Assembly: GCF_964355755.1 (NCBI RefSeq)
Contig: NC_092670.1
Location: 23,931,201-23,995,200 of the forward strand
DNA from: Antedon mediterranea
Taxonomy: Eukaryota; Echinodermata; Crinoidea; Comatulida; Antedonidae
DNA length: 64,000 nt
Direction of reading: 5' to 3'
Shown here: in pieces, positions 1 to 64,000 of the stretch
Position numbering within the stretch: the stretch's first letter is position 1
How the letters are laid out: the number at the start of each line of letters is the position of its first letter
Translations under genes and position numbers: made by a program
Notes under the pieces: generated by a model
What the model was told of the DNA's origin: nothing
Seen by the model: only the letters and a program-made list of their open reading frames with translations
The model's database searches: none

Positions 1-1393
1 TAACAACAAAGTGTTCAGTTTTCGTTTGAAACTGAACTGATTTGGGCGAACGTCTGGTATGCAGGAGTAAATTTGATTGGTTAGAGGTCAAAGTTGTTGT
101 TGCATAACTTTCGTATCGTAAGCGTCGTTCACTAATCTTGTAGCTTGAGCTGTCGTAACGAAGTGGCTTCCACTAATCTTTTCTTGGTTCAGAACTATGG
201 AGTTGTACGCCGCGTACAATACACACTATAACTCTGTAGGTCTGAACAGGCCCTCTATCTGTCCATTCAAATGTTTCTTGGATATTTGTAAATCCAAGGA
301 TAGCCAGTTATTTTATGATGGTAATCCAATTAAACAACACACCAGATGGCCTTTAGTCACATTTATGCACCAATGAGATTGAAGAATTTTCCTACCCATA
401 CATTTGAATTTTTAAGAATAATGATCATTCTTCATTGTGTACACCATAAACACTCTAGGTCAGGAGAAACAAAGGAAAGTCAAAGGTCATCTGCAACTCC
501 ACCATTTAGTAGTTACAAACACTTTCCCTATATTTTTTTCAATCTATTTAAAGGTCACAAACGGCATTTTATGTAAAAATAATTACTATGTGGGCCTTGC
601 GTTAGCCATTATGAAACTTTATTTGTTTGTGTTGAGGACTAAAGAATATTTACAACTTAAGATATTTATAGGTATCAAGAGTGTTGAGATGAACAATTAA
701 TCAATTCCATTTAGTATTATTTAAAGCCCCCTTCCCTACGTTTTTTAGATCTAATTTAAGATCACAAACTATATTTAATGTAAAAATTATACTATATGGT
801 CCTATTGCGATAACTTTTTTCGTCTTTAAACGGTTAAAAATGTGAAAAATAAGTCGATTCTAATAATTATAGCGGCCCGCTATAAATCCCAAAATGTATT
901 GCGCGCGGATTGATATTTTTGTTTTTCACCTGTAATTCGCCCACTTTTCGATCGATCGTGAGGTCAAAACAAATGGAAGACTCCTAACTTTTCAGCGAAA
1001 ATACCGGGTTTTCCCCAATTTGCATCAACGGAGTCTGGCAAAAATAGAAAGACAGTTAATGCAGCAACTATACAACGTCAGGCTAGGTATATAGCTAGCG
1101 TATGATGTTTGTACGTTACCGATGTTTACCAGCTAGGCCTACAAAACTAAGCCTAGCTAGGCTAGGCCTAAGACCGTCCACGAGAGGTCGATCGCCGCGA
1201 GCTACTTAGGTAGTGCATTGTTTCTCACTTTTTATCATAATTTACCATAAAACGTACATTTAAGACAAGGAATGACATGGTTTAATGTTTTTAAAGTGAT
1301 ATATGTATTATTTTCCAAAAAACGTCCACAATTGCAGGGAAGGGGTCTTTAATGTGTCGCAAAATGTAAATTTCTTTCTATGTTTTTTTTCAG
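1..1393. other. No gene seen; presumed last intron of an upstream FOXRED2-like copy
   Basis: No convincing coding sequence is visible. The stretch ends in a pyrimidine-rich tract and CAG at 1391-1393, a normal splice acceptor for the exon at 1394. I looked for a match to the preceding exon of the complete gene (12026-12128) and saw none. That is expected if this intron is as long as its counterpart (about 4 kb), because the exon would then lie outside the window. Two TAGGCCTA octamers occur at 1134 and 1163. Confidence 0.5.
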
Positions 1394-1604
1394 TCACATT
1401 TTACCTCTTCGTCGCTTCCTTGAGAATTGTATGGGTCAAGATATTCGCTATTTCTTTGATGATTTTTGTTTTAAGAGCGCATTAATATACACCGAAGTGC
1501 CACTCATGTGTAAGCAGTACTACATGAAAGGTCAGGGGTTACCAGGAACAAAATCATTAATGGTACACAAGAAACTGTTATGTGGGGATGAAATGAGATG
1601 TTAG
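1394..1604 (+). CDS. Terminal coding exon of a second FOXRED2-like gene (partial)
   Basis: This 211-base segment follows a T-rich tract and CAG acceptor. It reads from a phase-2 codon boundary (S-H-I-L-P-L-R-R-F) to C-G-D-E-M-R-C and TAG at 1602-1604. It has the same length, phase and stop as exon 10 of the complete gene at 16135-16345. I count seven mismatches in 211 bases (about 97% identity): four silent, and three giving I/M, V/L and H/R. The flanking sequence on both sides is not recognisably similar between the two copies. The simplest reading is the 3' end of a tandem FOXRED2 paralogue whose other exons lie upstream of the window. Alternatives are an isolated duplicated exon or a haplotype-related assembly duplication. 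It cannot be an alternative last exon of the downstream gene because it lies upstream of that gene's start. Confidence 0.8.
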
Positions 1605-1770
1605 AGTGTTGTCTACTTTGTGTTACAACTTAAAATAGTCTTTTGCTTGGGGTGTCTTAGCTACAGAAATTGATTGTATTGTTTATCCTATGTGCATTTC
1701 AAATTGAATGACCTTGTATCTAGTAATTAACACTGTATAGCAAGGTGTAAGGTCATTGATAGAAATCCTG

Positions 1771-2168
1771 AAGCTCTGTCTACACTATCAAACTAGTTTC
1801 ATAAAAAAAGTGTGTTGTACCCTAATATGGTAATGATATGCCCAAATATGGTGGTAGAGATATGACATCATCATCTCCATATATGGACACATCACATTTT
1901 TTTGTCACATAAAGTTTGATAAACTACGGATTAATAGACGCTTACTATATAACTTTACAATAAAATTTAATGACAAAAAACAAGAAGATCGGCGTTTCGG
2001 AACCATCATGGAATCATTTTCAAGATCAAGTGATCAAATTATACAAAAACAACAAACACCAATGATCACTTAATCTTGAAAATGGTTCCATGATGGTTCC
2101 GAAATGTTGATCTTCTTGTTTTTTGTCATTAATTTTTATTGTAAAGTTTGAAAGTGTAGACAAAGCTT
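1771..2168. mobile_element. Non-autonomous TIR element (MITE-like) with a nested palindrome
   Basis: The ends are inverted copies of each other. AAGCTCTGTCTACACTATCA at 1771-1790 is matched on the minus strand by AAGCTTTGTCTACACTTTCA at the right end (2168 backwards). No transposase reading frame lies between them. A shortened relative with the same ends is at 11160-11231. This fits a MITE mobilised in trans. The superfamily cannot be told because no clear target-site duplication was seen. Confidence 0.65.
1952..2145. repeat. Long imperfect palindrome inside the 1771-2168 element
   Basis: The left arm (about 1952-2037) and right arm (about 2062-2145) are near-perfect reverse complements around a loop of roughly 24 bases. 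An example is GGAACCATCATGGAA on the left against TTCCATGATGGTTCC on the right. The sequence could fold into a hairpin of about 84 bp, as expected for a foldback-type element or a nested insertion. Confidence 0.75.
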
Positions 2169-2920
2169 ATCTAAAATGCAATGGGCTCTGGCATTCAATT
2201 TCAAATGCAACCATGATCATATGTATTGTGTTTGTTGATTTAGTCTACCTCAATTTTGTTTGAAAGTAGCACATATTAAATGTAAAGGAAAGTGTAATAT
2301 TACTGTATATATTTATAAGGTGCATTTATTTTTAGGATGGACATTTGTGGTTGTGGATTTACAAATATATTTATTTTTATTTTTGCTTAATTCTATATTT
2401 CATTAAACCTTTGGAGATTAGTTTATGATAGTGGGCAACGTCATACATTTTATTTTTAAATATGGTGTTTTCTACAAGAAATACGGTAAATAAGACAATG
2501 AGAATATCTACACTTTGCCATTTAATTAAAAGTGTTTTGTAAAATTAATAGATGAGATAATGTCCAAGTAATTTTTGTCATCCAGTTTGTATACCATTGA
2601 TGATAATATATATTTATTATATTTTATTTAAGTTTAATATTGCCAAGGTTTGCCAATTAGTGATTATTTTTTTGTAAATAACAAAAAGAAGAAAATATAT
2701 AAATACATGATTGAAACTTTCTTTATTGCCACAAAATAGTAATTATGTCATTTTATTGGCCCCTGCAACCGTCAATTATATATTGTGTAACAGTACTAAA
2801 GTTTTCAATAAAATATTATACAAATACATAATATTATAATAGTAATAAAATTAAGTTAAATGGCAGCATTAATTTGTAAAACAATTTTGTATTACCAAAA
2901 TATTATTTACAGTATCTTTA

Positions 2921-3620
2921 TATTTGCTATATACTGAATATTATAAACCAACATTAAGAACATACAATAAATGAAAACGCAAGGCGAATTTGTTCGCGCT
3001 AATCGAAAGTGTCAGCTTATACACATGCGTATTCATGTTTCCATCTTCCAAATCCCTCTCTACGAATGCGTATAAACTGACCTTTCGATTCGCCTAGTGG
3101 AAAATCTGCTTTATGTTGTCCTTGTATCAAAATGATCAAAACTGGTATTCAGCTGTACACACTTTTGATGATTTCGGATTTTTATCTCACAATTATACAC
3201 ACTAAATAACAGTATTAAATTCTTTCAAAATAATTGGTCTTTAATTAGAGAAATTCTCACTGTAAATAATGTAGAACATTATTATTTATATTTGCTATAT
3301 ACTGAATATTATAAACCAACATTAAGAACATACAATAAATGAAAACGCAAGGCGAATTTGTTCGCGCTAATCGAAAGTGTCAGCTTATACACATGCGTAT
3401 TCATGTTTCCATCTTCCAAATCCCTCTCTACGAATGCGTATAAACTGACCTTTCGATTCGCCTAGTGGAAAATCTGCTTTATGTTGTCCTTGTATCAAAA
3501 TGATCATTTCGGATTTTTATCTCACAATTATACACACTAAATAACAGTATTAAATTCTTTCAAAATAATTGGTCTTTAATTAGAGAAATTCTCACTGTAA
3601 ATAATGTAGAACATTTATTC
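2921..3620. repeat. Tandem direct duplication, period about 368 bp
   Basis: The segment beginning TATTTGCTATATACTGAATA at 2921 recurs at 3289 and stays nearly identical for over 300 bases. The second copy lacks a stretch of a few tens of bases that the first copy has after AAAATGATCA. Each unit also holds an internal inverted pair (AATCGAAAG...CTTTCGATT), so the duplicated unit may itself contain a small TIR element. No coding function is evident. Confidence 0.85.
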
Positions 3621-5798
3621 AACAATTGTGTATTTATTAAGTGTAGCATTCCGTCACAAAGGTGTCTTCATTGAAAGTTTCAATGGTAAACAGTTTTCTA
3701 TATTCTGCAATACAAAATAAAACAACAAGCAAATATTTAAGATAATGTATCGGAAATGCTTGATAGGAGATCGTTAAATATTTGTTATTATATTTGTTAT
3801 ATGAAAAGTAAAACAAAATCTCATTGAGTTTGCATTGTGCCATTAAAATCATTAAGAACTTTTTAAGATGAGGCTTCGATTTTGAATTGGCATGCAAATA
3901 TACATTCAAATCTACGGGACGACAACTACGAAATTATCGATTATACGTTCAAAAGGATGCAAGTTGTACAGTAGTATTATTATGAGATACAAGTAAGGGT
4001 ATCCATCCTTTTGTATAGTAACCTTGTAAACCTTGCCATTTTCAATAATAACAACATGATAACGGTATCCGAATCGGTCATGCGTTTGACCATTGTTTTA
4101 TTAACCAAACCTGTCGGCTTCAGTTCAGTCCTACTCAATACTTCCATCAAGTAGGAGGTAAGTGCACATTCATGATATGCCTAATCCTTTTGTCAGTGCA
4201 AATGCTATATTTTGTGAAACAAGTTGAACTGAGATAGACTAGTTAATTGTGGAGATAGTGTAGTAGATTCACCAATTAAAAGTTTAAGTACCTTCTTTTA
4301 TTGATCTGTTTATTATTAAGTCGTTTAAGCAAACCTTTGAACACAACAACATTGACCATACATTTTTTTTAGTGGTGAAGACTAAGTAGAAAAGAGTGAG
4401 CTGAAAAATAATTTATTATCAATGTTGTTGCATATAATTTTTCATTAAATTTATTTCGTTATTTCATCAAATACTGTTTATTATATTTTATTTTTAGCCT
4501 ATAATCAACAAAAATAAATTATACCCGGAGCTAACCTTTAACTGAAAATCAAAAGACTGCTTCAATGAAAGGGGGTGTGCCGACGAGAAATTTGAACCAA
4601 TCTAATTAAAGATTGATTGATAATTTAAGTTTTAGCATGTTGAAACAGCTATCACAATCGGAGCACTGGGTTAAAAGATTTAAGAACATGTTACCAACAT
4701 GTATATGCTTTAACATAGGACGATTAGGGAGGTCAAGTACCTGATCTTACTTTAAACTTACGTTACGTTAATGGCATTGTAGGTAATACTTAGGCACAAC
4801 AATACCGAAACGTCTATAAAAATCGGTCATTAGTGGCACAGTACATGCAAGCGAAATCGGACATAAGTCGCATTTTGTAGATTTTTAGAGACAGCCAAAA
4901 ACAATGAAAGGCTAAAAAAAAAGAGAAAAAAAATGGCCAGGGGGAATATAATTTCATTCACAATTAACAACATCTGCATATCATTCACATTTCATATCTC
5001 ATGGCCGTTCAGGAGGCGAAGAGCAATTTAAATCGAAAAAGGTTTTATACTAAAAAAAATCAGGAAAAAATGAACATCTTTTAGTTCACTATTCTAGACC
5101 GTGCTTCTATAGGTTCTTCGGCATACTCCCCTTGTCACTATAGCCTACTTTTTACACCCTTTATTTAGGGGAATTTCTGGAAGTGAATAAAAAATACGCA
5201 ATTAACCACGGCTGAAGTGCAGACGTGAGCTGTGGTTTTGTTGCAGTGCACTTAATCTATTTGATTTTGAAAGTGCAATTTCCAGAGACCTATAATATAG
5301 CAGCTCAATTTTCAAAATCTTCTTACCTGGTCTTCAATCATGTTATGGCTATAGGTCCTGAAGAAAATATTTCGTTTCATATTTCAATGTGTAAGTGCAA
5401 TTTTTGATTAGAACATGCAGCTATATTAACAAAAATTCAGCTCTTTAGTTGAGTTCCGGTGGATTTTCGTTAAGATATGTCGTATTTTTATATAGGCATA
5501 TAGCGATTTTTTTTGTTTGTGTGTATTTGCCTTTTTTATTTGAACTTATTTATGCAATTGATTTTGTAACTATGGACCTCCGTTTCCGAATTACACCGGG
5601 TCATAAACTAGTGACCGATCAATACATTATTATAACAGATGTAGATTATATTCTTTCAGTGACACCGATTCCATATTCAAAATAACAAATACTTTCATCA
5701 AGATCTGATCAAAGGTTGAAGCTGAGAAAACATATGAAAAGAGATAGCGTGATACTTGTTGGTCAAACTCTGGTTGGTTCGAGACTTTATCCCATTTC
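3621..5798. other. Intergenic stretch upstream of FOXRED2; no gene seen
   Basis: Only short open frames without recognisable motifs occur here. The open frames at 5225-5407 and 5449-5685 resemble no family I know and do not connect by good splice sites to the FOXRED2 exons. The region should contain the distal promoter of the gene starting at 5891. Confidence 0.5.
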
Positions 5799-5806
5799 TA
5801 TAAATA
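5799..5806 (+). promoter_or_regulatory. Possible TATA box for FOXRED2
   Basis: TATAAATA lies 85-92 bases before the chosen ATG at 5891. A start of transcription about 30 bases downstream (near 5830) would leave a 5' leader of about 60 bases. The region is AT-rich, so a chance match is quite possible. Confidence 0.35.
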
Positions 5807-5890
5807 ACCAACTAAATTATCGGTTGTTTTGTCTGTTTAGAAACTAAAAATCATTTACATATATTGTTGCATACTAACGAGGTCATCAAG

Positions 5891-8800
5891 ATGAATTTAT
5901 ATCAAGAAGTATTTTTTATTTTGGTAATAATTCAAGCCAAATGTGTATTATCCAGTGATGAACATGTTAACCACCAGTATTGTATCGTGGGTGCTGGGCC
6001 AAGCGGACTACAGATGGGATATTTTTTAGAAAGATCTAATCGTGATTATATGATATTTGAGCAGAATAATGTCAGCGGATCATTTTATGTGAAGTATCCA
6101 AGACATCGTAAACTTATTAGTATTAATAAACGACATACTGGACAGACAAACAAAGAGTTTAACTTTCGTCATGACTGGAACTCGTTGATTAGCGATGATG
6201 AATCTCTTCAGATGAGGTAGGTATATATATATATTTACATGTTCAGTAGCAGCAGATGCAATGACTTAAACCAATCAATGTACTGTATGTTTTCCTCGAT
6301 CCATGAGACAAACATCTGATCTTGTGGAAATGTTGCATATACTTTGTATATAAATAACTTATAGTTATAGTAAATTCTTATAGTGCATAAACAATGAATC
6401 TCCAGTACTGTATTTTAGGACAACTTTAGAACAAGAATCAATTTAAAAAATATAATTTTTGCCTAATGGTATACTGCTACGCATTTTAAAGAAAAAGTTA
6501 ACATAAAACAGCCTTTGTCGTATTGTTGAAATCGGTTTATGGAAGGCAAAGCGATCGCTACCCAGTTGGCAAAGTAGACCTAACTATTTCCAACCCAATC
6601 TTATTTAAATAGTTCTCTATCAATTTCAATCCGACAATGTGCTACTCTTTTAATAACCGGCTGGAGACTTTTCCAACAAGCTCATTTTTCATCTCTATCC
6701 ACGCATTTCCATTTTCACCAAATACTCAATTAAGATATTTACTGTATATTTTATTTCAGATATTATTCCAAAGATTTCTTTCCCCAAGCTGATATTTTTG
6801 TGAAGTACTTAAATGATTATGCAACCAAGCTCCAGCTCAATATCCAATACAATACAAGAATACGTAACATTAGAAAGAAGACAATAAGTGAAGGCCTAGA
6901 TGTATTCTTAATGGACGATCAGAATGGAAAAACATACTCTTGTCAGTAAGTTATATGCACAGGCTGGTGCACACGAAGACGGAGCGCATTTTTTACGCTA
7001 CGAACGATTACAATGTGAACAACGTTACGTGTAATGATATCAGTTTTAAACTACTAGATAATAACACGGTATTTGCAACTCCAGAAAACTCAGTTATAAC
7101 TAAAATAAATTTGCAGCTTTAATACTTTTGGTGAACCATTTTTTAATCTTATAATTATATTTTGTAGGGTAATGATAATGGGAACGGGGATAGGAACTCC
7201 GAATAAACCATATTTCGCTGGCATGGAACATACCGATTCATACGAAGACATGTCGATAAATACAGATGATTTCGAAGGAAAATCAGTGATGATCTTGGGA
7301 AGAGGAAACTCTGCATTTGAAACTGCTGATCATATAGTAGCTTCGACAAACGTGATCCATATGATGGCAAGATCACGGATTAAACTTGCATGGGAAACCC
7401 ATTATGTTGGGGATTTGAGGTTTGTTTTTACTTCTTTTATCTTACCATGGAAGGATCTCACCCAGACACATATTGAAAATTATCTAAAGTACCACTTGCT
7501 TTTGTAATGTCGATTTTAGCAGCAGTGGATAAGTTAATATAATAACAATTGACAGACAAATAATACAACAAAGTTTGACGATATTGTAAATTATAATAAT
7601 GAGATTGATCTTTTTAAACAATCTACTTATACTTCGCCTTTGCGTAAGTATTATTTGAAATGGATATTAAATATTGATATATCCCAGTGAGATTCTGTTT
7701 CATTTCCAATGGGATTTTAGAATAATTCACTACTACTTTTTAATACTTTTTGTCAGAGCTGTAAATAATGGATTGTTAGACACCTATCAACTAAAATCTC
7801 TTGATGGCGTTCTGGAAGCAAGCATGGCAGAGGTTGTTGTAATGAAAAACGAGGAAAATGGAAAGCTAGGGATTGTAAGAAAAGAGCAATTGGGTGTTGA
7901 GATTGACTCAAACTACACGACTGTAAACCACACTGTGTTTCACAAACTGATAGAACAAATAGATGATAATTATTCTCTGAGACAAGAATATGATTACGTA
8001 ATACGTTGTCTTGGTTTTTTGTATGATTTTAACGTTTTTAATTCGTAAGTTACTAAATTGTTTCAATAAATAAATTAATTGCAAATACATATAGATCTAA
8101 AATGTATATTATGTTTACTCGCTCACAACTTTTAAGGACACATTTTAGTATAACAAAAAATTGAATTTTTTTTTTGGATATTTGAACTTTTGAGTATTGA
8201 GTAAATGTAAACTTGTTGTATAATATAGAACTTTCAGTCCGGAACCAACAGCCAACGGAAAATATCCTACTATCAATGCAGCATATGAAGTAAAGAATGT
8301 AGCTGACATGTTTGTGATAGGGACGTCGTCACATAGCCTGGATTTTAAGAAATCAGCTGGGGGATTTATACATGGCTTCCGTTATTCTGGTAAAGCTGTT
8401 ATTTTACTAGGCCTACGTAGTGTAGAAATATTTTCCGTAATATAAATCAATAAACAGTAGAACATGGATAAAGTAAAACTATCTGTTAAACCATGGAAGA
8501 GTGAAATTACTGCATTTTGACTCTTCCCCTGTTAAACTAATGTATTCCCAGCTTATCTCCGTTATAAAGGTTCAATAATTGCCTATTATTTGTATAATTC
8601 TTTTTTTTTTCATTCAGCTCGAGCATTGCATCATCTTTTAGAATACCGCTACCACAACATTCCTTGGCCGTCTACCTTTCATCCAATCAGTGAACTGATC
8701 AACAACATTATCAAACGGGCCAATGAAGCTTCTGGAATCTACCAAATGTTTACCCAACTTGGAGATGTCATCATTCTTCACGAGTAAGTGAAAGCTCCAC

Positions 8801-11800
8801 GAAAATCTATAAAGGCCTTTTCACACAGAACTTCGGCAATATTGCGGTAAGCAAGCCGGCGTTATTGCCGGTCTAAACCCATTCACACAGAAGGTAATAT
8901 TACGGTAATTTTACCGTCTTCTGTGTGAAAGGCCACAGTGGAAAGGCGCAATATTTAAAGATTACTGTCTTCATAAAATAGAGGTCGCACTTTTTGAGGA
9001 GAAAAAAAATGGCGGGCACCTGCCGCCGGCGACAACATGCCATGCGCGTACTTGTTTGCTGATGTTGTTTTGTGTGTCCGTCGTTTAGTTTTTTTATTTA
9101 CGATGCATAAAATTTATATTTTTGCCCAACGCCACTCCGTGCTAATAACTGCCCGATCGTGATGGCCATTCTACAGAAACAAAATCTATTAGGCCTACAC
9201 GCGAATTTAATTATCAGAAGCTGTTATGAGCTAGCACCGGGAGCGCGCACCGGAGGATGTTCCTGCTAGAACTATGCTAACTAGGGCCTAGGCTTACGTA
9301 CGCTACAGCAAGTTAAATAATCTTTGGACCAACATCTGTTATATTTTTATTATTATTGGCCGTATTCTTCCATTGTATTATTTACAAACTAACCTAAAAA
9401 TATATATATATATAATGGATATAATCTAATAATTTGGCCTAAAGTAATTGCCACAGTCTTTCTCAATCAAGGAAAATGTCCCGAATTTATCCTTGCTTCA
9501 CTGCGTAAGCAGGCGTTATATCGTGGACTCTTCACACAGATCAGGCTTACGACCGTGACGGTAATATTACCGCAATTTTACTAGGTCCAGAGGCGGTCTA
9601 ACGGAAGCCGGCATTAAGGGGTTTTTACCCTTTCACACATAAGCCGGCATTCGCGAATTACCGCAATATTACCGTCTTACAGCTCTGTGTGAAAGGGGCT
9701 TAAGTTTCACATCTTTTACCAATGGCTGCTTGAACAGCCAGTCAATTATGCCGTTTGAAGCACCTCTTTCGTTTTATACCAGGCACAGCTTCGTGTTGGC
9801 CTAGTTCACCCATTAGTTTTGATTAAATTAAACTCTATAGACTATACACACTCATATTTCTATTAGTCTAGTTGAATTTCCTTATTTAGACCAGTTCCAT
9901 TTTCCATGAATTCATTTCTAATGAAAATGAACACTGAATTATTTAGAAGTTGATCAATTAAAATTTTTGGATTTCACTTAAAAAATGATTATTCAAGGAT
10001 TGAACATCGCCACATTAGGCTACTTGTACAAGTTTACTCTAGGCCCATGGTAATAGTTATTATCAAAATTAAAGGTGCTGTATAAGTTTGATTTTGACGT
10101 TGTACTTGGGATTGTACTTTTGCACCCATTGTTCACCAGTTCCCCCTTAATATTGTGGGCTATTTCGTATTTTCAGGAATGGCCTTTATGATTATCTAGA
10201 AGAGTTTCCTCTGCAGCTTCTTCACAAACTTCCAGAAGTTAGTGGCAGGAATGCTTCAAAAGTTATTGTGCTGTCAATGGAGTATGGAAAGGATTACTCT
10301 GGTAAGGTCTTGACGGCATGGCTTGAACAGCAAGACACAGTGTTTTTTTGGAGATTAATTCAGATAGTCTGTCAGGTGGTGTTTTCTACTGTGTATACAT
10401 ACGTCTAAATGTATATTGAGAAACTGTGCATTATAGTAATAATAATGTTGTACTAATACGGTATTAGCAGAAAACTTGTTTCTCATGCACACTATGGTGT
10501 GTTTTTTAATTTTTGTTTTAAATACTAGGTCCAGGAAAAGATGTCTTTAAACCCGAGAGATCAACTGGAGACCCCGCCAATGCTCACCAGTCTAACTTTC
10601 TGCATCCAGTGTTATATTATTACCAGTCATTGCCAACAGGTCAGCAGGCCTTTGCCAAATTTGGCTTTTATTAATTCATGTATAGTATTCATAGAATAGA
10701 CCTAGGTCTATTTGACTAATACACATGCATATATGCATACACAGGCCCTACAATTTATCTTTAATCTTAGAAATGAAAAAAATGAAGCTGGTTGAACATT
10801 TAAAATAATTTAATAGCGCCATCTATAATATAGCACTTGCAAAGAATTATTTTTCTGTTAGGCACCCTCATCCGATTTCCATAATAGTGACACTGTAAAA
10901 AGAATATTTTCAAATTATTTATATCCATTTTAAATTATTATTAAAAGTGTCATCAAGTCTAAAATTTAAATTCGTTCCTAGTGATGCCCTTGACATTTTT
11001 AAATCATTTTGAATTATGTATGAGTATATAAATATTATACGGTGTGTATTTATTATCTTTAATTTGTCTTTATGACAGCGGATATGACTAGCACATTGTC
11101 TGCTCTACTTAGCAGTTTAAAAATATTTTATTTGGTAACCTGTGTTTAAATAATATTTAAAGCTCTGTCTACATATTTGGGCGCATCACACTTCTTTGTA
11201 AAACTAGGTTGATAGTGTTGACAGAGCTTTACAAACAGAAATTAATATTATAGTGAAAATATTTAACTATACAAATATACTATGCCAATTCTTTTAAAAT
11301 ACAGTAAGATTTTGTAATAACTTTTATTAAAACTACAAAATGGCCTATACAAAGTTTGATTTTAAATTGTCATGTTTTTAATACAATACATCAAGTATTT
11401 TTATCTAGGTTTTGCTAGTTACTCTTGGAAGAACTAAACCGATACAAAAGTGTAACAGTTACTTGCTACAGTCATGGAGGAAAAAAATATTATAATAATA
11501 TTAATATTATTTTTTCCTCCATGCTACAGTTAACAAAATGCTCATGTAAAATATTTAGTCTTGTGCGATTAGCGCTTTATAAATGGCTTAAACAATTCTC
11601 CAAACATAAACTCAATAGTGGTGATTATTGTTTTATAAAATTGATGTTGAGTTTAGTTTTAAATTTGAACATTAATTATTATGTTGAGCTTTATAAATTC
11701 TAAACCATTAATTACTGTAATCCACGTTATATGGTATTTCAGCTGAGATTGTGTAAATTAATCTTTTGATTCTGTGCGTGGGCCCAGATCTCGTATATTA

Positions 11801-14800
11801 TTCTTGGTAATAAGACCAGATTAAACTTTCAATCAGAAAGTCTGGGGTTTTTGATTTGCACAACTGCATGCACGCTATTCAGTAAGAGATTGCAAACACA
11901 CACAGCCCTGGGAAAATGAAACTGAAGATAAATTATAATGTTCTTTCTTGAATAAAAAATCTGTTTGTGTTTTATTCTGTTTTCAGTTGATTGAATTTTA
12001 TTTATTTACTTTTTTTTGTTTATAGAATTTGAAATGATTACGAGAACGGAAAAGCAAGTTCTTCCAACACCTCATCGAATTCACCATATGGTTGAAGACT
12101 TTCTGACAGACTTCTCTGCACCTCAAAGGTATGTCTCTTTCAGTTTTGGTATAACTGTAAGTGTAAGAGAAGGGATGTGAGAGGGAGGGTGAAGGCAAAG
12201 GAATTTGCCGAAGCTGTGGGCTTCATTAACACACAGTTTGGGTTTTAGAGGTAAAGGTTGCTCTTTAAACTTGCTAAAAAGATTTAATGATATATACCGT
12301 AAGACAAAAATTGTCAATTCACATACTCTACAGTAGGCCTAATTACTTACAAATTATCTTGTCCATAAACCTCTGTATTATACTACCCCCAATATAACAG
12401 GAAGGCAGTGCTTTAAGGTGAATGTTTTTGTTACGTGTATTTAGTTTTTTAAGCTGACTATAATTTATTTATCACTTGACACTGTACAAAATCTGTTAGG
12501 CAAATCTGTTTAAATACTGTACAACAAAACTTGTCAATGTTTAAGTTACAATCATTGCCCATCAGCAATACAAAATTATTTCTTTTAATTCTTTTGCCAT
12601 TCGTTAATACATACTTGTTTATCATTAGACAACCTGAGGCATTGAATTTGTCTTTATTTATAATATAAAAGTAAAATTGAATAGTCTCCGGCAGGTGTTC
12701 TTAAAGAAGATTTGTTTTGTAAGGATTGCTTTATATTACTGCACCTTCAAGCTAATGTGTTTATTATTCACGCCTTGATCAAACAAAAACAGTTTTAAAC
12801 ATAAACCTATCTTCTCTGCTTATATTAACTATTTTATTCTTTCGAAGAATTGATGTCATTTTGTAAGGTCAGAAGGATATCAATTACCTTTTTAGGAGGG
12901 GATAGCAAAAATATATCATTTTCTTTACATAATATCTGATATCAATTTTGTTTTCAAGATTCTGAGTTTAAATAATGAATATGATATGGATGTCGTGTTT
13001 ATGAAAGTAATATCTCATCAAGAATTCTATTTTCTTTAATAATATTTTGTAGAATTTTAATAGCAAACTTTCTTTTATGTATATTTTTTCAACACATCCA
13101 TCTGCAACAAAACCCGGACACCAGGGTTAACCAAAAAGGGTTCTCCTCCTTTAAAGTTAACACAATAGATGTAGTATATGCCCGTTTAGATATCATTAAT
13201 AATTCCACTTGCTGGATAAGCATATTCTGCGGCACATCTATACGGTAGTTATGCCACCTTTTATCCTGGGAGTTTAGTTCAACTTACAAAAGTGAAAAGA
13301 AGTTGAAAGCAACAGTTTCTTGTTACAGTACATAACATAGATCTTTACACGTTTCCACTTTCTCGTTTTTAAACATTTGTAACATGTCAACTGCCAAACA
13401 AATCGCATACTGAAGCATTTGTGTGTTTGGAACAGATACGTCATCAGGACAGTCTTTTGTCAAATGGTTGTCATTAGCCCTCATTAACCCTGATTTGATA
13501 CGTCAATTTGCAAAAAAAAAACACCAAAAAAACGCATTTAAAATATTTCTGATACTGCTTGCCCCTTGGATGATGCAGAACCATGTCACGCATGTAGCAC
13601 TTAATAACATGTGTGTACAACTTCTGTGTAAACGTGAGCAATCAAAACAAATGTGTTTGATGCAAATGAATCCTCTCGTTCCTAATTGATCCGTGTGTGA
13701 ATGCACATTTGCACTTAAACAGGAGCAGCTTTGAACCTCAATTGAAATGTTTCTATTTATGTTTTCTATTAAGTTGCAGTAACATTTTATATATCGTTTA
13801 CCAGACCGCTTATGATTCCTGGAATACATACATAGCTATGTTACACTACAGTATAAACGATTTCAACTTTACTAATATAATACTATATGTAAATCTTTAT
13901 ATGCAATTATGTTATTTCATAATATTTAATTTAATGTACCTTGAAGACATAGTCATGTGTATGTTAATGCTTTTATTACATTACTATAATTGTGTAGTAC
14001 AGTATGTATTTCAATTTTCATACATTGGGCTAAGTGGAATTGTTACCTTCTTTATAAGTATAAAGATGGGTGATGTAAAGAAAAATATAAAAAGCTATCT
14101 GTGAAAAAAAACGTTTATCAAATGAATGAATAACTATACATTATTGAAAGGTTTTGGGTAATAACCTGTAATTTTCCAGCTGTTTCTCGACTGTCATTAA
14201 AATAAAATTGAAGATTCTTCAACATAAAATTCACATCTAAGGTTTTCAAAATATGAACCCTTTGGCTTTTTGCGTTTATGTAATTTATCTTGTTCTATTC
14301 AAAGATTTGATAGTTTACAACATGTTAATATGTCTCCTATTCTAGCAGACTTCTAAAGCTTATCTCTAGGATATCACACTGCAGACAATTACGATTTAAT
14401 CAACTATTTACGTTTCTTACCTTAGGTCATGTTTGTTCGTACACTAACTTTGAATAATTGTTATCAATTTGTTTTTATTTTTAGGGTTTATAATCTTGTT
14501 AGTAATACTTAATCACCAAAGAAATACATTTCTGCTGTAGTAGTCACTGTATAGTCCTAATAAAACTGAGAGTCTTGTCACTCCGGCCATTGTCCTTTCC
14601 AAGTAGGCTGCTACATTCAAAACCAAAATGGCGATATTTTACCCGTTTCAAACTAAAGATAGTTTATAATTCTGTTCTTATTTTTGTATAATATTGGAAA
14701 CTTAAGATGAATATTATTACAAGATAAACAACTGATATGTTATTACGTACTGACATACTTGGCCACCTGCTACTGTAGAAGAAAAATGTATTATAGTTTA

Positions 14801-15997
14801 TTGTTGTTTAATTGTTAACACAAGGGGCCTACTGGAATTTTCTATTTATTTAATGGATAGCTATATAAAGATGACATTGGAGTTATAGCTGTTTTCATGA
14901 AGTTTTTGTAATTCACATCAAACCAAATTTGAAAAAAATGTATTAATTTATTTTTCTTTAAGAATCATCTAATAAAACGGCAAATCCCAATAGAGCTACT
15001 TAGTAGTTTTATCTGTTATAGCATTAACATGATTTTTAAGACACAACCATTCTGATAAGCTTTGACAAGAAAATAAAATCACTTACATAGATTTCCACAG
15101 GGGTAAAAATAGAATTAGTCCCTATAGTACATGAACGATAGAAGCTGTAATATTTTTTGAAATAACTAGTAGTAAAATTTATAATAAATAAGTAGTATCA
15201 CACAGTAGTGATAATACTTATTTCATCTAAATAGGACTACTGTTCTATTTTATAGCTAGACATTTAAATTGTGGAGTTAGTGTGAGATTTTTAATATTGT
15301 GTACTACTTTTTTCCACTGGTACGAATCCAGTGAATTTAAGACGCGCGCTCTCCCTTTTGACATCTATTTTGACAAATTATTAATATTTACCGGTACCGT
15401 ATGTTAGTTCTCCTATTCCTGCAGGTTCCTACCAAGGGAGTTTCTATAAAATTTTCCCATTCCATGTCCAATGGTATATCAAGCAAAGACCCAATGTTGG
15501 ATCAACTTCTCCGCTTTTACGGGTTCCCTAATATTTAGCGTTTGCCATTAGAGGGTGTATAAATCTCAATAGAAAAGACTGCACTATAAAAATATATCGC
15601 TACATAATGCATATAAAACCATTGAGGCCCTCCATGATAAAACCAAGTAAAAATGTAAGATACTTCTTTTTATGAAACTTTGCAAGATTTTATTAGATAC
15701 GATAAATTGTTCTTCACATAAACTGCACTCACATTAGTCATTTTAAAGCAATATATCAAAATAAATGTGTATGGTTTTTACTTGTAATCATAAAAATACG
15801 GTCAATATAGCTTTTAATCAATCATACCTGATATATTTTTAAATTCCAAAATTACAGATTTTCTGTATATGTACTGTATAGTACAGTATGTACCGAATTT
15901 TTTTCTTAATGATTTTTTTTTGTGGAAAGATCTATAGAAATGACAAAACTAAAAATAACTTACTGAAATAATAAATGGGAATAAAAAATTAATAATG

Positions 15998-16033
<36 letters not shown>

Positions 16034-16345
16034 TCAGTATATATTTTGCACTGAATATGTACAATATATTTGCACTGAATATGTACAATATCTACATCTA
16101 TATTTTATATTAATTATCCTCTATCTTTTTTCAGCCACATTTTACCTCTTCGTCGATTCCTTGAGAATTGTATGGGTCAAGATATTCGCTATTTCTTTGA
16201 TGATTTTTGTTTTAAGAGCGCGTTAATGTACACCGAAGTGCCACTCATGTGTAAGCAGTACTACATGAAAGGTCAGGGGTTACCAGGAACAAAATCATTA
16301 ATGCTACGCAAGAAACTGTTATGCGGGGATGAAATGAGATGTTAG
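5891..16345 (+). CDS. FOXRED2: FAD-dependent oxidoreductase domain-containing protein 2 (ERFAD-like), 10 coding exons
   Basis: Coding exons are 5891-6216, 6760-6945, 7168-7419, 7757-8044, 8238-8389, 8618-8783, 10177-10301, 10529-10639, 12026-12128 and 16135-16345. All introns are GT/AG, and the exons sum to 1920 bases, in frame, giving 639 residues (human FOXRED2 is somewhat longer, about 684). Residues 1-22 look like a cleaved signal peptide (hydrophobic F-F-I-L-V-I-I). An FAD-binding GAGPSG follows at about 34-39, and a second nucleotide-binding motif GRGNSA, typical of flavin monooxygenase-like enzymes, is at about 215-220. Several N-x-T/S sequons (NYT, NHT) fit a lumenal ER protein. In vertebrates this flavoprotein works with OS-9, SEL1L and ERdj5 in ER-associated degradation, probably supplying reducing power for disulfide reduction. 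The ATG was chosen because it starts the signal peptide. Odd point: the C-terminus reads GDEMRC and has no KDEL-like retrieval signal, unlike the KEEL end I know for the human protein. A second, nearly identical last exon lies at 1394-1604. Confidence 0.92.
8811..9701. mobile_element. TIR element of about 890 bp in FOXRED2 intron 6
   Basis: The left end AAAGGCCTTTTCACACAGAA (8811-8830), followed by CGGCAATATTGCGGTAA, is mirrored at the right end by TTACCGCAATATTACCG and CTCTGTGTGAAAGGGGCTT (to 9701). A second internal pair around 8880-8940 and 9530-9660 repeats the TTCACACAGA and GTAATATTACCG motifs, so the element is compound or internally palindromic. There is no transposase frame, so it is non-autonomous. 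It sits between exons 6 and 7 and should be spliced out. Confidence 0.65.
11160..11231. mobile_element. Shortened copy of the 1771-2168 TIR element
   Basis: It begins AAGCTCTGTCTACA and ends TAGTGTTGACAGAGCTTT, matching both ends of the element at 1771-2168 but lacking nearly all of the interior. It lies in FOXRED2 intron 8. Confidence 0.6.
11315..11395 (+). repeat. Partial copy of a dispersed ~270-bp repeat
   Basis: The stretch around CTTTTATTAAAACTACAAAA followed by TCATGTTTTTAATACAATAC resembles the 3' third of the repeats at 47604-47875 and 54908-55177. It lies in FOXRED2 intron 8. Confidence 0.45.
11473..11523. repeat. 51-bp palindromic micro-insertion with flanking direct repeat
   Basis: CATGGAGGAAAAAAATATTA on the left is mirrored by AATATTATTTTTTCCTCCATG's complement on the right, making an almost complete palindrome. 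The same octamer, GCTACAGT, occurs immediately to the left (11465-11472) and at the right border (11523-11530, sharing one base with the palindrome). This is what a tiny foldback insertion with a 7-8 bp target-site duplication would leave. Confidence 0.6.
12129..16134 (+). other. FOXRED2 intron 9 (4.0 kb); no nested gene seen
   Basis: This is the longest intron of the gene, from GTATGT at 12129 to TTTTTTCAG ending at 16134. Open frames inside it (for example 13423-13689 and 13697-14104) are AT-rich and hydrophobic without recognisable domains, so I treat them as chance. The acceptor region is preceded by a TA microsatellite at about 16001-16030 and two copies of GCACTGAATATGTACAATAT (about 16049-16090). 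Confidence 0.6.
16001..16030. repeat. (TA)n microsatellite
   Basis: An uninterrupted TA run of about 30 bases lies roughly 100 bases before the acceptor of FOXRED2 exon 10. Confidence 0.9.
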
Positions 16346-16535
16346 CGTTAGCAAACATAAAGGGATTGAATGTTGGTTCAATTAATTTTGAAGTGTCGAT
16401 ACACTTGCACTAGTGTACAATTATAAATCTAAGGCCAGTTTGTTTTTTATTTTATAGTTTATTATTATTTATTTATATGGATGATGACTTCTGTCCAAAG
16501 TAAATTTAACTTGATATTCACCAATTAAAACAAGT

Positions 16536-17190
16536 AACCAGGTTTATCTGAAACATAGTACAATAAGTAACCAGGTTTACCTGAAACCTAGCACATTACT
16601 TAACCAGGTTTATCTGTAACATAGCACATTACTTAACCATGTTTATCTGAAACATAGTGCAATAAGTAACCAGGTTTACCTGAAACATAGCACATTACTA
16701 TAAACCAGGTTTATCTGTAACATAGCACATTACTTAACCAGGTTTATCTGAAACATAGTACAATAAGTAACCAGGTTTACCTGAAACCTAGCACATTACT
16801 TAACCAGGTTTATCTGTAACATAGCACATTACTTAACCATGTTTATCTGAAACATAGTACAATAAGTAACCAGGTTTACCTGAAACATAGTACATTACTT
16901 AACCAGGTTTATCTGTAATATAGCACATTACTTAACCAGGTTTATCTGAAACATTGTACAATAAGTAACCAGGTTTACCTGAAACCTAGCACATTACTTA
17001 ACCAGGTTTATCTGTAACATAGCACATTACTAATAACCAAGTTTACCTGAAACATAGCACATTACTGAACCAGGTTTATCTGTAACATAGCACATTACTT
17101 AACCAGGTTTATTTGAAACATAGCACATTACTTAACCAGGTTTATCTGTAACATAGCACATTAAGTATTAACCAGGTTTATCATAGCACA
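16536..17190. repeat. 33-bp minisatellite, about 20 units
   Basis: The unit starts AACCAGGTTTATCTGAAACA and continues TAGCACATTACTT. About 20 copies follow each other, with more decayed copies trailing to about 17460. Variants (TATCTG/TACCTG, GAAAC/GTAAC, GCACATTACTT/GTACAATAAGT) alternate in a partly regular order, so blocks of several units were amplified together. The array starts about 190 bases after the FOXRED2 stop codon and could be in its 3' UTR if polyadenylation is distal. TACCTG-type units contain CAGGTTTACCTG, an inverted pair of E-box-like half sites. Confidence 0.92.
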
Positions 17191-17963
17191 AGTAACTGGA
17201 GTTATCAGAAAACATTGCACAAGTAAACTAGGTTTATCTGAAACATAGCAGAATTGACAAAGTTTATCTAAATAAAATCATAGCACAGTATGTAGCCAGT
17301 TTCATCTGAAACATATCAGAGTTATCTTTCTCAAGGTTTATCTAAAATTTAAAACATAAAATAAGTAGCCATGTTTGTGAAACTTGAAAAAAAAAATTGG
17401 CCTATAACTAGCTACTGTAGGTTTATCTGAATTAAAAAAATAGCATAAGTAACTAGGAAATCTGTCAAAAAACAGTATGAATTCCTTTACTATTGGAAGT
17501 TATTCTTTATTGTATTTTTTATACAATATATGTCAATGCTAATGAAATATTTCTGAGAATTCATTCAATCTTATGAATTGAATGGAAGGAAAAGAGACAT
17601 TTAGGCGAGATAGTTACTTTTTCATCTTTAATAGTTTAATTGATTGGTTGATATTTTAAATCATGGTTAAAAACATTTTTTTTAAATGCAGAAACCATGT
17701 AGTGAGATGGATTAATTGATTTGTTTTCCTTGCTGTTTTGGTTGAATGTGTTCATGTTTCAATTTTTACGAAGACATGTGTTAATGTATAGCTTGCTTAA
17801 TAGGCCCACAGCAGTTGTTTCTAAAAGCAAAACCATGTGAGATAGCGTTTAATGATTTTTTCTCCTTGCTGTCCTCTGAGATATAAAAGGTCAAAATAAA
17901 TATTATAAACTTCATAGAAGTTGCTTTAAAGTGTGTGATTGCTTAGCAGTTCATGACTCCGTA

Positions 17964-18390
17964 TTGACACTGTTTCTACACTGTGAAAATGTCTTTACTA
18001 TGCTCAGTACGCGTATCTGTTAAAGAAACACCATCTTTACAAAGTGACACTGTCTGTAAACAGTATGACATTGCCTGTACGCAGTGTGACACTGATTTTG
18101 CCTGTCTGACTGTCCATACACAGTGTGACACTGGCTCTACACAGAATGCTACACTGTCTCTACGTAGTGACGTGACACTGTCTCTACGCATTGTGACACA
18201 GTCTTAATGCAGAATGGAACAATGTCTACTCGGAGAGTGACACAGTATCTACGCAATGTGACACTGTCTCTATTTAATGTGACACTGCCTCTAAGCTGTG
18301 TGTGACAGTAACTGTATGCATTGTGACACTGTCTCTATGCTGAGTCTGATACTGGCTTTATGCATTGTACCACTGTCTATATACGCAGTC
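17964..18390. repeat. ~21-bp minisatellite, about 19 degenerate units
   Basis: The unit is approximately TGACACTGTCTCTACGCAGTG with frequent substitutions and a few 2-4 base insertions. Because 21 is divisible by three, parts of the array stay open on both strands (17983-18207 plus, 17976-18191 minus). Those frames are by-products of the repeat, not genes. Confidence 0.9.
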
Positions 18391-20318
18391 GTCATTTATG
18401 ATGAAGGTAAAAGCATACATTTATGGTCGAATTTATTGGTTTAAAATACCTCGAATTCGTTTCAGAGTAAGATCCGATCAAATACCATCAACCTTGTATA
18501 AGGTACATATTTTTAGAATCTATAATTGTATGTTTATAAAACCCTCTGGTAAGTTGTACAATATTTTATGATGATATTTATATAGTTATTTGACTTATCG
18601 CAGTGTTTGTTATGGTGTTGAACTGCTTTCTTTTGAGAACTAAACATAACTTGATGTTAAGTGTAGTATTTTTGAAAGACTACTGTTGTTCTTGTCTTTG
18701 GATCCAGAACACTGTTTGACATTAGGCTCCATTTGTTGCCAAATCAGATAAATGTTGTGTAAAAGATGGATAATGCGCCAGTCCATGTTTTTAAATCACT
18801 GATAACAGATTTTTCAATTAAATGAAAATTCTTGGAAATTGCAGTCAGTGGTATTAATCAAAGTCAGTCATTGTTTATCATTGATGATAATATCCTATAG
18901 AACAGTGTTCCTGGAAAATTAACAAGAAGAGAATTAAAAAAAAAAAAACAAGAATGTCAAAGAACATTATCGCCCACTACACAAAGTAAATTGAAAGTAT
19001 TAAATCCGGTCTTGGTGGTAAATTAAATGCATAATATAGAAACAATGTTTACATACAAACACAATGTTTTTTATTGATTCATGATTAAGGAAATGTGATT
19101 AGAAATTAATACCTAAAACAATATAATTTATATTTTTAAATAGGATCATTGTTGAATTCTTTAATAATAAGCCTAAATTATTATTTAAAACTTAATATTT
19201 TATTACAATTACTTCTTGAGCCCCTAATGCACTGTCTCAGAATGCCACAAGGCTTTCAAACCAGCCGCGCGGTGCATTCAAATAATCGTTTTTTTAGTTC
19301 CTATTTACATATTTCCCCTTTCCATAATTATTTTCTACACAGTTTGTTTCACAATTTATTTTTGTTACAAAAATAATAGTGTAGGCCTACAAACAACCGA
19401 CTGAGATTAGTGTGAGCAATTCAACCCACGTATTCTGAGGGTGGACACAGTGTAGGCCTAATATTTTTATTTCTATTATGATAAAGAAGCGACGTAAAAG
19501 CTGATATATCCCTAAACGGATTGTGGTTAAAATATATTAATGCGGTTCAGAATAATACATCTAGTAATTTATCATGGGTATATTTCACTCTGTTTAAATC
19601 GACAAGCGCAGTATCTATATATAAATTTACGTAAGGCCAAAATACGGTAAATCGCGCGTTATTTCTAGAATGTTTACTCGATGGTATATAAAGTTAGTTA
19701 GAATCTCGGTACTGATTTTAACCAGCTGATGTAACCATGTTTACTAATTAAATTGCGTTAGATAATTAGTAATTGACGATTAAAATGAATTTGGGTTCAA
19801 CGATTTGCCCCAAATAGGGGTGTTTTCCGATCGTGGTATACACTGTCTTATGGATGTCTTCATGAAAAATACCTGCACACAATAATACGAGGATGCTTTG
19901 CATTTTCCTATCTCCTCCTACGATAATTGTTTTTAATAGCTGAAAACCGGTTGAACAGTTCGAGTACAGTATCATAATGTTGAAGACAGGCCGATTTTCT
20001 TTAAAAAATACTATTTTGATAGATTTAATATACGTTTATACAAATGTATTGATTTGCGATGAATGGAACATTCCAATCTCTCAGACTCCCAGTTTGTAGG
20101 TAAATTTATGAGTCCTTGGTTTAACACAAGTAGGTAAATTTATGGGCCCTTGGAGAATAAAACTTATATAGTATTGCAATACTGTACTTTGAGAATATTG
20201 TAAATACTGTACGTATTAACCATTTTTGGTCGCCATTTTAATCGCAATTGTCTTACTGTGAATGTGGTTTCTGTTAGATATATAAACAAAATATACAAAA
20301 AACATGTATTACTGTGAC
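18391..20318. other. Intergenic; no gene seen
   Basis: No recognisable coding sequence was found. Near the end there is a short direct repeat (GTAGGTAAATTTATG at about 20097 and again about 34 bases later). Confidence 0.5.
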
Positions 20319-20444
20319 TGTGGGTAGATTTTTAGTCCGGAAGTGCTGGGTGACGCCGCACTACATAACATCAGGGAAAATAACATCAAATAGTCTTTTT
20401 CCACACTTTATTTGTTTCCAAATATTTATGTGTAGGTTTTAAGG

Positions 20445-21447
20445 ATGTGTTTGGGAAGGTGTAGAAAGTCTTTAAACACAGGAAGTTTAAATGTTCGCGG
20501 TATTAGAAGCGATTTTCAGAAACGAGAACTAGCCAGCGATGCAGCTAAATACAAGCTTGACATTCTCGGGGTCCAATCGCACCACCTGGCGGGTAGCGAT
20601 GTCATTCAAATCAGGCCTGACGATAACAAAGGCAGATATGATTTCTTCTACACTGGACCCGCAAACAACACAAGACATGGCGTTGGAATTCTAGTTGAGA
20701 GCAGTTTTAAAGCAGAATTTAAGGAAATATCGGAGAGAGTAATTACAGCCCGAATCAACATAGAAAGTAGAGGAGGTAAGCCTGGGTCGAGGCGTAGGCC
20801 AAAACCCAGGAATGTACTTTTCGTATACGCATATGCACCTACTTTAGAACATAGTGAACAACAACCTTGGGATAGAGATAGGTTCTATGACGAAGTACAA
20901 GAAGCATTAAATGAAGCAAAAAACAGAGATATCTTAATATTAGCTGGAGATATGAAGGCAAAAACGGGGGATAGCCATCATGATTACCCACAATGTGTAG
21001 GAAGATATGGTAAAGGAAAAACGAACAATAATGGAACACAGCTAGTTGAATGTGCACTAAGAAATAATCTAGTACTAACAAATACCATGTTTAAACATAA
21101 GATGTCACATAGGACTACGTGGGAATGCCCGCAGAGACGCGATCAGCATAACGATCAGAAGAGTGGAGAGATCAGACGATTACGATTACATTCTAGTTAA
21201 GAATTCACACATGAAGCTAGTCACTAACGCAAGAGCATACAGTGGTACGAGAACATACACTGATCATAGATTAGTCAAGACAACTTTAACACTACAATGG
21301 TATAAATTAAATAGTAACGCTAAGAAAACCAAACAAATAGATGTGTCAAAACTTCAAGCACAACAAAACAGACAAACATATCAAAGAGAGGTATCGAGAT
21401 GTATACAATCTGTAAACATCCAGGACCTGGAACCACAAGAGAAATAG
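20445..21447 (+). pseudogene. LINE endonuclease domain, frameshifted
   Basis: It reads from ATG at 20445 in one frame to about 21170, then continues in another frame to a TAG at 21445-21447. Recognisable exonuclease/endonuclease/phosphatase landmarks are S-L-N-V-R-G near the start, D-I-L-G-V-Q, R-H-G-V-G-I-L, an A-G-D-M-K-A-K-T-G box, and T-D-H-R-L-V (the SDH-type box) after the frameshift. Two usually catalytic positions look altered. The expected Glu after V-Q is Ser, and the Asn of the GDxN box is Lys. This suggests loss of nicking activity even apart from the frameshift. Confidence 0.8.
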
Positions 21448-23369
21448 ACCAAATTAACGACAGTCTTTCAGAATGTAGCATTGGAAGTGGTTGGTTACAG
21501 GAAAGCAAAGTCTAAATCAAACAATAAATATATACAAGAGTTATCGAAGAAGCAGAAACAGTTGAGGTGCGACATAAATTCATCAAATGACAAATCAAAG
21601 AAAACAAAACTTAGGAAAGAAAGAAATCAAATCATAAAGAATATTCATACTGAACTTAATAAAGAAAAAGAAGACACACTAAAAGAAAAGATAGCTGAAA
21701 TTGAAAAATTCAAAGATGACTCAACAAGAATGTACCAAGCAGTAAAAAACCTAAAACTTAACGAAAATAAAAGACTTGTGGTAGAAACAGAGTTCGGTAT
21801 AACAACAAACGAAGAAGAGCAGGTAGAAATAATTACCAATTTCTTTGAAAACGTCTATCACAAATCACAAGAAAAACCTATAAACGAAAACATTAAACCT
21901 ATTGAAATGAAGTCTCCCTTTACAGGTGATGAAGTTGCCAAAGCAGCGAAATGCTTAAAAAATAATAAAAGCCCAGGAAGTGACCAAGTATACTCTGAAA
22001 TGGTAAAATATGCACCTATAGAAGTTTTTAACCACATAGCAGAAATATATAACCAAACAGCTAAAACAGGAAACATACCTAAAGAAATCAACGAAGGCAT
22101 ATTGCATCCAATACCGAAACCAGGCAAGAAAAAAGGTCCACCAAAAAACATCCGACCCATCATCCTACTGTCGGTTCTTAGGAAAATGCTAGCAATATGT
22201 TTACTAAATAGGATAAACGACAGATTAGATGAACATGTCCCTGTAACACAGGCCGAGTATCGCAGAGGACGAAGCACTACCGAACATACATGCAAAATGT
22301 TAGCAGAAAAGGCAATTACGTCATCTAACTACGAAATAATATTACTACTACTTGACATGACCAGTGCATTTGACACGGTGCGGAGGAATACTCTATTCGA
22401 CATATATTACAAGATGATGAACTACACATGTTGAAAGTTTTGATAAACAATGTAAAATTAAGCGTTCGAATTGGAAAACAGACAGGAAAATTGTTTACTA
22501 CTACACTAGGAGTACCACAAGGTGACTGTATGTCTCCGATACTGTTCACACTATACCTAGCAAAGGCACTCGAATCAGCAAACACAACACCACTACCCCT
22601 ACAACAGATTAATATCCAGATGCAGTATGCAGATGACATTTCATTTATTAGCGACTCAAAAGAACACATAACTAAAATAAAGAAATATGTAACAGAGAAA
22701 TTAGCAGAATTCAATCTAAAGATAAACGAAAGTAAAACAGAAGACTACCTAATAGGAAGAAACACCGATAGTAAATGGGAAGAATGCAAATACCTCGGTA
22801 GTAACTTGGACACAGAAAAAGACATCAAAAGAAGAAAATCACTATAGCAGCTATCGCATATAACAAGCTGAAGTCGTCGCTAGAACACAAAACGATGTCT
22901 ATAGACGTGAAATCCCGTTTGTTTGACGCATACATAGCAAGTATTTTCTTATAATAACAGTGAACTCTGGGTACTAAACACAAAATTACAAGAGAGTATA
23001 GATATATATCACAGGAAAATGTTGCGAAATATGATAGATATTAAATTAACAGATAGAGTGTGTAACACGAAAATATACGAGATAACAAAACAAGAAGAAT
23101 GGAGTAAAAGAATTAAAGGAATGAGACTAAAATGGTATGGACACATAATTAGATTACCGGATGATACCCCAATCAAACAAACAATGAAGGAAACTAACAG
23201 GAAAGTAAAACGACCCGTAGGAAGACCAAGAAATAACTGGATGAATCAAATAAAGAAAGACTTACAAGGACTAGTAGACACTAACACAATAACAAACCAT
23301 CCTGCCATAAACAGAAAAAAATGGAAACAAATTGTGGAAAGCGTAATGTCGGAAGACGGAAAACGTTAG
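21448..23369 (+). pseudogene. LINE reverse transcriptase domain, frameshifted
   Basis: The same frame resumes after the TAG and runs to 22434, shifts to 22428-22847, shifts again through about 22848-22955, and finally returns at 22956-23369. Reverse transcriptase blocks are visible in order: K-N-N-K-S-P-G-S-D, I-P-K-P-G then N-I-R-P-I, the palm D-M-T-S-A-F-D, G-V-P-Q-G-D, and the catalytic Y-A-D-D at about 22628-22639. The C-terminal part (W-Y-G-H-I-I-R-L-P, G-R-P-R-N-N-W) is the usual tail of this family. A lysine-rich, probably coiled region (about 21500-21780) links it to the endonuclease. The frame breaks make it non-functional as one protein. Confidence 0.85.
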
Positions 23370-23386
23370 CAACATGTGGGTAGATT

Positions 23387-25204
23387 ACTGACAGTTGCCT
23401 CTCAACATTTTTGTATTAATTAATAATTATAAAAAATATAAACGTCGTAGTGGTGTATCGTTACGTGTACTTTACTATTTCAATCGACTATAACAGTTTT
23501 AAAAAAGTATTATAAATCGTATTTACTGTGTTTAGTGGTATAGGCTATTATTAATAGGCCTATAAAACATTTAAAACAATATTTCGTTACTGAGTGGAGA
23601 GAGAATATATTAAAAAATTGTTCTTCCCATCTTCTTCTCCATCCCTCAACTCTAATGTTATATACAAAACACAAATTGGGTTTGTTTAAATGAGTTCAAC
23701 TAAAAAAATTGGTGAAATTGGACTCATTTTTAAGACAAGGCCAAATTCCCAGGGTGCTAATTTTATGTAAATCATCGTGTCTATTTATTCGTTTCTGTAA
23801 ACGACAATGTACTATAGTCCTGCGGTACGTACATTTTTTACGCTGAAATTACTGTGTATTCGAGAACCATTTGTGGACACGACCTAGATGGTACGCGAGC
23901 GAAGCGTCAGCGTGGTTGGTTTTGAATGTTCTTTTTGTGGGTTGTAGAGTTACATGGGAAAGCGGTGAGATCGGATGCCGGTGTACATTTTGGCCATTAC
24001 TGAACTCTGTTTCTAATACCATGGATATTTCAGAACACCCATGCTGAAGTAACACAACCACAACGATCTTTCTTATTTCACTTCATTTAAACTAAAGTGA
24101 GCCCTCTTGATACATTTAGTTTTCTCCTATTATTCGCTTATCAACTGACCAAGGAGGACAGACAGAAACCTTCTGTCTTATATTTATTTTTATTTTATCT
24201 TATTTTGCCTTTTTATCCATCCTCAGCTTTACAATAACATTTTGTTTTGTGTAAATGTTAATAACCCACGAAAAACATAAATAGTACCCATAACAACGAT
24301 ATCTCCTCATTTTTCTCCCAATCAACATCGTCTTGTTCGTGTAATGTTTGTTCACTGTATGATTTTCTCAACTATGTGTAAACACGTCACCACCAAGATA
24401 GGCCTAATTTGATTTGAAATATAAAGTAACACTTTACTTTAATATATACCGGTATTACTTTATAATGATAAAATAATATGTTAATAATAAAACATAAAGG
24501 TAATACGAACATATAGAATGATTTTCATCTAAAACCTGTACGGTGTTTTACTTCGCAAACAGTCTAGTCCTTACGATATTTAATAACACTTAACGCAATC
24601 TTATATTGTTTTGGTAAAAATATCACGTCTCCTATTCAGTATTTAACTTTCATATCGCGTCTCTGAAATTCATTTCAAACACGTTTGTTTGCTTTATTTT
24701 ATATTGTGTTATGATATAAAAATTAGATAATGTCAATCAGTAGTTAAATTCATAATTTGTTGGCTTTCTTGATGTAAATAGACATGTTGGTACCAGATGT
24801 TGTCTTGAAAGAGTCAGGGCCGTTCTACAATACGGTTAGCAATTTGACTACAGGACATATTGACTATTTTGACTTAATCTCCTATTAGATAGAACTATAC
24901 CGTTACCAAACAATAAAATGCGTCTATGTTGTCCATTACAAATTTTAAAAATAAATGAACGAATCCGAACTGCTCCTTTAGTATTATATATATTCAAGTA
25001 GTGTTTGACTATGATCACATACACCGTAAAAAGAGCATTCAGGGTTCTAATTCAGACCACCAGATAACAAAAATAGATACAAGTACATATGCATACTGAT
25101 TGGTGAAATGGTTGTGTGATTAGTCCTTGTCATAAGGTCTTGCATCAAAAATCCATCGACTCATAAGACTTAAGAGAAGAAGTTGATCATCGGTAATTTT
25201 TGGT
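23387..25204. other. Intergenic; no gene seen
   Basis: AT-rich sequence with short unmatched open frames only. TAGGCCTA occurs at 23555 and 24399. Confidence 0.5.
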
Positions 25205-25340
25205 AAAGCTTGGTTCCTACTTGAACGCAAGAAAGTTGACCAAGCGACAGTTCGGCTGATCCATCGCGTCGTGATTGATCAAATTACTTACGGTGGGTTA
25301 TGTAGTTGCGTTGTGTCCATGTGACGTTCATCGTCCTTTT
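25205..25340. mobile_element. Decayed copy of the 'CTTGGTTCCCACT' TIR element
   Basis: It begins AAGCTTGGTTCCTACTTGAA and contains TTGACCAAGCGACAGTTCGG, related to the conserved core of the copies at 32238, 32605 and 59112. The right end is not clean. Confidence 0.4.
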
Positions 25341-28074
25341 ACGGGCGAGTACGATAAAGTTAAGGCCCTTGCACACTGAACCTTAAACAAGAGCGACACG
25401 TGACCATCTTCAAATCGAAGCAAGTCACGCTAATCTTGAACAAGTTGCCCATGGAGAGCAACTGAAGCGAATTCAGGCGCGAAGCTTTCGTGAGCTCCAA
25501 ATTAACCATAAAGTTAAAGATTGACTGACGTCACATTCCATTTGAAACTGAAATCGTTCGTCGCGTCAAAATTACGGTTCGTTTTTACGGAATTATTCTG
25601 TTCACCGGCCGTTACCAAAAAAAAAATCGCCTAGTTCGTGCCCTAAGTATATTGATAACAGGATTCGATCTGGCGTCAATGCGCGTGGTTTATTAAGATG
25701 TAAATGCTAGAATATGGCAATAAAAACTGTTGGATCCTTCTCAGAGTGAATTAATGAGATTTATCATAGCCAATACACGGTATTTAAATTACATCGTTCA
25801 TATCGTGAGATGGTCTTCATTATTAGTTATTTTGAGCACTTAAGTTCAATCACCTTACTTAAGTTCGATTGGCAAATTACATCAGTATCTTCGTAATACA
25901 AACAAATAACGGAAATAATACAATTTGGAAACTAAAGACCATGAATTAGGTAAACATTGAGTACTTGACTACACTAATTAGCAAACTTTATTATGCTGAT
26001 AATGTCAATGTGAATTCCAATCATCGTAATTTTTTTAATGACTAAACGATAACATGATTGTTTTGTTTTCGAAATACCAACTAAACATTAGCGAACATCG
26101 GCATGGTGTTACTAAAGGTTAATTGTCTACTTCTTAATCAGTCACGAACTGAGCAACTTAATGTAAATAATTAAATTCGAATTACCTTTTATGTAATAGC
26201 TTTGCAGGTAAAGATCTGGAAAAAGCCGAATGAATGCGTGACGGCGAGAACACCAAAACGCGTTCAACACATGACATTCCTAATTGTGCATCTCGTCGGT
26301 ACCAACAATGTAAAGTGCCATCGGAAGCACGATGCAATGTGAATGAGCAAGACGGCATAGAAGGAAGGTCCCGAACTCTTACATATCCACCTTTTATCGG
26401 TGCTCTCAGTATATAGACAGGGTTAGGCCTATCAAACATATAGCATTGGTAGGCCTATAGGCCACCGCTTGTAGATCTTCACCAAAGAAATGCATTTAGG
26501 AACATCAGGCACCGTCGGGTTATAGTTGGATACAGTATATTATTTAGTCCAAAGGTTTTTCATGTATTAAACAAAAACAAGAAAACTCCAGGCATGTGTA
26601 GGCCTATTTGAAAACAAACCGGGTGTTCCCCCTTCTCCCCCCACACGCACTAATTCTCCATAAACACGCACTAATTGCCTGCTTTTAATTAACGTCAATT
26701 CGTTTAGTTTTTATCTCGTCGCTGTTTGTTTTGACATCACTGATAATAGCTGCTGATACGGGATATTTATCCGCATGCAGCAGATGAAGTTTGCCGCCTT
26801 TGGCACCAGTCACAATACTAATCAATCTTCATCACAATCCCATCAGTCCAAGTCGATTATTTTAGCTAGTATTCGTCATTAGGAAGGCTATTGTTGGATT
26901 AGAACCCAGGATCTTTTCGCCAGAAGCGACAGTTCTAACCATGGCGTATCCATCATATTAAAGAATAGGATGTTATTAAGAAATATTTAATTTAAATATT
27001 CCTCTCAGCCATTGTATTAACTTGATATTTATTCAGGTTATTTCAGATGTTATACAGCAAAGACATCGTCGCCATGGTGATTATGTCAACAAAAGTGCGT
27101 TGTATATTTAGTAAACTTATAGGGTTACTCAGTGATATCTAACCACCTTATAACTATAATAAAACGCATTCGAACACTTATTATTTTGTACGAAAACGAT
27201 GAAATAAACAGTATATTTCGCGCACAGCAACTTAATTAAACACATTAATTCCTTGTGTATTGTAATATTTAAGCAGTCACAGCTAACAACGAGAAAATTG
27301 CCTCTTATAAATGAGATAATTATAAAATGGTTAGCGATACTCAACGTCTGCATGCTGGGCATGATACCAAACGCAAACCTCTCGAAAATATTGTTGACGT
27401 CACACTCTCAATTTACTGGTGTTTTCAACAATATCATAAGAATAATGATATTGAAACATCTGTAAATGAACCAAAATTGGTGACAATCTAATGGGCGTGC
27501 GTATAAATACATTTCACAGATAATTATTGTTTGTAGAGCAAATTAGCGTTTGCCCGTATCAATCGTATGACGCACACCGAACGCAATCGCGTCAACATTA
27601 ATTTAGTTTCAAATATGTCCATCCCATATAAATATAGATAAAAGCACTTAGCTAAGTAAACCTAAACAAACACGATTGTTTTAGTCATTTAGATCAGCAG
27701 AAATGCCATCACTTTTCGAAGCAACTTTATACACGCTAATGATGGTTAATTACGGAAGTGTAATACTTAAGAATGAACGCATGTTCGTTTACGCTCTAAC
27801 CGTCATTTTCACACCTAACGATGTCGGCAAGTATCATCAAAACTATCAATAGCACCTGTAATAAGAGACGGTTCATCGGGTACTTTTGTCACCAAACAAA
27901 TCAAATTAAATTTAGTATTGATGCCAACAAGAGTACTAGCAGACTTACACAGACACCGTAGTACAGAATTTAACGAAATGATAACTTAAAGGGTGACTCC
28001 GGGCAAGGTTGTCTAATTGCTCTCATGATTGCTTATTAACGTTTATGGTCGTACAAATGGCTACAGTTAAATTC
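25341..28074. other. Intergenic; no gene seen apart from a weak tRNA-like motif
   Basis: No gene is supported. An 85-codon minus-strand frame at 26182-26439 is GC-richer than its surroundings but has no recognisable domain. A tRNA-like motif lies at 26884-26948. Three TAGGCCTA octamers lie at 26424, 26450 and 26599. Confidence 0.45.
26884..26948 (-). repeat. Weak tRNA-like (SINE head-like) segment
   Basis: On the minus strand TGGTTAGAACTG resembles a pol III A box and GGGTTCTAATCC, about 35-40 bases later, resembles a B box. No good cloverleaf or CCA context was seen. It may be a decayed tRNA-derived SINE head or chance. Confidence 0.3.
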
Positions 28075-28313
28075 TTAAAGATGTATTGTTCCCCAAAAAC
28101 ATGAAAAATGAAGATCAAAGTTTTAATAGACCACAAAGTTAATCACTTTAGTAGAAAAAAACCCCCGAAAAAAATGTTTTCACTTATAAGATGATAAAAT
28201 AAATGGTTAAATTTGACCATAAACCCACTGACTGGCAGCCATTTTGACTATTTTTTGCTTTAAACTACAGGTAAATAATTTTGTTTCCGATCCAATTTTA
28301 GGTCAAAATGATT
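28075..28313 (-). repeat. Copy of the dispersed ~270-bp repeat (inverted)
   Basis: Read on the minus strand it matches 47604-47875 and 54908-55177. Shared features are the ATTGGATC start, the AACCATTTAT segment, GTGAAAACA, AGTGATTAACTTT and the CTTCATTTTTCATG end. Confidence 0.75.
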
Positions 28314-31300
28314 TATTATTATATATTATGGCATACGGTATTCAGCAAAAAAAAAAAATGATCAGGGGACATGCTTCTTTAGGCCTAATCTTTTACACAT
28401 AATTATTTCGCATTTGCAAACATTATTTTTATTTGACCTTTGTTTTTTTGTATTAAAGAATCACCAATATTTAAGTTGGTTTTACCGCAAAAAAAAAACC
28501 GCAACCAATCATATCGCGTGAATAAATTCGTCTGTGAAAATTAAACTTAACGCAACGTTGTGATATCCATATAGTTTAAAAAAAATATGAACAACATATC
28601 AAGTCACATTTGAACCTTTTAAAATATGCTTTGTATAAATAACAAATTAGAAGAGCACGATAATCATTCGTTTAAAAATAATTACTACGTAAGTACGAGA
28701 TTTATTCCATAAGTCGAAAGATCGGGCTTTGAAATTTGAATAATTTAAATGAATTTAGTATACATTTTGATTTATTATTTATAAAATTCTTCTTTAACAA
28801 AATGTGCTAATCACTTTGTCGGTCCTATTGAAGTATTTTCCTTTAGGTAGAACGTTTTTAGCTTCATGTAATTTCGCGTAAGCAACATGTTTGACGGATG
28901 ATCGTATTCAACACTAGACTCACCATATTTAACATAAAGTTCAAGCATGAGATTAACTTTTGCCCCTAGGTAATTTCCTTAATCGGAATTATTGATCCAT
29001 TTACAGGTGGCGAGAATATAGGTGTTAGTGAGCCTTTAATGTATTATACCCTCAGTATGCGACAGGTGATAAATCAGTATCTGTACTGTAAACGTGTGTT
29101 GATTGCAACACTTAGTAACAGCCAAAATTTAAATGTCTGTGTTAGGAAACTATAAATGATTTATAATTGTAGAGAGTTTAGATGTTGAGAGTTTTGTTAA
29201 CTCCCTCTCTCGCAGACGGAATTTTGCCATCACACAGCACAGCGCCACTCGAGCGTTAAATGCAGTGTTAGTATTTTCTCATTTGGGTCATCAACCGGCT
29301 CAGCTACAGTGATTAAGTTCACTTAGGTTGACCATGGTCTCCCCAATTTCAGTTTTTACTCGGTGTACCCGAGTCTAGTACTCGCTCATCTTCTCCCCTT
29401 CCATTTCCTCCTCTTCCATCTGGACACTATTGAGCCAACTTTCAAGTCCTACTAGTTCTTTAGTTCGCGTCGTCTGATGATGTATATACTAGGGTAGAGA
29501 GAAAAGGTTCGTACTTCAACCGGATGCAGAATTATGACCTCATAAACATTGTACCAATCGAAAAAAATTGCGATTTATAAAGTACTACTCCTCCCTTATT
29601 CGTTTTAGTATGGAGCTGGGATTTGGCATGGGTATACTACAGGGACCTGTCCTCCAAGCTATAGATTTTTTAATTTCAAATCGGATGCTGCCATATGACG
29701 TCTCAAAGATGGTACCTTGGTGCCAAACGATTTTCGTCGTAATATAGCCGTGTTTGGTGTCATTTCAAAGGTCTTGACTTGAGAATAAGAATATATACAG
29801 TAAACACCTATTTATGATATTGTGACGTCAATTCTGCTCCCGGAAATAGCAAAAAATCACTTTGAGATTTCTTAATTTATCGTAATTATGCCATTTCCGG
29901 TTATGTTACGTAACCTTTCGGAATATAGCCGTATTTAGTAGCGAGGTTATTGATGTGTATGTGACGTTAACATCCCGTCTTATTAAAATCATTATTACAT
30001 TACAGCTTCTTTTGCTGTACCCCGAGTGTCGCACATTCGTGCTTGTTTTTTGTGCTGAAATAGACCAAATAAATAATGAAATGTAATGAAATGAAAGTAT
30101 AGTCACTTTACAGCACAGAGTGAGATTACTATCCTTGATTTTACATAACTCTTTCTTATAGTTATACTCTGCCTCGCTCATGTAGGCCTACTGACAAAAA
30201 AAGTAAACATTTCCACGTAAAGATATATGAGTAAAAACAAATTTCACATAATTATTCAAAATTGATATTCAATACAGGAAAATTTGCCTCTTCGTTGTGC
30301 ATGATGTTTTGCAAACAATTTTTTTGTGTGAAAAAAGCAGGACGTATAACACAGAAATTGGCAAATCGACGATTGGCAAAAATATATGTTTATCGATCAT
30401 AAATAATTCTTTCTACCGTTCGCTTGATCACAAAAAATACAAGTAATCTCACCAAGCACTATTAAGCTTTACATCAACGCCGCATTCAGGAACACAACAA
30501 CGGATAATATCCAATGTTATTTCAATTAAATCGAAGAAGTAGACAGGGCCTATAATCCAGTTCTGAATCATCAACACAAACAATTACAAAATAAAAATAA
30601 AAATCCTCGTAATAATAAACGTCATTTCTACAACAACATCTTAAACAGCAAAATTTAAGGGTTCCAAAGTCGATAATGACTTTTTCATTTTCATTGAAAG
30701 CATCAGCATTGATTTGGCTGTACAGTGTAATGCCCAATGAGTGTTGTTCTAAGTGGTTTGTTGTGTATATTCATACTACATATTTTGTAGGCTTTTAAGT
30801 GCATAGGCTCAAGTACATCACATTTCTTTAACGCCAGAGAAAAATCATCAGTGTTATTATTCCATTTAGTAGTTGGGACTGTATATTTTTTATTTATACG
30901 GAGCAGATAATGTATTTTGTTAGACATTAAACACGCATGAAATATGATAATGTAAATCTGTAGGTTAAAAGATGCAAAAGTGTTATTTTAGATTGTGCAC
31001 ACTGAATGATCAATCTGTAAAGTATATTATTTTTATTATTTTGCAGTTATTAAGCCATAATAGCCATTCAGCGTAACCTGATATGTTTATTTTATTAAAA
31101 TAAAATAATGACACCCCTTTTCGCCGTCTGAACATCAAATAAAGGATGTTTTTGGACAATGCTGAACATACAACTAAACAGGGACGATTTTGCGACAACA
31201 CTAGCTCTTCTGCATGATATAAAACTTCCAATAATTATACCATTAGGAATTAGTTTGTGGCAAATTTATATCTGATATCTAGACATCTTTCTCCAGGTGT

Positions 31301-32237
31301 GGAACAGACCGAGTAGATTTGATTATACGCGCGCGCATGCCCATATTGTTCATAACTTTTAGGATAAACATAACAATGTAACAGGAAGACATATGCAAAT
31401 GTGAAAATGAAAGAGAATGCTCCCTATCCCCTCCCACAAATGTACACATTTTAAAATTGACAAATCTGGGCTTCTTCTGATAAAATACACGTGCACATAA
31501 ATTTCGCTAGATCAGCAGCGCATCGTGAAAATCGGCCTACTTTTTGCAACCTTCTTCATAAATCTGTTACAATTTGTTAATGTTTGTTTCAGGAAGTTAT
31601 ACACATTTATCTGTATATAGTATACTACTAATAGCTACTTCACCATTTAGCGGTCATCTTATTGAAAAGCAATTAAATAAGTATGTGATAAATTAAACTG
31701 CGTCTATCAGTTATGCTGATTAATTTACTGGCCTACATTTTGATGTGTAAAATAAAACGTGTGTTTCTTATTAAAATCTAATCTATTATAGATACAATTG
31801 CCATTAACAATGTAATGTTGTTCTTTTCTCTGAAAGTATGAGAAAGACATATACCATGTTCCTGTTTGTTGGTTAGTTTTGCTTGCTAATTCCATGATTC
31901 TGGGATCGAATCATGTTAAAGTCTGGTTGTCACGACCAATTCCAAACGTAAATGCAAGAGAAATGCTATTTCTTGCCGTTCATTATACCTGGAACTGAAA
32001 ATACAAAACTATGGTATGTGCAGCGTTCACTGTTGGCCAGATAATTATTTGCGGTAGTGTACGTATACTATATGCAACAAGTTTACTGTACCGTACTCTG
32101 TAAGTCCTGAATAGAGGTTTTTACTGTAATAATAAGATAATTAGAAGGTACAAAGGCACTAGATGACTTGCAATAGTCAGTTAGATTCTATCTAGTGACT
32201 GCAGAATCAAGTATATAATATATATACGCCAACGTAG
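28314..32237. other. Intergenic; no gene seen
   Basis: Only short frames without recognisable features occur (for example minus-strand frames at 29906-30181 and 30522-30927). The composition is AT-rich and no mobile-element ends stand out. Confidence 0.45.
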
Positions 32238-32395
32238 AAAGCTTTGTTCCCATTGGGACGTGACGCAAGGACGTAAGTGCAACGTAAGTAACTTGACCAA
32301 TCACAAACGATGGATTATCCGAACTGTCGCTGCCATTGGTCAATTCGGTTACGTTGCTTCGTCCTTTAATTGCGTCCTAGTGGGAACCAAGATTA
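32238..32395. mobile_element. 'CTTGGTTCCCACT' TIR element, complete short copy
   Basis: The left end AAAGCTTTGTTCCCATTGGG is mirrored by the right end CCTAGTGGGAACCAAGATTA. The middle carries a conserved palindromic core: TTGACCAATCACAAACGATG on the left side and GTCGCTGCCATTGGTCAA on the right side. There is no coding capacity. Confidence 0.75.
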
Positions 32396-32604
32396 AGGGT
32401 AGGTAACGGATTATTAGGACCCTACTAGGACGAAAGTGAATCTTTCAAGCAACGGCAAAACTGTGATCATTGTAATTTGTCAAATTGAGCACGTACGTAT
32501 TTACGTTGCGTCGGAATTTAAAAGTGCCTTAAAGCTACGTTCACAATGAGCCCGGGAAATCGTGAGAAACATGTGTAGTGTTTTAAGAATAGAACCTTCT
32601 CACT

Positions 32605-32795
32605 AAAGCTTGGTTCCCACTAGGACGCGACGTAAAGACGTACAAAAAGCGCAACGTATGTATCCAAATTTGGCCTATCAAAAGCTATGAATTATCCGAA
32701 CTGTCGCGTGTCATTTGTCAATTCAGTTGCCTACTTGACCAATCAGTTGCATTGCGCAACGTCTCTGCGTTGCGTTCAGTGTGAACCAAGCTTAA
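32605..32795. mobile_element. 'CTTGGTTCCCACT' TIR element, complete short copy
   Basis: The left end AAGCTTGGTTCCCACTAGGA is mirrored by the right end CAGTGTGAACCAAGCTTAA. Inside are repeated GACGTA/GCAACGTA motifs and the GAATTATCCGAACTGTCGCG core. It lies about 200 bases from the copy at 32238 in the same orientation. Confidence 0.78.
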
Positions 32796-35700
32796 CATTC
32801 CGAATTCCGTACAAAGCGTAGTGTGTGTTTTCTCTGGCCACAGGACTAAACCGAGCTCAGTAAACGTGTAAGTTGAGTCATAAAAAGAAGTAGGTAACGT
32901 AATCTCCGTATACATAGTCGAACAAACAATTTTATTGGACATAATAGTTTTTCTATAAAAGAAATTAATCTTTTAACAAAGCTCAGAATAACAAAAAAAA
33001 AGATCTCCGATTGATTTCAAATATCAAGCAGTGTAGAATGTACAGCGTCTAAAAATGAAATAAACACTGTGATTTCGATATGCAATATTGTACAGCTAAC
33101 AGGTGTGGACAATGATTCATGACTACAGTGTTACAAGCAAATTCAAATCTCGGATTGGATTGCTGTTTAATTAGCAGTTGTAAGCTGCGATTACTGAACA
33201 GTATAGTTCACGATTTAAGGTTACTGCCTAGATTGAGGTTAAACAGAAAAAACCTCAAATACTTGGCATTCTGAAAAATAGAAAAGTTAAAAAACAAAAT
33301 ATCAAAATCATGAGGATTTACAAATATTGATTGGTTATTTTATCCGATACAATAAAATACATAAAATATGAAGATACTTCTCGCATTAACAATTGTTTCA
33401 CATTTAATCCGTTTGTAGACTTTGAGCTGTGGTTGTAAACGTAATTTTATTTTGCGACCAACTTCACAAAATACAATTCTCTTTGTACCAATAATGTTGA
33501 TACTGTTTAGAATAGTTTTACTTCTTTCCGTTCCATATTATTTTCTTAATGATAAGATAATACTTATCGTTATCGTATATTCCTTATGTTAGGCCTATAT
33601 AGGCCTATATATCTGTAGTAGTAGCCTGTGGCGATAACTCGCTGTTGCTCTTATGAATTGAAATAAAGTTTAAAGATAAGCATTAACATTAACTTCTTTT
33701 TTGACAAGTTTAAAAATAAAACATTATTGCTTATAAGCTTACACATTCATTTATACTGTAGGCCTAAATCATTTAAGCTTAAGTACGCCCTCATATTGTA
33801 GCTTAGCTTTAATAGGCTCAATGTTCCATTTGGTGTTGATTATGAAAAATGGTTGAAAAAGGAGAAAATAAAAATTTGAATTTAAATCATAACACACCTA
33901 TGTATCTTTGTCATTATTGTTTGATTAGAATAGGCCTATGAACCTTTCAGGCTTTTGTAAAAATTTAGAATTTTGAAATATATTGTGTGTAACAGTCTAT
34001 ATTACTATACAATCAATTCACTATCACGGTATATAATGATTTCAATGATGGGTGTGTGAATTTTAAAAATATCGTTCATTTTGTAGAATTCTATGAATTT
34101 TAAATTGAGAAATGTTGCTGAAGGTGAACTTTAAAAACTGTAGGCGATAGATTGGAAAGAAAATAAATCAAAATCAATAGTGTGACAGATTGTTAGATTC
34201 ACAAGGGATTCAATGATTCGTAAAAGTGTTTAGACTTGACCGAGTTATCTAGGTCGTCCCCTTAAATGTAAAAATGTAAGACAAATTTAACTTTCAAGTA
34301 AACAAGCAAACTGGTATTCCCATAACACCACAACACCATAACATGGCATGTCCACTTACGTTCTGGTCAAAATCCAACCCACTGTCATTAACGGGTGGTG
34401 ACTGTCAATGGTCAGTTAATACTGTCTTAAGGACAGGTTCAGTGTCTGGTGAAATTCCCACGAATCGAATCAGTTTTCACAAAAGGTAACGGAAGTTTGT
34501 TCCAATTAAATAAAGTTTAAATGCTTCTAACATTGGAATAATTGTATACTGGAAACGTTTAATTTTTTAAAAATTTTGTTGTGATGTTTTGTGACACGTT
34601 TGTATGCCACTTCTAAAACTTATTAAGTTCTTATCGTTTTTTATAGCAAAATTAATTTGTTTAATGATTTTGTATTTATTTATGAACCTAATGCGTGACA
34701 GATTGTGGTAACATCAAGTACCTGACAAGGACTGCCGACTTTATACAATCTGTACCCATCGACTTAAGTATGTACTCGAGCTTATACTCAATTTATACGT
34801 GATGAAACATGTTGTTAATGATGCGATTTGAGATTTGTTAGGTGTTTTTATAGATCTATGGTTATATACTCTTCAGATTACGAACCCTTTAAAGTAATAC
34901 AGCTCTTTCGGTTCATGACGAACCCCCTCATAGCATAGAAAGTTAAATAGACAGTTTTAACTGTTCGATTTATATCACATGCAGTACAGTAGTCTAGAAG
35001 TCTATAGAAAAGGCGGGTGAGGGGTGAGTGGAGGGTGTTATTATGCACATCAGACAACCATGTTCAATATGCTTTGGATTGCTAACATTTTCAAATTGTG
35101 TCCATGGGGTTTTATTAGCCTTTTAGTTAGCCATGTTGGATACTGTGTATAAATGTAATTTTTAGAGATTACGAAAGTAACTAATCATCACAGAGATTTT
35201 GTATCAGTTATTCACAACATGTTTATATTCACTCTTTCTGAAATGGTTAAAGTATACACGCAAAATTCTACAAGTTAATACAAATATAAAAATAGATAAT
35301 TAAAAACTGTGAGATATGAAAGCACTTAATCGGCATACGTACATTCTCTGCTTCAAAGCCACTTAATCGACATATTATTATATTACGTCATTCACCTCGG
35401 TCTTTTTGACCAATTATTCATTAAGAGTGTCTCATTTTCGGCGTTCCATACTGAATCAATACTCTTGGAAAGAAAGAAAGACAATACGAAGATGCTTTAT
35501 TAGATATATTATTAAAACACTCGACAGCTGTACGAAACACATTGAAAAGAATATCGTAGGCCTGCATTTGTCTGAGTCTTGGCCATCTATAAGCAAATGA
35601 GAGTCACATTGCATTATGTTTTTCGAGGGGAGAGTTAAATAGTATTGAAACACTTTTATACATCTAAAATATTCATCGTTATTTATTGTAGGCCTACTTG

Positions 35701-38700
35701 TTTTCGAGAAAAGAAAACCAAATTCTCTCGGCCCCAGCCCAGCCTCCCCTCCCCAATCATTCCGATCGACGGCCCCTGACTTGCTTGATAATTGACTTTT
35801 CTATCAATTGTATCCGTTATTTTTGCTGACATTTGTAGCTTACTGAAATTTCGAATAGGTCTATTTTAAGACCTTTCCTTGCAATCAGTCATTAAATCTT
35901 CAAAAAGTACAGTATCGATGTATACAGTGACGTCATAAAGTGTTTAGATTGCGTCTATTTTGATTGACTTCAAGTGCCATCACAGACGCTCAGCCAAGTA
36001 ATCTAGAAGGATAAACTCACTTTTATGTGGTTTAATTTGATATCGATATAACCATAAACATCGTTGTCGTCATCATCATCATTAAAATCAACCGTACCAT
36101 TACCATATGGCCTGTTTCTACTGATCGGGGAGATCCACATTGAAAAAAACTTTGAAATTTGCCAACAGAAACGAGTTCTTTACAATGTTGTCTATAATAT
36201 TACACACACACAGGGGTTGGATCTGTGTATTTTACACCTACATCCTCGAGGTTCAAATGGTGGACCGTCCCTTATCATACACATGGGGTTCGACCGGTGA
36301 ATTTTATACCGCCAATCCAATGGTTATTCGGATTATATATAAATTCGTCAGGATCTCCCGACCATCCTTTCAATAAAGTCTTTAACTGGTAGACGTTTCA
36401 CTCTGAATAAAAAACACTGCCGACAATCATTTGTTTATAATTCAATTCATGTATTTAATAGCAAATTTGTAAGATCTCTTTTTGAAATTTTAAACTGTTT
36501 TGTATGTCAAATTGCATGTAAATCAACCAACAAAATGTCATTTATTGTTGATAGAATGACAATACATATCGTATCAAAAAGAAGGCAGGAGTATGGTTTG
36601 GTTATGCCTATGCCAGGGAAGAAAACATGTTATTTTGATTAAGAGTTCACCTCTTAATACAGTGATATTACGATTAGTGTTTAAGGTTAGGATAGAATAT
36701 AGTTTTTGTTTTAATGGTCTTTCTCTGTGGGGACTCCTGTCTTCATATTGATGATCCGAATATAGTTACCAGTAGAGTTAAAGATTAAGGTCCTTTTTTA
36801 TTTTGCTCGCTCTTCTTTTTATTTTAAATAAGATTTGCAATTATAAAGAAAATGAAAAGAAAGAAAAGTACTAGTAGTTTTTTTAACAACAGATAAATGA
36901 TTTATTGAAAACATACCGACTGCAGTAATTTGTTATTTCTTGTGACTTATTGATATTTGGAAATAATTCGACGAGTAGATAACATAATTTAGCAAAGGCG
37001 TTGTTTAAATTAGGAATGTTATATCGAGCATTGACAAGCTATTGGCATGTTTCTTTGTTGTATGGCATCTCTAAGGAATAGCTCAATAGAATTAGACGTT
37101 TAAATCGATCGGCATAAATCTCTAAATTGTTGCATATATTTTGACTAGGTAGGCCTATTGGTATGGAATAACAGCATATATGGAATAACACAACGCATTT
37201 TATCTATGGCGAGACATCTTCTCAAAATATTAATTACTATTGATATATAAAACCGTAATGTATAATGTTGTACGTATCAGTACTCAGTACTGTATCTTCA
37301 CATTTGACAATTTGCTTAGTATCATCGACAGTTCCGTAATACAGTATCCCTTGCGTATCACATGTGTTGCGGCCGAATCATGTACGTTAGGTATAATTCT
37401 ATAGGCCTAGGTGAAACATATGAAGCCCATACAATTCTACACCATGGTGTCCTACGATACTTTACGGATTTAGATTCCGATTCTGAGAATCGGCAAAATG
37501 ACAGAGTCGCGTAAAAAGATGTTTTTAAATTTCTATGGCACTTTTAACAAAAACAAATATTAAGAGAACAAAAATGAAACCAAGTAAACAAGCAATTAGG
37601 CCTGTCATACACACTGACATCGGCCATTCACTTGGTCACCTCACCTCCTAGGTAGATCTTATGTGGACTTTTAAAACGTAAGCAGGGTGACTTACCGATG
37701 GTAAGGAGCAATTCATTACAGAATTGCGGCGGTATGAGAACGGAAAAAGAACTGCCACCAGTCTTAGTTTTCGGTTTTTATTTAATTATAAATAACAATG
37801 TATCTTATCCAGACAAATATGCCTCAACTACTTTGAAAAATAGAGTACTACGGTATCATGCACTATATTTGTTTGATTATTTCCATTTTCACTAGGTCTA
37901 TTTAGTATGTGGCGTATTGAATATTAGTGTCCTGTGAGTGTACCTTGCGAGGAGTCACAGTTATGCATGTTTTCTCTATTATACTCTCTAATTGCCTATG
38001 TCATCCTAATGATTTTCTAGAGTAAAACTATCAATCTCGTTATTGTAGTTCTCGTCTTGACACATTGTATTAAAACCTGATCACAAAATTGCTTTTGGCT
38101 AGAAAGCTTATAGCAATCACTTAATGTATGTAATAAAAACAATTTAAAATTATCAGTGTAATGTGTCATATAAACTGAATAAATCATAACATTAAGAAAA
38201 AAAGTCGTTGTTATTTGAGCTAATGCGAGGCATATTATTATAACGCGGTGATTGGAATAATACTATTACGAGTATCGGTTTGTTATGATTGCATCGTAGC
38301 CTTAATGGTTAAATCTTTATTAGTGAATCTTGACAAACATTATTTCAGCCCAATCATCATTACAGTTCCTTAAGCCAGTCTGATGGTCATTTGAAATTCA
38401 AGAGTAGCCAACGATTTTATGTCATCTTATATTAAAATGATATCAAAAGCTTTTATCTAGTTACATGTATTACTGTGTGACGTTGCCAGTAGGTTTCTAA
38501 AGTAGGCAAAATAATAAGTTTGTTGCTTGTGAGTTATGATGTTCGTCAGAAAACCTTTGAATGATAGTTATGACGAAAATGCACGATAGGTGTTTTGGTT
38601 ACCTACTCTGCAATTAACCAACATTGAATAAACAAAGTATGATATTTGTAATGCTTTCAAACATCTTCCTTTTAATGAATAACAGTATTATACCTGGTTT

Positions 38701-41700
38701 GACATTTGTCAGTCAAATGAGAAATTAATTACGTCAATAATGGAGTGTTAGCTAAACGTCATAAATTACGTCAGAGATGGTTTCTGCAGAGAGCAGAAAA
38801 ATAAGATACCAAAAAACTTATCAATTTGGTAAGAATTAAAGAGAACAGTAGGGCCTAAGTCTAGGCATATTTTTCACGATAAGCAAAATCACCATGACAA
38901 ACAGAGATAATACATTTATAAAGAAAAAGTTAACAGTTTCCTTTTATCTTTAATATAAGGATATTTTATGAAGGTTACACAATTTACACGATAATTTTAA
39001 TATTAACAAGTAAAATAAAAGATTCATACGGTACCTACTTTGAACCAAAGACGCATTGTATTGGATTAGAAAATGCAATTGAGATATTCCACTTTCCAAA
39101 GTCTGTATCCCGAAACAAATCCAAATTGATCCATGTGATTTTGTTCTTTGTGTTTACCTTTGTTAATCACCTGAATTTATGCACTTGTTTCTACCTCCAT
39201 TAGGAAATAACTAAAAAATATGAGACCTACATTTTGAATCCAAAGATTAGTAATAAGCCGATTGGAGAGCAACTGCTGGGAAGATGAATTTCTTACTCTT
39301 GAATCAAAATTCCATAATAAATAATTTTTGTAGGTTTTAGTATAAGACTGTGTTCATTTAAAACATGTTCATTACTTACCGTCGATAAGATATAAACTAT
39401 ATCTTTAATCCGTCACCTAGAAAAAGAAGTCTTTGTGGGTTTTATTGAGATTTTAACCAGCCTATTAGTGGAGATGATTCGCTGTTGGTCTGGAATGAAA
39501 TAAAGAAGAAAGAATTAAATAAAAATTAAAATATCTTTCTATTGACCTGTACTTCATACTTTTTTATTTACGTGTTATATGCTTTTATCGTAATTTATAT
39601 TTTGCGAAATTTCTAACAAATACAATACACCTGATTATATATTGAATATTCGAGATGATTTCCCGAATGATCGTTAAATCAAGTAGAAATTATATTTCCT
39701 CCGTGGTCAAATCAAGGCGATAAGGGTTTTGTCTAATCTGTCATCAATTTATAGAAGCACTGATAAGAAAGTTTAAAGTTTATCTGGTAATGACATAATA
39801 TAGAATGAACCTGGCATGATTAAACTTCGACTTTAATTACGCGGTGATTGCCAGTGTGATTTCGTAATTTTGTTTTGAGATTAAATTAATGTATTTTTAT
39901 GAAAATCTAATCTTTTTTTTGTTGACCAAAGTCGTTTAATGTGATTTTCAATTCAATACATTTCACATATAATAATAAAATACACTTTGCACTACTATAT
40001 TAAACGTTATAAACGATCCATATGATAACCGTAGTAAAAATTAATTTTTAAATATAAAAAATCAAATATTTAAATATTTAACTGTTTATAACAAAGTACG
40101 ATAATGTATTACATCTTTTGACTAAGAATAATAATAATTAATATTATTATTATAAATCACAAAAAGCAACTACTAATAAAATGTTATATTTTACAAAAGG
40201 CAATCAATAGTGTCAATGCCTTTTGTATCTTGGAATTCTTTGAACGTAAGGTTTGTAGGACAGGAAGGCAAACTAATCCTTACCTATCACTTGTGTTAAA
40301 ACGTTGAAAAAAAGCACGATTAAATACATCAACGTTGCCAGCGTTAATGGACACTAAAAACGGATATTGTTGGAAAGGTGTCTTCGTAAATGTATTGTTA
40401 TTCACTATAGAAAGGTGATTGAATGCTAGGTGAATGTTTCAAGAAATTTTACTAACTTTCATATATTCTCCCATACACGTCTTATATTTCACACATTTCC
40501 AATTCCTTGTGCTGTAACCAACTATTGTTAGAAATGTGTACAGGTATTGGTAAATTATAAGAAAGTATAAGGTAAGTATTCATATAAAGTTTATTGAAGT
40601 GAAGGAATGTTGATGACGAAGGAAATCAGATGTCTACCGAGTTTCTTCTCCCATACACGTCTTTATTAAGCACATTTCCAAATTCCATTTCCGCAATCAA
40701 TATTAATCTATTTCTGATACATACTTTCTATCATTTATTAGGCATGTTTTGTTAAGGGCTACCTTCAAAATTAATGCAACCACTGCTCAGTTATTTCTGT
40801 ACCAATAAAATCATAAAATCTATAATACGTTCTGTCAGGTTTAGTATAAATTATAGCGGTGAGTTATATAACTGAAGTAATTATGTAAAATATTTATTTT
40901 AAAATTATCACTTAAAAGTCAGCAGTCGAGGTTCACATCTTAAATCTTTGGAGCAAGCTTCCGCTGAGACATTTAATGATATATTCATTATCTAATGACT
41001 GTACATTCAAGATTTGCCTTTCAATAACGTCAATAACAACCAAATGAAATTGTTTGTGACGTTAAGCCGTTGATCCTTTGTATACAACGACGTGCAGGTA
41101 CGGGCGCAGCGAGTTGCAGACTTGCCAGGTGTATGCCTAACCTGTACTTCCTATTTCATCCACTCTGTCTGCGTTTAAATGGCAGTTGAATATGATTCAT
41201 TACTTTTATTAAGCAGTAATTTTAATGTTATATCATTTTCATAAGTTGAGTATGTAAAGGAAATGGTTTTGTAATCTGCATCTGACAGAAAGAGGATTTG
41301 AAAAATATTATATGAAGTTATTTAATACAGGTGGGTATACAGCACATCTCGGTGGATCTCGATACTAGCAGATCTTGTAGAGTATAGTAATGCCCATTAG
41401 GCCTAGTATCTTGTAAATATTTATACTATTGCCATCCACCAAATAATCGTAACGTAACAAATAAAATGAAAATAAAATGAATTACAGGTTCTGGGTTGTA
41501 GAATACTGACGACAAAGACATACGCAAATAACATACGATAATAATAAGCTGAGAAATATTAAAATCTCGTATCTCGGTAGACATCTGATTTCCTTCAAGA
41601 TTCATTGTATTTTTTCCTCTGAACTTTTTTTTAATACTATATCGATTTTTTAACAATCCACACACCAACGAATTAATAATCCTTTAAATCACGTAAAATT

Positions 41701-41979
41701 AACTTACCGACTGTACTATTTAGAAATTCTGCAATTAATACATTGTATTTCATAGTCATATCGATCGGCTGTCGTCGCACCAGCATTGCTTTATAATGAA
41801 TAGAATGAAAGGTCATTATTGGAAGCCATGTTCTATAGTTCCTTCGGCATTATTGATAAGTCTCGTTTCTAAACACGTATAAATCAGGTGTTTTAATGTA
41901 AATTTAATATCAATGTTAACAATGATTATAATGTATAGTCTCACGTGTTAGTACAGTCACATATGTAAGGAAAACTAGC
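32796..41979. other. Long gene-poor stretch (about 9.2 kb)
   Basis: I see no gene, no reverse transcriptase and no tRNA here. It contains nine TAGGCCTA octamers, two of them only ten bases apart at 33590 and 33600. A short spaced direct repeat (CTCCCATACACGTCTT at about 40466 and 40648) is also present. Conserved non-coding elements may exist but cannot be recognised without comparison to other genomes. Confidence 0.45.
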
Positions 41980-42475
41980 TCCAGCTCGATATTTGTGCCA
42001 AAATAGATTTTATTGGCTAACTTTGTTATTCTTGAGTTGCTGAATTAAAAAAAGTTAGCTGCCATTTTTTTCGACCACTCCTTCAGCCGCCATTTTGTAT
42101 TTCAAAATGGCCGACATTTCACACTAAACTTTGTCATCCATGGTATCATCGGAAAGGGAATGTAATACTGATTATTTTATCCCATTACATCTATATCATA
42201 AAATGCATAGTTACATAGTTATTTAACAATAAAACAAGTCACGTGACAAATAAAGGTTAAAAGGTCAACATTTTAATTTTCTCAAATATTTTACTGTTTG
42301 GTATCGTAGGATAGCTTTTTTTTATTCTGAATACATTTTTACTAATATCTATTCGGTTTTCCTTTGTTTATTGTCATAATTTTCCAATTATGTAAATAAA
42401 CTGTTTTTAAATGTACAATAAAAAAGGTCTCCTTAGTATTAAGATAAATACGGTTTTTCTTAATTTATCTGGTTA
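41980..42475. repeat. Left arm of a long inverted repeat
   Basis: It starts TCCAGCTCGATATTTGTGCC and ends near CGGTTTTTCT. Its reverse complement is found at 44190-44836 with high but imperfect similarity, including the CAAAATGG/CCATTTTG palindromic part. The two arms enclose about 1.7 kb without a transposase frame. They could be the TIRs of one large element or two opposite insertions of one repeat. Confidence 0.8.
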
Positions 42476-44189
42476 TAATAACAATTTCAGTGTGTGAAAA
42501 TACTTTAGTATAAGTTTAGTTTAACTATCAAGATCCTCGATATGCCCGGTTTTCGCATTGCAAGTAAAAAACAAGATCAAACAACCATTGCTTTGCAGGT
42601 AAATTAGTTGCAACGCAAACATGATCTCGGAGGTAAAGTAATTGATTTTAGTACCTTTATTTGAGCAAGTTCATACAACTACTACGGCAGAAACGTAACT
42701 TTGGAAAGTAATTTAGATTTCTCTTAATTCTGCTAGTTAATGTAGTTTTATTTATAACTATATCCAGTGCAGTGGCGTCTATGTTGTTTTTTTTTCAAAC
42801 ATGGTGTTCTGCCAATAGCATGGTTGCATGTTGTAAGCCTAGGGCCTATATATATAAAGTAAATCGATAAAAAAGTTGTTGCTTATTTAAATTAATTTAT
42901 GTACACATTCTTATATTATATGTATTGGATATCTGTGTGACCATAAAGGCAGGATAGAAAATAGCTCATCTATACTGTGTATAAGTAGTCGAATAATCTT
43001 CCACCGTTTCAGATGATAACATAATTATTGAATATACAATTAAATCGATGGCATATGCTCATACTCATAAGAATACAAATACTAATAACAAACGGATACA
43101 ATGGGATCATGCCCAAGAACAATAAAATAATGATAATTCAAAACGCATCGATGACTGAAAAGCCGATTCCATCCCCTACCGGTGTGTGGTCGCACTTCAC
43201 TCTTTAAAAAAACCCCACTGCATTTTTAATAAATAGAACTTAGACATGCAGTAAAAGTAACAAAATTAAAATACAAATTTATAAAAGGGAATTCAATAAC
43301 ATAAATCGTTATATACGGTACATATTTATAAAGTGTCTGTAGTTAAAAGATTTCGTTTTTCTCAAACTAATTTGAATATTATTGCTAGAAAGTGGATATT
43401 GTTTCCCTTTTTTCCGATAAGTTCTTAGTATAGTATAGTTTGATTAATTATTCTATGTGACTTTTGATAATAACAACGTATAGTTAGGATTTATATTGCA
43501 ATAATCACAAACCATACGTAAAAATCAAAGGGAATTTTTTGGACGTTAAAAATACCGTAATTCGTTTCTTTACAATATCGATTGGTAGTTTGTAAAGGTA
43601 GTAAAGGCAGCAGTAGGACACTTACTTTTCTTTATTACATGTAAACTTTATTTGAGGAAAACTAATTGATCTTAAATTTTTTTTTCATTCTTAAGATTTT
43701 TTCACATATAATAATATCAAATGCAAATATTCTGTTTGCTGCACTTCATCTGACGTTCAAAGAGAAAGGGAAAGACATGCCAATTAACATTGGCATTGTG
43801 CACAGATGGCTTTATATTGTGTGGTACCCGCTTTGACAAAAATACAAATGATTTTGAACGCTACGCAAATGATACCGTGAACCGTAGCATTTTTTTTCTT
43901 TTTACCAAAAGCAGAAATGTAAACTACTAAAAATAAAATAGATTCAGAATTTAAAAAGCTATCCAACGAAACAAAGCAAAGATGTGCTTTGACAACAGTT
44001 TATTTCACCTTTGTTCACGGACTAAAGTTATTTTGATTTTAAATTAAATAACTCGGAAACTTGACATTGAAGTTGAGTGTAATTCAGTACCGTACGGTAC
44101 TTATTTAGTATTTGGATATAATATAAAACATATAAATGGACAATGAGAAAGTCGAAAGAAAATCAAACAAACATTTGATTGAATTGTAA
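42476..44189. other. Sequence between the inverted arms; no gene seen
   Basis: AT-rich, with only one short minus-strand frame (43784-43966) that has no recognisable features. Nothing suggests a transposase. Confidence 0.5.
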
Positions 44190-44836
44190 AACCAATAAGA
44201 AAAACCGTATTTATCTTAATATGAAGGAGACTACTTTTTTCATTGTTAAAATGAGTATAGCAAGGCATTTAATGAATAGGCAAACTGCCTTAAAATGTGA
44301 CATGTTTCGAGAAACTATTCTCATCATCAGAAGAACAGAGAACAACGCCTAAAGTACTTATATACCAATAGAATAGGTTGTATGTAAATAAATAAAACAA
44401 GGCAAATTTAAAAACAATTTATTTACATAATTGGAAAATTATGACAATAAACAAAGTAAAATAGAATAGATATTAGTAAACCTGTATTCAAAATAAAAAG
44501 ATCTATCCAACGATACCAAACAGTACAGTATTTTGGTGAAATTGCATTTTAACCTTTTGACCTTTATTGGTCACGTGATTTGTTTAATTTCGCAATTACT
44601 ATGTAACTATGCGTTTATTGATATAGGTGTAATGGAATAAAATAATCAATATTACATTCCCTTTCCAATGATACCATGGATGACCAACTTTAGGGTGGAA
44701 CATCGGCCATTTTGAAATACAAAATGGCGGCTAAAGGAGTGGTCGAAAAAAATGGCACCTAACTTTTTTGGATTCAGCATCTCAAGAATAACAAAGTTAG
44801 CTAAAAAATCTATTTTGGCACAAATATCGAGCTGGA
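44190..44836. repeat. Right arm of a long inverted repeat, with an extra ~170-bp segment
   Basis: It is the reverse complement of 41980-42475, ending GGCACAAATATCGAGCTGGA at 44836. Relative to the left arm it contains about 170 extra bases (about 44245-44415), either an insertion here or a deletion on the left. The LINE at 44837 begins directly after this arm. Confidence 0.8.
44300..44331 (-). ncRNA. Hammerhead-ribozyme-like core motif (possible Penelope-type remnant)
   Basis: On the minus strand CTGATGA (44330-44324) is followed by one extra base. A GAGAA/TTCTC stem comes next, then GAAAC and ATGTC. The order CUGANGA, stem II, GAAA is the hammerhead core, and such motifs are known from Penelope-like retroelements. 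An unpaired base before stem II and the lack of an obvious stem I/III closure make activity doubtful. No Penelope reverse transcriptase was found nearby. Confidence 0.35.
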
Positions 44837-46935
44837 AGACTTAATAGCCCGTACTATGTAGTTAATTAGTATCTTTGCCGGCTATAGTTATTACTGGGAT
44901 TGACTGGGATGATATGGTTCATGAGGACGACAGTTCTGAATATTTAGCTGCCAAATTTGAAAGTGTGCTTAAGGAAACCTACGAAAAGTCTTTTCCTTCA
45001 GTAGTTATTCGTGTCAGAGACAATGATAAACCTTGGTTTAATCAAAGTATTAAAAAAATGATTGAGAAAAGACATCGTGCTTATCGAAAGGGTAACCAAT
45101 CAAGATACCGTCATTTTAGAAGGCTTGTTCGTTCTGAAGTAAGATTGGCAAAATCAAACTTCTATAAAGAATCTATATCTTCTCTTAGGAAAATTGAGCC
45201 CCAGAAGTGGCACAAGAAAGTGCAGAGGATTGCTGGAAAATCAAAACCGCAATCTGCACTTCTTGAACCTGGTGGTGACCCTGATGTTGTTGTAAATGTT
45301 GTCAACAAACATTTTGCTAGGATTTGTTCTTTTTTACCTGCATTAGATTTGCGAAATTTACCTGCCTTTCTTCCGTCTGTTAAGCCCCCTGTTATTTTTC
45401 CTGGGCAAGTTTTTAAAATATTAAAGGGCATTAATGTGAATAAATCAAGGCATCCTCGTGATATACCTCTCCGATTAATTAAGGAATTTGCCTTAGAACT
45501 TGCCCAACCTCTCGCTAAAATATTGAATTGTTGCCTCAAGAATAATAATTTCCCATCTATCTGGAAGAATGCCATCATTACTCCTGTACCCAAAAAGCCA
45601 AAGGCTTCTACACCTAATGAACATAGGCCTATATCCATCACGCCTGTTTTTGGTAGAATTTTTGAGAGCTTCCTTTCTGATTGGATAGCTACTGATTTCA
45701 GACCTCGTATGGATTCCCAACAGTTTGGAAATGCGAAGGGTTCATCACCGACTCATTACCTTGTTCAACTCTGTAATAGGCTTCTGTCAGGATTAGATAG
45801 CTCAGGAATGTATGGTACTATTTGTGCCATAGACTTTAGTAAAGCCTTTGACCGGGTCAACCATTCAATTCTGATTGACAAATTAATTGGTCTTAATATC
45901 ATGCCCTCTCTCATTCCAACGGTGTGTAGCTTCCTCTCGCAAAGAAATCAGTGTGTGCGGTTGGGCGGTTCAGTCTCAGCGCCAGAACCAATTTCGTGCG
46001 GAGTGCCTCAGGGTACTAAATTAGGCCCAATCCTATTTACTATCATGGTTAATAATTTGCTCAACAACTGAAGATGAAGATAGTTCGATTCAAAGCAACC
46101 TTGATGCTCTTTCCAGTTGGTGTGTGGAGAATGATGCAACACCAAATCCTGTAAAGTTTCAAGTGATGCGTGTTCATTTTTTGCGTAATGTTCCCCAATT
46201 TGAGCCGTTACAAATGGATGGTGTTATACTCGAAGAATCCCAGAGTGTGAAACTTCTTGGAGTGCATCTGCAAAGTGACCTCAAGTGGGACAAGCAGATT
46301 AAAGAAGTCGTTTCCAGGGCATCACGTCGTCTATATATGCTATACATTCTGAAGCGTTTTGGAGCCCCAAAGGATGATCTGGTTTTCACTTTTATAACAT
46401 ACATTCGTCCTTTACTTGAGTATGCCAGTCCTCTTTGGCATAGCTCGATCACCAATAAACAGAGTGATCAACTTGAATTCATCCAAAAGCGTGTTGTAAA
46501 ACTTATTATTGGATATCAAAACTATGTTAGTTACGCAAAATCACTTGAAACCCTCAAGTTAAAGACATTGCAGCATAGACGTCAGGTTCTTCTTCATAAC
46601 TTTGGAAAGTTTGGAATTTTGTGGAATTTTTATTGTACTTTTAGTTTAATGAATTTTAAATATATTTTATTGGTGTATAAAAATAATGTGATTATTAATA
46701 TTAGTCTCTATTTTTTAAAATTGTAAATATTTAAGAATGTGTGCATTTTTTATAATTTTAAGTTTAACGAATTATACAGTAATTATTACTGTTTCATAGG
46801 CTTTAATGTGTTTTTTCTTCGTTTAACTTTGTTTATGTGAATTATCATTTTCATATGTAAGCTCTTCATTTCAACTATGAGTTGTATTTTGAGTTTTTTT
46901 ATACCGATTAAATAAAAAATAAATAAAAAATACAA
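44837..46935 (+). mobile_element. 5'-truncated CR1/Jockey-type LINE
   Basis: The element lacks the endonuclease part and begins within the linker before the reverse transcriptase, immediately after the inverted-repeat arm. It ends in an A-rich AAATAAAA-type tail near 46930. The coding remnant is described separately. No clear target-site duplication was seen. Confidence 0.8.
44866..46726 (+). pseudogene. LINE reverse transcriptase remnant lacking the YxDD box
   Basis: The open part runs to 46071 and a shifted frame continues at about 46080-46726. No ATG opens it; the first similar residues follow an in-frame stop at 44863-44865, which fits 5' truncation. Visible blocks are P-R-D-I-P-L-R-L-I, V-P-K-K-P-K then N-E-H-R-P-I-S-I-T, the palm A-I-D-F-S-K-A-F-D-R-V-N-H, and G-V-P-Q-G-T-K-L-G-P. 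After M-V-N-N-L-L the sequence jumps to E-D-S-S-I-Q-S-N-L-D. The segment that should carry the catalytic Y-V-D-D is missing, with a frame change at the junction. The C-terminal region (L-L-G-V-H-L-Q-S-D-L-K-W, Y-I-R-P-L-L-E-Y-A) is typical of this group. Confidence 0.85.
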
Positions 46936-47227
46936 CGACTTCCGTGATATAATGTAACTTTGAGTGGGCTTAATTATCTGTTTAATCATAGAGATATTAT
47001 AGTTCACTCTATGGTTTAATTTAAAGAGGCCGACTGCATTTCAGTTGCCGTTACTCATTATATTACGACATTCTCGCGCGCTGTGTTATGTTTTTACGTA
47101 CGTATAAGCTGTATTATAGTAGCTCTAGCATTTAGTAATAATAAAAATGTTAGCTTGACTCTCATATAGTATTCTTGTTCAAATCCGTATCTGATGGCAT
47201 AGAAAAAGGGAAAAGTTCTTTTTTTTT
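46936..47227. other. Short intergenic stretch; nothing seen
   Basis: AT-rich sequence after the LINE tail with no recognisable feature. Confidence 0.5.
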
Positions 47228-47548
47228 TAAATCCTGTATTACTTTTAGTACATAGTTTATTTCAAGTTTCCTTGTACTGTAAATAGACCTATTGTTAAAT
47301 CTTTTTTTTTAAACTTTTATTTTACTTACTCTTTTATGAACCCACCTTCATTCAAGAAGTGTGACATTGTTTCAAAAGTATTAATTTTGTTAATGCTATT
47401 TTTTTTATATCTTGTACATAATTTAGTTTAAGTTTCCTTGTACTGTAAATAGGCCTATTGTTAAATCATGTTTTTTTCTCTAAGTTTTGTTTTACTTACT
47501 CTGGACGCACTCATTCAAAGAAGTGTGCCACTGTTTCAAAAGTGTAGC
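47228..47548. repeat. Diverged tandem duplication, period about 166 bp
   Basis: AAGTTTCCTTGTACTGTAAA at 47264 recurs at 47430. The following motifs CCTATTGTTAAATC, TTTTACTTACTC and CACT/CATTGTTTCAAAAGT appear in the same order in both copies. Confidence 0.8.
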
Positions 47549-47603
47549 TCCCAAATACATTATTATTGTTATTACTACATATACATAATAGTAATACACT
47601 TTG

Positions 47604-47875
47604 ACCAAAAATTGGATCTAAACAAAATTTATTTACTTGCAAAAACTGTAATTTAAAGCAAAAAATAGTCAAATTGGCAGCCAGACAGTCAATGGATTAT
47701 GTTGAATTTAACCATTTATTTTGTTATTTTATAAGTGAAAACATTTTTTTTTTCTTTTTTTTTCTACAGAAGTGATTAACTTTATTAAAACTACAAAATA
47801 ACCTATTCAAAGTCTGGTTTAATTAATCTTCATTTTTCATGTTTTTATGCGACAATACACCTTTAAACAGCACAT
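47604..47875 (+). repeat. Copy of the dispersed ~270-bp repeat
   Basis: It starts ACCAAAAATTGGATCTAAAC and ends TTCATTTTTCATGTTTTTAT followed by GACAATACACCTTTAA. It is closely similar to 54908-55177, to the inverted copy at 28075-28313 and, in part, to 11315-11395. No open frame and no clear inverted ends were seen, so the class is unknown. Confidence 0.8.
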
Positions 47876-50230
47876 ACGATGTATGCAAAACCAAAACTTT
47901 CAAGATTGAGAAACATTGATATTTCAAATATTCGTCACTAGATAGATTCTAACTGGCTATTGCAAGTCATCTGTAAATGAGTTTCTATATATGTATAGAA
48001 CACTTTTGATTATTTTTCTCTGTCAGTAGGTTCTAGTCTATCTGCAGAAAATGTATAAAATGAACATACATTTTCTACAGATTTGGGTGGCTTTTTGTTT
48101 AAGATTACTTGATTGAAAAACAATAAAATGCTTGAAACGGGAAGGATGGTTGATTTAAACAATTTTTATCTTAGTATTTGTGTTCTTAATCTCATTCATA
48201 ATTGTTCAACTTCTATTTTACAGGATAGTATAGTAATACATTTATGGAATGTATTTACCCATGTACGTATATAGATTGAAATTATTCTAATTTCAAATGC
48301 CGAAATAGGATGTTGTTTGAATGAGCTGTTTCTTGAAATTAGCAGACTATAGTTCACACTGAGGTTATTGTTTTTAAACATCTGCTGGCAGGAATGTTTT
48401 AGTTGAAGTTCGCGTTATTAGAGAGAATGTTATTTCGGAAAGAGTTTAATTTATGGTACTATTGAACCCACTCGGTTACTTTGTTCATTACGTGAGTAAT
48501 TGATTGCATCTTTTATTAGGCATCTAATTCTTTACACTCACAAGTTGTTGTAAAATAGAATTAACTTCATCGTTTAATGTGTAAGATTAAATCTATATCT
48601 ACATTTATCAATTGAGTGTTTGCTAATACCACGAGCTACAAGAATATATAGCTTCGGTTTAAAGCAATTCATCATTTTAAATATATGTATATATAAAGAA
48701 ACCGTCGAGCAATGATTCTGAGGATGCCATTTCGGAGGATGGAAACGTCTACTGGACCGAGATCGGAAGTCTAATTCACACGAAATGGTATGATGAGCAG
48801 AATTTATAGTTCGCTGTATACGCATGCGCAATAGAGATTATACATAAGTAAGAAAATCTTCTGTAGCCTAAATTGTGTATTTTTAAGAAGCAACAATGTG
48901 GAATACGATGTGGTTACCCCGATTATATTTAAACCTTACAACCACTATACAAACTAATATAATCTTTATCATGCTTAAATAGATTTATTCGGAGAACAGG
49001 CTCACCAATCAAATCTATAATTTGTCAGATTCAGAAATATAAATTGAGAATTACCCTTCCATAATTACAATGAATCAATCAATTACTTACACCAGTATAA
49101 CAAGTAAAATATGTTAGGGAGCTGTTTTTAAATCTAGACACATCGCGCTTGATTTCACAATGTACATGCAATTACTTATTAATTAATTTAATTTGTGTGT
49201 ACATATTGTATACGGGTAGTTGGCTCATTTGAGTTTCAGCAATATACAGTAATTTCCTTAACCTGCCCCTGTCCAACATTTATAATGTTCACATATTCAC
49301 CAATTAAACGAGCCATCAACGAATAGTATGACCAAACACATTTAAAGCAAATTGTTCGAATGACATTGTTTCTATTTGAAAATTCGCATCTGATATTCAT
49401 TCTGTAATTACTTTCTGTCTCAAATACGAACGTCTAAATGCGAAATTAATCGCCACGAAGCGGTATTTCGTAATTTAAAACAACAAAGAGAAAAATATGT
49501 TTTTGTTGTAACCTCCTACAGATAATTGTGACGCTGGCGCACAGAATAGCTTTCTAAAAACATAGGTTAATTAATGTTGTGACATTCGTTGCAATTCACT
49601 ATATATTTCACTAAATTGCATTGTGAATGGTAATGTGTGTTTATCATCGTGATTTCTCAAATAAAAAGAATACTTAAATTAAGGCAAAGTGCAGTGGGGT
49701 AATATGTTTCCATTTTGTTTTTCTTATTTGAAATTGCCATGGGAAACAAATTGCATTTTAAAATGCTTCACGTAGATACTTGAAAGTCGATCATTCACGT
49801 GATAATAAATAATTATATATTGAATTTTTATTTATTAACCTACTAATATGTGTAGATCTACTTGAGAATACTTCTCAAGTCGTCGGTAATTATAACGATG
49901 CCACAAAACACTGTGGTCACTTTCGTAGAGATTGTTTAAGATAAAAACAGAAAGACTCGCTGTTCTGTTCAGAATGATTTAATGTGTTTACGGTGTTTTC
50001 AGAAGAAATCCTTATTTCGTGTTTGTCATCTAAATAATACAATTACAAACTTGACAGAAGAGCAAAACAAAAAGCAGGCTATAATTTTAAAGACTTGTTC
50101 ACATGGCAGGTTTAATCAGTGTGTGCAACACGTTTCTTTCAATAACTAGTCATTATTTTTCTAGTTGTTTACCTGATGTTTTAACTCTTACTGGCATTAA
50201 TCTCACCATGCCTTCGTCTGTTTTAGTTTG
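47876..50230. other. Intergenic; no gene seen
   Basis: Only short frames (for example minus 48574-48831) without known motifs occur. No mobile-element ends were recognised. Confidence 0.45.
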
Positions 50231-50710
50231 TAATGTTTAGAGCTTACAATGTACAATTCCCTCGTCATGAATGTAGCAAGCGATTGAATGTTTTAGAACT
50301 TGCAAAGTACATTACCCTGCGTTGAAATGTAGCAAGCGATTGACTGTTTTAGAACTTGCAAAGTCGGCCTACGATACACTACCTTGCTCTTTCTGAAATG
50401 TAGCAAGCGATCGACTGTTTTATAACTTGCAATGTCGGCCTACAATACAATACCCTGCGTTGAAATGTAGCATGTGATCATATGTTTTAGAACTTGCAAA
50501 GTTATGCCTATAACGCTGTCGTGAATTGTAGCAAGCGATCGTCTTACTATGTACAATACGCTCTCATATGAATTTTAGCAAGCGATCGTCTTGCTATACA
50601 ATCTTATCTATACTATCTTATTTAAAATGTAGCAAACGATTGTCTGTTTTATAATGTGCTATGAATACTTTCTCTAATAGGAATTGTAGCAAGCGATCGT
50701 TTCTTTTAGA
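50231..50710. repeat. Degenerate minisatellite with AGCAAGCGATCG core
   Basis: About eight units of 40-70 bases share AATGTAGCAAGCGATTG or AATTGTAGCAAGCGATCG. Most are followed by TGTTTTAGAACTTGCAAAGT and a variable tail. Unit length changes from copy to copy while the AGCAAGCGATCG core is kept better than the rest. Confidence 0.85.
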
Positions 50711-53283
50711 ATTATTTACTATGGACACAATAAGCTTGGAATGTAACAATTTCAATATTCTCTCATAATTCTGTAACCAAAGCGTGTCAGAAGCAGCGGA
50801 AGAAATAACCCCTTTATTTTAAGGATCAGGCGGTTTATCTGACAAGATTGTTTAAAGTAAAGGCGTACTCTGTATATCTTATTTTAGATTTTACCTTCAA
50901 ATAAATGTCAACTAATATCCTAACATTTAGCTAATACAGATTAATGTTTGTACATTAGGCTTACAACTCGCGAGCGAATGTACTATTTCTAACCTCATTT
51001 TATTAAAGAGCATCTTATTAAACATTGGTGAAAGTTCAAGCAAATTTGTAGAAAACGCTTGATACATTATGTCATTTCTAGAAATGAAAGTTTTGATTAC
51101 AATTGTGTTGTCTTTTTAAAATTAGTATACATTGTGTATAGAAAGCCAAATCCACCAAATTCATTCTTAGTGAATTTGTCTTTCCAACTTCTGTGCAACA
51201 TGATTCAAAACAATCTGGAAATATGTCTTCTTTCAAAAAATGAATTAAAAAATATATATTGGTTTTCTCTCCAATAATTAATATACAGTAAAATACAGAG
51301 GACTCCTTTGGGACCAATATAGGATGTCACTGAAAAGGAGTTGGTCGCAGTGTTATTGCTCTTTTTTTCTCAGGTTAGTGTCCCCTGAAGGAATCAAATT
51401 GTTGCATTCTGGTGGGTTGTTACATTACTAAAACGCGATACTAACATTCTGTCTATTTTCATTATACTGTATATTGCTTTTTTTGTTTGTTTGCAAAATG
51501 AATGTCTTATAATCTTAAACAGAAACACATCCTTAATCGTTAATTTTTTTTCAATACATACCGTCTGAACAGATGCTGTTTTTGTTTTGTATGTCTCCTT
51601 AATTAAAACAATCCACAGGACAGTCCTCAAGGATCATACCTAATAATCTTGCAAGCACTCAATTGAAATTAATATTTGATACTCTTTTAAACTGAGACGG
51701 GTAAATAAACCAATGACGAACGCTCATTTCGCATTGGCGACTGAAACGGATCTTGCGTGATAATTTGTTACAATTTGCTATCCATTAAAATCGATCGGAT
51801 AAAAACATGTGATAAACAATACAAATGAGAAGTAGTAATTTTTTCAGAGAATGGAATATTGATTACTTATCGATTAGTATCCATTATTAACATCACTAAT
51901 AATAATATTAGGTATAATGTAAATGTATGATCCATTTTCTGAAATTGTCTATGTGCCTTTTATCTCATGAATAAAACTGTAAAATGTAGTAACACTGAAA
52001 ACGCCTACCTTATCGTGACCGTTCTGCTTACTTCTCTTTGGTGATTAATCAACTAATGTAAGGATCTATCTCTTCCCCCAGACCTCAGAAGTTAGGACAC
52101 ACAGGGGGTTTCCACAGGATGCGTGTTGCATGATGTCCGCCTCCTCGATGTGTGTAATCCCCGAGTTTATTTTGCTAGGAATTGTCAGGAGCAATAATTA
52201 ATAGATCATGATATTGTCATTTTCAAATCTGACTTATTTTGATACCTCCTACCATCACTACCCCCTCCCACAAACAAAGCACAATCCAGCGTAGGCGTGT
52301 AATATACAAAGGAATTAGAGTTTTTCTATAACGAATTGATAACTTGAAATGTAACCAAAAACATTCGCGAGCTTCCGTTTCAGGACGAAGACTAAAAACG
52401 AACGTAAAAATCGATCAACAAGTAAAGAGACAAAAGGAAACATTATGAGTTTTTACATGACATAGATGGACTAAACATGATGACATGCTGTATTTCATCC
52501 TATATTGGTGATCGATGATGAACAATATCTGATCAATAAAGCCTACATATTTGAATCGCATCTCATATCGGAATAAATAAAAAACAAGTAAAACAAATAA
52601 TCTACATATACACTTTTATTTCTTATAATAAAAAACAAAGCATTATATGAGTACCATCAACAAGTCACAGTTAGCAATAGACGATAATATACAATTATAT
52701 AATATTATATAATACGTCATTTCCGTTTGTACATCACACTTAATATTTCTTTAATATATTATTATTACGACATTGTGAATTTTAATAAAATATAGCATTT
52801 GAAATATGTCCTTTGTTAAATTTGATTTTGTTTATTTCAAATAAGGAGCAGCTTTACCACAAATAGGCCTATGTTACACCCTTTGCTATTTTTATAAACT
52901 AGCATACAGAAAAAAAAAAGCAATAACAATTTAAATACCTTATAGTTAGAAAGAATGAACAGCTTTACATCACACTGATTATTATATTGGTCAAATTACT
53001 TTTTTTGCCCATTTAAATACGTGTGAACCAAACCTAGATTAATTTATTTACATGTGGTATCCTATTTTAATTAATCTACTGTACTCGTGTGTCTTATAGG
53101 TGAACATTTTTGGTCACAAACAGTATCTATCCGATGTTTTACTACTTTTACGTCTACTATGACGTCGATGTAGAAACTGTATTTGTAGTATTCTTAATAA
53201 TTTCGTTTACGGTTTTCTATCCAAAAGAAGAATAAGATATTTGGAAATGTTCTTTTTTTCAAACCAATAATTAGTAAGCTAAC
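50711..53283. other. Intergenic; no gene seen
   Basis: Only short frames without recognisable domains occur. A less AT-rich patch at about 52070-52160 stands out in composition, but nothing in it can be named. Confidence 0.45.
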
Positions 53284-53366
53284 CTTGACAGTTTCGCTGT
53301 CCTGTTCGGACAGCTTCTTCAGAATTTCTGAAGAAGCTGTCCGAACAGGACAGCGAAACTGTCAAG
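53284..53366. repeat. Perfect palindrome, 41-bp arms, one-base centre, hammerhead-like core in each arm
   Basis: The left arm 53284-53324 (CTTGACAGTTTCGCTGTCCT...) and right arm 53326-53366 are exact reverse complements around a single T at 53325. Each arm also folds on itself. In the right arm CTGAAGA (53328-53334) is followed by one base. A seven-base-pair stem GCTGTCC/GGACAGC with a GAACA loop comes next, then GAAA (53355-53358) and CTGTC. That order is the hammerhead core (CUGANGA, stem II, GAAA), with one extra base before stem II. It could be a head-to-head remnant of a Penelope-like element end, a foldback insertion, or an assembly artefact. Confidence 0.85.
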
Positions 53367-54907
53367 TATTACTGCAAACCAGATGAACATTTTCAATCAG
53401 ATTATAAGATTAACTAAAGAAGAATTAACATATTATTAATAATGATATGTTTAAAATATGAATATAAAAAAAATATACATGTAACCATAGATACATTCAT
53501 GATGTAACCAAACATATATATATATATATCTGCTGCTGTAAATGAGTTAATGAGTAAATAAAACTGGTGGGGTTAGTGTTTATTTTACGTATGTGATTGT
53601 TGTATGCATAACAAGTTTCTGATAAATTACACGATTCAGATTTGACTTCAAATCCTTTGATAAAAAAAAGGCTGTAATTATAAATTGAGGCCTATTGATA
53701 TAATTAAGATATTTATTTATAAAAAGTGTTTGAATATGTTGTTTTCAGATGTATTTTTGATGTAGAATTGAAAACTTTGAGATGTATAAGGTAAAATGAT
53801 TGACTGTAGTGTAAGTTCTGTGTTTTTACTGTCTGCCTGAAATGTATTTTGCTAACCTTTGACATACTGACCTTACCTTTGACATCAGTTGTCGGGCAAA
53901 TTTAAACGGCATGTTAACAATGAGTGTGGAATATATCTTCTAATGTCGTTTATTGATTATGTGTATTCAGACATCATTTTAAAAGAATTAGTGAGGAGAA
54001 AGAATGTTTACAGCAGACATACCAACTAAGTAAGTTATGTGTGTTTATTTCGTTCTTATTAAATACATAGAATTCCAATCATGGACTTTTTAGGCCCTAC
54101 ATATAAGTTTCCCTTGCACTTTATTAGCCGATTCGAGGCATCACTGTTGCGCGTACTTAGCTGTGTGTGTGTCTTCATACAGCAGTGCTTATACCATTAT
54201 GAATATGGCCTAGCTGTTGTTTTGATTATTTTTCATCTCCCATGGAGGAAATATATAAATATAAAGACTTTGTGAGTGTGGTATGTTCTTAACAATTATA
54301 GAAATGAATTTTGCGGGCTCTTGCTCAAAACCGTATTTTGCCATCATTTTGTATCTGAAGATTTTAATATTGGAAAGTGTTGACCTATATTTATAAAAAT
54401 AATAGATTGTACAATTAATCTTTGATTTTAAAATGCCTATAAGTATCTTATGGGCCATATGCAATTTACCTATCAAATCTCCAGTGTCTAATGTATCACT
54501 ACGCTTACTGCTTTTACCATTATTACCAGGCTCTCTAAAACTTACTGCAATAATAATAATAATAATGTAATTTATAGTTAAGAAAAAGTCAGATAAATAA
54601 TTCTTTATTATTATTCGTATTGAATTTCACAATAAATCCATTATAAGAGGTTTTATGAAATCGAGATGACACTCAAATTCATAACGCAATAAAAGCAAAA
54701 TAATTGCGTTTTATTTACAAATTGTAAATTTAATTTCATGTTTTATAAAAGAATGTTCTTAATTAGGCAACATTCTAGTTCAAGTTTATGAATTGAGTGC
54801 AGGACCTACATCAGACCTACATTAAAGATTTACTGTCCCCTGAAAAATAACTTTCACATTTTTTTTTAATATGCCATTTTATTAATGTCACCTAATAGTT
54901 ATCCATT
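53367..54907. other. Intergenic; no gene seen
   Basis: AT-rich, with (AT)n at about 53515-53528 and a short TAA-type run at about 54551-54566. No coding sequence is supported. Confidence 0.45.
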
Positions 54908-55177
54908 TTGACAAAAAATTGGATCTTAAAACTATTTATTTACCTGAAAAACTGTAATTTTAAGCAAAAAGTGGTCAAATTGGCTGCCAACCAATGGTTT
55001 TTTGGTTGAATTTAACCATTTATTATGTTATTTTATAATAAGTGAAAACATTATTTTTTGGGGGTTTATTTTTATACGAAAGTGATTAACTTTATTAAAA
55101 CTACAACATAACCTATTCAATGTCTTATTTAATTAATCTTCATTTTTCATGTTTCTGGGGGACAATACATCTTTAAT
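54908..55177 (+). repeat. Copy of the dispersed ~270-bp repeat
   Basis: It matches 47604-47875 along almost its whole length with scattered substitutions and small indels, from ACAAAAAATTGGATC to CATTTTTCATGTTTCTGGGG and GACAATACATCTTTAA. Confidence 0.8.
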
Positions 55178-56058
55178 AATCTAAATATACAACTTCTTAG
55201 CGGTCTTTTGAACATAAAGTGATTTTTATTTTCGTTCCTCTACAACCATAATAACATAAACATAAAAATAATTGCATATTGTAGTTTATGTGTTGTTTGG
55301 TGTAATTTCAAACGTTGTTGATGATGACTATTTTTGTAAGAGAAATTTAATTAAACCAGTTATATAACTGTAGCGCTATTAGTAATAGTGATATTTGTTT
55401 TACACTAATAATGGAACAGCAACGATTTATGTTCTATTATGGTCATTGTGAAATTAGCTTTTGGAATTAACCATTCCTTCAAACCATTCACACAGAAAGA
55501 CAAATTGTGTTTCATAATAAAAAGTTGAAAGTCAAACTGAAAAAAAGACAGTTTCCAATCAATATATTACATTACAGCTTTTATATAATAGTAATACTAA
55601 AATACATCAGTATAAGCATATGTCGTTAATACAGAAAATGATGATAACCAATTCTAGAATGACGGATAGCATTGAGCCCGTAACGATTACAATTTTTAGA
55701 TGGTTCATCATTAGTTGAGAAACGAATATAGCCTATAATGACATTGTGCAAATCCAGTTTGGATTAATAATCTCATATTTAGGCCTAATGTATAGATATT
55801 AATTCCGTAAAAAATTACGTAATATCTCACCGAATCTTCTGAAATTACGTATAATATCTCACGGAAGATAACAATTCAATATTGTCCATATTATTGTGAC
55901 CATAACATTTATGGTAATACCAAGACATTTTAGTTGAAGACATAATTAAAATTATCGTAATATATATATACCACGGTCATAAAACAAATTCGGTGATATA
56001 CTGAAAATATATTAAATAATTTGAAACGATAGGATGAGGAAATCTGTGAGAGTGAGAA
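55178..56058. other. 3' flank of the GPCR gene; no gene seen
   Basis: AT-rich sequence. A short direct repeat (AAATTACGTAATATCTCAC and a close variant about 40 bases later, near 55809-55865) is the only structure noted. Confidence 0.45.
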
Positions 56059-56141
56059 AAAGCCCCAACTGAGATTCGAACCCGGAACCTTCTGCTTGAT
56101 TTGCAGATGTCCTAAACATAGTCATAGACCACTAGGGCTTT
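56059..56141 (-). repeat. tRNA-like segment, likely SINE head or tRNA pseudogene
   Basis: On the minus strand the ends AAAGCCC and GGGCTTT form a seven-base-pair acceptor-like stem. TCTGC/GCAGA can form an anticodon-like stem around a seven-base loop AAATCAA, and GGGTTCGAATC matches a pol III B box. The loop lacks the usual T before the anticodon and the T-arm pairing is imperfect. The element is 83 bases long, so it is probably not a working tRNA. Confidence 0.5.
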
Positions 56142-56449
56142 CATTGTTCAAATCCGATTGGATAGCGACTCTGTGGTACAGTGGAACAGCACTAGTCCCT
56201 CAATTGTATTGTACGCACGCGCACCAGAGATCAAATTGATACGGCCTCATTTTATAGTAGGCCTATACATATAATATACACAATATATTAGTACAATACT
56301 TTTATACTTTTTACATTGAGCAGCTTGATTTGCTCAACATCAAACAAAAACCTTATTAATAAATGTTGTATTTGTTTATTTTTTACATTTTTACAAATCT
56401 ATAAAAACCTGAAGGTGTATTTCAGATTTAAATTGTAAATATTTTACAT

Positions 56450-57598
56450 TTATATTTCGTCTTTGGGCACTTTGGTATACGGGCTACCTGTACACGTTGT
56501 TGACGTCATCATCGTCATAGGTGCTAGACGATAGTTGTTCCTGGGTTGGTTTGAATCGTCCAATTCGTCTCGATTAGCGTGTCTATTCCTTGAGCGTGGA
56601 CATGTTACAGAATGATATTTCTTACGGATATAACTCCCTGCCACTGAGAAATCCTCCTGCTCATTGGACAAGCATGGCCTAGCATGCTGGTAACTCTTGC
56701 GGAAATTATCACTCAGAAAACCATACAAGATTGGGTTGGCGCAGCTGTTGATGTAACTGATGACCGTAGTGCCATCCATCAGCATTCTAAAGAGTTTCTG
56801 CGTTGATTGCGTTGCTGTGATCGATTCAAAATCAAAGACAATAAATGAACGAACAATGTAAAATGGTGACCAACACAAAAAGAAAACAACTACTATTATC
56901 ATAACCATGTTTGTTACTTTCCTGTTCTTCTTGCTTTTTCCCGTACGAGCAGTAACTTGTCTCAACCGCAGCAGCAGAAGAAAGTAGCTCATCATGGTGA
57001 TCGCTAGAGGAATAAATAACCCCAATATTACTGTATAAATGTACATAGCTTTAGTCCATATTTCTTTATCGCCATAACGACTAAACTCAAAATAACAGTA
57101 TCCATCGTCATGTTTTATCTGCACCAACAGTGGCATTGCTATAACAATTGATAAAATCCAAATCCCGAGGCAAACACCGACAACAATAGGAAATCTTCGA
57201 TATTTTCCGGCTTGAGCCGGATGACAGACAGCAAAATACCGATCGACGCTCATCGCAGTTAGAGTGTACACACTAGTAAATTGATTTAGGGCGTCGATTG
57301 AATAAGTTAAAAAGCATGCAACCATGCCAAATAGCCAGTTATCTTTCAATATTGAGATTGCAAAAATTGGCAAACTCATAAGAAAAATTTCGTCTGTAAT
57401 AGCAAGATTTAAAATATAGCAGTTTGTAACAGTCTGCATCCGGGCAAAACGTAGAATGACGTAAATTACGAGTCCATTTCCGATTACACCAACAATGAAA
57501 ATAAGTATGTACACTGAGAACAAAAAATATGTCCATTTTTCAAAAGATCCAGTGTCCATCGTGTAGTTGCTGCTGATATTATCGAAAACCGACTCCAT
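56450..57598 (-). CDS. Somatostatin / allatostatin-C-type neuropeptide receptor (class A GPCR), intronless
   Basis: A single exon encodes 382 residues from ATG at 57598 to a stop at 56450. An upstream in-frame extension starts only at TTG, so I use the ATG. N-terminal sequons are at N7 and N11. Seven hydrophobic segments are visible, with G-N at 40-41 (TM1), L-A-I-T-D at 65-69 (TM2) and the disulfide pair C95/C168. D102 and Q106 lie in TM3 within D-A-L-N-Q-F-T-S. Further landmarks are D-R-Y at 119-121, C-W-S-P-F-Y at 242-247 (TM6) and S-C-A-N-P-I-L-Y-G-F-L-S-D-N-F at 285-299 (TM7, NPxxY). C309 could be palmitoylated. The TM3 and TM7 signatures are those of the somatostatin/ASTC group, where the TM3 Asp and Gln contact the peptide in somatostatin receptors; Gi/o coupling is the family norm. 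Opioid- or galanin-type assignment is less likely. The ligand cannot be told from sequence alone. Confidence 0.9.
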   Translation of the reverse strand: MESVFDNISSNYTMDTGSFEKWTYFLFSVYILIFIVGVIGNGLVIYVILRFARMQTVTNCYILNLAITDEIFLMSLPIFAISILKDNWLFGMVACFLTYSIDALNQFTSVYTLTAMSVDRYFAVCHPAQAGKYRRFPIVVGVCLGIWILSIVIAMPLLVQIKHDDGYCYFEFSRYGDKEIWTKAMYIYTVILGLFIPLAITMMSYFLLLLRLRQVTARTGKSKKNRKVTNMVMIIVVVFFLCWSPFYIVRSFIVFDFESITATQSTQKLFRMLMDGTTVISYINSCANPILYGFLSDNFRKSYQHARPCLSNEQEDFSVAGSYIRKKYHSVTCPRSRNRHANRDELDDSNQPRNNYRLAPMTMMTSTTCTGSPYTKVPKDEI

Positions 57599-58328
57599 TT
57601 TGAATTGGCGGCGTACAAAGACGATGTGAACGAGCTTATCACAGTTGAGTTTATTGTTTACCAACAGACAGCATTTTCATTACAGGTTGAATCACTCTTT
57701 TCTTAACAATATGTTTATCATCAAATCTATAATGAAAAAAAAAAAAGTAGATATTTTAGAAGGTGGGGTCGAGATTGAGAGTGTTTATTAAATCATATAC
57801 AGTGCATGTTTTATGCAGTAGAAACAATAATCAGGGTAATGCTGATTGATTATGTAAATTATTCATGAAGATGATAGTTATAGTTTATACTGATTATTAA
57901 TGTTTATTAATAAATAATTATGAATATGTATTTTCTTTTCTATTGTTATATATTTTGCTTTAATTTTGTATTACGGCCTCACAGAAGAACGTTTCTGGTG
58001 ACCAGGTTTTCTATTACAAAAATAAAGATATTATTATTATTACTATTACTACAGTAATAATACGAAACACCATAGTAAGGCGCTTCATTAAATAGCACAT
58101 TAAGCATATATTACTTTTTCATTAATTTAGATTTCATTGTTCCTTCTTCTGCATTGCATTTCATTATTTTGAAAAGCACATTACGCGGTAAAACGACAAA
58201 GAAAGAAATTGATTGACTCTAAGAATTAATTATTTTGTTTAATGATTTCAACGAACAGAGCGGCTACATTTTATAGAAAACTGTTTTGATCACAAATTAT
58301 ATTTTTCTCTTTATAAGCTAGTGAATAG
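57599..58328. other. 5' flank of the GPCR gene; no gene seen
   Basis: This should contain the promoter and 5' UTR of the minus-strand receptor gene. No convincing TATA box or other named element was identified. A-rich and TTA/TAA-rich runs are present (about 57731-57744 and 58031-58050). Confidence 0.4.
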
Positions 58329-58654
58329 ATAATATAATAATATAATAATAATAATACCAGATTTATATAGCGCCCTTTTCATGAGTAATCATGCTCAAAG
58401 GCGCTTTACAAGCATTATTACCCCAGTATTTTTTGGGATCAAACACGTATGGAAACATACTCCCATAATGCAGCCGGTAACCAGCGCAGTTGTGTCTAGA
58501 TCTAACTGGGTACCCATTTATACACCTGGGTGGAGAGAGGCAACGTAAGTAAAGTATCTTGCCTACGGATACAAGCAATGCGGCGAGAGTTGGATTCGAA
58601 CCTAGGTCTGACGATCGGTAGTCCAACGTCCAACACACTGCACCACACGCCGGC
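58329..58654 (-). mobile_element. tRNA-derived SINE
   Basis: Read on the minus strand from 58654, a tRNA-like head carries an A-box-like TGGTGCAGTGTGTTGG (58645-58630) and a B box GGTTCGAATCC (58602-58592). A body with CCAGGTGTATAAATGGGTAC follows. The 3' end is AAAGGGCGCTATATAAATCT and then TTATTATTATT repeats. Such a GGCGCTATATAAAT plus short-repeat tail is typical of SINEs mobilised by CR1/L2-type LINEs. Confidence 0.85.
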
Positions 58655-59111
58655 AGAAAAATGTCTTTAAGCACTGTCTATCTCCTCGCAATTATAAGCG
58701 GCTATTTTGCATTGTATTGTTTTTCCCAACGTGTTAAATCAGAAACCACGATACAGCCCACCAGAAGAACGTGTTTGTCACTGAGAGGGCTGCCCTGTTT
58801 GATCTTTTATCAAAACAATATTATTAATCGCATACAATCCATGAAATGTAAAACAAAAAACAATTTAATAACCTATTGTATTAATACATTGTATATTCAG
58901 TTTTTACATTTTTAAAGGTCGTAAATTTGTTCTACTGATTTAAAAGTCTAAAATGAATAATAAACAAAATAACAAACAATTAGGGATTGACCTTCGTTCC
59001 CACATAAAATGTTAACGAAATCTAAGCATAATCTGTGGGTTTTTGGCAAACACGTCCGTATTACTGTTCGGCGTACAAAATGTATGCAATCGGGCGCCAC
59101 AGTCCTTGTAT
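58655..59111. other. Short intergenic stretch; no gene seen
   Basis: No recognisable features between the SINE and the tandem TIR elements. Confidence 0.45.
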
Positions 59112-59516
59112 AGCTTGGTTCCCCACTTTTGATTGGTTCCGGCAGTTGAGACGCAACTGAAGGACGTAACGCAACGTACGTGAGTTGACCATTTACAAGC
59201 GATGGCTTATTCGAACTGTCGCTTGTCATTGGTGAACACGCTTACGTTGCGTTTACGTCCTGGCGTTGCATCCAAGTGAGAACCAAGCTTAAGACGCAAC
59301 ACGACACAAGGACGTAATCGCAACGTACGTGAGTTGACCAATTACAAGCGATGGCTTATTCGAACTGTCGCTTGTCATTGGTCAACAGGCTTGCGTTCCG
59401 TTTACTTCCTGGCGTTGCATCCAAGTGAGAACCAAGATTAAGACGCCACACAAAGACGTAATCGCAACGCAAGTGAGTTGACAATCAACCGTTCTGATAA
59501 TCCATTGCTTGAAGCT
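59112..59516. mobile_element. Tandem array of 'CTTGGTTCCCACT' TIR element units (period about 149 bp)
   Basis: The first unit begins AGCTTGGTTCCCCACT and ends GTGAGAACCAAGCTTAA. A second unit follows with ACGTGAGTTGACCAATTACA at about 59325 (149 bases after the same motif in unit one), ending GAGAACCAAGATTA at 59440. A third, decayed unit ends near 59516. The conserved core TTGACCAAT...GAACTGTCGCTTGTCATTGG is itself palindromic. Confidence 0.8.
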
Positions 59517-59725
59517 TAAAGCGTGGTTCCCACTAGCGACGCAACGTAATGCAATCTACGCAACGTAATCAAATCTAAGAATTGTGTTTGCCTCCGCCTG
59601 CGTGAAATCAAACCTGCGATGTTTGCAGTACTATTGCGTCGTTGGTTCCCACTTGTGATTACGCAATACAGCACGTTTGCGTCAATACGTAGCTGAGTTG
59701 CGTTCTAGTGGGAACCACGATTTAA
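59517..59725. mobile_element. 'GTGGTTCCCACTAG' TIR element, longer variant
   Basis: The left end AAAGCGTGGTTCCCACTAGC is mirrored by CTAGTGGGAACCACGATTTAA. The interior differs from the 149-bp units (it contains TGCGTGAAATCAAACCTGCG), but the ends and ACGCAACGTA motifs are shared. A related copy in the opposite orientation lies at 63783-63927. Confidence 0.75.
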
Positions 59726-61436
59726 GGGTATGAATTGAACATAATAGCCGTTACAGGGAGATCACGCTCATCAACAACTAGTCTTTTTTAAAAAACGAAT
59801 CATGACAATAAGTTATCGTAGTATGCCTTGTGACCAGCAAATTAACACTAAATAATTGAATTATTGGAACTCGGGTCTCTTTCGTAATCTATTGTAAAAC
59901 TGACTGTTATACTAATATTATTATTAAGAAGGCGACCCAAGTCTTATAAACAAACTTTCGACTCTCCGTAAGAAGAAGTATGAGAAAGCATGAAGCAGGC
60001 TGTACGTATATTAGGGGTACGGTACAGGTAGGCCTAATTTATTATAGGTGTACGGTACTAAATACTCCTCCCCATATAAAAAAATCACCAAATAAAATGT
60101 TCTAAATATAAACACACAGCAACTGCACTATTTTACTTACGACCAACTCGAGAGTCAACAGGCTAACAAGAATGTCCAATACTGTTATTGTATTGTAAGA
60201 ATTGCGAATAAATACTCTCAATTAATGTACAATATATTAAAAAGTTGGGTGGACAAAAGAAACACATCTATTAGCAGTACCACACTCATTCGTTCTCTCG
60301 CTGATCAAACGTCCAATTAGATGAGATTCACAATACAGTATTGTCTGATTGTGATAAAGCACGCATTACGCGCTCTCCAGCCGTTACAACAAAACTGAGA
60401 ATCCCACTCACACGTGATTATCAATATACACTTATCGATGAATTACATTAATTAAACAATAGCCTTATAGCTGTCACTGAACGTGTATTGTAAAAATGGT
60501 AAATATCACTGTAACAAATAATTTGGGACCTCAATGAAAGTCTGGTTTGAGGCGAGCTTCTGGTATCCGAGTGTCTATTGATAGAGTGGACTGTATTCGA
60601 ATTGTTTTTTTTTTGTCCATGTGTTTTAAGTATTTTCTTCTTGTAATACCCACTAATGGTATTTTTCTTGATTTATTTCGTTGTTGTTATTTTTCTATGC
60701 ACTATTATTAGAAATAAATGTTAATGAATTAAATGCTTTTTTACATCGTTTAACGTAAAATAATTATCATCAGAAGAAGTATAATATAATAACAGAGAGA
60801 TACGTTCTGAACGCACAGAGTTGTTTTATTTGCTGTGGCATTAACAGCATAGGGTAGGTTACTGCATGCAATAACAACAACAGTGAAATACTTAGAAGAA
60901 CCATCATATAAATCATTGAAAGTATCAACAGTATTATTATATTGGTAGATAGAAAAACAAGATATGAATTATCAAAACAATGCAACAATGGCATCAGCAG
61001 CTGATTGTTGTAAACGAAATGAAATGAGTTTTTCTGCTGAATAACGAGATAGTTATTAACACAATGTATCTGATTTGAAAGCGTAACATGTGAAAATTTA
61101 TAGTTAATTACACGATCATCTTTGCAACAGGTAGTAATTAATTCTCGAGGTCATTTCGAGGTCATCGTTAATTTTGTTGAACTAGTAATCAGGTAAAGAA
61201 AGGAGAAAAATGGAAAGCTCAATCCAACAAGAGTTGTAATTATCATCATTGATCCAAAAAAATAAACTCTAGTGCCTCGCATGTGACACGCATAGCATAT
61301 AATATTAGTGAAGTATTTAGCAAATTAGAATATTCAGCATTTGAAAAATACACGATTATCCAAGTTATGCTAAATGACTGATGCACATATTTATTTAAAA
61401 TATGTCTTATTTGGTAAGTTAATTTTTTTTTTTACA
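59726..61436. other. Intergenic; no gene seen
   Basis: Short frames only (for example minus 60770-60994, a hydrophobic low-complexity frame). One TAGGCCTA at 60029. Confidence 0.45.
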
Positions 61437-63446
61437 TTACAAAAAAAACCCTGGAATATAATTAATAACATTCTCCGTAAACACCACAAAGACGCTACCT
61501 AGTTATTTTACAGATAATGGTACAAAAATTACTGACCCATCTCAAATTGCCAATAAATTCAATCGCTATTTTACTGATATTGGACCTAAACTTTCTTCTA
61601 AAATTTCGGCTACTCATGACAACTTTACTGATTATCTAAGGAATCCCACTCAAAATTCAATTTTCTTCCAACCTAAATCTGGTAAAGAGATTCTTGAAAT
61701 AATTTCTAATCTGAAAAACAGTAAAAGTGTCGGCCTTGATGATATTGAACCCACGATTATTAAAGAAATTGGACCTTTTATTACCAGACCCCTTACCCAC
61801 ATCTTTAATCTATCACTAACTAATGGTGTATTTCCATCATCCTTAAAAATCGCCAAAGTAATTCCAATTCATAAAAAAAATTATTCACATTCCTTTGAAA
61901 ACTACCGTCCAATCTCAATTTTTCCTTGCTTTTCTAAAATACTCGAACGCCTTATACAATAGACTTTACAACTTTCTTTCTTCACATAAATCTTGTCATG
62001 ATAACCAATATGGCTTCAGAAAAAAACATTCTACCGATCTTGCAGTCTTTTTGACATTCAAAGTAAAATCTCTAACGCCTTATCTAAAAACCACCATACT
62101 ATTGGCTTATTTTTGGACTTGTCTAAAGCATTTGACACTATTAACCACACAATTCTTTTAACTAAACTAAGTCACTATGGTGTCCGCGGAACTCCTCTAT
62201 TTCTACTTTCTAACTATCTTCAAAACAGACAACAAATCACCTCTTTCAGCTCCTACTCCTCAGTTTTTCCCATAACCTGCGGTGTGCCCCAAAAATCAAT
62301 TCTTGGTCCTCTACTTTTTCTCATCTATGTCAACGACATCATCAACGCTTCCAACTCTTTTGAATACGTCCTGTTTGTCGACGACACGAACATGTTTTCC
62401 TCCCACCCTGACTACAACACCTTAACCAGAATTTTTAATAAGGAAATAAAACATATATCTCACTGGTTTAGACTTATAGACTCTCACTAAATATAAACAA
62501 AACTGAATATATACACTTTTCTCCAAATAGAACACAATGACAATCAAAACAAAATCCATATAGAAAACACTCCTATCAAAAGGGTTACTTATTCTCAGTT
62601 CCTTGGTGTAACTATAGATGATAACTTAAACTGGAAAACCCATATAATAAATATAACTAATACAATTTAAAAAAACATCGGTGTCTTAAAAAAACTTAAA
62701 TATATTCTACCCTCTAATATCCTCTTTTCTTTATATAACACATTAATTTTACCTCATCTATCCTATTGTAACATTGCTTGGGGAATTACAGATACTACAA
62801 ATAAAACTCTCTGTCCATGGACTTCCACACATATTTCTAAATTAGACAAACTCTTTAAACTCCAAAAACGGGCTATTCGCTTTTTTACCAATTCTCACTA
62901 TATAGCCCACACAAAGTCCATTTTCTTTAAACTTAATACCCTAAACATCTTCGGAATTCTATCAGATACCGTAACCATGGTCCTCTAGTATGGAATAATT
63001 TAAGTCAATCCTTACTAAATACTAATAACTTAAATATATTCAAATTCCTTTTATCACAATACAGATCGCATTAATAAAACTTTTTCATTAAACTTATTTT
63101 TTCTAACCTCCTGCAAGTATATATGATAGTACATATGCTATACCCTTTACGTTTGTCCTCTTGTTGTGTTTGTGTTGTCCTGTAGCGTAATTGTGTATTA
63201 GAAATATATATATATATATATATTATATTATTTCTACTACTTTAATTAATTTTTAATTATTGTTTATTGTATTTGATACAATTATTAGTGTATTTTGTAC
63301 TGGTGAAACCAGGCTTAAAGCTCTATATTGAGCTTATTTGGTCTTTTCCAGGCTTTGCATTTTTTTCATTTAATACCTTGAATTATTCTGTAAAAATATT
63401 AAGTTTGATGCATTGTGAAATAAAAACGAACGAACGAACGAACGAA
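61437..63446 (+). mobile_element. 5'-truncated Jockey/CR1-type LINE with (CGAA)n tail
   Basis: It begins inside the linker before the reverse transcriptase (W-N-I-I-N-N-I-L) and runs through a degraded reverse transcriptase. The AT-rich 3' UTR includes an (AT)n run at about 63205-63222, and the element ends in AAATAAAAACGAACGAACGAACGAACGAA near 63419-63446. A short tandem-repeat 3' end is usual for CR1-like elements. The coding region is broken in several places. Confidence 0.8.
61440..62970 (+). pseudogene. LINE reverse transcriptase, multiply frameshifted
   Basis: Consecutive blocks appear in changing frames. They include F-N-R-Y-F-T-D-I-G-P, L-K-N-S-K-S-V-G-L-D-D-I, V-I-P-I-H-K-K then N-Y-R-P-I-S-I, D-L-S-K-A-F-D-T-I-N-H (about 62113-62155), G-V-P-Q-K-S-I-L-G-P-L-L-F, and the catalytic box as F-V-D-D (about 62371-62388). 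Further downstream are F-L-G-V-T-I-D-D-N-L-N-W and L-P-H-L-S-Y-C-N-I-A-W-G. Breaks occur at about 61960, 62090-62110, 62480 and later. The catalytic aspartates survive but no intact protein can be made. Confidence 0.85.
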
Positions 63447-63782
63447 TTGGTGACCCGTTCCCAGTACCTCGTTACAATGTGTATTTTGTACGTATACTGT
63501 AGTGTCTTGTAACGAGACGCCAGGTCCATATTGTAAAATGATATAGATACTCCTCGTAATGTTTTTTTCAATTCAATATTATTTATAATTCTCATCAGGG
63601 GTATATTACTGATACTTTATTAAATTAGTTTCACCGCTTTGGCATTAAGCATTTTTTATTTCTCGAGAGGCATTGGATTAAGCTTGTTTTTTAAAATATA
63701 ACATAGACAATTGACCTCACAAGGTAGGTCAGTTTCTATTACATTAAGCCTATACAAACTTATCAGCAGTCACTATGGTATT
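63447..63782. other. Short intergenic stretch; nothing seen
   Basis: No recognisable gene or element. Confidence 0.45.
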
Positions 63783-63927
63783 AAAGCTCGGTTCCCATCT
63801 AAAGCGTGGCTGCAAAAATCGCAGGTTTGATTTCACGCAGACGAGGGCAAACACAATTATTGAAAGGGCATTTTCTTACGTTGCGTAGGTTGCGTTACGT
63901 TGCGTCGCTAGTAAGAACCAAGCTTAA
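63783..63927. mobile_element. 'GTTCCCA' TIR element copy, opposite orientation to 59517-59725
   Basis: It starts AAAGCTCGGTTCCCATCTAA and ends CGCTAGTAAGAACCAAGCTTAA. The interior contains CGCAGGTTTGATTTCACGCA, the reverse complement of part of the 59517-59725 element. Confidence 0.72.
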
Positions 63928-64000
63928 CGCGTGGTTCCCACTAGCGACGCAACACAAGGACGTAACGCAACGCAACTGAATTGACCAATCACTAACTGTC
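63928..64000. mobile_element. 'GTGGTTCCCACTAG' TIR element, cut by window end
   Basis: It begins CGCGTGGTTCCCACTAGCGA and continues GACGTAACGCAACGCAACTG and TTGACCAATCACTAACTGTC, where the window ends. It abuts the preceding copy, so this is again a tandem arrangement. Confidence 0.7.

Follow-up and report, generated by a model that had tools for sequence, protein, structure and literature searches.

According to a review on Caenorhabditis, most reports of gene conversion between paralogues concern exons; introns, which diverge more quickly, may hinder conversion because they fall below the homology threshold, and 15% of the detectable events in one cited survey run into introns (PMC3966223). 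For the African cichlid duplicates aqp3a1 and aqp3a2, a second paper describes a fragment, identified with GENECONV, that matches a single exon and was copied between the two genes (PMC7408487). The gibbon L and M opsin genes, a third system, are arranged in tandem and are homogenised in patches: their introns are homogenised and the central exons are kept apart by selection (PMC3213168). Homology restricted to exons is also treated in a section of PMC6563257.

Here we compare these systems with a pair of tandem genes, A and B, in the crinoid Antedon mediterranea. The window is the whole stretch of 64,000 nucleotides that was analysed (contig NC_092670.1, from position 23931201); coordinates are relative to its first base, and negative values lie upstream of it. 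As in the Caenorhabditis paralogues, the coding parts of A and B are highly identical and their flanks are diverged. Unlike those described there, the similarity excludes the intron interiors, and there are two complete copies whose ten exons are of unequal silent divergence (PMC3966223). The cichlid fragment, like the similarity between A and B, coincides with exon sequence, but it comprises one exon and in A/B several exons are concerned (PMC7408487). The tandem arrangement and the patchiness along the gene are shared with the gibbon opsin genes, which are the reverse of A/B in the parts that are homogenised and the parts that are kept apart (PMC3213168). We regard the A/B pair as a clear case of a known process.

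Two complete FOXRED2-like genes in tandem

The coding extent of gene B is 5891-16345. A complete paralogue, gene A, was found in the 40 kb upstream of the window and runs into the window (-10655 to 1604), so that the coding parts of the two genes are spaced 4.3 kb apart. Exons 1-9 of A (-10655 to -717) are located on the same contig, before position 23931201, in agreement with a sequence-only reading of the window that had proposed a tandem paralogue upstream carrying the other nine exons. Each gene has ten exons, with equal phases and GT/AG borders, and both open frames are intact (648 amino acids in A, 642 in B). Among the 643 aligned codons, stop included, 563 encode the same residue; 6 codons face gaps. 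When exons 1-2 were compared as protein with the genome, four matches were obtained, the two exons at each of two loci. The genome thus has two copies, A and B, both of them complete ten-exon paralogous loci on one contig. The same reading had raised the possibility of a haplotig, that is, a single locus assembled twice. This was rejected, given two complete tandem genes on one 41-Mb contig with dissimilar introns.

Intron 2 of A contains a second, degenerate version of the exon 3 acceptor together with the first part of that exon (-5300 to -5226). We considered this piece as an outgroup for the direction of conversion and set it aside in view of its small length and its possible origin from A itself.

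Both genes are putatively named FOXRED2 (FAD-dependent oxidoreductase domain protein 2), a name that we presume to apply. The Pyr_redox_3 domain (PF13738) was detected in both proteins (E 3.2e-33 in B and 1.8e-31 in A), and the pyridine nucleotide-disulphide oxidoreductase domain expected of FOXRED2 is present in A and B. Comparison with PDB and NCBIfam gave weak matches only, to other flavoproteins. We therefore refer to the pair as FOXRED2-like, a putative assignment. Vertebrate FOXRED2 has a KDEL-like ER retention tail; the A and B proteins end in DEMRC (1590-1604 and 16331-16345), without such a tail.

The last exons match and their flanks do not

According to the sequence-only reading, the last exons of the two genes (1394-1604 and 16135-16345) match over 211 bases with seven mismatches, four silent and three replacement, share phase and stop, have an acceptor of their own and stand in unrelated flanks. 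All of this was reproduced. Read in frame, the 7 differences in 211 bases are 4 silent and 3 replacement, they fall at positions 1394, 1415, 1481, 1487, 1563, 1567 and 1583 of A exon 10, and the replacements are I/M, V/L and H/R. The phase is equal, both copies stop at TAG, and the blastn match (1385-1604 vs 16126-16345) comprises exon 10 plus 9 bases of the acceptor tract. In the flanks of B exon 10, 0 of 2310 bases align to A beyond a 45-base margin. A search of the genome (354 Mb, 18 contigs) with exon 10 and the 9 intron bases gave two matches, the query itself and the other copy, out of two candidates, both of which were scored; with E-values of 1.2e-109 and 5.2e-100, chance is ruled out. 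The exons within the window are listed in Table 1.

Table 1 Exons of genes A and B located in the window, with differences between the two copies
Feature	Coordinates	Strand	Observation
A exon 10, last coding exon	1394..1604	+	acceptor, phase and stop all match; frame open (648 aa) once joined to exons 1-9
Acceptor tract of A exon 10	1385..1393	+	9 intron bases identical to B
B exon 1	5891..6216	+	about 33 first codons strongly diverged from A, rest nearly identical
B exon 2	6760..6945	+	10/186 differences from A; third positions 3/55
B exon 3	7168..7419	+	12/252 differences from A; third positions 7/72
B exon 4, diverged	7757..8044	+	50/288 differences; third positions 12/65
B exon 5	8229..8389	+	14/159 differences; third positions 8/47
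B exon 6	8618..8783	+	8/168 differences; third positions 4/50
B exon 7, closest	10177..10301	+	2/123 differences; third positions 1/39
B exon 8, diverged	10529..10639	+	17/111 differences; third positions 8/31
B exon 9, diverged	12026..12128	+	19/105 differences; third positions 8/27
B exon 10	16135..16345	+	7/211 differences from A; third positions 3/61

Silent divergence is unequal among exons

We compared third positions in codons that agree between the two genes in residue and in their first two bases, and found 60 of 534 such positions to differ over the whole gene. For the coding differences per exon, codons split by an exon border were assigned to the exon of their middle base; hence exon 10 has 6 differences in that count (6/210 coding bases), not 7 (third positions 3/61). 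Coding identity per exon ranges from 82% to 98%, and third-position differences range from 1/39 to 8/27, or about 3% to 30%. That silent divergence is unequal among the exons is indicated both by permutation (p = 0.0007) and by window variance (p = 0.0057); the exon-by-exon comparison therefore speaks against the uniform divergence that the earlier reading had named as the contrary outcome. The longest run without a silent difference along the A/B coding sequence was not significant (p = 0.145).

Silent sites are fairly close in exons 1, 2 and 6 and in exon 3 over its first half, and further apart in exons 4, 5, 8 and 9. Within exon 3, third positions differ at 1/36 in the first half and 6/36 in the second. 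Exon 1 (36/327 coding differences, third positions 6/87) has 3/17 to the left of its break and 3/70 to the right, a difference that is suggestive only (Fisher p = 0.086). Compared with all other exons, the silent sites of exon 10 (3/61 vs 57/473) are not significantly closer when taken alone (Fisher p = 0.13), and exon 7 is closer than exon 10, with 2 of 123 coding bases differing. The last exon is therefore one among several close exons and no singular case.

The mean change in silent divergence is 0.113 across exon junctions and 0.058 within exons. A larger change across junctions is what exon-bounded tracts predict, but the difference has p = 0.135. A two-state HMM of tract borders on the coding sequence was also tried and rejected, as its states were driven by replacement-rich stretches and yielded no clean tracts; third-position GC is barely different between the two states.

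Intron interiors and exon edges

In local alignment, with 8 bases trimmed at the donor side and 20 at the acceptor side, the nine matched introns score 21-34, and mismatched pairs in the 9 x 9 matrix reach 41 (the scores are compared by range only). As a check of power, B introns were mutated with short indels, one replicate per intron. At 7%, 16% and 25% divergence the score is at least 49 in 9/9, at 35% it is above 41 in 5/9, and at 45% in 0/9; these simulations are without large insertions and so overstate power where intron lengths differ. In view of the simulated introns, scores of 21-34 make the real intron interiors look at least 35% diverged, if large insertions are no explanation.

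Traces of similarity between the introns of A and B occur only within about 50 bases of the exons. At bases 8-50 from the exon edges, matched pairs are slightly more alike than mismatched ones (acceptor p = 0.027, donor p = 0.004), and on account of this slight residual similarity a complete absence of intron homology was rejected. On the acceptor side the similarity is highest at exons 3 and 8, not at the close exons 7 and 10, and blastn matches at exons 3 and 8 continue for 34 bases into the preceding intron. The edge traces fit introns of common origin that are almost saturated.

Probable recurrent conversion of exon islands

We consider it probable that the two genes result from an old tandem duplication followed by recurrent interlocus gene conversion of the surviving exon islands. 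A FOXRED2-like gene would have been duplicated in tandem long ago. The introns, UTRs and flanks of both copies would then have diverged nearly past recognition, and coding selection would have held the ten exons similar. Short, non-reciprocal copying from genomic DNA would have re-homogenised single exon islands at different times; we infer these conversion events, the order in which they occurred and the DNA template. Exons 7, 10 and 2, most of exon 1, and parts of exons 3 and 6 would be the islands converted later, whereas any conversion of exons 4, 8 and 9, or of exon 1 at its signal-peptide end, would date from long ago or would never have taken place. Tracts would end near exon borders because there is little homologous DNA beyond them. 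The putatively homogenised stretches have 5-11% silent differences, as compared with neutral surroundings in which intron interiors are beyond recognition. The sequence-only reading had singled out the last exon and proposed gene conversion confined to it. The match of this exon is real and conversion is the best explanation, but all ten exons match between the copies, others are close too and exon 7 is closer still, so the restriction to the last exon does not hold.

If recurrent conversion is the right reading, the A/B pair separates two requirements, in that selection keeps islands of homology and conversion then evens out silent sites within these islands. As a clock for tandem genes of this kind, silent divergence would be unusable, because the exons of one gene range from about 3% to 30% in their differences at the third positions compared. 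The minimal homology for conversion is usually studied in artificial constructs; short islands such as exon 7, with 125 bases, bear on this quantity in animals.

Turnover of non-coding DNA in control arrays

The alternative that survives best, although we judge it improbable, is a younger duplication in which introns and flanks turned over fast by indels and replacement, with no conversion. Controls were drawn from carboxylesterase and P450 arrays in this genome and comprise 192 exon pairs from 70 exons. The control anchors are part of 112 and 111 profile matches, restricted to the fetched arrays, and are not exact exons; pairs with less than 78% identity or fewer than 15 comparable codons were dropped. 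The pairs are non-independent, and many of the youngest rows come from three near-identical esterase genes. Over the ten youngest rows there are differences at 6/1265 silent and 52/7672 aligned non-coding sites, a ratio of 1.4 that is based on non-independent rows below 0.015, picked for their low silent divergence. From this ratio, the flanks of exon 10 would be expected to be about 7% diverged and the introns of the gene about 16%, and its low value in young pairs makes fast intron substitution or strong silent constraint unlikely. Among rows with sufficient aligned non-coding DNA, the six that follow (silent divergence 0.016-0.030) have non-coding divergences of 0.040, 0.031, 0.008, 0.007, 0.018 and 0.020. 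In a further two, with 0.031 at silent sites, the values are 0.144 and 0.147 (3% vs 14%).

Alignment of the control flanks was also related to silent divergence. Pairs with at most 2% of the masked flank aligned make up 1/15 below 0.03, 5/12 at 0.03-0.06, 15/22 at 0.06-0.10 and 33/53 at 0.10-0.15, where the mask was built from pairs with silent divergence of at least 0.15 and may hide some true intron alignment; unmasked flank fractions are inflated by unmasked exons. At 10-15% silent divergence, the alignable non-coding remnants are only 12-21% diverged and much else is unalignable, which indicates that insertion/deletion turnover contributes in this genome. Four of the ten youngest rows have 44-78% of the masked flank aligned and the others have all of it; the partly aligned flanks may reflect large insertions or the edges of duplicated units.

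These control pairs at 10-15% silent divergence and the four partly aligned young rows are consistent with fast turnover at the A/B locus, as are the repeats nearby and the intron lengths, which differ strongly between the copies (543 vs 2680; 1386 vs 149). Other observations argue against it. Over about 25 kb, the main matches of the ten youngest rows contain 29 gaps, between 0 and 9 per match (with coding sequence included and gaps counted on both sides of the alignments), so small indels are not extreme. The intron interiors of A and B have no detectable remnant and yet edge traces remain, which points to saturation rather than replacement. In addition, silent divergence is not uniform among the exons of the gene.

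Silent-site constraint, template and assembly

Next in order, and quite improbable, is strong constraint on silent sites at the RNA or DNA level (splicing enhancers, structure or overlapping function), likewise with no conversion. Replacement and silent divergence rise jointly across the exons (rho 0.71, p = 0.02), as such constraint, or other effects tied to selection, could produce, but the constraint would need to be switched between neighbouring exons of one gene. In young control pairs the silent rate is about 70% of the non-coding rate, so general constraint looks weak. Exon 10 has no fold signal in either copy (z +0.79 and +0.85), and an Rfam scan of the window returned no match at gathering scores; constraint at the RNA level, which had been among the options of the sequence-only reading, thus finds no support.

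Conversion templated by spliced RNA or cDNA is very improbable. The similar blocks are the exons, and adjacent exons (1-3, 6-7) are similarly close, both of which a spliced template could produce, but introns are retained, and smoothness of exon closeness along the transcript is not significant (p = 0.21). The edges of the exons also speak against it. The runs of intron bases identical between A and B are longest at close exons (11 donor plus 7 acceptor bases at exon 7, and 9 at the exon 10 acceptor) and shorter at old ones. Closer exons have longer runs over the 18 splice edges (Spearman -0.75), and taken per exon the run and the exon divergence have a Spearman coefficient of -0.89 (one-sided permutation p = 0.00025). 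Exon 6 is an exception, being fairly close, yet with 2 identical acceptor bases only. The long intron identity at close exons favours a genomic DNA template over spliced RNA for the putative conversion of exon islands.

Hardly credible is an assembly artefact in which short-read polishing copied the exon letters of one paralogue into the other, which would touch only similar stretches, but is opposed by the dissimilar introns and the distance of 14.7 kb between the two last exons on a single 41-Mb contig, by the lack of any N in the window or the 40 kb upstream, and by a silent divergence graded from 3% to 30%, unlike the polishing of near-identical stretches.

Other tandem families of this genome

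Unequal silent divergence was found at p < 0.05 in 11 of 46 control gene pairs (uncorrected, with non-independent pairs) and was not significant in 35. These gene pairs, each with at least two exons compared, were grouped by hand from the arrays designated C2, C5 and C3, with the C1 arrays left out. In the P450 pair 9636542/9644040, silent differences rise from 17/184 to 21/81 between two consecutive exons (p = 0.001), and a third P450 copy is about equidistant from both genes. Among the esterase pairs, unequal silent divergence reaches down to p = 0.0025. Some pairs in the P450 region C5:9636542-9644699 and the carboxylesterase region C2:35765836-35818772 have exon-specific closeness and unalignable non-coding flanks. 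Because the same decoupling occurs in some P450 and carboxylesterase pairs, the A/B pair is not unique and fits a wider habit of this genome.

We tentatively suggest, as a doubtful extension, that exons could be independent units of concerted evolution across the tandem gene families of this genome. If so, exon islands of about 125-210 bp would be converted singly after the introns lose nearly all homology, a single gene would be a mosaic of exons that differ in age, and dating tandem duplicates by whole genes would be in systematic error.

Repeats and elements around the genes

Several repeats are located around A and B. In the spacer between the genes, a 222-base stretch (2917-3138) is repeated with 100% identity at 3285-3506, 368 bases on, and 3166-3283 recurs at 3501-3619 with 98% identity; the repeats in 2917-3619 are a recent local tandem duplication. 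Downstream of A, about 198 bases (1951-2148) are self-complementary, with 82% identity to their own reverse complement, and form a foldback or MITE-like element. An array of 33- and 99-base repeats (16535-17182) follows B exon 10 at a distance of about 190 bases. Further on, 19612-20000 is a dispersed repeat of about 390 bases, with at least 40 near-full-length matches including itself (among the best 40 of 2196 candidates, which were scored), and two further stretches similar to it (about 92%) occur upstream of A. The region 20436-23369, also downstream of B, contains a LINE-like element in which endonuclease and reverse transcriptase are matched in different reading frames.
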